This document shows, in pieces, positions 1-41,433 of a stretch of 41,433 bases of DNA. This DNA comes from Candidatus Omnitrophota bacterium. Lineage in GTDB: Bacteria; Omnitrophota; Gorgyraeia; Zapsychrales; Fredricksoniimonadaceae. Location: the NCBI GenBank assembly GCA_903959815.1, contig CAJBYM010000136.1, positions 1 through 41,433 of the forward strand. Direction: 5' to 3'. Below the pieces are notes generated by a model. The model was not told the DNA's origin and ran no database searches. It worked only from the letters and a program-made list of their open reading frames with translations. Position numbers and translations under genes: made by a program. Each line of letters begins with the position of its first letter. The stretch's first letter is position 1.

Positions 1-564
1 ACGAATGAGCTCACTGACAATATGCACCGCCAGCATAAACACCGGCATAATAAGCGTAACTGCCATAATGCCTCGAGGCTGCCCCATCAAATGATCAAAA
101 TATCCCAAAAATCCCAGTTCTTTAAAGCCCGTGTACTGAACGTAAAAGAACACAACTAGCGCCAACCCCATTGTCATCGACCATTCCGTGTTCGGCGACT
201 TAAAGAACGGGATCAGGCCGATATAATTCGAAGCCAGGATATAAATAAAAAGCGTCCCGATGAATGGAGTAAATTTGCGTCCCCTGGGGCCAAGGATACT
301 GCAAACAAAATCATCCATAAATGTGACGAAGAATTCCGCAACGCTCTGCAAACGGCCAGGGATCGTCTGAGGTTTACGCGTGGCAAAGTAAGCGACCAAA
401 CCCAAAAGAAAAATAATAAAGAGCGAATAGATCGCGCTTTCCCAGGAATGCAAAAAATGACCTAAAGCATTATCCCCGCTCATTTCCGCAGCAAGGGCAA
501 TGAAATTAGGAAACTCTGGCATGGCCTGCGCATGGCTGGCAGCTACTTGAACGGGTTCTGTCAT
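1..564 (-). CDS. atpB: ATP synthase F0 subunit a, 3' end outside window
   Basis: This is the N-terminal 188 residues of F0 subunit a, the membrane channel half that passes protons or sodium to the c-ring. The frame is open to the window edge, so the C-terminal helices with the essential arginine are not visible. After a polar start (MTEPVQVAAS) come hydrophobic segments such as AIYSLFIIFLLGLVAYF, then the family-typical stretch around SVAEFFVTFMDDF and ILGPRGRKFTPFIGTLFIYI, followed by NYIGLIPFFKSPN. The ATG at 564 has a weak AAGG about 9 bases upstream and lies about 20 bases after a strong promoter. It would be the first gene of an atp operon running leftward. The family call is secure; the ion specificity cannot be judged from this part. 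Confidence 0.93.
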   Translation of the reverse strand, partial: MTEPVQVAASHAQAMPEFPNFIALAAEMSGDNALGHFLHSWESAIYSLFIIFLLGLVAYFATRKPQTIPGRLQSVAEFFVTFMDDFVCSILGPRGRKFTPFIGTLFIYILASNYIGLIPFFKSPNTEWSMTMGLALVVFFYVQYTGFKELGFLGYFDHLMGQPRGIMAVTLIMPVFMLAVHIVSELIR

Positions 565-591
565 ATGGGGTTGCCTTCACAACTCTTCGTT

Positions 592-619
592 AATATAACA
601 CTAATCAAAGGGGTGTCAA
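592..619 (-). promoter_or_regulatory. sigma-70 promoter of atpB
   Basis: The minus strand reads TTGACA (614-619), a 16-base spacer, then TATATT (592-597). Predicted transcription starts near 585, giving a roughly 20-base leader before the atpB ATG. The sequence around the -35 box (CCGTTGACACCC) is nearly identical to the hldA promoter at 35432-35460. Confidence 0.7.
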
Positions 620-634
620 CGGAGAGAGAAAGAT

Positions 635-669
635 TTGTAGAGGCGGACCCCGAAGGCCCGCCCCTACAA
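635..669. repeat. Intergenic palindrome, copy B
   Basis: Imperfect inverted repeat of about 15 bases per arm with two mismatches and a loop of about 5 bases. The minus strand reads TTGTAGGGGCGGGCC, then TTCGG, then GGTCCGCCTCTACAA. It starts 6 bases after the glnK stop codon and could act as a transcription terminator, although no long T tract follows. It shares its outer arms with the palindromes at 1053-1080 and 26943-26970. Confidence 0.75.
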
Positions 670-675
670 TACACA

Positions 676-1017
676 TTACCCTATGGCGATACTACCGCGC
701 TCTTCCGTACGGATACGGATGGTCTGATCAAGCGGCAGAATAAAGATCTTGCCGTCGCCTGTTTCACCGGTCTTCGCCGCCTTAATGATCGCCCTAACGG
801 TCGGCTCAACGAAACTATCATTGACCGCGATCTCAAGACGAACCTTACGCAGGAGATTCCCCATTTCTCTGGCGCCACGATAGATCTCGGTAACGCCTTT
901 CTGACGACCGTGCCCCAAAACTTCGGTTACGGTCATCAAATTAACCTCTGCCTTATACAGTTCATCCCGAACATCATCAAGCTTGCTGGGTTGAATAATA
1001 GCTACTATCATTTTCAT
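676..1017 (-). CDS. glnK: PII nitrogen regulatory protein (GlnK/GlnB)
   Basis: A 113-residue PII signal protein, the trimeric sensor of 2-oxoglutarate and ATP/ADP that binds and blocks the ammonium channel. It begins [16 protein letters not shown], has the T-loop region [14 protein letters not shown] (residues 35-48), and the C-terminal signature [12 protein letters not shown] followed by IRIRTEERG. Arg47, which plugs the channel in GlnK-AmtB complexes, is kept. Tyr51, the uridylylation site of enteric PII, is Glu here (RGARE instead of RGAEY). The ATG at 1017 is preferred because GGGAG lies 6 bases upstream; an upstream TTG at 1023 would abut the same site. It lies directly downstream of amt, the usual pairing, so GlnK is the likely subtype. 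Confidence 0.95.
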
Positions 1018-1052
1018 ATACAACTCCCTTCGTAAATAAGATTATTTCGGTC

Positions 1053-1080
1053 AAGGGCGGGTCACAGACCCGCCCTTACA
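1053..1080. repeat. Intergenic palindrome, copy A (amt-glnK hairpin)
   Basis: Perfect 11-bp inverted repeat with a 3-base loop. The minus strand reads AAGGGCGGGTC, TGT, GACCCGCCCTT. It begins 3 bases after the amt stop codon and ends about 35 bases before the glnK start. It has no T tract, so it is more likely an mRNA-stabilising or attenuating stem than a full terminator. It belongs to the same palindrome family as copies B and C. Confidence 0.8.
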
Positions 1081-1083
1081 CAA

Positions 1084-2310
1084 TTATTCGAGCATGGTGT
1101 ACGCGCGTTCATGATGCTGGGTAAGATCAAGACCAATGTCCTCTTCTTTGGTCGTAACTCTCATCCCCATCAACAAGTCGATCACCTTAAATAACACCGC
1201 GGTCACGACCAACGAATAAATGATCGTCACACCAACAGCTTTAGCCTGAATAATGAACAACTCCGGATTACCATAAAATAACCCGTCATTTCCTGCCGAA
1301 TTCACAAGCTTGCTCGCAAAAAGCCCTGTGGCCAAAGCACCCCAAATACCACCGATGCAATGCACACCAAAAGCATCAAGCGCATCATCATATCCAAGCT
1401 TCGGCTTAATAACTGCCGCTGCCAGATAACAAAATGCACTGACCAGCAAACCAATGATCAAAGCACCGCTCACATTCACAAAACCTGCTGCAGGCGTGAT
1501 CGCAACAAGACCTGCCACAGCGCCGGAACAAATACCGAACAATGTTGGCTTCCCATTACGGAACCATTCGATCGCTGCCCAACTCAACCCTGCAGCCGCT
1601 GCAGCCGTATTTGTAACCACAAAGGCATTCGCCGCAAGGCCATTAGCCGCCAGCGAAGAACCTGCGTTAAACCCGAACCAGCCGAACCATAAAAGAGCGG
1701 TCCCCAGAGCCACGAACGGAAGATTGTGCGGCGATGGAATATGTTTTTCCGCATTCTTGCGTGGCCCAATCATAAGAGCCGTGACCAGAGCAGCAATACC
1801 AGCATTAATATGAACAACTGTACCACCTGCGAAATCCAAAGCGCCCATATTACGTAAGAATCCGCCCATACCCCACACCCAATGACAAACCGGAGCGTAC
1901 ACCAGCGTTAACCAGAGAATGATAAAAACCACAAATGAAGAGAACTTCATTCTCTCAGCAAAAGCGCCCAGAATAAGTGCCGGGGTAATAACCGCAAACA
2001 TGGCCTGGAAAATCATAAAGACCTGATGCGGAATTGTTGCCGAATAATCAGCGTATGGCTCAAGCCCTACACCATTGAGCATGGACCACTGCAAACCGCC
2101 AATGAACCCATTACCCGGCGCAAATGCTAAGCTATAGCCATAAACGACCCACAATACACTGACCAAACACAACACAAAGAAACACTGCATTAAAACACTA
2201 AGAACATTCTTTCTTCTGACCATCCCTCCATAAAAGAACGCGAGCCCTGGTGTCATAAGCATAACCAGTGCTGTACATATTAAAACCCAAGCTGTATCTC
2301 CTGAATTCAT
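1084..2310 (-). CDS. amt: Ammonium transporter Amt
   Basis: A 408-residue Amt/MEP/Rh channel protein that carries ammonium across the inner membrane as a trimer. The family pattern is clear: the start SGDTAWVLICTALVMLMTPGLAFFYGGMVR, the signature DFAGGTVVHINAGIAALV containing the first pore histidine, and FGVHCIGGIWGALATGLFA with the second pore histidine near the C-terminus. About eleven membrane spans are expected. No cleavable signal peptide is evident; the protein starts at the first membrane helix. The ATG at 2310 has AAAGGAG 6 bases upstream. Expression appears to depend on a structured leader of about 230 bases (2311-2538) with an apparent ANTAR-type antiterminator. Confidence 0.97.
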   Translation of the reverse strand: MNSGDTAWVLICTALVMLMTPGLAFFYGGMVRRKNVLSVLMQCFFVLCLVSVLWVVYGYSLAFAPGNGFIGGLQWSMLNGVGLEPYADYSATIPHQVFMIFQAMFAVITPALILGAFAERMKFSSFVVFIILWLTLVYAPVCHWVWGMGGFLRNMGALDFAGGTVVHINAGIAALVTALMIGPRKNAEKHIPSPHNLPFVALGTALLWFGWFGFNAGSSLAANGLAANAFVVTNTAAAAAGLSWAAIEWFRNGKPTLFGICSGAVAGLVAITPAAGFVNVSGALIIGLLVSAFCYLAAAVIKPKLGYDDALDAFGVHCIGGIWGALATGLFASKLVNSAGNDGLFYGNPELFIIQAKAVGVTIIYSLVVTAVLFKVIDLLMGMRVTTKEEDIGLDLTQHHERAYTMLE

Positions 2311-2360
2311 AAAAGACTCCTTTCATTAACCTCAAATTTCCTTCTCCGATCAGAGGCGCC

Positions 2361-2410
2361 ATAAAATAAAATAAGCGCCCCCAATTCCTGAACTTCTGAA
2401 TTGAAGACGC
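2361..2410 (-). terminator. Intrinsic terminator in the amt leader
   Basis: The minus-strand RNA has arm GCGTCTTCAATTC (2410-2398), a 10-base loop, and arm GAATTGGGGGCGC (2387-2375). All 13 positions can pair, three of them as G-U. The U-rich run TTATTTTATTTTAT (2374-2361) follows at once. It sits inside the amt leader, 50 bases before the amt start, so it would stop transcription before the gene unless prevented. Its 5' arm shares bases 2403-2410 with the hexaloop hairpin at 2403-2420, so the two structures exclude each other. Confidence 0.75.
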
Positions 2411-2420
2411 CATTGTCTTC
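2403..2420 (-). promoter_or_regulatory. ANTAR-type hexaloop hairpin P2 (candidate)
   Basis: The minus-strand RNA reads GAAGAC, AATGGC, GTCTTC: a perfect 6-bp stem and a six-base loop with A at position 1 and G at position 4. These are the two positions reported as invariant in RNA bound by ANTAR antiterminator proteins. Forming this hairpin removes the first arm of the downstream terminator. Confidence 0.7.
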
Positions 2421-2462
2421 TTCCTCTTACGAGGCTATATAAAGCTTCTTTACTTTATCTTC

Positions 2463-2480
2463 ACAGGCATCATTGCCTGT
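2463..2480 (-). promoter_or_regulatory. ANTAR-type hexaloop hairpin P1 (candidate)
   Basis: The minus-strand RNA reads ACAGGC, AATGAT, GCCTGT: a perfect 6-bp stem with a six-base loop, again A at position 1 and G at position 4. It lies 42 bases upstream of P2; the linker contains a small CCTC-GTAA-GAGG stem. A further hairpin (CACGGCC, GAACA, GGCCGTG; 2487-2505) lies just upstream and does not have a hexaloop. Confidence 0.65.
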
Positions 2481-2544
2481 TATTTTCACGGCCTGTTCGG
2501 CCGTGTTAGGCCCCATAGATCCACGGGACCGTGTCGATGATTTA

Positions 2545-2573
2545 AATATACTCCGTACTTGAGAAAAATGCAA
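2545..2573 (-). promoter_or_regulatory. sigma-70 promoter of amt-glnK
   Basis: The minus strand reads TTGCAT (2568-2573), a 17-base spacer, and TATATT (2545-2550). Transcription would begin near 2538 and give a leader of about 228 bases before amt, consistent with leader-based control. I saw no sigma-54 type GG-N10-GC element here. Confidence 0.65.
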
Positions 2574-2647
2574 GAGGGAAGATAAAATTTATTGTCGACG
2601 AGAAACACAAGCCTATGAAAAATAGTTTATCAATTAATTCTTCCACA

Positions 2648-2676
2648 TTGCATCAACCAGGCTCTGCCCATATAAT
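2648..2676 (+). promoter_or_regulatory. sigma-70 promoter of the symporter operon
   Basis: TTGCAT (2648-2653), a 17-base spacer, and a consensus TATAAT (2671-2676). Transcription would start near 2683. It lies inside the longest possible reading frame of the symporter, so the ATG at 2615 cannot be the start for this transcript. Confidence 0.7.
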
Positions 2677-2701
2677 AAACACCGTTAACATGGGAGGCTC
2701 C

Positions 2702-4261
2702 GTGAGCAAAATCCGCGATTCCTGGGGGTCCAAGATCGGCATCATCATGGCTGTCGCCGGCTCTGCCATCGGACTTGGAAATTTCTTAAGATTTCCAGCG
2801 AAGGTGGCTGCAAATGGTGGTGGCGCCTTTATCATTCCCTACCTTATCGCCCTCTTTCTCGTTGGAATACCACTCATGTGGGTCGAATGGGCCTTGGGGC
2901 GCTTCGGCGGTGGATTCGGCCACGGAACCGCGCCGGGGATCTTTCACAATATCTGGCAAAAAAATAGATTCATCCGCTATTTCGGTGTTATTGGGATCTT
3001 CGGCCCCCTGGTCATCTTCATCTATTATACATTCATTGAATCCTGGACTCTGGGCTACAGCGCCTTTGCCCTGTTCGGAAAACTAGCCGGGATCAACGAC
3101 CAGACAACAATGCAAAATTTCTTGCGCGGCTACCAAGGCATCCAAAATAACGAATTCTTTCACGGCCTGGGCTGGGCCTATTTATTCTTTCTTATCACTT
3201 TTTCTTTAAACATTCTTGTCATTTACCACGGCATCAAAGGCGGAATTGAAAAACTTTGCCGATGGGCGATGCCCTTATTCTTTTTATGTGCACTCATGCT
3301 CATGATCAGGGTCCTTACCCTGGGCACACCTGACCCATCTAAGCCTGACTGGAATATCAGCAATGGATTTGGTTTTCTATGGAATCCAGACTTCTCGGCT
3401 CTTTTATCCGCTAAAGTCTGGCTCGAAGCCACCGGACAGATCTTTTTCACCTTAAGTGTCGGGATCGGCGTGATCTTGACCTATGCCAGCTATCTTAAGA
3501 AAAACGATGACGTCGTTCTTTCCGGTTTAAGTGCCGCCAGCACCAATGAATTCGCAGAAGTCATTCTGGGAGGAAGTATTGTGATTCCCGCTGCCTTTGT
3601 TTTCTTCGGGCCCATTGATACCCAGGCCATTGCCAGATCCGGCACTTTCAATCTCGGCTTTGTGACCATGCCACTTGTATTAAACAAGCTCCCATGGCCG
3701 GAGATCCTTGCCTTTGCGTGGTTCTTTCTACTTTTTCTGGCCGCCATCACCTCTTCTGTGTCTATCGCACAGCCCGCGATCGCCTTTCTTGAAGATGAAT
3801 TCGACATCAATCGCAAGAAAGCAGTCGGCATATTTGCCGTCACCACGTTCATTCTTTGCCAACCCGCGATCTTCTTTCTTAAGAATGGTGTTGTGGACGA
3901 ACTCGACTTCTGGGGTGGAACTGTCTTTCTGGTTATTTTTGGACTCATTGAAATACTCCTATTCGCCTGGGTCTTTGGCATGAACAATGCCTGGGATGAG
4001 ATCCATAAAGGTGCAAACATGCGGATTCCGAAGATCTATAAATTCATCATCAAATATATAACACCAGGTTTTCTCATCTTTATCATCGGCATGTGGCTAT
4101 GGCAGGAATGGATCGGGATCATCATGATGAAAACTGTCGCCGATACCGACAAACCCTATATTCTGGCAACACGCATCGGGCTCATTTTTCTGTTCATAAC
4201 GATCGCCTTTCTCGTCAAGATCGCCTGGCAGCGCAAACAGCAGCAAGGAGTAGCCCCATGA
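2702..4261 (+). CDS. Sodium-dependent amino-acid symporter (NSS/SLC6 family)
   Basis: A 519-residue inner-membrane transporter of the neurotransmitter:sodium symporter family, the LeuT fold, importing an amino acid with sodium. The first helix carries the hallmark GSAIGLGNFLRFP, with the unwound substrate and sodium site, followed by NGGGAFIIPYLIALFLVGIP. About eleven or twelve hydrophobic segments follow. The frame opens at 2615, but a TTGCAT-N17-TATAAT promoter lies downstream of that ATG, and GGGAGG (2692-2697) stands just before the GTG at 2702. The product MSKIRDSWGSKIG then matches the usual short N-terminus. The ATG at 2690 is possible but has no ribosome site. It overlaps a MetS-like small partner, which suggests a MetP-type methionine/alanine transporter; the substrate is inferred only. 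Confidence 0.93.
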   Translation: MSKIRDSWGSKIGIIMAVAGSAIGLGNFLRFPAKVAANGGGAFIIPYLIALFLVGIPLMWVEWALGRFGGGFGHGTAPGIFHNIWQKNRFIRYFGVIGIFGPLVIFIYYTFIESWTLGYSAFALFGKLAGINDQTTMQNFLRGYQGIQNNEFFHGLGWAYLFFLITFSLNILVIYHGIKGGIEKLCRWAMPLFFLCALMLMIRVLTLGTPDPSKPDWNISNGFGFLWNPDFSALLSAKVWLEATGQIFFTLSVGIGVILTYASYLKKNDDVVLSGLSAASTNEFAEVILGGSIVIPAAFVFFGPIDTQAIARSGTFNLGFVTMPLVLNKLPWPEILAFAWFFLLFLAAITSSVSIAQPAIAFLEDEFDINRKKAVGIFAVTTFILCQPAIFFLKNGVVDELDFWGGTVFLVIFGLIEILLFAWVFGMNNAWDEIHKGANMRIPKIYKFIIKYITPGFLIFIIGMWLWQEWIGIIMMKTVADTDKPYILATRIGLIFLFITIAFLVKIAWQRKQQQGVAP

Positions 4262-4353
4262 CAATGCCTGGATGGATCATCCTTATCTCAAGCTGGCTTT
4301 TTATCACAGGACTTTGCGTATTCTGTTTTTACCGCGTCCTGTCTAAAAAATAA
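4258..4353 (+). CDS. MetS-like small subunit of NSS transporter
   Basis: A 31-residue single-span membrane peptide. It begins MTMPGWIILISSWLFITG, has one hydrophobic helix (about residues 6-24), and ends with the basic tail RVLSKK. Its ATG overlaps the symporter stop codon (ATGA), and AAGGAG lies 7 bases upstream, so the two are translationally coupled. Corynebacterial MetP, a member of the same transporter family, needs a small subunit, MetS, of this size and position. I assign the role by analogy of size, topology and context, not by a strong sequence motif. Confidence 0.72.
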   Translation: MTMPGWIILISSWLFITGLCVFCFYRVLSKK

Positions 4354-4463
4354 AAAGGGGCTGAGTATTCATTCCGCCTTATCCCCAGGTCCGCACCCCA
4401 AGACTTCCCCGGCCCCCGCCGGAAAAGAGCGCACCAAGTGACTGAATACCCAAGACCCCCTTT
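4341..4463 (-). terminator. Long rod-like stem-loop between convergent genes; spoVG terminator
   Basis: A 110-base region (4354-4463) folds into a rod. AAAGGGG (4354-4360) pairs with CCCCTTT (4457-4463), GTATTCA (4365-4371) with TGAATAC (4443-4449), and inner C/G-rich arms continue the stem. On the minus strand it is followed by TTTTTATTTTTT (4356-4345), a strong terminator tail after spoVG. On the plus strand the tail is weaker but could end the symporter transcript. The size is unusual for a plain terminator; see findings. Confidence 0.6.
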
Positions 4464-4480
4464 ATCTCAACATCCAACTA

Positions 4481-4741
4481 TCAATTCTTCTGATAATGAT
4501 CCACAACTTTCTGGAAAAGCTCATCATAAGCAGACGCAGATCGACAAACAACCTGGTCATACCACTTATTGTCCTTGCCTTGCTCCTGAGGCATAGACAC
4601 AAAAAGCCCCTTTTTGCCTTCAACAAGACGGACACCACGGATAACCAAAACATCATTCACAGATACATCCGCAAATGCCTTAAGCCCTCCCGCATCAGGT
4701 AAACGATACATTTTCTCGACATTGAACGTGATCGCTGACAT
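4481..4741 (-). CDS. spoVG: SpoVG-family nucleic-acid-binding regulator
   Basis: An 86-residue SpoVG protein, a small site-specific DNA and RNA binder first known from Bacillus sporulation but widespread in non-sporulating bacteria. The typical pattern runs from the N-terminal strand (EKMYRLPDAGGLKAFADVSV) through VLVIRGVRLVEGKKGLFVSMP to the C-terminal helix. The frame is open for 35 more codons upstream. The ATG at 4741 is chosen because AAGGAGG lies 5 bases before it and the product then starts as family members do. It is transcribed alone from the promoter at 4886-4914 and converges on the symporter operon. Confidence 0.95.
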   Translation of the reverse strand: MSAITFNVEKMYRLPDAGGLKAFADVSVNDVLVIRGVRLVEGKKGLFVSMPQEQGKDNKWYDQVVCRSASAYDELFQKVVDHYQKN

Positions 4742-4885
4742 ACCTTCCTCCTTAATTAATACTACTGTTGTCCATAGGCCGCAGGGGCTCGGCTTTCTTT
4801 TTATTTTTCCTTCAAATAAATTTTCACTGCTTAAGAACTCTCTCAAATATTTACTGCTTGATGATACGTCAAATGCAATGACGAG

Positions 4886-4914
4886 AATTTAGCATATATT
4901 TTATTTATTGTCAA
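4886..4914 (-). promoter_or_regulatory. Strong sigma-70 promoter of spoVG
   Basis: The minus strand reads TTGACA (4909-4914), a 17-base spacer ending TGC, and TAAATT (4886-4891). It sits in an AT-rich stretch. Transcription would start near 4879, leaving a leader of about 138 bases. This is among the best-matching promoters in the window. Confidence 0.75.
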
Positions 4915-4981
4915 TTAATATATTGTTGATAAATCAAACAATGAGCGGCCTGTTTTTGCCAATCTTCCTCGAACATTGAAC

Positions 4982-5009
4982 TTGATTTTTTAGCAAATTG
5001 TGTTATTAT
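4982..5009 (+). promoter_or_regulatory. sigma-70 promoter of the XRE-cupin operon
   Basis: TTGATT (4982-4987), a 16-base spacer, and TATTAT (5004-5009) on the plus strand, about 50 bases before the start codon at 5062. Together with the spoVG promoter it explains the gene-free stretch 4742-5061, which is a divergent promoter region. Confidence 0.5.
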
Positions 5010-5061
5010 TACAAAACAAATTGGGGGATTTTTACTCAACCCCCGTACACGGAGACATCTC

Positions 5062-5613
5062 ATGCAGCAATTAGGCACTCACATCCAGCAAATCCGCAAG
5101 CTCAGAAAAATATCGCTCACTGAACTTGCAACATCCAGCGGCGTGCAGATCGCCACGCTCTCACGCATAGAAAATGGAAAAATGACGGGCACACTTGGCT
5201 CACATATGAACATTGCCAAAGCCCTTGGCGTTGACATCACAGAACTCTACCAAGGTTTGCAAGAGAATGCCCCCAGCCCGATCAAGGCCGAAGAAGCCTT
5301 GGAAGCTATTTCAGCGGTGAATGACAAGGTTTCTTTTGAGATCTTGGCACGCCAAGCATCCTCCAAAAAGATGCTCCCGGTCCTGATAAAGATCGAAGGC
5401 AAGGGGTCCACAACCCAAGAACGCCGTGAATCACTTTCCGAGCGCTTTTTGTTTGTATTAGAAGGCGTCGTTGTGGTCAAAGTCAAAGATCAGGCCATCC
5501 GGCTTGAGAAAAGCTCTTCTCTCTACTTCAACGCATCCATGCCTCACACGATCGAAAATCCAAACAGCTCGGCAGCAAAGATCCTTTCTATCATGACGCC
5601 CGTATCCTTATGA
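5062..5613 (+). CDS. XRE-family regulator with C-terminal cupin
   Basis: A 183-residue transcription regulator. Residues 5-65 form a lambda-repressor-like helix-turn-helix (QIRKLRKISLTELATSSGV, then TLSRIENGK). Residues about 105-182 form a small beta-barrel cupin, seen in FLFVLEGVVVVKVKDQAIRL and ASMPHTIENPNS. This architecture is common in one-component regulators that sense a small molecule or redox signal through the cupin. Only one of the usual cupin metal histidines is obvious (MPHTIEN), so metal binding is doubtful. A GGAG lies 9 bases before the ATG. The stop codon overlaps the next start, so it is coupled to the receiver-like protein. Confidence 0.9.
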   Translation: MQQLGTHIQQIRKLRKISLTELATSSGVQIATLSRIENGKMTGTLGSHMNIAKALGVDITELYQGLQENAPSPIKAEEALEAISAVNDKVSFEILARQASSKKMLPVLIKIEGKGSTTQERRESLSERFLFVLEGVVVVKVKDQAIRLEKSSSLYFNASMPHTIENPNSSAAKILSIMTPVSL

Positions 5614-5969
5614 ACACCGTCCTCATCTACGCAGCGGAAGAATATCTCCGCGAAATGGTGAAGTCGGCTTTGATCAACCACCTGCCCCTAATCATCACAG
5701 AAAATCGCGAGCAATGCCTTGAAGCCCTAAAACAAAAAACAGCGATCAGTACAGGATTTATCAGCGCATGTTCTGAAGATGGGAATGCGGACCTTGGGCT
5801 TTTTGAAGAGATCCTGGCCCTAAGACCAGGACTACACGTGATGGCGCTGGGTGATCACAATACAGAAGATATTGCTGCTGAAGCTGTGCGGCATGGCGCG
5901 GCAGGATACATTCTCATGCCAGCTGAAGCTAATGCGATTTTGACACTGGCACGAGAGACGACGCCTTAA
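5610..5969 (+). CDS. Degenerate receiver-domain (response-regulator-like) protein
   Basis: A 119-residue stand-alone protein with the fold pattern of a receiver domain. The last third (MALGDHNTEDIAAEAVRHGA then AGYILMP) is clearly receiver-like. The phosphorylation machinery is missing: the acidic pair after strand 1 is replaced (VLIYAAEEY), strand 3 ends in FISAC with no aspartate, and the conserved lysine is Met (ILMP). It should therefore not accept phosphate in the normal way and may work by protein binding. It is translated from an ATGA overlap with the XRE-cupin gene. Its last 41 bases overlap the end of the opposing gene at 5929-6993. Confidence 0.8.
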   Translation: MNTVLIYAAEEYLREMVKSALINHLPLIITENREQCLEALKQKTAISTGFISACSEDGNADLGLFEEILALRPGLHVMALGDHNTEDIAAEAVRHGAAGYILMPAEANAILTLARETTP

Positions 5970-6993
5970 CAACATCCGGACTGGCAACCGGAAGCCCTTC
6001 ATCTCTCACAACAGACAGAAAATCACCATACCACTGTTTCTTCACACCATCCGCCTTGGCAAGTTTGTCAAAGTCTGCACGGAACATCGCATAAACACGC
6101 GCATAACTTCCGGAAACGATCCTGGCAAGTTCAGCCGGATCAATGTTGGACCGCGCCGCATCAAAGACAAGCTCTTTACCATCCCAATGAAACACAATAG
6201 AACGCGCTACTGTAAAAAGCGGCATTGATTTTGAACCACGGCCCTTGATCGTCTGTTCTGCCGAGAAAGTAATACGAAAATTCCCCACCAAAACCCCTTG
6301 AGCATAATCAAAACTTGATGTCACCTCAAAATCCAGAAGACCAAGGCCTTTACGGCTCGCTTCATTCGGAACGGTCAACAATAACTTTGGAGACGTCCCG
6401 TCAAGACGATAAGCTTGGATAAATTTTGTGCTATAACCATCGCCAATACCAGCCAAACTGACAACACTCGCCAAGCCATTGTCCAACAACTTAAAGACAG
6501 GCTCACCTTTCTTATTATCAAAAACATCAATGTGTCCAAAATACGCCCAGGAATCCCTATGATCTTTGAAAAGTAAATACTGATAATCCGGGAAGCGTTG
6601 GCTAGAACTGGAAACACGTAAAGCTCGGTATTCACCTAACTCATACTCTTTGACAACGGGATACGGCAAAATACATCCACTGTAATTCGTATAGCCGCAA
6701 CCGAACAAATACTCATCACGCAAAGGACTGCGATGCGTATCCTTGACATTAAAACTGCCGCCGATCCCCAGTTTTTTCCAAAGCTTTCCAATATGCACGC
6801 CAGAATAATAATAATCCTCACGCCTTATCTCATCCTTCTTAAAAAAACTTTTTTCAGCTCGCTGATAGTAAGCATCTGTATCAGAAAAGAACTTCTCAAC
6901 ATCGATATAAGTGACTGTCTTAGGAATAAAAAGAAGAGCAACAGCAATGATGATCAAAATCGAAGGAACAAACTTTAAGAAGTCATTCTTCAT
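5929..6993 (-). CDS. Membrane-anchored protein of unknown function
   Basis: A 354-residue protein I do not recognise. Residues 9-24 (VPSILIIIAVALLFIP) form a signal anchor. The rest is predicted to be periplasmic, mixed alpha/beta and rich in aromatic residues. A small cysteine pair stands in the middle (FGCGY ... SGCILP). Phrases such as LLFKDHRDSWAYFGHIDVF and IVFHWDGKELVFD suggest a beta-propeller-like or lipoprotein-like beta fold, but this is speculation. GGGAG lies 5 bases before the ATG, and a promoter (7027-7055) precedes it, so it is a single gene. Its 3' end overlaps the convergent receiver gene by 41 bases. Confidence 0.8.
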   Translation of the reverse strand: MKNDFLKFVPSILIIIAVALLFIPKTVTYIDVEKFFSDTDAYYQRAEKSFFKKDEIRREDYYYSGVHIGKLWKKLGIGGSFNVKDTHRSPLRDEYLFGCGYTNYSGCILPYPVVKEYELGEYRALRVSSSSQRFPDYQYLLFKDHRDSWAYFGHIDVFDNKKGEPVFKLLDNGLASVVSLAGIGDGYSTKFIQAYRLDGTSPKLLLTVPNEASRKGLGLLDFEVTSSFDYAQGVLVGNFRITFSAEQTIKGRGSKSMPLFTVARSIVFHWDGKELVFDAARSNIDPAELARIVSGSYARVYAMFRADFDKLAKADGVKKQWYGDFLSVVRDEGLPVASPDVVKASSLVPVSKSH

Positions 6994-7026
6994 AGGATCT
7001 CCCGTTGCAACATGATAGATATATAG

Positions 7027-7055
7027 AATTTAACGAACATTGCCATCTGTTTCAA
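7027..7055 (-). promoter_or_regulatory. sigma-70 promoter of the 5929-6993 gene
   Basis: The minus strand reads TTGAAA (7050-7055), a 17-base spacer, and TAAATT (7027-7032), about 34 bases before the start codon at 6993. It separates this gene from the long upstream operon ending with the nuclease. Confidence 0.6.
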
Positions 7056-7074
7056 GACATTTCTTTACATTCTA

Positions 7075-7665
7075 TTACGAAACCTTGCCCCAAAGACCAA
7101 GCCCCTGCTTGCGCGCCTCACGAAAGAATTCTTTAAACCGATCGGCGTAACGAAGATTCGGCGGAATGGTCAAGGGATACGCATAACCATTTTTAATGAT
7201 CTCTTGGTTAATAAAAAGTCCGTCATCCAAACGATAAACATAAGCCAAGAGACGGCCGTATTTATCTCGCTGTTGAATATCAAATTCCAACCGCACCCTG
7301 CGATCAGTTAAAAGAGACTTTACATACTCTGAGGCTGCTCTTCCCATACGTAAAATCTCGTCGACATCCTGATGAGAACGCTTGGCATCACGCAAAAGCT
7401 TGTTATTCTTCCTTGATTCAGGCGTGTCTATCCCCTCCAGGCGAATCTTTTCACCATTAGAAAGTTTGATCGTATCCCCGTCATAAACATATGTAACAAG
7501 GATATTCGCATACTCATTTTGATCTACCACAACCCGTGGAGAAGATGGATGCTGCGAATCAACAGAAAACCGATGCGCAAGAAGAAAGAAAACCGACAGA
7601 AAAACAACGAAAAAAACAAAAGGATGAAAAACACTTGGAGAAAACTTAGAACGCACCACGGTCAA
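7075..7665 (-). CDS. Thermonuclease-like (SNase) protein, membrane anchored
   Basis: A 196-residue staphylococcal-nuclease-fold protein. An N-terminal hydrophobic segment (residues about 13-32) is a signal anchor or signal peptide, so the nuclease acts outside the cytoplasm. The catalytic set is present: the calcium-site motif YDGDTIKL, IRLEGIDTPES with the first catalytic Arg and the Glu, and the second Arg region (QRDKYGRLLAYVY). The predicted role is calcium-dependent cleavage of DNA or RNA to nucleotides. The start is a TTG overlapping the TGA of the SpoIID-like gene, with AAGGA 6 bases upstream; a GTG six bases later is an alternative. Confidence 0.92.
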   Translation of the reverse strand: MTVVRSKFSPSVFHPFVFFVVFLSVFFLLAHRFSVDSQHPSSPRVVVDQNEYANILVTYVYDGDTIKLSNGEKIRLEGIDTPESRKNNKLLRDAKRSHQDVDEILRMGRAASEYVKSLLTDRRVRLEFDIQQRDKYGRLLAYVYRLDDGLFINQEIIKNGYAYPLTIPPNLRYADRFKEFFREARKQGLGLWGKVS

Positions 7666-8819
7666 TCCACATCCTTAAGTTTAACAAGCTCTGAAGACGG
7701 ATAATAGAATTCCAAAATCTTGCGATAATTGTAATGCCTAAGAGCCATGCCGTAGGCCCCCCATTGACACATACCGACACCATGTCCCCAACCATAGCCA
7801 ACGAAATCAACATACCAGCCCTTCATTTCAACACCATACTTGTTGCTGCGAAGAATATTAGGGCCGATGATATCACGAAAAACCTTGCCCTCTATAACCT
7901 CTTCTTTACCGTCGCGTGAAATAATCTTAAGCCGCCTCACCCGCCCGCTTTTGTTAAGCTCAACAACCTGAATATCCTTAATAAGGCCGATCTGATAACC
8001 TCGCGCATTAAGTTTATCCTGAATATCTTTCAAACGAAAGTTCCTGCGCCATTGATAATGAGGCGAATCAATAGAGAATGTCGACTTGACCCCTCCTTTA
8101 AGCGGCTCAAGATCAATATCCCACAACTCACTCGCATCCTCAGTAACCCCTCCACTATTAGCATGAAAAAATGCCGGAAAAATCTTCCCCTTATACATCA
8201 AAACCTCACCGCTGGTCCGACGCACTGCAACATTAGTACGATAACGCTCCGCCCCCCTGCCCCCATAAACCTGAGAATAAACATCATTGGTCACGTCATA
8301 ATCACGCGCCGCGAATTTCTCCATCGAATAAACAGCGAATGTACGTGCCGCAACCGCCTGGGCCATGATCGCCTCCAACGGCCATTTATCAGAGATCTCA
8401 TGATAAAGAACCCCACGGATATACGCCTCAATATCAATTGAATTCACGACGGTAAGATTAATGCCCTTGTTGTTGATCACAATAACATCGCCACGAAAAT
8501 GTCCGTCATTGATACTGATAAGAGCTTCGCGGCGAGGCACAATGATAAGCCTTGAGGCATTATAAACAATATCACCGACCTTGGTTTTACCATCATCCAA
8601 AGAAACAAGAGCCGGTCGCAAATAAACGCGCGCATCTAACTTTTTCCCGGTATTAAAATCAATGACGTCATAACGCCCATGAACAGCCATTGTAAAATGA
8701 TCTTCTTCACGCAGGACAGCCACACGGACCAATCGGGACCTGGCGGTAACAATACCATCTGTCATAAAGATAAGACACAATGAAATAAGGGTGATGCGGA
8801 TAAACTTAGAAAAGATCAC
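7662..8819 (-). CDS. SpoIID/LytB-domain protein (peptidoglycan lytic enzyme)
   Basis: A 385-residue SpoIID-like protein with an N-terminal signal peptide (about residues 1-26). SpoIID is a lytic transglycosylase that cuts glycan strands lacking stem peptides. The conserved block IEAYIRGVLYHEISDKWP contains the catalytic glutamate, followed by EAIMAQAVAARTFAVY, and the C-terminal GYGWGHGVGMCQWGAYG motif is intact. Such proteins occur in non-sporulating bacteria, so this does not mean sporulation. It starts with a GTG that overlaps the ruvB stop (GTGA). It is probably co-transcribed with ruvB and the nuclease. Confidence 0.95.
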   Translation of the reverse strand: MIFSKFIRITLISLCLIFMTDGIVTARSRLVRVAVLREEDHFTMAVHGRYDVIDFNTGKKLDARVYLRPALVSLDDGKTKVGDIVYNASRLIIVPRREALISINDGHFRGDVIVINNKGINLTVVNSIDIEAYIRGVLYHEISDKWPLEAIMAQAVAARTFAVYSMEKFAARDYDVTNDVYSQVYGGRGAERYRTNVAVRRTSGEVLMYKGKIFPAFFHANSGGVTEDASELWDIDLEPLKGGVKSTFSIDSPHYQWRRNFRLKDIQDKLNARGYQIGLIKDIQVVELNKSGRVRRLKIISRDGKEEVIEGKVFRDIIGPNILRSNKYGVEMKGWYVDFVGYGWGHGVGMCQWGAYGMALRHYNYRKILEFYYPSSELVKLKDVD

Positions 8820-9808
8820 AAGAGCTTCCTTGCCGCTTCTGTGATCTCACGGCCGCGCGAAGTGCGACGAAGAAAACCCATCTTCAAAAGATATGGCTCA
8901 ACAACATCAACAATAGTATCCGTCTCTTCATTGAGAGTCGCTGCCAACGCCTCAATACCTACCGGCCCGCCATTATATTGATCACGGATAACAGACAGGA
9001 TCTTGCGGTCAAAACGATCCAGACCTTGAGGATCAATGTCGAGCTTAGCCATGGCCTCATGAACAATGGGCAAACGGACCTCAAGAGTTCCGGCCTTGAC
9101 CTGTGCATAATCCCGCACACGTTTGAGCAAACGATTGGCGATCCGCGGTGTACCACGCGCACGCCGAGCGACTTCCAGCGCTGCTTCAGCATCAATGTCC
9201 ACACTCAGTTTTCTAGCAGAACACGCAATGATCTCAGCCAGATCTGCAGGATCGTAAAAGTCCAGGTGATAAAAAATACCAAAACGATCGCGCAAAGGTG
9301 ACGCCAATAACCCGCTGCGCGTAGTCGCCCCAATGAGCGTAAATGGCTTTAAACTAAAATTGATGGTCTTGGCGTAAGGCCCCTTATCGACAATGAAATC
9401 GATCTTGAAATTCTCCATCGCGGGATAAAGAAACTCTTCCACCGTCTTAGAAAGACGATGGATCTCGTCAATGAAAAGAACATCTCCCCGTTCAAGATTC
9501 GTGAGGATGCCGATAAAGTCCCCGGCCCGCTCGATCGCCGGACCAGACGTAATCGTGATCTTGCTGTGCATCTCATGCGCGATAATATGCGCCAGAGATG
9601 TCTTTCCAAGGCCAGGCGGACCTGAGAAAAGCATATGCTCCAAAGGTTCTTTACGCAACGCGGCAGCTTCAATAGCCAGTCTGACATTCGCGACGAGCTC
9701 TTTCTGCCCAATGAAATCGGTAAGCTTCTCCGGCCGCAATGACAAACTCGTCACCCGGTCTTCTTCCGTTTCCTGCGTATTAAGGACGATCCGTTTAAGT
9801 TCTTCCAT
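8816..9808 (-). CDS. ruvB: Holliday junction branch-migration helicase RuvB
   Basis: A 330-residue AAA+ ATPase that drives branch migration with RuvA and allows RuvC cutting during recombinational repair. Motifs in order: the N-terminal LRPEKLTDFIGQ, Walker A GPPGLGKTS, Walker B LFIDEIHRL, sensor GATTRSGLL with the arginine-finger region PLRDRFGI, and the winged-helix DNA-binding end (GGPVGIEALAATLNEE). Its length is normal for the family. Its start lies inside the last codons of scpA (14-base overlap). ruvA and ruvC are not in this window. Confidence 0.98.
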   Translation of the reverse strand: MEELKRIVLNTQETEEDRVTSLSLRPEKLTDFIGQKELVANVRLAIEAAALRKEPLEHMLFSGPPGLGKTSLAHIIAHEMHSKITITSGPAIERAGDFIGILTNLERGDVLFIDEIHRLSKTVEEFLYPAMENFKIDFIVDKGPYAKTINFSLKPFTLIGATTRSGLLASPLRDRFGIFYHLDFYDPADLAEIIACSARKLSVDIDAEAALEVARRARGTPRIANRLLKRVRDYAQVKAGTLEVRLPIVHEAMAKLDIDPQGLDRFDRKILSVIRDQYNGGPVGIEALAATLNEETDTIVDVVEPYLLKMGFLRRTSRGREITEAARKLL

Positions 9809-10562
9809 CAGGCTCTACAGTAGGATGTTGTTGGACAATAATGTTTTCACTGTTACGAACAAGCTCAATATCAGCAAAAAGCCGCTTCTGGACAACAACG
9901 ACTTCTTTCATTTTGCAAAGCTCAAGAACAGCCATGAACGTCACAATGACCTCAAGCTTGTCATGCGCGCTTTCAAAAAGCTCCTGCAATCTCATGTTGG
10001 GCCGCTCGACAAGTAAATGAAGGATGGCGTGAACTTTTTCTTCAACCGTATATTCCTCACGCGCAACTTCATAAGAAGCATGCTCGGGCTTATCCGCCAT
10101 CGCTGCGGTCAAGGCGGTAATAAGATCAAACAAATTCGCTTCAAAATAAACTTCCCTGGCTTCATCCTTTAAGCCTGCGATCGCCTCGACATCCAGTCGA
10201 CGAGGAAAAAGATCCTGGCGTTGTTCCGCCCTCACGCGCAATTCTTCAGCCGCCTCCTTGATACGCTGGTATTCTTCAAGACGACGAACAAGCTCCGTGC
10301 GAGGATCTTCCTGCGGCTCAACCTCGCTGGGATCAGGCGGTAAAAGCATTCTGGACTTGATCTGTAAGAGTGTCGCGGCCATAACCAGAAAATCGCCGAT
10401 CCCGTCAAGATCAAGGACCTTCATCAGCTCAATGTACTGGATATATTGCTCGGTAACCTGCGCGATGGGGATATCGTAGATATCGATCTCATCCTTCTTG
10501 ATAAGATAAAGAAGAAGATCGAGGGGGCCTTCAAATTTCTCAAGCTGAATTTTATATGTCAT
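9795..10562 (-). CDS. scpA: Segregation and condensation protein ScpA
   Basis: A 255-residue kleisin of the SMC-ScpAB condensin complex, which compacts and segregates the chromosome. The N-terminal kleisin signature IQLEKFEGPLDLLLYLI and KDEIDIYDIPIAQVTEQY is clear, followed by a central charged region and a C-terminal winged-helix domain. The frame continues upstream to a TTG at 10586 that overlaps the trpS stop. I prefer the ATG at 10562 (MTYKIQLEKF), which matches the normal start, although neither has a good ribosome site. The usual partner gene scpB is not adjacent. Confidence 0.94.
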   Translation of the reverse strand: MTYKIQLEKFEGPLDLLLYLIKKDEIDIYDIPIAQVTEQYIQYIELMKVLDLDGIGDFLVMAATLLQIKSRMLLPPDPSEVEPQEDPRTELVRRLEEYQRIKEAAEELRVRAEQRQDLFPRRLDVEAIAGLKDEAREVYFEANLFDLITALTAAMADKPEHASYEVAREEYTVEEKVHAILHLLVERPNMRLQELFESAHDKLEVIVTFMAVLELCKMKEVVVVQKRLFADIELVRNSENIIVQQHPTVEPDGRT

Positions 10563-10582
10563 GACCCATGGAAATAAAGGGT

Positions 10583-11560
10583 TCAACCAAAAATAACTTG
10601 CCGGACTTCTTTCATCGTCGAAGCAGCGATCGCCCGGGCCTGATCAGCACCCTTCTTGAGAACAGCCTCAACATACCCACGGTCGGCAAGAATCGTGGCT
10701 CGCTTCTCACGGATCGGACGCAAATGCTCGATGATCCCGTCAGCCAGGGTCTTTTTACAATCTGTACATCCTTGCGTAGCGCCCTCACACCATGTACGAA
10801 CCTCATGGCCCCGTCCAGGAAAGAATGTTTTATAATACGCAAACACATTACATTCATCCGGATGACCCACATCTTTCAAACGCATACGTTTCGGATCAGT
10901 CAGCATATTCTTAACCTTGACGAGGATCTCATCAGGAGAATCCGAAAGATTGATGGTGTTCCCATAGCTTTTTGACATCTTGCGACCATCCAGACCCAAA
11001 AGACGAGGCGTGGGCGTAAGAATAGCTTCGCAATCTTCAAAAACATCTTTCTTATAAATAAAATTAAACCTGCGGCTAAGCTCGCGCGTGAGCTCAAGAT
11101 GCGGCAACTGATCTTCACCGATCGGAACAGCCTCGGCCTTGTACAAAAGAATATCCGCCGCTTGCAACACAGGATAACCCAAAAAAGCATAGGTCTGAAG
11201 ATCCCGCGTGGTGATCTCTCGCAGCTGCTCTTTATAGGTGGGATTACGCTCCAACCAGCCAAGGGGCGTGATACAGGAAAAAACCATCTGAAGTTCCAGA
11301 TGCTCCGGAACATCTGACTGAACGAAAATGATGGAACGATCTGGATCAATGCCGCACGCAATCCAATCCACAACCATATCCAAACCGTACGCACGCATGT
11401 TCTGACTATGCTCATACTCACCCATCAGAGCATGCCAGTCCGCAACACAATAAATGCAGCGGTTTACATTCTGAAGTTTGACCCAATTGTCCAACGCCCC
11501 GACAAGATGCCCCAAATGGAGCTTGCCCGTCGGACGCATGCCGCTAAAGACAGTCTTCAT
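10583..11560 (-). CDS. trpS: Tryptophanyl-tRNA synthetase
   Basis: A 325-residue class I aminoacyl-tRNA synthetase that charges tRNA-Trp. The ATP-binding HIGH-type motif is in GMRPTGKLHLGHLVGAL and the second motif is GRKMSKSYGN. Other family blocks, such as the YPVLQAADILLYKAEAVPIGEDQLPHL region, are present. The length is typical. The ATG overlaps the infB stop (ATGA) and has AGGA 7 bases upstream. It lies between infB and scpA. Confidence 0.98.
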   Translation of the reverse strand: MKTVFSGMRPTGKLHLGHLVGALDNWVKLQNVNRCIYCVADWHALMGEYEHSQNMRAYGLDMVVDWIACGIDPDRSIIFVQSDVPEHLELQMVFSCITPLGWLERNPTYKEQLREITTRDLQTYAFLGYPVLQAADILLYKAEAVPIGEDQLPHLELTRELSRRFNFIYKKDVFEDCEAILTPTPRLLGLDGRKMSKSYGNTINLSDSPDEILVKVKNMLTDPKRMRLKDVGHPDECNVFAYYKTFFPGRGHEVRTWCEGATQGCTDCKKTLADGIIEHLRPIREKRATILADRGYVEAVLKKGADQARAIAASTMKEVRQVIFG

Positions 11561-14070
11561 GAAAGTTTCCTTGCGATCTCTTCGATCTGGAACGCCTCGA
11601 TCATATCTCCGACCTGATAACCATCGAACTTATCGACAGAAATACCGCACTCAAAACCTTCGCCCACTTCTTTAACATCATCTTTAAAACGCTTAAGCGC
11701 CGAAATCTTACTCGTATGAACCGTCTCACCATTACGGATAACATCAACTTCCATCTTCTGACGCATACGGCCTTTAAGCATGAAACAACCTGCCACGAGC
11801 CCTGACTTGGTCAGATTAAATACCTGCCTGACCTCGGCGCGCGCAATGAAATGGCGCTTGGTATCAGGTTTCAACAACCCTTCAAGGGCCGCTTTCACAT
11901 CATTGACCGCATCGTAAATGATATTGTAACGACGCACATCAACCGGCGACTTTTCAACCTCAGCATTAGCATCTGCATTGGTCCCAACATTAAACGCAAT
12001 GATGATTGCCTTGGACACATGCGCAAGGATAATGTCCGACGCATTCACATCACCGACCCCGCTATGGATGAACTTGACATTAACCTCCTTGTTCGTATTG
12101 GGAACTTTCGCAAGGGCCTGGCGTAACGCCTCCACAGAACCCTGAACATCCCCTTTAAGAACAATGTTAAGATCCTGAACTTCACCGGCTTTCTTCTGTG
12201 CCAAAAGCTCTTCCAGCGTGATCTTATTATTATCTTTCAAACGATCGGCCTTGAATTTCTCCATGCGCATTTCGGAGATCTCACGTGCGACCTTTTCATT
12301 CTCCACAACAAAGAACTTCTCGCCTGCTTCAGGCACCGCAGAAAGACCCAGGATCTCGACCGGCATCGACGGGCCAGCTTCCTTAACATGGCGTTGATGA
12401 TCATCGAACATGGCTTTTGCCTTGCCATAATACGGACCAAAAACAACAACGTCACCTTCCTTGAGTGTTCCACTTTGAACAATCAACGTCGCCACCGCAC
12501 CACGACCAGGGCTCAAATGAGCCTCGACGACAATACCGGCAGCTTTCTTATTAGGATTAGCCTTAAGTTCAAGGATCTCGGACTCAAGGAGGATCATTTC
12601 CAACAGATTATCAATGCCCTGACCCGTGAGTGCAGAAACAGGAGCCACAACCGTCTTACCGCCCCAGTCCTCAGGCATCAGATCATGTTCGATCAGCTGT
12701 TTCTTGACCTTTTCTGGATCTGCATTCTTAAGATCAATCTTATTAAGAGCCACAACAATGGGAACCCCCGCCGCCTTGGCATGATCGATCGCTTCGAGCG
12801 TCTGCGGCATAAGGCCTTCATTGGCCGCCACAACAAGAACAACAAGATCGGTAATATGCGCCCCTCTGGCACGCATCGCGGTGAAGGCGGCATGGCCTGG
12901 CGTATCAAGGAAGGTGATCTTTCCTTTATCCATCTGAACAGAATACGCACGGATATGCTGTGTAATACCACCATGCTCCGTATCAACGACCTTGGTCTTG
13001 CGGATACAATCCATCAAAGACGTTTTTCCATGATCAACATGCCCCATAAATGTCACAATAGGTGCACGGTGCATCAATGTGGCAGGGTCATCTTTCGCTT
13101 CTTTCTCATGCAAATCAATGACCTGCTCTTCCTGGGACTTCAGAACAAGGAGGTTATAGCCAAATTCCTTACAGATCTCACGGGCAATATCTTCCCCTAG
13201 ATTCTGGTTGATGTTCGCAAAAATACCTTTCGCCATCAGAACCTTAAGTAGCGCGTTCGCTTTTTCCTGAATGCGAAAAGCAAGCTCTCCAACGGTGATC
13301 GGGATCTTAACGTCAATATCCCTCAAAGGGCCGTCGTATTTAGCAGGACCCGATGGCACAAGCGGCGTCACATCAGACGGAGCGATCGTGCCTTGAGCAA
13401 CCTGCTGGGCTACAGCATGGGCATTACGCGCTGCTTGAAGCGCAGCCTGCTCTTCTTCACGCCGCTTAGCCAAAGGTTTTACAGAAATGAATTCGGGCTG
13501 AGGCTTTGCAATCGGCTTCTTAACGATCTTTTTAATGATCGTGGTCACCTTTTTACCATCAACATCCGTTGTTATGACCTGTTCTTCAACCGTCACATTC
13601 TCAAATTGTGCGAGCTCATTAGGAACTTGCTCGGCCGGGCCTTCGACAGACCGGGCATCCGGGGCTCTAACCACCGGCTTCGGCAGCTCAATAGGCTTTG
13701 GCTCAGGCTTGGTAACAATACGTACCGTTATCGGCTCTGGAGCAGGTTCTTTTTTATCATCTGCCTTGATATCAACCTTGCTCTTACCTTTAGACTTAGC
13801 CGGCGCTTTCTTTTTTGAGACAACAGCTTCTGCCCCGTCAGCAGCAACAGCATTCTTCACCACACGCTTGGCCACGGGCTTTTTCACGAGAATTTCTTCT
13901 TTCTCAACAGGGATCAACCCTTTGGATTCCAGCTCGCCTCTTAAAAGAGCCAGAACACCAGGGCTTAATTCCTGAGCATCACCTTTGGCACGCAGTTTCA
14001 GCGCCTTGAGCGTTGCGAGAACAAGCTCCTCGCTGATATTATATTTTGCTACCAGTTCCCTAACTAACAT
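11557..14070 (-). CDS. infB: Translation initiation factor IF-2
   Basis: An 837-residue GTPase that brings initiator tRNA to the ribosome. The N-terminal IF2N domain (residues 1-50) is followed by a long Lys/Pro/Glu/Ala-rich linker (about 55-240), a second IF2N region (about 255-310), and the GTPase core: G1 [11 protein letters not shown] (342-351), [11 protein letters not shown], and the NKIDL motif. Domains II to IV follow. It lies 40 bases after nusA, the classical nusA-infB order. The usual downstream partners rbfA and truB are absent; trpS follows instead. Confidence 0.98.
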
Positions 14071-14110
14071 AAGCCATTATCTTTCCGGGGTTCTAATCCC
14101 CTAAACATCA

Positions 14111-15172
14111 TTATGCGGATTTTTCACCCTCTTTTTCCGCATCATCTGCCGGTGCTTGAACTTCTTCCACAACTTCTTCAACAACCACCTCTTCAACCGC
14201 TTCACCCTCCTGCGCCTGCTTCAAATGCTCTTCCCACTGAGCCGCGGAAAAGATATCAAGCTCCCAACCCAACAAACGACCAGCAAGGCGTACGTTCTGA
14301 CCATAGCGACCGATGGCGATCGAAAGCTGATCATCCGCAACGATGATATTAGCCTTCTTTTCAACACTCAAAAGCTGCATCTGTGAGATTTCCGCCGGAG
14401 AGAGTGCCGCTTGAATATATTCCTTGATGTCCGAAGAATACCGGACAATATCGATCTTCTCACCGTGAAGTTCGTTGACAATATTCTTCACACGCGATCC
14501 GCGCATGCCCACGCACGCCCCTACACAATCTACCTTATCATCTTTGGAATAAACCGAGATCTTGGTACGCTCTCCCGGATCACGGGCAATCGCCTTGACC
14601 TCGATGATGCCTTCATAAATCTCAGGTACTTCAAGCTCAAACAGACGCTTAACGAAATTCGGATGAGCACGGGAAAGAACGATCTGCGGCCCGCGGGATT
14701 CACGCTGAACTTCAAGGATGAACGCGCGCACACGATCACCCTGCTTGAACTCTTCCTTGCCGCAAAGCTCGCTGCGCGGGATCACAGCTTCAGTCTTTCC
14801 AAGATCCACGATCACACTGCCGCGATCAAAACGATAAACACTGCCGGAAATGATCTGTCCAACACGCGTGCTATATTCATTATAAACCACATCTTTTTCC
14901 GCTTCACGGATCTTCTGGAACACGACCTGCTTAGCCGTCTGCGCCGCAATACGGCCAAACTCGCTCGAGCGGATCTCCTGGCCATTAGCAAACGCCTGGA
15001 TCTTGCCGGTCTTAAGATCAAGTTTAGCGGTCACATCTTCTTCTTTTCCAACAGTCCAAACCTTGCGTGCCGCAGACGCCACGGCTGCTTCTACCGCCTC
15101 AATGAGCACTTCTTTCGCAATGCCCTTATCGCGTTCGATCTGTTCAAGGATCGTCATCAATTCGCTGTCCAT
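14111..15172 (-). CDS. nusA: Transcription termination/antitermination factor NusA
   Basis: A 353-residue NusA, which binds RNA polymerase and nascent RNA to control pausing, termination and antitermination. It has the N-terminal polymerase-binding domain, an S1 domain (about 130-200, e.g. GQIISGSVYRFDRGSVIVDL), and two KH domains (ERTKISVYSKDDKVDCVGAC, VKNIVNELHGEKIDIV, and SIAIGRYGQNVRLAGRLLGW). The C-terminal AR repeats of enteric NusA are absent, as in most bacteria, and a Glu/Val-rich acidic tail replaces them. The ATG has GAGGGAG 3 bases upstream. It follows rimP by 15 bases. Confidence 0.98.
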   Translation of the reverse strand: MDSELMTILEQIERDKGIAKEVLIEAVEAAVASAARKVWTVGKEEDVTAKLDLKTGKIQAFANGQEIRSSEFGRIAAQTAKQVVFQKIREAEKDVVYNEYSTRVGQIISGSVYRFDRGSVIVDLGKTEAVIPRSELCGKEEFKQGDRVRAFILEVQRESRGPQIVLSRAHPNFVKRLFELEVPEIYEGIIEVKAIARDPGERTKISVYSKDDKVDCVGACVGMRGSRVKNIVNELHGEKIDIVRYSSDIKEYIQAALSPAEISQMQLLSVEKKANIIVADDQLSIAIGRYGQNVRLAGRLLGWELDIFSAAQWEEHLKQAQEGEAVEEVVVEEVVEEVQAPADDAEKEGEKSA

Positions 15173-15187
15173 AAACTCCCTCTTTTT

Positions 15188-15667
15188 TCAGTTAATGATC
15201 TGCTTTGCTTTTTCTATGTTATCCATCAAAATGATGGTTTCGCCGCTCTTTCTCGTCTCAAGAATAATATCGGTTTCGCGCACAGCTTGTAAAAAACCTG
15301 ACAACTCACACTTACCATTGACCCGTTGTTTAAAAAACACCTGCACCTCACGCCCCAAAACACGCCGTAAATCACGATAACCAACAAGCGCCCGATCCAG
15401 CCCGGGAGAAGAAACCTCAAGCGTATAATTATCTGCAAGGCTCGTATCGTTATCCAGCTGTGCTGCAAGACGACGATTGAGCTCAGCACACGCCTCCATC
15501 CCGATACCGCCTTCAGGTTTATCCGCAAAGACCTGGATATGCACGGTCTCATTATGCGGATTAACATTGACCTGAACCACCTCGACCCCGATCTCATCAC
15601 AGATCGGCTGAGCCAAGTTCTGAATATCCACGATCAGCGCGTCAAATCTTGACATACCCCTATCCAT
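15188..15667 (-). CDS. rimP: Ribosome maturation factor RimP
   Basis: A 159-residue protein needed for assembly of the 30S subunit. Family features include GVEVVQVNVNPHNETVHIQVF, the central signature YTLEVSSPGLDRALVGYRD, and the C-terminal SH3-like barrel with DNIEKAKQI. It lies between proS and nusA, as in many bacteria (rimP-nusA-infB). The ATG at 15667 has no strong ribosome site; a second ATG four codons later is possible. Confidence 0.97.
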   Translation of the reverse strand: MDRGMSRFDALIVDIQNLAQPICDEIGVEVVQVNVNPHNETVHIQVFADKPEGGIGMEACAELNRRLAAQLDNDTSLADNYTLEVSSPGLDRALVGYRDLRRVLGREVQVFFKQRVNGKCELSGFLQAVRETDIILETRKSGETIILMDNIEKAKQIIN

Positions 15668-15682
15668 TCATCATCATTTTCA

Positions 15683-16864
15683 TCACTTGAGCAAAGACAC
15701 AACATGCTCAACGGCCGCATCCTTCAAAACACTCTCGACAACGCCTGTGGCGCGATCTTTGATCTCGACTTTTCCTTCGAGGAGACCGCGTTTTCCGATC
15801 GTCACGCGGTAAGGGATGCCGATAAGGTCCGCATCGTTAAATTTACGACCGGCGCTTTCGTCGCGGTCGTCCATTAAAACATCAATTCCCTGTTTTGTCA
15901 ACCCGTCGTAAATAGCGTGAGCCACAGCCATGGCATCGGCGTCGTTCACCTGCACGGGAAGAATTTGAACCGCAAAGGGCGCGACACCCAACGGCCACTT
16001 GATCCCCTTCTCATCCTGATGAACTTCGATGATGGTTGCGATAAGACGACTAACGCCTATCCCGTAACAGCCCATGATCATCGGCTGCTGTTTTCCCGTC
16101 TCATCAAGGAACAAAGCGCTAAGAGCTTCAGTATATTTTGTGCCCAATTGAAAAATATGCCCTACTTCAATGGCTTGACACTCAACACCATTCTCATCTT
16201 TGACCTTATCCTCACCAATGGGCGCAGGCACAAGGAATTCATGCGAGATCTTCCCCCCCATGGCCCCGCTATCCGCTTCAGCAATGATAGGCTTAAGCCC
16301 GCAACGAGCGAAGATCTTCTTGTACGCCTGGAACATCGCCTCGTAACTTCGCTTCAGCCCCGCATCATTTGTATCAAAACTATACGCATCCTTCATAATA
16401 AATTCACACGCACGTACAATCCCGAAACGCGGACGGGTCTCATCGCGGAATTTGGTTTGGATCTGATAAAGGGTCACCGGAAGCTGACGATAAGACTGAA
16501 CAAAACTTTTCACCAGATCTGTTATGATCTCTTCATGGGTCGGACCCAAACACATGTCTGAACCTTTTTTGTTCTTAAAACGGATCATAACATCTTCAAG
16601 CGTCTTATCACGCCCTGTCTTCTGCCATATCTCAATAGGATGCTGGGCAGGCATTAAAAGCTCATGTGCACCCGCAGCATCCATTTCTTCACGGATAATA
16701 TTCTCAATATTCTTCAGGACGCGCCAACCCAATGGAAGATACGAATACACACCCGATGTCAACATATGAACCAACCCCGCACGCAACAAAAGCTGATGGC
16801 TCACAGCCTCTGTTCCTGAAGGAGTCTCTTTAAGCGTGGGAATAAAATATTTTGACCATTTCAT
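15683..16864 (-). CDS. proS: Prolyl-tRNA synthetase, short form without editing insert
   Basis: A 393-residue class II synthetase that charges tRNA-Pro. Motif 2 (KFRDETRPRFGIVRACEFIMKD, about 138-159), motif 3 (CYGIGVSRLI) and the C-terminal anticodon-binding domain (ILPVQVNDADA, then MDDRDESAGRKFNDADLIGIP) are complete. The roughly 180-residue INS domain, which in E. coli clears mischarged alanine, is missing: residues 209-240 run directly from HEFLVPAPIGED to EVGHIFQLGTKY. Short ProRS of this kind is known, for example in alphaproteobacteria, where separate proteins such as ProXp can edit. The ATG overlaps the cpaF stop and has AGGAG 8 bases upstream. Confidence 0.97.
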   Translation of the reverse strand: MKWSKYFIPTLKETPSGTEAVSHQLLLRAGLVHMLTSGVYSYLPLGWRVLKNIENIIREEMDAAGAHELLMPAQHPIEIWQKTGRDKTLEDVMIRFKNKKGSDMCLGPTHEEIITDLVKSFVQSYRQLPVTLYQIQTKFRDETRPRFGIVRACEFIMKDAYSFDTNDAGLKRSYEAMFQAYKKIFARCGLKPIIAEADSGAMGGKISHEFLVPAPIGEDKVKDENGVECQAIEVGHIFQLGTKYTEALSALFLDETGKQQPMIMGCYGIGVSRLIATIIEVHQDEKGIKWPLGVAPFAVQILPVQVNDADAMAVAHAIYDGLTKQGIDVLMDDRDESAGRKFNDADLIGIPYRVTIGKRGLLEGKVEIKDRATGVVESVLKDAAVEHVVSLLK

Positions 16865-18144
16865 TGCAAGAACTCCTGCGGTAACCGCACATTACGTTTT
16901 GTAAATTTACCCGCGAACGACGGAAGCTTGCGGGACATCACCCAATCACCGATCACCTTACCGGTATCTTCATCGATCTTCTGCTGCTTAAAGACAAAAA
17001 TATCCTCGAGTGTGATCTGTCCGGACGCCTTGTCAAAACGCAAGTCCGTAATATTGGTCACGCGCCGGACCCCGTCAATGCCAAGCTCTGAATGAACGAT
17101 CATGTCCACCGATGTGGCGATCTGGTGACGGATTTGTTCGCCCGAAAGACGAATGCCCGACATGAGCATCATCGCGATCATGCGATTAAAACACTCCTCA
17201 GGACATTCGGCATGCACGATCGCCAATGTTCCGGAATGGCCGGATGAGATAGATTGGATCATATCCAGGATCTCTTCACCTCGAACCTCACCCACGATGA
17301 TCCGGTCGGGACGCATGCGCAGTGAATTGACAAAAAGATCCCTGATCGTAACCTGCCCCTTACCTTCAATGTTCGCAAGCTTGGACTGGAGGTTAACCAC
17401 ATGCTCCTGTAAAAGCCTCAACTCTGAGGTATCTTCAATCGTAATAATACGCTCTTCCTCGGGAATATGCCGTGAAAGGACATTCAATACCGTCGTCTTA
17501 CCTGAACCTGTAGAACCACAAAAAACAACGTTCAATTTGGCCTCGATAGAAGCCGCCAAAAAAGCAGCCATCGCTTTATTGAGCGTCTTGAGTTCAACCA
17601 GGTGATCGATTGTTGTAATGTCCCTGGAAAACTTACGGATCGTCATCACAGCACCGGTGAGCGCACACGGCGGAATAATAACATTCACACGCGAACCATC
17701 AGGCATAGAGAAATCCACATAAGGTGAAGACTCATCCACACGACGCGGAGAACCCGACGCCGCCAACATTTTCTGAACCGTATGCATCAAATGCGCAGGG
17801 TCCTCAAATTTGATCGCGGTCAATGAGATCCTGCCGCTCTTTTGGATATAAACATGTTTGGGACCATTGATCATGATCTCACTGATATCCTTATCTTCCA
17901 TGAGCAGTCGTAAAGGCCCCAAACTCACAGCGGCCGCCGTCAGTTCCCGGATCAATCGTGCCCGGATCTCAAATGTAACCTGGATCTGGGTGTCACGGCT
18001 CATATCTGTAATCGCATTATCAACGAACAGACGAAGCTGATCTTCATTCATCTTGTCTTTAACCTTAAGAAAATCCGTACGCCCGATCAAATACCTGTGC
18101 AGGCGCCCTTTGATCTCTTCATAGTCCGTCGAGACTTGTTCCAT
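16861..18144 (-). CDS. cpaF: CpaF/TadA-family secretion ATPase
   Basis: A 427-residue type II/IV secretion ATPase that in Tad systems powers pilus assembly. It has the N-terminal domain (SLGPLRLLMEDKDISEIMI, then GPKHVYIQKSGRI), Walker A CGSTGSGKTT (209-218), the Asp box (IITIEDTSELRL), Walker B (RPDRIIVGEVRGEE) and the His box (GHSGTLAIVHA), so it should be active. No other tad, pilin or secretion gene is near; it sits between rseP and proS in a housekeeping operon. The ATG has AGGAG about 7 bases upstream. Its function here is uncertain. Confidence 0.93.
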   Translation of the reverse strand: MEQVSTDYEEIKGRLHRYLIGRTDFLKVKDKMNEDQLRLFVDNAITDMSRDTQIQVTFEIRARLIRELTAAAVSLGPLRLLMEDKDISEIMINGPKHVYIQKSGRISLTAIKFEDPAHLMHTVQKMLAASGSPRRVDESSPYVDFSMPDGSRVNVIIPPCALTGAVMTIRKFSRDITTIDHLVELKTLNKAMAAFLAASIEAKLNVVFCGSTGSGKTTVLNVLSRHIPEEERIITIEDTSELRLLQEHVVNLQSKLANIEGKGQVTIRDLFVNSLRMRPDRIIVGEVRGEEILDMIQSISSGHSGTLAIVHAECPEECFNRMIAMMLMSGIRLSGEQIRHQIATSVDMIVHSELGIDGVRRVTNITDLRFDKASGQITLEDIFVFKQQKIDEDTGKVIGDWVMSRKLPSFAGKFTKRNVRLPQEFLQ

Positions 18145-18153
18145 ATCCTTCTC

Positions 18154-19266
18154 CTATTTAAAGAAACCAATGATCTTGTCAATCAATCCAATGCGTTCAA
18201 AATCAACATAAAATACAAAAAGCGCCAGCGCAATAAACAAACCAAATCCGACCTTCGCAATAACATCTTCCGTTTTAACAGAAAGTCCCTTGCCGCGGAT
18301 CTTCTCCAGACCCAGAAAAGCTAAATGACCGCCATCCAGTGGGACGAGAGGAAGAACATTGAAGATCGCAAGACTCGCACTAATAACACCAATGATATGC
18401 AGCAAAAAAGAAAAACCGATCGCCGCAGCAAATTTTACAATAAAGAAAATCCCGATCAACCCGGTCATACCCTCTTTAGCAGAACGCTGTCCGGTAACAA
18501 TTTCCCAAAGAGCGACATACGTCTTTACCGTGATCGTGAGAAGCTCTTGACCACCTCTCCAACACGACTCAATAAAACCATACCGTTTCACAACCAAATG
18601 ATCCGCCTTTTCCAATTGACGCGGCTGAATACCAATGCGCGCAACCTGATGTTCCCGACCAAAAAGATCTCGTGTCTTCTCAAGCCGGGGAGAAACCTTA
18701 AGCGCAACCTCCTGGCCTGAGCGCTCCACCATAACCTGCAATGTTTTGCCATCCGACGCCATGACCACATCCTGCATCTCAGCCCAATTCAAGATCTTCT
18801 TGCCATCGATCATAAGCACCATATCGTTCTCGATAAAACCCGCCTGCTGTGCGGCAGATCCCGCCATCACCTTACCTACCTTAGCCACAACAGCCTTGGA
18901 AGACGCATCAAGATCAATAGCACCGATCAAGAAAACAATCACAAAACACACATACGCCAAGAAATAATTCACAACAGGGCCCATCAAAATGATCAAAGCA
19001 CGATGGCCAACAGGTTTGGAAAAGAACTCCTGGGCTGCACCTTTGCAGCTCGATCTCTCATCCCCTGCCATTTTTACATAACCGCCTAAAGGGATCGCAC
19101 ACACGCGATATTCTGTATCTCCCTTCTTCCACCCCCACAACTTCGGTCCAAATCCAAAAGCGAACTCTTCAACGCGAACCCCCAGCCTGCGGGCCATAAA
19201 GAAATGCCCCGCTTCATGAACAACGATCAGCAGTCCTAAAATAAAAGCAAAGATCAAGAATATCAT
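18154..19266 (-). CDS. rseP: Site-2 zinc metalloprotease RseP
   Basis: A 370-residue intramembrane protease. The catalytic HEAGH motif lies in the first membrane span (IVVHEAGHFFMARRLG), one PDZ domain is central (about residues 110-200, around AGSAAQQAGFIENDMVLMIDG), and the second catalytic motif is near the end (NVLPLVPLDGGHLAF). E. coli RseP has two PDZ domains; this shorter form has one, which is common. It cuts anti-sigma factors and signal peptide remnants. Its ATG overlaps the dxr stop (ATGA), giving the standard uppS-cdsA-dxr-rseP order. Confidence 0.97.
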   Translation of the reverse strand: MIFLIFAFILGLLIVVHEAGHFFMARRLGVRVEEFAFGFGPKLWGWKKGDTEYRVCAIPLGGYVKMAGDERSSCKGAAQEFFSKPVGHRALIILMGPVVNYFLAYVCFVIVFLIGAIDLDASSKAVVAKVGKVMAGSAAQQAGFIENDMVLMIDGKKILNWAEMQDVVMASDGKTLQVMVERSGQEVALKVSPRLEKTRDLFGREHQVARIGIQPRQLEKADHLVVKRYGFIESCWRGGQELLTITVKTYVALWEIVTGQRSAKEGMTGLIGIFFIVKFAAAIGFSFLLHIIGVISASLAIFNVLPLVPLDGGHLAFLGLEKIRGKGLSVKTEDVIAKVGFGLFIALALFVFYVDFERIGLIDKIIGFFK

Positions 19267-20429
19267 CTTATCCTTTCTATTTCTTCAACCGCGCGTCTGC
19301 GCGACCAAGCATCAGCCTGTTTAATATCAACAATCCTGGCACTACTCCGATGTGGCTCTCTAACATGCGCCGCCAAGACCTTGGCAACAATCGCATAAAT
19401 ACCTGTAAACCGGATCCTGCCCTGAAGAAACGCCTCAACAGCAATTTCATCAGCCGCATTAAGGACCGCGGGGGCAGAGCCTCCACATCGTAAAACATCA
19501 TACGCCAACCTTAAAGAAGGAAACGTACGGGTGTCGGGTTTTTCAAACGTCAATTGACCCAACTTTGAGAAATCCAAACACGGCAAACCTGTAGAAAGCC
19601 GGTTAGGATGCGTGAGTGCATACTGGATCGGCAAACGCATATCCGTCACCCCAAGCTGCGCCAAAATAGAACCATCAATAAACTCAACCATCGAATGGAC
19701 AATGGCTTCAGGATGAATAATCACTTTGATCTTGTCGACAGGCACACCAAACAAACGCTGAGCTTCAATCACCTCAAAGCCCTTGTTCATGAGCGTGGCA
19801 GAATCAACCGTGATCTTGGCGCCCATCTTCCAACGTGGATGCGCCAGGATCTGTTTGACAGACAACTGATCATGGCGAACACGCGGCACTTTTCTTAAAG
19901 CGCCCCCAGACGCCGTCAAATGGATCTGCTGAACATCCTTGATGTCACGCCCTTGAAGGCATTGAAAGATCGCACTTTGTTCGCTGTCCACCGGTATAAC
20001 AGTTGCTCCGTATTTCTGTGCTTCGGCCATGAGGATATCACCCGCCATGACCAAAGCTTCTTTATTCGCCGGAGCCACGATCTTCCCCGCACGAACCGCT
20101 GCCAAGAAAGGGTCGAGCGCCACCGCCCCCGTCATCGCAATAACAACAACATCAATATCCTTTGCCACCACAAGCTCGGCAAGATCCCTGGTCACATCAA
20201 AGAATTTCACAGCAGGGCAAGATTTTCTAAGCGAAGCAATATGCGGCTGCGCAATAGCCACATATTTCGGAGCAAATTTTCTTATCTGCCCTTCGATTTC
20301 TTTGACACTGTTAAACGCCGTTAAAGCCGCTACTTCAAAACGTTCGGGATGGGCCGCAATCACACGCAACGTATTAATGCCAATAGATCCCGTCGAACCA
20401 AGAACAGCAATGCGTTTCTTTTTCATCAT
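19263..20429 (-). CDS. dxr: 1-deoxy-D-xylulose-5-phosphate reductoisomerase
   Basis: A 388-residue enzyme (IspC) that converts DXP to 2-C-methylerythritol 4-phosphate with NADPH, the committed step of the non-mevalonate isoprenoid pathway. It has the nucleotide-binding start VLGSTGSIGINTL, the metal ligands in PVDSEQSAIFQCL, and the second metal site in SATLMNKGFEVIEA. The C-terminal helical domain is present and the length is normal. The ATG overlaps the cdsA stop. The pathway feeds the adjacent uppS. Confidence 0.98.
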   Translation of the reverse strand: MMKKKRIAVLGSTGSIGINTLRVIAAHPERFEVAALTAFNSVKEIEGQIRKFAPKYVAIAQPHIASLRKSCPAVKFFDVTRDLAELVVAKDIDVVVIAMTGAVALDPFLAAVRAGKIVAPANKEALVMAGDILMAEAQKYGATVIPVDSEQSAIFQCLQGRDIKDVQQIHLTASGGALRKVPRVRHDQLSVKQILAHPRWKMGAKITVDSATLMNKGFEVIEAQRLFGVPVDKIKVIIHPEAIVHSMVEFIDGSILAQLGVTDMRLPIQYALTHPNRLSTGLPCLDFSKLGQLTFEKPDTRTFPSLRLAYDVLRCGGSAPAVLNAADEIAVEAFLQGRIRFTGIYAIVAKVLAAHVREPHRSSARIVDIKQADAWSRRRAVEEIERIR

Positions 20430-21251
20430 TTAGGCACACTCAAAACAACACTCATATAAAGGTAGAACGCCGGCGCCGAAAACAACAAACTATCAATGAT
20501 ATCCAAGATCCCACCAATTCCAGGCACAATATTCCCGGAATCCTTGACATTACAATCACGCTTGATAAGAGACTCGGAAAGGTCTCCCAACTGGCCAAGC
20601 CCGCCAAAGAAACACCCCATCAGGGCCACATATCCTGGCGTAAAATATGACATGGATGGCAACAAAGAAGAGCACAGGACAGCCACCACAGAGCTGCAAA
20701 TAAGCCCCCCCCACGGTACCTTCCACAGATTTATTAGGACTGACCTGTGGCAAAAGCGGATGTTTCCCCAACCAACTGCCGATCAAGAGCGCGCCAATAT
20801 CTCCGCACTTTGTAACAGCGACAATAAAAAGGACCAACTTCGGACCATCAAATCCCGGAAGCAATAAATAAATCTTAACAATAAAACTGAAGAACCACGA
20901 CACATAAAGAACGCCAAAGAGCGTCGTCGATAGGCCAAGGATCGCATTGCGATTATCTTTACGGTTGAACTGAAGCATTAAAATGAGCAAGAACGCACAA
21001 ACAAAAAACAATAATTCCCAATTCTTCGTCAACTCAAACCGGGTAAAGATAGACAAAGGGATCAAAACACCGATAAAAATCCCCGTGTAACTGTAAATTG
21101 GGATATCTTTCTTTTTAATGAGGTAAAAGAATTCATATAGCCCGCCTGCTGTCAGAAAAGAAATAAATAAAATAAAGAACAAGGAGTTCCAGGCAGAAAG
21201 CAGAGTCAAAGCAATTGCTGCTGCACCGCTGATAAAACGCATAGGATTCAT
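20426..21251 (-). pseudogene. cdsA: Phosphatidate cytidylyltransferase, frameshifted at a G8 tract
   Basis: CdsA makes CDP-diacylglycerol from phosphatidate and CTP for all phospholipid synthesis. The gene is split into two frames. The first part (21251 to about 20712) has the membrane spans and the motif SPNKSVEGTVGG. The frame then turns to nonsense and stops at 20556. The second part continues in another frame with SLIKRDCNVKDSGNIVPGIG, then GILDIIDSLLFSAP. The switch falls at a run of eight G on the minus strand (20705-20712); with seven G the protein is a normal 274 residues. The catalytic signature is slightly unusual: the His and Arg of PGHGG-LDR are Ile (PGIGGILDII). As an essential gene it is probably functional, with the shift due to an assembly error or slippage. 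Confidence 0.9.
20705..20712 (-). other. G8 homopolymer, site of cdsA frameshift
   Basis: Eight consecutive G on the minus strand (C8 on plus) within ACCGTGGGGGGGGCTT. Seven would restore the reading frame across the conserved EGTVGGL motif. The same 13-base string ACCGTGGGGGGGG occurs in purA at 23843-23855, where eight G are correct for the frame. Confidence 0.85.
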
Positions 21252-21263
21252 GTTGTTCTCTCC

Positions 21264-21989
21264 TTAAGTCCCGGCCTGAATGACCGGGGAAACCGCGCCA
21301 TAACGACGTGTTCGACCAGAAAAATCAGACAATGCCTTATGAAACTCTTCCGACGTAAAATCAGGCCAATACTTATCTGTAAAATAGAATTCGGCATAGG
21401 ACAACTGCCATAACAAGAAGTTGCTGATCCTCTTTTCCCCTGATGTGCGTATCAATAAGTCCGGATCAGGAAGCCCCGCCGTATAAAGACGTGAGGACAA
21501 CACCGCCTCATCCACATGTTCAGGCGCGATGACCCCTGCCGCACAATCACGCGCAATCGAACGCACCGCGTCCATGATCTCCTGACGACTGCCATAATTG
21601 AAAGCAATATTAAGAACCATCCCCTGATTATTCTTTGTGGCCTCTACAACATGATCAAAGGCCTCCAAAACAGACCGGGGGGCGCCATCTCGACGACCTG
21701 AAACATGCATGCGTATTTTATTAGAACACAATTTCTGCATTTTCTGCCCGAGCGCTGTGATCAACACTTGCATGAGAACTGAAACTTCATGCTCAGGACG
21801 ACTCCAATTCTCTGTCGAGAATGTATACAATGTCAAAACTTTGACCCCTGCATCGGACGCCGCCTGAACAACTTCATCCACGCGCTTAACACCTTCAACA
21901 TGTCCCTGGGTACGCGCAAGACCACGCTCTTTGGCCCAGCGTCCATTACCATCCATAATAATAGCCACATGTTGAGGAATATTATTCAC
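21264..21989 (-). CDS. uppS: Undecaprenyl diphosphate synthase
   Basis: A 241-residue cis-prenyltransferase that makes the C55 lipid carrier for peptidoglycan and O-antigen. It has the start HVAIIMDGNGRWAKERGL with the catalytic aspartate, TLYTFSTENWSRP, FNYGSRQEI and the C-terminal DLLIRTSGEKRISNFLLWQ. The frame is open to an ATG at 22034, but I choose the GTG at 21989 (MNNIPQHVAIIMDG). GGAG lies 9 bases before it, and the upstream 15 codons cross a terminator-like hairpin. It leads the cdsA-dxr-rseP run. Confidence 0.96.
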   Translation of the reverse strand: MNNIPQHVAIIMDGNGRWAKERGLARTQGHVEGVKRVDEVVQAASDAGVKVLTLYTFSTENWSRPEHEVSVLMQVLITALGQKMQKLCSNKIRMHVSGRRDGAPRSVLEAFDHVVEATKNNQGMVLNIAFNYGSRQEIMDAVRSIARDCAAGVIAPEHVDEAVLSSRLYTAGLPDPDLLIRTSGEKRISNFLLWQLSYAEFYFTDKYWPDFTSEEFHKALSDFSGRTRRYGAVSPVIQAGT

Positions 21990-22031
21990 AATAAAAAGCT
22001 CCGTAAAATAAAACAGGGGACCCTCGTCCCC
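21990..22031 (-). terminator. Intrinsic terminator or attenuator before uppS
   Basis: The minus strand reads GGGGAC, GAGG, GTCCCC (22031-22016), a perfect 6-bp hairpin with a four-base loop, followed by the U-rich TGTTTTATTTTA. It would end the OmpA/coiled-coil transcript, with some read-through into uppS since no good separate promoter for uppS is visible. Confidence 0.55.
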
Positions 22032-22090
22032 CATTCACACGCCACACACTTGTTCGCCGTCCAAAAATGCTACCGCTATTGTTCGCTTCG

Positions 22091-22594
22091 CTACTTCTTC
22101 GCTGCCGTCGCGGCCATGGCCGCAGCGGCCGCCGCCTGCTGATCAGCCCTACGCTCCGCCGCTTCAACCTGCACTTTAGATTTTTTCAAATCATCCTGAG
22201 CATCACGCAACGCACCCTGAAGATCTCGTAATTTATTTTCCAGATCAGACTTTTTCTTAAGGGCCTCATCAAGATCTTTACGCAAATTATCTTCCTGAGA
22301 ACGCCCCTGCTGAGTCGCACGGTCAAGATCGGCTTTTAAAGCTACATTCTCATCCTTACACTTATCCAAACCTTCCTGATTGCGTGACATTTTTACCTGC
22401 GTCGTCTGAAGGTCAGCTTCAAGCTTTTTAACACGGTATTCACCCTTCTGAAGATCCTCTTCGGCCGTCATGCGACCATAACGCTCCTGTTCAAGGATCC
22501 TGGTCACATCTCCATTTTCCTTATTGAAACGAACCAAGAGCAAAATGCTCGCAGCTGCTACAAGAAGAACAACAAAAAGGATGAAATTCTTCAC
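22091..22594 (-). CDS. Membrane-anchored coiled-coil protein
   Basis: A 167-residue protein with one N-terminal membrane span (residues 4-21, FILFVVLLVAAASILLLV), then about 120 residues of charged heptad-like sequence rich in Lys, Glu, Asp, Leu and Gln, typical of a coiled coil. It ends in a low-complexity Ala-rich tail (AAAAAAMAATAAKK). I do not recognise a family. A structural role in the periplasm or cell envelope next to the OmpA-like lipoprotein is an inference from context. The start is GTG with GAGGG 8 bases upstream, 13 bases after the OmpA gene. Confidence 0.85.
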   Translation of the reverse strand: MKNFILFVVLLVAAASILLLVRFNKENGDVTRILEQERYGRMTAEEDLQKGEYRVKKLEADLQTTQVKMSRNQEGLDKCKDENVALKADLDRATQQGRSQEDNLRKDLDEALKKKSDLENKLRDLQGALRDAQDDLKKSKVQVEAAERRADQQAAAAAAMAATAAKK

Positions 22595-22607
22595 GCCAAA
22601 GCCCTCT

Positions 22608-23225
22608 TTACTTGGAAACTTCTTCCACTGTCTTCTTGACCACAGGAGGAAGGATCACGATCTCCACACGACGATTCTTTTGACGCCCAAGCTTATCTTC
22701 ATTGGAAGCCACAGGACGATATTCGCCATAACCGATCGCAGCAAGACGCTCAGGTTTCACGCCGCCCTTATCAGCAAGAAAATGAAGCACACTTAAAGCG
22801 CGGGCTGAAGAAAGCTCCCAATTTGATTTCCAAGTCGAATGCTTGATCGGCTGATTATCCGTGTGCCCTTCAATACCGATGCTCAAATCCGGCACCACCG
22901 TCTGAATAACACCCGAAACCTTGTCAAGTTTAACCAGTGAATCCTCACGCAAGGCCGCCTTGCCGGAATCAAAAAGAACCTCTTCAACAAATGTGATCAC
23001 AAGCCCCTTGGCCAACATTTCAACCTTCACTTCTTTATCCGCTATCTCTTGGGAAAGGCGATCTTCAAGTTCTTTCTTGGCACGCTCCAATTCGTTCAAC
23101 TCACCTTTCAAACGCGAGATCTTCTCCACATCCACACGACGGCCTTTTTGAAATACAACGGTACATCCATTGAGCGGCAGCGCCATTACAATCGTTAATA
23201 TAAAAAGAATAATGTTCTTATGCAT
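22608..23225 (-). CDS. OmpA-like peptidoglycan-associated lipoprotein
   Basis: A 205-residue lipoprotein. The signal peptide ends in the lipobox LNGC (about residue 21), then comes a short coiled coil (KISRLKGELNELERAKKELE) and a C-terminal OmpA/MotB domain that binds diaminopimelate in peptidoglycan (GIEGHTDNQPI, SSARALSVLHFL, IGYGEYRPVASN, RQKNRRVEIVI). It resembles Pal in role, tethering the outer membrane to the wall. The ATG at 23225 is chosen because AAGGAGG lies 5 bases upstream and the signal peptide starts there; seven more codons are open upstream. No tol genes are nearby. Confidence 0.94.
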   Translation of the reverse strand: MHKNIILFILTIVMALPLNGCTVVFQKGRRVDVEKISRLKGELNELERAKKELEDRLSQEIADKEVKVEMLAKGLVITFVEEVLFDSGKAALREDSLVKLDKVSGVIQTVVPDLSIGIEGHTDNQPIKHSTWKSNWELSSARALSVLHFLADKGGVKPERLAAIGYGEYRPVASNEDKLGRQKNRRVEIVILPPVVKKTVEEVSK

Positions 23226-23262
23226 CACGTCCTCCTTCACTATCAATATATATAGAATTCAA

Positions 23263-23289
23263 ATTATCACAGCCACTTGCCAGCGTCAA
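23263..23289 (-). promoter_or_regulatory. sigma-70 promoter of the OmpA-like/coiled-coil pair
   Basis: The minus strand reads TTGACG (23284-23289), a 15-base spacer, and an extended -10 TGTGATAAT with the hexamer at 23263-23268. The short spacer is offset by the TG motif. It lies just after the purA stop, about 40 bases before the start codon at 23225. Confidence 0.55.
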
Positions 23290-23309
23290 GGCTTAACCCT
23301 GCACACATA

Positions 23310-24581
23310 TTACCTGACAATGATCTCATCGCGCTCGGAGCCGATCGATATATATGTGATCGGAACTCCCACCAACTCCTGCATGCGTTCAATATAATCA
23401 CGGGCTTTCGGAGGAAGTTTTCGGAATTCACGGATGCTGCCGATGGGAGTCTGCCAACCGGGCATATCCACATAAACAGGCTTCGCGCCACATAACACCT
23501 CATAATCATGCGGATAATCCGTAAAAATCTTCCCTTTATATTTATAGGAAGTGCATAAACGGATCGTTTTTAATTCATCCAACACATCAAGCTTCATGAT
23601 CGCAAGCTCATCAAATCCGCCTGTGATCGCCGCATAACGCACCAAAACACTGTCAAACCACCCACAACGACGTGCACGACCTGTCGTTGCGCCAAATTCT
23701 TTACCCTTGGCACGGATCTCTTCTTCCATTTTATGATCAAATTCTGTCGGGAACGGACCTTCCCCCACACGCGTCGTGTACGCCTTAACAGCCGCAATGA
23801 CCTTGTCGATCTTCGTCGGCGCAACACCGCTGCCGCTGGCAACCCCCCCCACGGTCGTGTTAGACGATGTCACATAAGGGTATGTCCCGAAATCTATATC
23901 AAGGAATGCCCCCTGAGCTCCCTCGAACAAAACAGACTTCTTGTCATCGATCGAACGATTCACAAAAAGCGCCGTGTCACACACATACGGCTTTAAACGA
24001 CGGGCATACGCCATATATTCATTGTAAATACCTTCAAACGCGAACCCCTTCTGACCAAAGACCTTTTTGAAATATTCATTCTTCTCGCGCAAATTATCCT
24101 TCAACTTAACACTAAAAACCCGGGGATTCATCAGATCGATCATACGGATACCACAACGCGTAACTTTATCCGCATAACACGGGCCAATGCCACGGCCGGT
24201 CGTCCCAATGCGGTGTTCACGCATTTTCTCGCGCAACCCGTCAAGGATACGATGATACGGCATAACAACGTGGCTGTTAACAGCGATTTTAAGCTGACGC
24301 GGAGAAATCTTGATCCCGCGCTTCTGAAGGCCATCCATTTCCTCCAAAAGAGCCTTAGGATCGACCACAACACCGTTACCAATGACACAAACTTTGCCCT
24401 TGCGCAAGATCGCAGAAGGAAGAAGATGAAATACATAATGTTCTTTTCCAACAATGACCGTATGGCCGGCATTACTGCCACCCTGATAACGGACTGTTAC
24501 ATCCACATCCTTGGAAAGAATATCAATGAGCTTTCCCTTACCTTCATCACCCCACTGAGCACCTACGACAACAATATTCAT
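23310..24581 (-). CDS. purA: Adenylosuccinate synthetase
   Basis: A 423-residue GTP-dependent enzyme that joins aspartate to IMP on the way to AMP. It has the N-terminal P-loop GAQWGDEGKGK, the IMP site GGSNAGHTV, TTGRGIGP, and the C-terminal GTP-binding TTGRARRCGWFDSVL. The length is standard. AAAGGATG lies 5 to 9 bases before the ATG. It follows a small membrane protein by 17 bases and is probably the last gene of the clpP-serA run. It contains an in-frame G8 tract (minus strand, 23843-23850) with no frameshift. Confidence 0.98.
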   Translation of the reverse strand: MNIVVVGAQWGDEGKGKLIDILSKDVDVTVRYQGGSNAGHTVIVGKEHYVFHLLPSAILRKGKVCVIGNGVVVDPKALLEEMDGLQKRGIKISPRQLKIAVNSHVVMPYHRILDGLREKMREHRIGTTGRGIGPCYADKVTRCGIRMIDLMNPRVFSVKLKDNLREKNEYFKKVFGQKGFAFEGIYNEYMAYARRLKPYVCDTALFVNRSIDDKKSVLFEGAQGAFLDIDFGTYPYVTSSNTTVGGVASGSGVAPTKIDKVIAAVKAYTTRVGEGPFPTEFDHKMEEEIRAKGKEFGATTGRARRCGWFDSVLVRYAAITGGFDELAIMKLDVLDELKTIRLCTSYKYKGKIFTDYPHDYEVLCGAKPVYVDMPGWQTPIGSIREFRKLPPKARDYIERMQELVGVPITYISIGSERDEIIVR

Positions 24582-24598
24582 CAGGCCATCCTTTTATT

Positions 24599-25303
24599 TC
24601 ACAACCATGATTGCTGTGCCGCCACATAAAAAAAGAAAATCAAACATCCGCCAACAGCGATGTAAAACGCGGATGCCATGATCGATAACAAAGAAAGCTT
24701 GCCACGTAAGAAATCAGCACTCTTACCCTGTCGCGCCAGAAAAAAAGATACAACAATAAGTAAAGGGCCAACATTACGGCAACATTCATAAACCAACAGT
24801 GCTATTAATGAATAACGAAGTCTTCCCGGCATAGCTGCCATTTCAGCCTGGATCAAAACCTGATAATTGATAGGCCAGACACTCGCAAAGAATACAAGAC
24901 TTCCGGCTAATATTATAGCCAACAAAGTCCCTGCCAATGGCCCCAGATACGGTGTCGGAAAGAATTCAGCAAAACGGCGTGATGTTCCTGAAATCACAAA
25001 ATACCACTCTCTTAAGAACAATACACCCACCATCAAAGAACCCGCCCCCAGCATCAAAAAAACCCATTTGACCTTGCTAAGAAAGTCAGGGGACATCAAC
25101 GCATCAAACAACTTTAGATCAAAGACCACAGCTCCAAAAACTAGCGTCAAAAGAAACATGATCGCTGAGATCAATAAAACCCATTGCTTACTTTGACGTA
25201 AACACAGCATCATGGCGGCACACACAGCAACCATGGCCAATTGCATCGGACACAGCGCATCCTGGATCCCCGCCGATAGAAAGACCGAAAGATCAAATCC
25301 CAT
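24599..25303 (-). CDS. Six-span integral membrane protein, possibly CcdA/DsbD-like
   Basis: A 234-residue protein with about six hydrophobic helices. The first begins SAGIQDALCPMQLAMVAVCA, which recalls the G-x-x-x-x-x-x-P-C motif opening of thiol-redox transporters such as CcdA and DsbD (here the order is CP), but the second conserved cysteine motif of those proteins is not evident. A VYECCRNVGPLLIV motif lies in helix five. The role is unknown; an electron or solute transporter is possible. It starts 6 bases after serA and ends just before purA, so it is part of the same transcript. AAAGG lies inside the end of serA. Confidence 0.82.
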   Translation of the reverse strand: MGFDLSVFLSAGIQDALCPMQLAMVAVCAAMMLCLRQSKQWVLLISAIMFLLTLVFGAVVFDLKLFDALMSPDFLSKVKWVFLMLGAGSLMVGVLFLREWYFVISGTSRRFAEFFPTPYLGPLAGTLLAIILAGSLVFFASVWPINYQVLIQAEMAAMPGRLRYSLIALLVYECCRNVGPLLIVVSFFLARQGKSADFLRGKLSLLSIMASAFYIAVGGCLIFFFYVAAQQSWL

Positions 25304-25309
25304 GGACTT

Positions 25310-26902
25310 TTAAACCTTTAACATTTTAACAAACTGGATACCCTTGATGCCTTTTAAGCCATCGATAACTGAAACCGGAACATCTCCGTCAACATTCACA
25401 ACACTCACCGCGGTCATGCCTTCGCTCTCACGGCCAAACGTAATATAGGCAATATTGATCTTGGCATTGCCCAACGCAGTACCCACAGCACCCACAATAC
25501 CCGGGACATCATTATTACGAATGAACAGAATGTTCCCTGAAGGAACAGCCTCAACATAAACCTTGTTGACCTTAACGATCCTTGGCTTCTTGTTAGATGA
25601 AAGGGTTCCCCAAACCTCCAAAGACTCCTTATCAGTAATAAGTTCAAGGGTCACACAATTAACAAACTCAGCCTCGGCATTCGAATGGACCTCCTGAATA
25701 TCAATGCCACGTTCCTTCGCAATATCGAGCGAATTGATAGCATTCACATTATCCGCAAGAATAGGTTTAAGAACACCGTGCGAAATAGCCATGGTCACAG
25801 GCATCACATTATACTTGGTCAACATCCCGTTATAAGTGATCTTGATCGTCTTAAGCCCACCGCTAACAAGTTGGCCAGCGAACTTACCCAGCTTATCCCC
25901 AAGATCAATATAAGGCTCAAGGATCTTGTATGTCTCCTCGTCAAGCGACGGAAAGTTCGCCGCATTGCGGATGCCCTTACCTAACAGCGCATCTTTAACG
26001 GAATGAGCCACTTCAATGGCTACGTTGACCTGAGCTTCAGCCGTAGATGCGCCAAGGTGCGGCGTCAAAATACAGTTATCGAACTTAAACACAGGAAGAT
26101 CCGGCTTAGGAGGCTCTTCATCGTAAACATCAAGTGCAACACCCGCGATACGCTTAGACTCAAGCGCTTGAACAAGTGCAGCCTCATCCATAATGCCCCC
26201 GCGTGCGCAATTAACCAAGCGCACGGACTTCTTCATCATGGCGATCTCTTTCTCACCGATCATCCCGGTCGTCTCATCGGTCTTGGGAACATGAACCGTT
26301 ATAAAATCTGAATTCTTAATAAGATCTTCAAATGTGGACATTATAATCCCTCTCTTCGCGGCCATTTCCGCCGATAAGAACGGGTCAAATGCCTTGATCG
26401 TCATGCCAAAACCCTGGGCAAACTTTGCAACGGTCGAGCCAATACGACCAAGACCGATCACACCCAGCGTCTTGCCATAAAGCTCAACACCCTGGAATTT
26501 GCTGCGTTCCCATTTACCGGCCTTCATGGAACCATGCGCCTGGGGAATATTGCGTGCCAAGGCCATGATCAAACTAAAAGCATGCTCTGCTGTCGAGGTT
26601 GTGTTACCCCCCGGCGTATTCATGGCAATGATGCCTTTTTTCGTCGCAGCCTTAAGGTCAACATTATCAAGACCCACACCCGCACGGCCGATGACTTTAA
26701 GCTTTAATGCCGCCTCAATGATCTCTTCCGTAACCTGCGTGCCGCTGCGAACAATGAGCGCATCATAATGACCGACGATCTCTTTGAGTTGTTCAGGCTT
26801 CAGGTCATATTTGCAATCCACCTCAAAAGCATCGCCGTCCCTGAGGATCTTCAAACCTTCTTCAGCTAATTTGTCGCTGACCAGTATTTTCATCTTTGTC
26901 AT
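25310..26902 (-). CDS. serA: D-3-phosphoglycerate dehydrogenase
   Basis: A 530-residue long-form SerA, which oxidises 3-phosphoglycerate to phosphohydroxypyruvate, the first step in serine synthesis. It has the substrate domain (VRSGTQVTEEI), the NAD-binding GVIGLGRIGSTVAK, the catalytic Arg (NCARGGIMDE), Glu (DVYDEEPP) and His (LTPHLGASTAEAQ), then an ASB intervening domain (about 320-450) and a C-terminal ACT domain (NILFIRNNDVPGIVGAVG) that in relatives binds serine as feedback inhibitor. GAGG lies 5 bases before the ATG. The upstream aminotransferase can supply the next step. Confidence 0.97.
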   Translation of the reverse strand: MTKMKILVSDKLAEEGLKILRDGDAFEVDCKYDLKPEQLKEIVGHYDALIVRSGTQVTEEIIEAALKLKVIGRAGVGLDNVDLKAATKKGIIAMNTPGGNTTSTAEHAFSLIMALARNIPQAHGSMKAGKWERSKFQGVELYGKTLGVIGLGRIGSTVAKFAQGFGMTIKAFDPFLSAEMAAKRGIIMSTFEDLIKNSDFITVHVPKTDETTGMIGEKEIAMMKKSVRLVNCARGGIMDEAALVQALESKRIAGVALDVYDEEPPKPDLPVFKFDNCILTPHLGASTAEAQVNVAIEVAHSVKDALLGKGIRNAANFPSLDEETYKILEPYIDLGDKLGKFAGQLVSGGLKTIKITYNGMLTKYNVMPVTMAISHGVLKPILADNVNAINSLDIAKERGIDIQEVHSNAEAEFVNCVTLELITDKESLEVWGTLSSNKKPRIVKVNKVYVEAVPSGNILFIRNNDVPGIVGAVGTALGNAKINIAYITFGRESEGMTAVSVVNVDGDVPVSVIDGLKGIKGIQFVKMLKV

Positions 26903-26942
26903 ACTTGCCTCATTTTTATATGCACCATTATTTCATGCGCAT

Positions 26943-26970
26943 GTACAGACGATTCATGAATCGCCCCTAC
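26943..26970. repeat. Intergenic palindrome, copy C
   Basis: A palindrome with a perfect 12-base core (GATTCATGAATC, 26951-26962) and imperfect outer arms. The minus strand starts GTAGGGGCG, as in copy B. It overlaps the end of the aminotransferase gene: the TAG of GTAGGGG is that gene's stop codon. It lies between the aminotransferase and serA, about 40 bases before the serA start. Confidence 0.75.
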
Positions 26971-28106
26971 CCATTAAAAACCTTTTGCGCGGCAGCCAAA
27001 CTGGCACCAAGCTCGAACTTATGGCCCGATTCCTTTAACACCTTCTCTAAGCACGACAAGCCTGTGAGAACGTCATACTCATCGACCGCGCCCATGTGCG
27101 CAATACGAACGATCTTCCCGTCAAGCTCACCCTGGCCTCCCGCCATCGTAATGCCATGCACATCGCGCATGGTCTTAACGATCTTCTTGGGATTAAGCGC
27201 TTCCGGAATAAGAATGGCCGTTAATGCCCGTGAACGGAAGGCTGGCTGAGCATACACCTTAAGCCCAATCGCCTCTGCTGCGGCCCACACGGCTTTAGCC
27301 ATTTTTAAATAATATTCCTGCTTTTTATCAAGACCTTCGGCCAACAGCATTTTGACCGCTTCATTCAAAGCAATGACAATGCCGATCGCCGGAGTGAACG
27401 GTGTATCCGTCTCTGCAAGGGCTTTCTTTGCCTTGCGCAGATCAAAATAAAAACGCACATTCGTCGAAATATCGATCATAGCAATTGCCTTAATGCTCAC
27501 CGCCACAATACCAACGCCGGGCGGAAGCATAAGTCCCTTATGAGAACCGGAGCAATAAACATCCACGCCCCAATCGTCCATCTTCAGCGGCTCTGTGCCA
27601 AGCGCACTCACTCCATCCACAACAAGCACGGCTTTGGTCGTCTTCATGTAAGCACCGATGGCCGCCAAATCCGGCGCAACCGCGGTTGATGTTTCACAAT
27701 GCGTCAAAAAAACGGCCTTGGCATCAGGGTTCTCCATAAGAGCTTTCTTGACATCATCCACCGTCACAGCCCCGCCCCACGCCACCTTACACACAATCGG
27801 CGTCGCCTTGTACGCCTTGATCAAAGACGCCCAGCGCTCACCGAACTTGCCGTATTCAAATGTAATAGCCTTCTCCCCTGGACTGACCAGGTTCGCGACT
27901 GCCGCTTCCATCGCACCCGTACCAGAAGATGCCAAAAGGTAGACATCACTCGATGTGCCAATGACCTTCCTTAAACCCTCAGCCACTTCCTTAAGCACCA
28001 GTTGGAACTGTGGGGTGCGGTGATGAATGATGGGTTTGCCAAGAACTTCACAAAGCTCAACAGGAACCTTCGACGGCCCCGGGGTCAACAATAAATTCCT
28101 TTTCAT
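26967..28106 (-). CDS. Class V aminotransferase, probable phosphoserine aminotransferase
   Basis: A 379-residue PLP enzyme of the class V family. The start LLLTPGPSKVP, the phosphate-binding LASSGTGAMEAAV, the VDGVSALG aspartate motif, and the PLP-binding lysine in CSGSHKGLMLPPG are present. Members are alanine-glyoxylate, serine-pyruvate or phosphoserine aminotransferases. Its position directly before serA suggests it makes phosphoserine from phosphohydroxypyruvate, which is inference. The ATG at 28106 is preferred (AAAGGA 8 bases upstream); an ATG three codons earlier overlaps that site. The stop codon lies in palindrome copy C. Confidence 0.93.
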   Translation of the reverse strand: MKRNLLLTPGPSKVPVELCEVLGKPIIHHRTPQFQLVLKEVAEGLRKVIGTSSDVYLLASSGTGAMEAAVANLVSPGEKAITFEYGKFGERWASLIKAYKATPIVCKVAWGGAVTVDDVKKALMENPDAKAVFLTHCETSTAVAPDLAAIGAYMKTTKAVLVVDGVSALGTEPLKMDDWGVDVYCSGSHKGLMLPPGVGIVAVSIKAIAMIDISTNVRFYFDLRKAKKALAETDTPFTPAIGIVIALNEAVKMLLAEGLDKKQEYYLKMAKAVWAAAEAIGLKVYAQPAFRSRALTAILIPEALNPKKIVKTMRDVHGITMAGGQGELDGKIVRIAHMGAVDEYDVLTGLSCLEKVLKESGHKFELGASLAAAQKVFNG

Positions 28107-28139
28107 GCTCAACATCCTTTCATTCTTGTCATCATCACA

Positions 28140-28736
28140 TTACCGCACGATCGCGGGAATAACCTCATCAACAAGACCATAATCCTTTGCTTCCTGGGCG
28201 GACATAAAGAAATCACGATCTGAATCCTTAAGGATCTTATCCAAAGGCTGTTTTGTATGTTTCGCAAGGATCTTAGAAAGATCCTGTTTCATCCTCAAGA
28301 TCTCCTGCGCCTGGATCTGAATATCGCTCGCGGTCCCTTCAGCCCCACCCCAGGGCTGATGGATCATAATACGGGCATTAGGAAGCGCAAAACGCTTGCC
28401 CGTAGCCCCTGCTGTTAAAAGCACCGCCCCCATACTTGCCGCCTGACCGATGCAATAGGTGCAAACTTTGGGTTTCAAAAACTGGATCGTATCATAGATC
28501 GCCAAACCTGCTGTGACAGAGCCACCCGGTGAATTAACATAAAGACTGATATCCTTATCCGGATCATCAGATTGCAGAAACAAAAGCTGGGCCACAATAA
28601 GATTGGACACCACATCATCAATGGCTGTGCCCAAAAAGATGATGCGATCCTTTAAAAGGCGTGAAAAGATATCATACGCGCGTTCAGCCTGGCCTGTGCT
28701 CTCGACGACCATCGGGACTAAATTTGACTTTATCAT
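28140..28736 (-). CDS. clpP: ATP-dependent Clp protease proteolytic subunit
   Basis: A 198-residue serine protease that forms the double-ring chamber fed by ClpX or ClpA. The catalytic triad is visible: Ser in [14 protein letters not shown], His in [11 protein letters not shown], and Asp in [13 protein letters not shown]. The ATG at 28736 is chosen because GGAGG lies 7 bases upstream and the ATG overlaps the trigger factor stop by one base (TGATG). The usual next gene, clpX, is absent; a class V aminotransferase follows instead. Confidence 0.97.
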
Positions 28737-29629
28737 CACTTGGCCTCCTCCCATTTAGCTTCTTTAAGCAGGAATTCCATAACTTTTGCGGAAAGATTTT
28801 CATTCTTCTGTGCTTCGATCTTCTCAACCTCGGCAATCTTGTGCAGGATAAGGAACGTCTTCACATCTTTCTCGGCCGCTTCTTTCAATTCCTTCTTGGT
28901 CGCTTCAGCTTTCTTGGCAATATCTTCTTCCTTCATGCCAAATGTCTTCATCTTACGGGCAAATTCTTCCAAACGCCCCTCCAACTGACGCGCAACCAAA
29001 GACTGCGGCAGATCCAACTTGCACGATTTGATCAAAGCATCGATCAACTGAGTCTCCACTTCATAACGGTTCTGACGCTCCTTGTCCAACTCAAGATTGC
29101 GTTTGACCGCCTTCTTCAGATCTTCCAAAGAAGGAAATCCCAGACCTTTTGCAAACTCATCATCCAACGGCACGGTCTCATCAAGGCCACGGCCTTTTTT
29201 GAAGAAATCAAGGCTCTTATTAAGCTCATCATCCGAAACTTCCGAACCCTTTTTGGAAACTTTCACGCCTTTATAATCCTTGACCTCAACCTCAGGACGA
29301 AGATCAAACGTGGCACGGAATTTAAGCCCGCCATCCTTGAGATCCACCTGGTCAATGGCCGGAAAATCAATGGGGTCCATTTTTTCCTGAACAAGCCCTT
29401 CCTGATAAACCTCAGGAATCAGATTCTTCATCATTTCTTCACGCGCCACATCAGCATGAGCGGCTGCCACAAGGTGGCGCGGCGCCTTACCCTGACGAAA
29501 ACCCTTGATACGGGCATGTTTGACCATATTATTTAAAATTTCATCAAGTTTCCCCGTCACACGTTCTTGGGGGACCTCGAAATGCATTTCACGGCGAAGC
29601 GCATCGACTTTCTTAACTGAGATCTTCAT
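28736..29629 (-). CDS. tig: Trigger factor, short form lacking the PPIase domain
   Basis: A 297-residue ribosome-associated chaperone. The ribosome-binding N-terminal domain is intact (residues 1-125; signature [12 protein letters not shown] at 41-52), and the C-terminal helical arms run from about 170 to the end. The FKBP-type prolyl isomerase domain, normally about 90 residues in the middle, is absent: [18 protein letters not shown] is followed within 30 residues by [16 protein letters not shown]. Normal length is about 430. The chaperone core is known to work without isomerase activity in E. coli, so it should be functional. The order tig-clpP is standard. AAAGGAG is 12 bases before the ATG. 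Confidence 0.95.
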
Positions 29630-29674
29630 GAATACCGCCTGCTCCTTTCAAGAACATCATTATTAGAAAACATC

Positions 29675-29702
29675 ATAATAAAACATTTCTCCTTAAAAGC
29701 AA
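29675..29702 (-). promoter_or_regulatory. sigma-70 promoter of tig-clpP
   Basis: The minus strand reads TTGCTT (29697-29702), a 16-base spacer, and TATTAT (29675-29680), about 45 bases before the tig start codon. It lies in the 101-base gap after lptB and probably drives tig, clpP and the downstream serine genes. Confidence 0.55.
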
Positions 29703-29730
29703 CCGAAAGTTCGATCGTTTATCAGAAAAC

Positions 29731-30453
29731 CTACATCGTAAAATTCTCACCCAAATAGACTTTGCGGGTCTTAGGATCATTGATAAGGTCCTGCGCGGAT
29801 CCCGCGATCATGATCCGTCCCTCTGCAACGAGATAAGCCCGATCAACAATGGAGAGCGTTTCACGCACATTATGATCGGTCAATAAAATGCCCAGTCCGC
29901 GCTTCTTAAGGTCTTTAATAATCTCCTGCGCTTCAGCCACGACGATCGGATCAATGCCAGAAAACGGCTCATCCAACAGAAGAAATGACGGATTTGTCAC
30001 GAGTGCCCGCGTGATCTCAAGCCTGCGGCGCTCACCACCTGAAAGGGTGTACGCCTTACTGCGGGCCAAATGTGAAATGTTAAGCTCTTCCAGAAGTGAT
30101 TCAAGCCGGCGCTTTCTTTCCCTCGTACCGATATCGAGCGTTTCCAACACCGCCATGATATTCTCTTCAACAGTAAGCTTGCGAAAAATAGACGGCTCCT
30201 GCGCCAGATATCCCATACCCAAACGACAGCGCTCATGGATCGGTTTGCGCGTAATGTCTTCCTGATCGAAAAAGATCTTACCTTCTTCAGGCTTGACGAT
30301 ACCGACAGCCATATAAAATGAAGTGGTCTTCCCGGCGCCGTTAGGCCCCAAAAGACCTACGATCTCACTGCGCCCAACCGACAAACTGAGGCCATTGACT
30401 ACGCGCCGGCCATTATAAATCTTTACCAAATCTTTGACTTCCAGAAGGTCCAT
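29731..30453 (-). CDS. lptB: LPS export ABC transporter ATPase LptB
   Basis: A 240-residue ABC ATPase that powers extraction of lipopolysaccharide with LptFG. It has Walker A LLGPNGAGKTTSFYM, a Q-loop, the ABC signature LSGGERRRLEITRAL, Walker B NPSFLLLDEPFSGID and the H-loop LLTDHNVRETL, all close to LptB. The frame is open to 30498; the ATG at 30453 is chosen since AGAGGA lies 5 bases before it and the product starts MDLLEVKDLVK. It is the last gene of the Kdo-Lpt operon. Confidence 0.97.
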   Translation of the reverse strand: MDLLEVKDLVKIYNGRRVVNGLSLSVGRSEIVGLLGPNGAGKTTSFYMAVGIVKPEEGKIFFDQEDITRKPIHERCRLGMGYLAQEPSIFRKLTVEENIMAVLETLDIGTRERKRRLESLLEELNISHLARSKAYTLSGGERRRLEITRALVTNPSFLLLDEPFSGIDPIVVAEAQEIIKDLKKRGLGILLTDHNVRETLSIVDRAYLVAEGRIMIAGSAQDLINDPKTRKVYLGENFTM

Positions 30454-30463
30454 CTCAATCCTC

Positions 30464-31321
30464 TCAATAGTTAAGCATATCTTCAGACGTGCGGTCACCC
30501 GGATCGATAATAAGCTTGGGTTTTCCGGTCAAGATCATCCTTTGTTCATCGGCCTTGTACGTCAAACTATCTGAATATGTAATATTCATCCCCTGATGTA
30601 CCTCAACATTGCCCGTGCAAAGGATCTGTTTGATCTTCCTTGAATCCTGATCAAATGTCACTTCCATACGATCCGCTTTAAGTTTCCGGCCCGTCGACAT
30701 TTCAAGAGCCTGAACATTTTCCGTAAACACGGCGGTCTGCGACGCCTGGTCGATCTCCATCGGTCCATCGGAGGTGATCTGGATCTGATTGTCCTTCTTT
30801 TTATCCTTCCCCTCAGCCATAATATTGGCCGTCACATCACCTCTTAACTTCGCATCCTTAAGGCTCGGATGAGCTTCCATGCCCTTACCCTGAACCGTCA
30901 TGGTCCCATCTTCAATGCTCACTTTATCGTCGGTCTGCACCAGGTCTTTGTTGCGCTGCCACTGGAGGGTGTCCGTTCTCAATGTTGTTCCGCTATCCGA
31001 GGTCACAACAACATCCTGTTCAAGATTTACATCACCTGTCGCCTTATCGATCTTGCCCTTTTTCGCCGTAAGATTAAGGTCCTGCTCGCCATAGGAATTG
31101 GCATTCACATTTGTAACCGCCACCTCATTGCCCTGAACATCAGCCTTATCACCTTTGATATCCCAGGACTTCTGTCCACCATCGGAATAACCCGAAAGAT
31201 TAAATCCTTCGAGCTGCTGAGCCGGGACATCGCGGACAGCCTTGCCGTTGAGAGAAACATCCTCAGCAAAAACCCATGTCGATGATAAAATAAAAATAAT
31301 AACAAGAACTACAGCCTTCAT
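30464..31321 (-). CDS. LptC-LptA fusion protein (LPS transport bridge)
   Basis: A 285-residue exported protein. A signal peptide (residues 1-19, ending VFA) is followed by an LptC-like region (about 35-150, with TLRTDTLQWQRNKDLVQTDD and IEDGTMTVQGKGMEA) and an OstA/LptA-like region (about 165-270, with KADRMEVTFDQDSRKIKQIL and CTGNVEVHQGMNITYSDSL). LptC and LptA are normally separate; here both beta-jellyroll segments lie in one chain. It probably carries lipopolysaccharide through the periplasm from LptB2FG. It overlaps kdsC by ATGA and precedes lptB by 10 bases. Confidence 0.88.
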   Translation of the reverse strand: MKAVVLVIIFILSSTWVFAEDVSLNGKAVRDVPAQQLEGFNLSGYSDGGQKSWDIKGDKADVQGNEVAVTNVNANSYGEQDLNLTAKKGKIDKATGDVNLEQDVVVTSDSGTTLRTDTLQWQRNKDLVQTDDKVSIEDGTMTVQGKGMEAHPSLKDAKLRGDVTANIMAEGKDKKKDNQIQITSDGPMEIDQASQTAVFTENVQALEMSTGRKLKADRMEVTFDQDSRKIKQILCTGNVEVHQGMNITYSDSLTYKADEQRMILTGKPKLIIDPGDRTSEDMLNY

Positions 31322-31827
31322 GCCACACCCCAGCGGCCCTGCGCCTTAAGGATCATTTCAACAACCTCACGCACAGCCCCACGGCCACCCGAAGCGCGTG
31401 TCACATGATCCGCGACCTTCTTAACTTCAGGCACAGCATTAGCAACCGCAACAGCGAATCCGACACGAGACAATATCGCATGATCCGGAATATCATCGCC
31501 AATAAAACACACCTCTTCATCGCCTACACCAAAACTTTTTAACATTTTCTCATAAGCCGAGATCTTAGGATACGCATCAAGATAAACTTTGTCGAACTTC
31601 AGGTCCTTAGCACGTGCCTTGACCGCCATACAGCTGCGCGCCGAGATCACAGCAGTTTTCAGACCGGCATGACGCGCACGAGCAATACCAAAACCATCCT
31701 GGACATCAAAGAATTTCAATTCCTTGCCGTCACCGTCATAGATGATCCGTCCGTCCGTCATGACCCCGTCGACATCCATGGCGATTACTTTAATCTTTTT
31801 TAAGATCTCCTGGCCCTTTTTCGTCAT
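31318..31827 (-). CDS. kdsC: 3-deoxy-manno-octulosonate-8-phosphatase KdsC
   Basis: A 169-residue HAD-family phosphatase that converts Kdo 8-phosphate to Kdo. The catalytic aspartates are in VIAMDVDGVMTDGRI, the Ser/Thr motif in TAVISARSC, and the metal-binding motif in CFIGDDIPDHAIL. It lacks a cap domain, as expected for the tetrameric KdsC class. It overlaps kdsD by ATGA. Confidence 0.97.
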   Translation of the reverse strand: MTKKGQEILKKIKVIAMDVDGVMTDGRIIYDGDGKELKFFDVQDGFGIARARHAGLKTAVISARSCMAVKARAKDLKFDKVYLDAYPKISAYEKMLKSFGVGDEEVCFIGDDIPDHAILSRVGFAVAVANAVPEVKKVADHVTRASGGRGAVREVVEMILKAQGRWGVA

Positions 31828-32786
31828 CGTGCCAGCCCTGCTTTCAAAAGATCCTGCACATCCAAAAGTCCGACCAAAGCTCCGCGGGCATCCACCACCG
31901 GCAGCTCGTCAACTTTCTTCTGCATTAAAATGTCAAAGGCTTCGGCCGCAAGACGATCCTTGGAGATCGTAAGTGGATCCTTGGTCATAACGCAACGCAC
32001 CTGCTTGGAAAGAATGCCTTGATCCTCTTCAATATGGCGACGCAAATCACCATCCGTAAAGATCCCCACAAAATGTTTCTTCGCATTCACAACGCACGCG
32101 GAACCACAACGCGCCTGGGTGATGGACAAAAGCACATCTTTAACCAGATCCGTATCGCGCACTCTGGCAAAATTATTACCCTTACGCATAATATCTTCAA
32201 CGGTCAGAATAAGCCTGCGCCCCAGACTACCTCCAGGATGGAAGAAAGCAAAATCTTCGCGCTTGAAATTCTTGCGATCGATAAGACTTGCGGCCAAAGC
32301 ATCACCCATCGCCAATGTCGCGGTCGTAGATGCCATGGGTGCAAGCCCCAGAGGGCATCCTTCTTTCTGAACACCCACATTGATAACAAGGTCACAATGT
32401 TTTGCCAACGAAGATTTAAGCCCCCCGGTCATGGCGATCGTACGGCAGCCGACCTTCTTTAACAATGGCAAAAGCCGCACCGTTTCCTCAGTCTCTCCGC
32501 TTGACGAAATAAGGACGACCACATCATCCCGGGTCACCTGACCCAGATCTCCGTGCACGGCCTCAGCACTGTGCATATAAATACTCGGCGTACCCGTAGA
32601 GGATAATGTCGCAGAGATCTTGCGGGCCACAACACCGGTCTTGCCCATACCGGCGAAAACCACACGGCCTTGGCAAGCGGCCATCACGTCTACAGCTTTT
32701 AGGAAATCCTTATCCAGGCTTTTTACCAGCGCTTTAACAGCCGCCGCTTCGATCTCAAGAACTTCTTTAGCTCTTTTTAACGGCAT
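31824..32786 (-). CDS. kdsD: Arabinose-5-phosphate isomerase KdsD
   Basis: A 320-residue isomerase that makes arabinose 5-phosphate from ribulose 5-phosphate, the first step of Kdo synthesis. An N-terminal SIS domain (about 35-170; VVFAGMGKTGVVARKISATL and LISSSGETEETV) is followed by two CBS domains (about 205-318; VEDIMRKGNNFARV and VRCVMTKDPLTISKDRLAAE). The linker motif HPGGSLGRRL is typical. It begins 1 base after the kdsA stop codon. Confidence 0.97.
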   Translation of the reverse strand: MPLKRAKEVLEIEAAAVKALVKSLDKDFLKAVDVMAACQGRVVFAGMGKTGVVARKISATLSSTGTPSIYMHSAEAVHGDLGQVTRDDVVVLISSSGETEETVRLLPLLKKVGCRTIAMTGGLKSSLAKHCDLVINVGVQKEGCPLGLAPMASTTATLAMGDALAASLIDRKNFKREDFAFFHPGGSLGRRLILTVEDIMRKGNNFARVRDTDLVKDVLLSITQARCGSACVVNAKKHFVGIFTDGDLRRHIEEDQGILSKQVRCVMTKDPLTISKDRLAAEAFDILMQKKVDELPVVDARGALVGLLDVQDLLKAGLAR

Positions 32787-32787
32787 A

Positions 32788-33618
32788 TTATTTTCGCCCC
32801 TTTACGATCTTGTCGATCTTGATCATCGTTGTCAAAAGCGGCTCCAGTTGAGAAAGTGGCAACATATTTGCCCCGTCAGAAGGCGACTTCTTAGGATCCG
32901 TGTGCGTTTCCATAAACACCGCATCCACACCCGCGGCCACACCACAGCGCGACAACAGTGGAATAAATTCACTACGCCCGCCCGTTTTATGACCCAGACC
33001 GCCGGGCTGCTGAACGCTATGCGTCACATCATACACAACCGGATATCCCATATCCGCCATGATCTGAAACCCTGTAAAATCCGTCACTAGATTGTTATAT
33101 CCGAAACTCACGCCGCGCTCGGTCAACAGAAGTTTCTTGCAGCCCGCGGCCTCGACTTTCTTAATAATGGACTTCACATCCCATGGCGCTAAGAACTGCC
33201 CCTTTTTTACATTGACCACGCGCCCGCTCTGAGCCGCGCGCACAACAAGCGACGTCTGCCGGCAAAGGAACGCCGGGATCTGGATGATGTCCAATACCTT
33301 TTCAGCCAAATCCATTTCACGAACATCATGCACATCGCTTAAAACAGGCACACCAAAACGTTCTTTGACCTCAGAAAGAATATCGAGGCCCTCTTCAAGA
33401 CCGGGCCCGCGAAACGAATCTATCGACGTCCGATTAGCCTTGTCATAGCTCGCTTTAAAAACATACGGAATTCCCAGCCGTTTGGTCAGCTTAACCAGCT
33501 CTCCCGCGATCTTAACAGTTGAGCGGCGATCCTCGATCACGCAAGGACCAGCGATCAAAACGAACGGCGCACCTGCACCAAACGTGACATTGTTTACCTT
33601 TACAATATTTTTTTTCAT
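32788..33618 (-). CDS. kdsA: 3-deoxy-8-phosphooctulonate synthase KdsA
   Basis: A 276-residue aldolase that joins phosphoenolpyruvate to arabinose 5-phosphate. Key blocks are VFKASYDKANRTSIDSFRGP, IIQIPAFLCRQTSLV, NVKKGQFLAPWD and FGYNNLVTDF. In the N-terminal motif IAGPC the residue equivalent to Asn26 of the E. coli enzyme is Cys26, which marks the metal-dependent class seen in Aquifex. It overlaps the end of kdsB by ATGA. Confidence 0.97.
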   Translation of the reverse strand: MKKNIVKVNNVTFGAGAPFVLIAGPCVIEDRRSTVKIAGELVKLTKRLGIPYVFKASYDKANRTSIDSFRGPGLEEGLDILSEVKERFGVPVLSDVHDVREMDLAEKVLDIIQIPAFLCRQTSLVVRAAQSGRVVNVKKGQFLAPWDVKSIIKKVEAAGCKKLLLTERGVSFGYNNLVTDFTGFQIMADMGYPVVYDVTHSVQQPGGLGHKTGGRSEFIPLLSRCGVAAGVDAVFMETHTDPKKSPSDGANMLPLSQLEPLLTTMIKIDKIVKGRK

Positions 33619-34364
33619 TGAAGACCGTGAGCTTTCATATAGGTTTCTACGCGAACGATATCTGCTGGCGTATCCACACCAATCGTTTCCATCGTCGTTT
33701 CAACTGTCTTAATCTTATACCCGGCCTCAAGCACACGAAGTTGCTCCAGGCATTCTTCCTGTTCCAAGAATGATTTAGACCAACGGCAATACTCGAACAA
33801 GAATTCCCGACGATAAGCATAAATACCAAGATGCTTAAAATAATTCGTTACATCAGCCTCTACACAAGCGCCATCCCGCTTGAACGGGATCGGTGAACGC
33901 GAGAAATATAATGCGCACTGCTTCTGGTCGATAACAACCTTGACCACATTCGGATTACGGAACTCATCGATACTGATGATGCGCTTAATGGCCGTAGCCA
34001 GCACACACGTTTTGTCTTCCCTCAAACTCTTAACAAGGGCATCGATCACCAACGGGTCAATGAGCGGCTCATCCGCCTGGATATTAACAACAATATCCGC
34101 ATCCGTTAAAGCCGCGACCTCTGCCACACGATCAGATCCTGAGGCATGGTCCTTGCGTGTCAATACGGCCTTGGCACCAAAAGCCTTGGCCGCATCCAAT
34201 ACATGGGGTTCATCACACGCGATGATAACATCCACCAATTCTTTAGCCCCTTTGACACGCGTCCAAACACGCTCAAGCATGGATTTGCCCGCGATCTTCA
34301 CAAGAACCTTGCCAGGAAGACGGGTGGATGCCCAACGTGCAGGAAGAACACCAATGGCCTTCAT
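33615..34364 (-). CDS. kdsB: CMP-Kdo synthetase KdsB
   Basis: A 249-residue cytidylyltransferase that activates Kdo as CMP-Kdo. The N-terminal nucleotide motif GVLPARWASTRLPGKVL is intact, followed by ACDEPHVLDAAKAFGAKAVL, NIQADEPLIDP, and IPFKRDG. It shares one base with the hldA stop (TAATG), so it is translationally coupled. Confidence 0.98.
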   Translation of the reverse strand: MKAIGVLPARWASTRLPGKVLVKIAGKSMLERVWTRVKGAKELVDVIIACDEPHVLDAAKAFGAKAVLTRKDHASGSDRVAEVAALTDADIVVNIQADEPLIDPLVIDALVKSLREDKTCVLATAIKRIISIDEFRNPNVVKVVIDQKQCALYFSRSPIPFKRDGACVEADVTNYFKHLGIYAYRREFLFEYCRWSKSFLEQEECLEQLRVLEAGYKIKTVETTMETIGVDTPADIVRVETYMKAHGLQ

Positions 34365-35389
34365 TACTTGTCCTCTTTCAAACTACGCACAAGCTCTTCA
34401 GGCGTGACCGATGCTGCCCCAACTTTGGCCACCACAATACCTGCTGCATGATTAGCAATATCCGCAGCCTGGCGTTTGGTCGCTCCGGCGGCAATAGCCA
34501 AGGTGAACACGGAAATAACCGTATCACCCGCACCGGACACATCAAAAACCTCACGGGCACGCGTCGCAATATGATGCGGCTCTTTACCGGCCTCAAACAA
34601 ACACATCCCATCCTCACCTAAAGTAACAAGAAGCGACTCGATCCCCAAATACTTCAAAAGACCCTTACCTGCTTCATAAATGACTTTCATGCTATTCAAT
34701 TTAGTTGATCCAATCCCAAGCCCACGACGAGTATCCGGCTCAAGGCTCTTTAACGCATTTTCGGTCTCTTTACGGTTCGGTGTCACAGACGTAATGTGGC
34801 CGTAAAACTTCAAATGCTCAACTTTAGGATCAACCACAATAGGAACATTCTTCTGACGGCACATCGCCGTGATCTCAGCTACAAGCGCGGACTGAATAAC
34901 ACCCTTGCCATAATCGGAAATGATAATGGCATCAAACTGATTAAAATTCTTTTTAATGAAGGGTGCAACAGTCTTGCGATAAAATGCATTATCCGGATCA
35001 TCATCCACCGTCTCACGATCCACGCGCACGACCTGCTGGTGATGAGCAATGATACGGGTCTTAAGGATCGTTTCAACGCGTTTATCCGTCAAAACACCTT
35101 CCGTGCGGATATGCCGCTCAGCTAGGACTTTCTTAAGAAGCTCGCCCTCCTTATCATCCCCCACACGCCCCACCAATGTCACCTTAGCACCAAGACTGCT
35201 CAAATTGTTAGCCACGTTAGCAGATCCGCCTGGCGTATAAAACACCTGCTCCTGAAGGACAACAGGCACAGGCGCTTCAGGCGAGATCCGGCTGACACTG
35301 CCCTTAACATACTGGTCCAGAATAAGATCCCCTATGACCAAAATATGCTTCTTGGCAAACGCGTTGAGGATCCCCGCATACTTATGCAT
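34364..35389 (-). CDS. hldA: Heptose-7-phosphate kinase (HldA/RfaE1 type)
   Basis: A 341-residue PfkB-family kinase that phosphorylates D-glycero-D-manno-heptose 7-phosphate on the way to ADP-heptose. It has the start HILVIGDLILDQYVKGSVSR, PGGSANVANNLSSLG, and the C-terminal catalytic FDVSGAGDTVISVFTLA. The adenylyltransferase half found in E. coli HldE is not fused and would be a separate gene (hldC-like) elsewhere. GGGA lies just upstream of the ATG. First gene of the operon at 29731-35389. Confidence 0.95.
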   Translation of the reverse strand: MHKYAGILNAFAKKHILVIGDLILDQYVKGSVSRISPEAPVPVVLQEQVFYTPGGSANVANNLSSLGAKVTLVGRVGDDKEGELLKKVLAERHIRTEGVLTDKRVETILKTRIIAHHQQVVRVDRETVDDDPDNAFYRKTVAPFIKKNFNQFDAIIISDYGKGVIQSALVAEITAMCRQKNVPIVVDPKVEHLKFYGHITSVTPNRKETENALKSLEPDTRRGLGIGSTKLNSMKVIYEAGKGLLKYLGIESLLVTLGEDGMCLFEAGKEPHHIATRAREVFDVSGAGDTVISVFTLAIAAGATKRQAADIANHAAGIVVAKVGAASVTPEELVRSLKEDK

Positions 35390-35431
35390 AAAGTCCCTTA
35401 TATATAAATTATTTACCTTAAAGAAGTGGTT

Positions 35432-35460
35432 ATATTAACATGATTTAAAAAGGGTGTCAA
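35432..35460 (-). promoter_or_regulatory. sigma-70 promoter of the hldA-kds-lpt operon
   Basis: The minus strand reads TTGACA (35455-35460), a 17-base spacer, and TAATAT (35432-35437), about 43 bases before the hldA start. Its -35 neighbourhood CCGTTGACACCC matches the atpB promoter. Confidence 0.7.
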
Positions 35461-35489
35461 CGGGAGGTCGCTGAACCAGATAGGAGCGC

Positions 35490-36503
35490 TTACAGGATCT
35501 CTTGAAGGGCTTTAAAAACTTGATCTGGGGTGATCGAATCCAAAGAACCGCTGATAATATGACTTTTACTATCAAGGATGATCTCCTGACCCTGAAAGGG
35601 GACCACCGTACGACTTTTAAAACCTAAAGGCTTCCAACGCTGAGGATTGATCCCTGGTTGACATCTTAAAAATATAGATACCACCGGAGTCTCTGTCCCG
35701 GCCGCCAAATGCACTGGGCCGGAATCATTAGAGAGCACGGCCTTAGCCTTCCTGAAAAGGCTCACCAGCTGAGGCAAAGAAGTTTTACCTGCGATATTCA
35801 AAACCGGAAAATCTGTCTTTGCACAGATCTCATCTGCCAAAGGCACAGCATCCTTCCCTCCCACAAGAACGATCTTAAGCCCACTGCCCTTCAAACGATC
35901 GATCAACTTTACAAAAGAGGCCGTGGGCCAACAACGGGTCAAACAACTGGCCGCAGGATGAATAGCCAAGAAAGAACTCCCCTGAAGTTCCCGAACTACA
36001 AAATCATCTGCCCAACCATCAGCTCCCTTGTCACGCGCAAGTTCAAGCGAGAGGTCTGTCGCGGCAACACCGATCTCACGCAAAAGATCCAGGCAATACT
36101 CAGCCTCATGTTTTTCGCCCAAGTGGCGCCGATCATCAACAGGATGCGTTAAAAGCCCGCCATACTTTTTATCTTTATACCCCACACGATATGGAATTCC
36201 AGCCAGTGCGCAGGCGATATTTGTACGCCGCTTGGTATTATAAACAACCGCTAGATCAAACTTCCTGCGTCGCAACATCAACACAAAAGATAAATAACCC
36301 CATCCTCGCCAACTCTTATTTTCAACCAAGATCTCATCTACAAAAGAAAGTCCGTTCAAAAGCGGCTTGGTCGACGCATCCAGCCATACCGATATTCGCG
36401 CAGCGGGAAATGCCTGCTTCAAAGCCCGGATCGCAGGGACTGTCAGAACAACATCCCCCATCCGATCAGCACGAACAACAAGAATATTTCTGGGCGTTAG
36501 CAT
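35490..36503 (-). CDS. Glycosyltransferase family 9 (heptosyltransferase-like)
   Basis: A 337-residue GT9 enzyme. Family marks are NILVVRADRMGDVVLTVPAIRAL at the start, the nucleotide-sugar site LVGGKDAVPLADEI, and the SNDSGPVHLAAGTETPVVSIF motif. GT9 enzymes transfer heptose from ADP-heptose to lipopolysaccharide core. It overlaps the next upstream GT9 by 7 bases. It ends the cluster, with a fresh promoter for hldA just beyond. Confidence 0.93.
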   Translation of the reverse strand: MLTPRNILVVRADRMGDVVLTVPAIRALKQAFPAARISVWLDASTKPLLNGLSFVDEILVENKSWRGWGYLSFVLMLRRRKFDLAVVYNTKRRTNIACALAGIPYRVGYKDKKYGGLLTHPVDDRRHLGEKHEAEYCLDLLREIGVAATDLSLELARDKGADGWADDFVVRELQGSSFLAIHPAASCLTRCWPTASFVKLIDRLKGSGLKIVLVGGKDAVPLADEICAKTDFPVLNIAGKTSLPQLVSLFRKAKAVLSNDSGPVHLAAGTETPVVSIFLRCQPGINPQRWKPLGFKSRTVVPFQGQEIILDSKSHIISGSLDSITPDQVFKALQEIL

Positions 36504-37420
36504 AAAAATTTATCAACCTCTGCGATCACATCTTTTGGGTTGATATCCGTCATTAGAACGCCTTTTCTTAAAATGATAGCCCTTGAACTCCATGGGCCAT
36601 AAAAGAATGGATCCGTCCGTCCAAAAAGGGCAATAACCGGCCTGTCGAAATAACTGGCCAAATGCATAATCCCGCTATCATTGGTAACTGCGAATGTCGC
36701 ACGCGCCATAACACCCGCCAATTCAACCAGGTTTGTTTGTCCACAAAGATCCAGAACTCCTTCAGAAAAAGCAGCTGCAATATGTGTGCCAGCGTGCTTA
36801 TCATTTTGATCACCCACCAGAATAACGTTTTTACCTTTAGAACGAAGATGGCGGACCACACAAAGAAACCCTTCTTCACCCCAACGTTTACGCTGATCAG
36901 CCGCACCTGGCGCAACAACAACATAATCATTCCATCCATGCACGATCTGCGCTACACGCGCATGCTGATCCACAGAAAATGAAACCGCGCGCCGCTCAGC
37001 CGGTATCTTAAGATCATCAAAAACCAAAGCCAGACGTGCCAAATGTTTCGCCTTCATATGAACTTTAGGCGGCACCCCAATGGGCAAGGTCACTGTGCCC
37101 GCATTCAATAGAAATGGCAACATAGAATTGCGCAGATCAACAACAAGATCAAAACGTTGACGGCGCAAATCCAGGAACCAGGCCAACTTTGCGCGCCATG
37201 ACATTTTCTTGTCATAACCGATAACACGGGACAGGTGAGGGTTCTCATCAAATAAACTTTTTGCCTTAGGACCAACGATGAGTTGAAGCTCCGCCGCAGG
37301 AAATGCCGCGCGTAAAATGTCCACGACAGGTAGCGTCAGGACGACATCCCCGATATTCGAAAGTGACACCACCAGGATGCGTTTAATCTTTGAGGATCTT
37401 GAAAGTTTTAAAAACATCAT
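36497..37420 (-). CDS. Glycosyltransferase family 9 (heptosyltransferase-like)
   Basis: A 307-residue GT9 enzyme, a little shorter than usual. It has KRILVVSLSNIGDVVLTLPV, NVILVGDQNDKHAGTHIA, and AVTNDSGIMHLASYFDRPVIALFG. Its start overlaps the upstream GT9 gene by 38 bases, with GGTGG next to the tandem ATGATG. The acceptor sugar is unknown. Confidence 0.92.
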   Translation of the reverse strand: MMFLKLSRSSKIKRILVVSLSNIGDVVLTLPVVDILRAAFPAAELQLIVGPKAKSLFDENPHLSRVIGYDKKMSWRAKLAWFLDLRRQRFDLVVDLRNSMLPFLLNAGTVTLPIGVPPKVHMKAKHLARLALVFDDLKIPAERRAVSFSVDQHARVAQIVHGWNDYVVVAPGAADQRKRWGEEGFLCVVRHLRSKGKNVILVGDQNDKHAGTHIAAAFSEGVLDLCGQTNLVELAGVMARATFAVTNDSGIMHLASYFDRPVIALFGRTDPFFYGPWSSRAIILRKGVLMTDINPKDVIAEVDKFLC

Positions 37421-38399
37421 CCACCGTTAACGCCTTCATACATCGATTGTCAGGACACTCAAGATAATAACAGGGTGCGTGATTACACCCGACGTCACGT
37501 AAAAGCACCTTGATGCGACCCTGGCCTTGTGGCCCGGTGATCTCTGGGCGCGTAGGACCAAATAGCGCCACAACATTTGCGCCCACCGCATTGGCCAAAT
37601 GAAGCGGCCCTGAATCTGCCGAGACGACCATATGCGCACGTTTAAAAAGCGCTGCCAATTCTTTTATATTTGTTTCTCCTGCCAAAACGACAGGATTGAC
37701 ACCCGAAGCCTGGGCGATCGAACGCACCCGCAAAAGATCTGCCTCCCCGCCACAAAGGACGATCGTAAAACCAAGTTCACGCGTTAAACGAGCCGCCAAT
37801 TCAGCAAAACGTTCCTCAGGCCACTGCTTAAGATCCCAGTTCCCTCCGGTATTAAGAACCACGATACGCTCATCTCCCGTCAACCCCTTGGCACGAAGTT
37901 TTGTGGCCAAAAGCTCACACACATCACGCCCCACCGCAAGTCGCGCAGAACGCTCCCTGACCTTCACCCCGAATGCCTCAAGCACGTGCAAATACACATC
38001 ACTGCGATGAAGCTGATCACATCCTTTGTCGTCTACCCGTCGTGTCAAAAGCCATTGCCATGCGTCGGAAGCAAAACCCACACGTACAGGAATCCCGGCA
38101 AGCCATACCACAAAACTTCTGGATAAAGAGCGTCGCAAAATAAAGACCGCATCAAACTTCATCCCGCGCAGAGCCAAGCCCGCACCTATCTTTCCTCCTA
38201 TCCCCCTGGCCTTGCCATCCTCATCATAAACGATCACTTGATCTACATCGGGACACAATTCAAGGACTTCTTTAACGCGAGGAACAGCAAGCACGCAAAT
38301 ACGCGCCGCCGGATACGCCATCTTCAAAGCGCGAAATACGGGCGTAGAAAATACAACGTCTCCTAGCCAATTAACTGAAACCACCAGGATCTTTTTCAT
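37383..38399 (-). CDS. waaF: Lipopolysaccharide heptosyltransferase II-like (GT9)
   Basis: A 338-residue GT9 enzyme most like WaaF, which adds the second heptose to the inner core. It has KKILVVSVNWLGDVVFSTPVFRALK, FAELAARLTRELGFTIVLCGG, and VSADSGPLHLANAVGANVVALFGP. A cysteine-bearing C-terminal stretch (VGCNHAPCYYLECPDNRCMKAL) is present, as in related GT9 proteins. The frame opens at a GTG (38408) that overlaps the GT4 stop; I prefer the ATG three codons later. The exact WaaF assignment is tentative. Confidence 0.88.
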   Translation of the reverse strand: MKKILVVSVNWLGDVVFSTPVFRALKMAYPAARICVLAVPRVKEVLELCPDVDQVIVYDEDGKARGIGGKIGAGLALRGMKFDAVFILRRSLSRSFVVWLAGIPVRVGFASDAWQWLLTRRVDDKGCDQLHRSDVYLHVLEAFGVKVRERSARLAVGRDVCELLATKLRAKGLTGDERIVVLNTGGNWDLKQWPEERFAELAARLTRELGFTIVLCGGEADLLRVRSIAQASGVNPVVLAGETNIKELAALFKRAHMVVSADSGPLHLANAVGANVVALFGPTRPEITGPQGQGRIKVLLRDVGCNHAPCYYLECPDNRCMKALTVDDVFKTFKILKD

Positions 38400-38404
38400 C
38401 CGAC

Positions 38405-39508
38405 TCACTTTTCTTTTAACACACCCTGATAAACATCAAGCGTTCGATCCACCATACCATCCACAGAAAAATTGTTCATGATCCATTCCCGCCCAGCCAG
38501 ACCAAATCGGCTGGCAAGTTCCTTATCCGCCAGAATCTTTATCAGCGCATCTGCCAGTGCTAAATGATCTCGGGGCGGCACAAGGATCCCCGTCTCCCCA
38601 TCCTTAACGACCTCAACAAGCCCTCCCACGCGGGATGCGACCACAGGGACCCCACAGGCCTGCGCCTCCATCACGGAAAGCCCCTGGCCCTCTTGCAATG
38701 ATGGCATCGCAAAAACATCAAATGCCGGAAGTATCTCGGCCGGCTGACCATTAATCTTAAAAAACTTCACGGAAGCTTCCAATCGCAAATGACGGACCTG
38801 TTCTTTTAACTCAGCTTCCATCGGCCCTTCTCCCAAAATAAGACACTTAACGCCAGGCATCCCGTGAACAAGTTCATTCATGGCCTGGATCAAATAACAA
38901 TGTCCCTTCACATCGGACAGCCGTGCAATGATCCCCACAAGCGGCGAACTCCCTACTCCAAAACGTTCCCTCAACTCAGAGCACTGCTGAGAAGTGGCAG
39001 GAAAAAATTTCTCACTATCCACCCCGTTAGGGATCAAAACAACACGCGATGAAGAAACTCCCAGATCCTTGGTTAAATGTTTGGCCACAGACCGGCTGAT
39101 CGCAATAGCCCTGCGCCCCCATAACGGAAAAAGAATACGAAAAACATGAGCCTTGAAAAATCCATGGCAAGTCGATACATATGGACGTCGGGAAAAACCA
39201 CTGACCACAGCCGCTACACTCTGCGTTACTCTAGTTTGAGGATGCAAAATATCAATCGACTGCTCTTTAACAAAACGATGGAGAATCTTCACAGCAGAGA
39301 AAAGACCCGGATGGCACTCACATTTAACCTTAAGGCCTGCAACAAGAATATGACTCGCCCCCAACGCCTCAGCCTCAGCAACAGACTCCCCTCCTGATGT
39401 GGCCACAAAAACCTGATGGCCCCGTGCTACATACCCTTTGATCAATGTCAAAAGATAGGTCGATATCCCACCCGTATTAAAATGATTCGCTAAAAGAAGG
39501 ATCCTCAT
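38405..39508 (-). CDS. Glycosyltransferase family 4
   Basis: A 367-residue GT-B glycosyltransferase. The N-terminal acceptor domain begins MRILLLANHFNTGGISTYLLTLIKG. The C-terminal nucleotide-sugar domain shows GIIARLSDVKGHCYLIQAM and the E-x7-E motif region (FAMPSLQEGQGLSVMEAQACGVPVVA). Predicted to add a sugar to lipopolysaccharide or a related glycan. The ATG overlaps the stop of the fusion gene (ATGA). Confidence 0.94.
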   Translation of the reverse strand: MRILLLANHFNTGGISTYLLTLIKGYVARGHQVFVATSGGESVAEAEALGASHILVAGLKVKCECHPGLFSAVKILHRFVKEQSIDILHPQTRVTQSVAAVVSGFSRRPYVSTCHGFFKAHVFRILFPLWGRRAIAISRSVAKHLTKDLGVSSSRVVLIPNGVDSEKFFPATSQQCSELRERFGVGSSPLVGIIARLSDVKGHCYLIQAMNELVHGMPGVKCLILGEGPMEAELKEQVRHLRLEASVKFFKINGQPAEILPAFDVFAMPSLQEGQGLSVMEAQACGVPVVASRVGGLVEVVKDGETGILVPPRDHLALADALIKILADKELASRFGLAGREWIMNNFSVDGMVDRTLDVYQGVLKEK

Positions 39509-41433
39509 GATCGGGGGCCTGTTTGTTTTAAGATCTTCTTGATCTCCAGATAAACTTCATACGCTGTAATATCCTTCAAGCACGCGTGTCCCTGCACTCC
39601 ACTGCGACAGTTGGGCAAATAACACGGACGGCATTCCATTTCCTTGGTCATAACCTTAACACCCTTGCCCGGCGGCACATGACGCTCAGGACTGGTCGGG
39701 CCAAAAAGAGCGACCACAGGAACACCCATAGCAGATGCCATATGAAGAGGCGCCGAATCAGGGGTCACAAACGCCTTGCAATGACCAATAACCGCCGCGA
39801 GTTGCAGGACATTCGTTTTTCCCACAAGCATAGCAGGTTTCGACTTAGCCTGTGTCATCACCGCCCTGACAAACTCACGGTCCTTTTCCATTCCTGTAAT
39901 GACCACACGAACACCATCCGCAGCCAGACGATCACACAGTTCAGCGATCGAACCCAAAGGCCAGTTTTTAGACGGCCAACGCTCTGACGCCGCGATATTA
40001 ATGCCCACGATCGTATGATTCTTCTCGTCAATCCAGCGGCCATTCAAAAGCTCTTTGGCATAAGCATGATCTTCGCGCCGCAGCCACATCTGAAGACGAA
40101 TGCTATCTTTATACTCAATGCCGAGTTTCTCAAGGATACGAAATTGATGCGCCACCGGGGGCAACCTGCAAAGCGAATCCTTATCATCCTTAATCCCATC
40201 AGTTAAAAGCAGCCCCAACTTGCTATTACAATAACCATAACTCGCTCGCGGCATGCACAAAGCCGTCAAGAGATGCGTGCGGGTATTGTTCTGAAGGTCA
40301 ACGATCTTGTCAAAACGATATTTACGAAGTTCCTGCAACACCTGCCAAAATCCCTTCAAACCTTTATCTTTCCCCTTATGATCATAAATGATGACATCAT
40401 CCAGGTACGGGCAGCCGTGCAAAAGGGGCGCCGCGACCCGCCCTGTCAAACAAGAAATTTTCGCATGAGGAAAACGTTCACGCAAAGCCTTGAAGGCCGC
40501 ACTCGAAAGCACCACATCTCCAACAGCTCCAAGCTTGATAACAAGAATATTCGTGGCACGCACAGCCTCGTCGTAAACTGCCAGGGTTTTCGATGCCATT
40601 TGTTCTATTGTATACTTGGTCTCTACACGGGTACGTGCTTCCAGCGCCATCGCATCCCCAAGTTTACGATCATTAATCAAACGCATGACCGCACCGGCGA
40701 TCCCATCCGCATCTTTTGGAAGAACCAACAGTCCGGTCTTTTCATGCTCCACAATGTCCAGAACTCCCCCCACCTTACTCGCCACGACCGGAACCCCGAC
40801 GGCCTGTGCTTCAATGAGCACACGGCCAAAAGCTTCCTGTGTCACCGTCGATAAGACAAGGATATCAGTTTCATGCAAGAGCTGCGGGATATCCACACGA
40901 TTCCCCAAGAATTCAACCTGTGCCGAGATCCCTAGTCGACGTGTCAAAAGCATCAAGCATTCTTTATAATCCTGTTTCTCAGCCGGCGCATCACCGATCA
41001 CACGGACATGCACAAAGGGCATCAGGCGAATGACCTTGGCCATAGCCTGAAGAAAATAAGCGTGCCCCTTGAGTGGTGTAATGCGCCCAATGATCGATAC
41101 AACCACGGATGAACGTCCCGGCTCGCGCTCACGAAACTTGAATTTATTAAGATCCACACTGCGATGGATAAGCCGAATGCTCTGGGAATGAACCCCAAAG
41201 TGTTCGATCATATGCCGTCCGATCACGTCGCTGATAACGATCACGAACTTCCCCCACCCCATGATACGACTCATAAAGTTTTGAGAATAATAACCATGAC
41301 ACGTCGTTACAAATTCTGCATCGGTTTTACGTGTGGCAAAATATGCGATCCATGCCGGCACACGCGAGCGCGCATGAACCACATCCACCTTTTCCTCAAC
41401 AATGATACGACGCAATTCTTTAACACAGTGCCA
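39505..41433 (-). CDS. Bifunctional GT4-GT9 glycosyltransferase fusion, 5' end outside window
   Basis: The frame stays open to the window edge, so the N-terminus is missing; 642 residues are visible. The first ~294 are a GT4 protein lacking roughly its first 75 residues (CHGYYSQNFMSRIMG, then VSIIGRITPLKGHAYFLQAM, then STVTQEAFGRVLIEAQAVGVPVVAS). Without a stop, near 40551, the chain passes into a complete GT9 domain (TNILVIKLGAVGDVVLSSAA, then FVTPDSAPLHMASAMGVPVVAL). The GT4 part resembles the next protein (38405-39508). Two transfer steps in one chain are likely. No strong internal ribosome site suggests separate translation; a GTG at the junction has GAGG only 2 bases before it. Confidence 0.92.
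   Translation of the reverse strand, partial: WHCVKELRRIIVEEKVDVVHARSRVPAWIAYFATRKTDAEFVTTCHGYYSQNFMSRIMGWGKFVIVISDVIGRHMIEHFGVHSQSIRLIHRSVDLNKFKFREREPGRSSVVVSIIGRITPLKGHAYFLQAMAKVIRLMPFVHVRVIGDAPAEKQDYKECLMLLTRRLGISAQVEFLGNRVDIPQLLHETDILVLSTVTQEAFGRVLIEAQAVGVPVVASKVGGVLDIVEHEKTGLLVLPKDADGIAGAVMRLINDRKLGDAMALEARTRVETKYTIEQMASKTLAVYDEAVRATNILVIKLGAVGDVVLSSAAFKALRERFPHAKISCLTGRVAAPLLHGCPYLDDVIIYDHKGKDKGLKGFWQVLQELRKYRFDKIVDLQNNTRTHLLTALCMPRASYGYCNSKLGLLLTDGIKDDKDSLCRLPPVAHQFRILEKLGIEYKDSIRLQMWLRREDHAYAKELLNGRWIDEKNHTIVGINIAASERWPSKNWPLGSIAELCDRLAADGVRVVITGMEKDREFVRAVMTQAKSKPAMLVGKTNVLQLAAVIGHCKAFVTPDSAPLHMASAMGVPVVALFGPTSPERHVPPGKGVKVMTKEMECRPCYLPNCRSGVQGHACLKDITAYEVYLEIKKILKQTGPRS

Follow-up and report, generated by a model that had tools for sequence, protein, structure and literature searches.

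A Putative ANTAR-Type Attenuator with Three Hexaloop Hairpins Upstream of amt-glnK in a Candidatus Omnitrophota Genome

The amt-glnK Locus and Its Leader

The window, that is, the whole 41,433-nucleotide stretch of DNA analysed here, carries on its minus strand amt (1084–2310), which encodes an ammonium transporter (PF00909, E = 1e-133; TIGR00836 above cut-off), and glnK (676–1023), which encodes a P-II signalling protein (PF00543, E = 6e-29). As glnK starts 60 bp 3′ of amt, the two presumably belong to one operon. The leader runs on the minus strand from about 2538 to 2311, immediately before the amt start codon at 2310, and is preceded by a sigma-70-type promoter (2545–2573, minus strand) with TTGCAT at 2573–2568, a 17-bp spacer, and TATATT at 2550–2545; the –10 element, TATA.T, is equally placed in 13/13 aligned relatives. 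Divergent from amt, and having the intergenic region in common with it, lies a gene for a sodium:neurotransmitter symporter family transporter (PF00209; 2615–4261, plus strand).

The first-pass annotation had described a promoter, two hexaloop hairpins, a terminator, and a U-rich tract at this locus, and re-reading of the sequence located every one of these on the minus strand at the coordinates it had given. Absent from that account were two helices at the 5′ side of the leader, both on the minus strand. Helix A (GGTCCCGT...ATGGGGCC, 2509–2530) lies where the transcript is expected to begin and shows double-sided changes in 5/8 pairs, while helix B (CACGGCC-GAACA-GGCCGTG, 2487–2505) is capped by a GNRNA-type pentaloop that recalls phage boxB. 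Further downstream, the two hexaloop hairpins already claimed do exist, namely P1 (2463–2480; ACAGGC-AATGAT-GCCTGT) and the putative antiterminator P2 (2403–2420; GAAGAC-AATGGC-GTCTTC), both on the minus strand and both with A at loop position 1 (A1) and G at position 4 (G4), but a third, P1b (2439–2458, minus strand; ATAAAGT-AAAGAA-GCTTTAT), had been overlooked, and it too has A1 and G4. Where at least two hairpins with six-nucleotide loops of this kind are expected of an ANTAR leader, the window thus holds three.

The structure of the amt leader is beyond chance. A 175-nt stretch of it folds to –69.4 kcal mol–1, compared with –40.2 ± 3.8 kcal mol–1 in dinucleotide shuffles (7.7 SD lower; 0/200 shuffles), and perfect A1/G4 hexaloop stems (6 bp or longer) occur at least twice per 235-nt leader in 0.035% of 20,000 dinucleotide shuffles, and three times in 0/20,000. 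A search of window positions 1–6000 against Rfam returned no match above the gathering score, only sub-threshold chance matches. Two further scanner matches in the window, at 11714 and 8861, were set aside as not leader-like.

The distance of 42 bases between P1 and P2 had been flagged in the first-pass annotation as longer than in many examples. This linker in fact consists of 4 nt, P1b, and 18 nt, of which 12 nt lie in a 4-bp linker hairpin (2423–2434, minus strand; CCTC-GTAA-GAGG) that shortens the P1b–P2 distance and leaves 6 nt outside the helix. Because P1b and the linker hairpin fill it, the linker contains no real gap, and the concern over its length disappears. The P1b–P2 spacing falls within what is permitted for ANTAR linkers, for which the range of 5–12 nt in eut leaders (PMC3369931, PMC8934654) and also that of 2–25 nt in an actinobacterial set were used for comparison. 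In the accessible portions of the ANTAR literature, we found no description of a 4-nt P1–P1b linker or of three hairpins in place of two.

P2 leads into an intrinsic terminator stem-loop (2375–2410, minus strand) of 13 pairs, including three G-U, with arms at 2410–2398 (GCGTCTTCAATTC) and 2387–2375 (GAATTGGGGGCGC), and then into the U-rich tract TTATTTTATTTTAT (2361–2374, minus strand), which is read in the sequence and is conserved in the aligned leaders. P2 and the terminator have bases 2410–2403 in common, and the earlier claim that they are mutually exclusive holds in computed folding of the growing transcript: the probability of P2 is ~0.93–1.0 up to position 2379, and 0.0 once 2375 is included and the 3′ arm of the terminator is complete. 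The calculated stabilities are ~–18 kcal mol–1 for the terminator, ~–9 kcal mol–1 for P1, and ~–6 kcal mol–1 for P2. Such modelled behaviour is as expected of an attenuator in which P2 would need to be held for read-through.

To compare leaders, amt orthologues of same-family relatives were taken together with their upstream DNA, and 14 amt leaders, located by a pattern that also asked for loop G4 (and lost none of them), were aligned; we note that the related sequences in our alignments are non-independent. P1 is found in 13/13 aligned leaders, in two of them with a 7-nt loop, and has G4 in 11/11 hexaloops and one double change, while P1b is found in 10/13 leaders, with G4 in 10/10. In the three leaders without P1b, P1 lies 10–15 nt from P2, which is the classical dual arrangement. 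Taking the hexaloops of P1, P1b, and P2 in the relatives together, the first-pass annotation was right about G4, which is present in 35/35, but A is not obligatory at position 1, where purines predominate (A in 27 hexaloops, G in seven, and T in one); the remaining loop positions are freer to vary, except for position 6 of P2 and of P1b. The segment 5′ of P2, counted from P1b or else from P1, is at most 15 nt long or has one or two hairpins within it, such that 3–15 nt are unpaired in 13/13 leaders, and all leaders with long P1b–P2 linkers have hairpins inside the linker.

Covariation differs in strength across the leader. The terminator stem has 23 double-changed cells in the amt leader alignment (0/500 shuffles), and helices A and B together have 28 (0/500 shuffles), with helix B 100% paired in 13 leaders and switching from CAC/GTG to TTG/CAA as a compensatory unit. 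For P2 the covariation is modest, with six compensatory cells (1/500 shuffles) that come mostly from the outer pair, and the stems of P1 and P1b receive little such support since both are near-invariant. Across 59 distinct matches to a generic model, built with the 5′ arm of P2 unpaired, the terminator stem shows 146 compensatory cells (0/500 shuffles), and loop G4 and the closing C-G pair are present in 59/59, an invariance that is partly by choice, because the model sequences were picked for having the hairpin. The hairpins, loop G4, and the terminator are thus conserved in related amt leaders, and the lack of conservation that the first-pass annotation had named as evidence against its reading did not appear.

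The ANTAR Protein and Its Putative Regulon

The regulator had been predicted to lie elsewhere in the genome, with its absence to be counted against the reading. A PF03861 profile search of the whole genome, a fragmented and probably metagenome-derived assembly of 1.8 Mb in 139 contigs, gave exactly one match, on contig C28 (G000:C28:22531-22689; 71.4 bits, cut-off 27.3). The protein, P0002, has 421 residues and the Pfam architecture GAF-GAF-ANTAR, and its nearest ANTAR proteins come from Candidatus Omnitrophota MAGs. In a PDB search, its ANTAR domain matches Rv1626, NasR, and EutV, while the first GAF domain matches phosphotransferases of the PtsP type, with weaker matches to NifA-like GAF domains.

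The RNA contacts of EutV include Arg142, Lys143, Lys147, Lys149, Glu160, Tyr164, which stacks on loop G4, and Met172 (PMC8934654). In an alignment with EutV, their counterparts in P0002 are R366, K367, R371 (Lys147 in EutV), K373, E384, and M396, all of which are invariant across 24 relatives, and the position of Tyr164 is His in P0002 and Tyr in most relatives.

The ANTAR gene lies directly 5′ of a 703-aa glutamine synthetase gene, and an ANTAR leader separates the two; in 12 relatives a co-oriented amt lies within 1 kb 3′ of the ANTAR gene (within 5 kb in several more). Three leaders were found in this genome: that of amt-glnK (model R2, E = 8e-11), that of the large glutamine synthetase gene (L002:9418, minus strand; model R3, E = 2e-11), and that of a second amt (L063:11994, plus strand; model R3, E = 4e-11). 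The glutamine synthetase leader reads TGAAGAC-AGTGTG-GTCTTCA, 16 nt, and AGGGC-AATGGC-GTCCT, followed by a terminator. A weak own-genome model match on contig C109 proved to be an ordinary terminator 3′ of another gene and was discarded.

Covariance modelling places leaders of this kind at amt, glutamine synthetase, nifH, and nirB genes throughout the order. Among 55 relatives, 70/124 listed R3 matches lie just 5′ of amt and/or just 3′ of an ANTAR gene, although up to 32 of the matches were recovered by construction, as R3 was partly trained on amt and ANTAR loci. Other targets that we sampled include glutamine synthetase, nifH (TIGR01287 above cut-off), a reductase of the NirB type, Rex, PAS-LuxR regulators, and outer-membrane proteins, and one genome has a leader before its ANTAR gene, which would mean autoregulation; the relatives’ loci with nifH, NirB-type reductase, Rex repressor, and ANTAR-gene leaders are L238, L250, L240, L248, L253, and L239. 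Over 236 genomes of the phylum, strong R3 matches occur in 68/183 with an ANTAR protein versus 6/53 without (p = 2e-4), and several of these six are incomplete or have ANTAR-positive congeners. One genome without an ANTAR protein (G040, 93% complete) was considered as a natural control and dropped, because its amt leader sits further upstream and a congener has ANTAR.

Proposed Mechanism, Alternatives, and Relation to Known Systems

Judging from sequence and computation, we put the probability that the amt-glnK leader is an ANTAR-type transcription attenuator run by the GAF-GAF-ANTAR protein at about 0.9. The ANTAR protein, the conserved leaders, and the ANTAR genes adjoining amt and glutamine synthetase support the first-pass reading of ammonium uptake as ANTAR-switched. 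In the mechanism we propose, RNA polymerase starting from the sigma-70-type promoter would transcribe helices A and B, and then P1, P1b, and P2. P2 would fold first but would lose its 3′ arm to the stronger terminator once the second arm of the latter is transcribed, such that by default transcription would stop at 2374–2361, before amt. When active, the GAF-GAF-ANTAR protein would grip the G4 hexaloops, being recruited by P1 and P1b and holding P2, and with P2 held the terminator would be blocked and amt-glnK transcribed. Two more leaders, that of the glutamine synthetase gene adjoining the ANTAR gene and that of the second amt, would be under the control of this protein. Activation under nitrogen limitation is a natural guess because of the genes controlled, and the GAF domains may sense a nitrogen metabolite.

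We weighed three other accounts of the leader. It could be a regulated attenuator whose sensor is the A/B structure, acting as a metabolite-binding RNA or as the site of another protein, with the hexaloops incidental or secondary. Helices A and B are indeed among the best-covarying parts and have an invariant core, and the A+B model R1 has a single match per genome in 16 relatives, located at amt in a subclade: it lies directly 5′ of amt in 13 genomes, ahead of a porin-like gene that amt follows in G001, and in G006 ahead of a second amt-family gene (G025 being left out). However, the model gives no A/B match in any other family of the order, and none at the two further leaders of this genome, those of glutamine synthetase and the second amt, and leaders without A/B all retain the hexaloops and the terminator; moreover, A/B has no Rfam match and is not predicted to pair with the terminator. 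We therefore consider a sensor in A/B improbable.

A terminator ahead of a gene can also work as a constitutive level-setter, and a partial terminator of this kind might set the level of amt unregulated, but this would leave the P2 overlap, the invariant G4, the hairpin-bridged linkers, and the linkage to ANTAR genes unexplained, and we rate it as very improbable. The least credible account is ribosome-dependent attenuation via a leader peptide, for which an ATG is available in the P1 loop of the window, where ATGCCTGTGAAGATAAAGTAA begins within P1. In roughly half of the aligned relatives this loop lacks an ATG (AGGGTT, GAAGTT, AGTGAA, AACGAA, AAGGAT, and TAAGCA), and inspection by eye showed no common peptide or run of codons in the aligned relatives, such that the alignment contradicts this account and we give it next to no weight.

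The attenuator run by a GAF-GAF-ANTAR protein has close parallels. NasR of Klebsiella senses nitrate or nitrite through a NIT domain. As in NasR/nasF (PDB 4akk), the system here would place a nitrogen-assimilation operon under antitermination by a homologous ANTAR domain. It differs from NasR in its GAF-GAF sensor and in its targets, which are amt, glutamine synthetase, nif, and nir genes. GnfR of Geobacter sulfurreducens is a response regulator with a partner kinase, unlike the one-component GAF-GAF-ANTAR protein found here. As reported in PMC8164766, with reference to Ueki and Lovley (2010), GnfR is an ANTAR regulator of nitrogen genes. With EutV and the eutP/eut leaders of Enterococcus faecalis (PMC3369931, PMC8934654), our leader has in common the G4 hexaloops, with A at position 1 (here A or G), the overlap of P2 with an intrinsic terminator, and the RNA-contact residues of the regulator. 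The differences are the three hexaloops, the 4-nt P1–P1b gap, and the hairpin in the second linker (eut linkers are 5–12 nt), as well as two GAF domains instead of the phosphorylated receiver of EutV, and ammonium uptake as the target.

The mechanism itself is already known, and Ramesh et al. (2012; PMC3369931) predicted such leaders in other phyla: in the accessible part of that paper, ANTAR nitrogen regulons are predicted in Desulfotomaculum acetoxidans, D. reducens, and Pelobacter, with P-II, ammonium transporter, glutamine/glutamate synthase, nitrite reductase, and nitrogenase genes as targets, and with dual hexaloops and an overlapping terminator as here, including several copies per unit. 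The same part describes neither Omnitrophota nor a third hexaloop nor A/B helices. What is new here is the lineage and the variations in architecture, namely three hexaloops, bridged linkers, and the A/B domain. Omnitrophota is a phylum without isolates (PMC10066038), and the regulation of its nitrogen assimilation is poorly understood. The leaders indicate that GAF-GAF-ANTAR antitermination governs ammonium transport, glutamine synthetase, nitrogenase, and nitrite reductase genes from ordinary sigma-70-type promoters, and such antitermination appears to govern nitrogen assimilation over much of Omnitrophota.

Leaders with Altered Hexaloop Architecture in Relatives

In 24 leaders of relatives, P2 begins 8–24 nt after the –10 box, so near that there is no room for P1; the loci of these P1-less ANTAR-type leaders include L055, L046, L020, L019, L054, L219, L247, and L249, among others. 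Among 89 deduplicated leaders of relatives, a C-[R..G..]-G hexaloop caps 25 terminators, versus 8/166 other terminators taken from the same DNA (p = 5e-7). Capped terminators are present in 12/24 of the P1-less leaders versus 8/166 ordinary terminators (p = 6e-8), while the contrast between P1-less and P1-bearing leaders is weak (p = 0.25 by a loose definition and 0.03 by a promoter-proximal one). The terminator of the window, with a loop of 10 nt, falls outside the hexaloop-capped group.

The P1-less leaders, half of them hexaloop-capped, are a possible new architecture, confined to the relatives. If functional, they would rely on P2 together with the terminator cap, or on P2 by itself, whereas P1 and P2 are both required in the textbook system. 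We suggest, tentatively and as something we hold rather doubtful, that the ANTAR recognition unit of Omnitrophota is more flexible, comprising three hexaloops with a bridged linker in the window, and P2 with a terminator cap in relatives. In the structure of EutV, each dimer engages a single loop at a time, and leaders with one or three hexaloops offer natural material for asking why two are needed.

An outer-membrane-like protein family without an NCBIfam match is encoded 3′ of ANTAR leaders at L249, L004/L080 (both in G001), and L146; in G001 the gene lies between the leader and amt, and it is a candidate nitrogen-related porin. Short open frames are also found between leader and amt in several relatives, at L006, L008, L013, L021, L022, and L027, some of them similar near the start and others resembling small membrane proteins.
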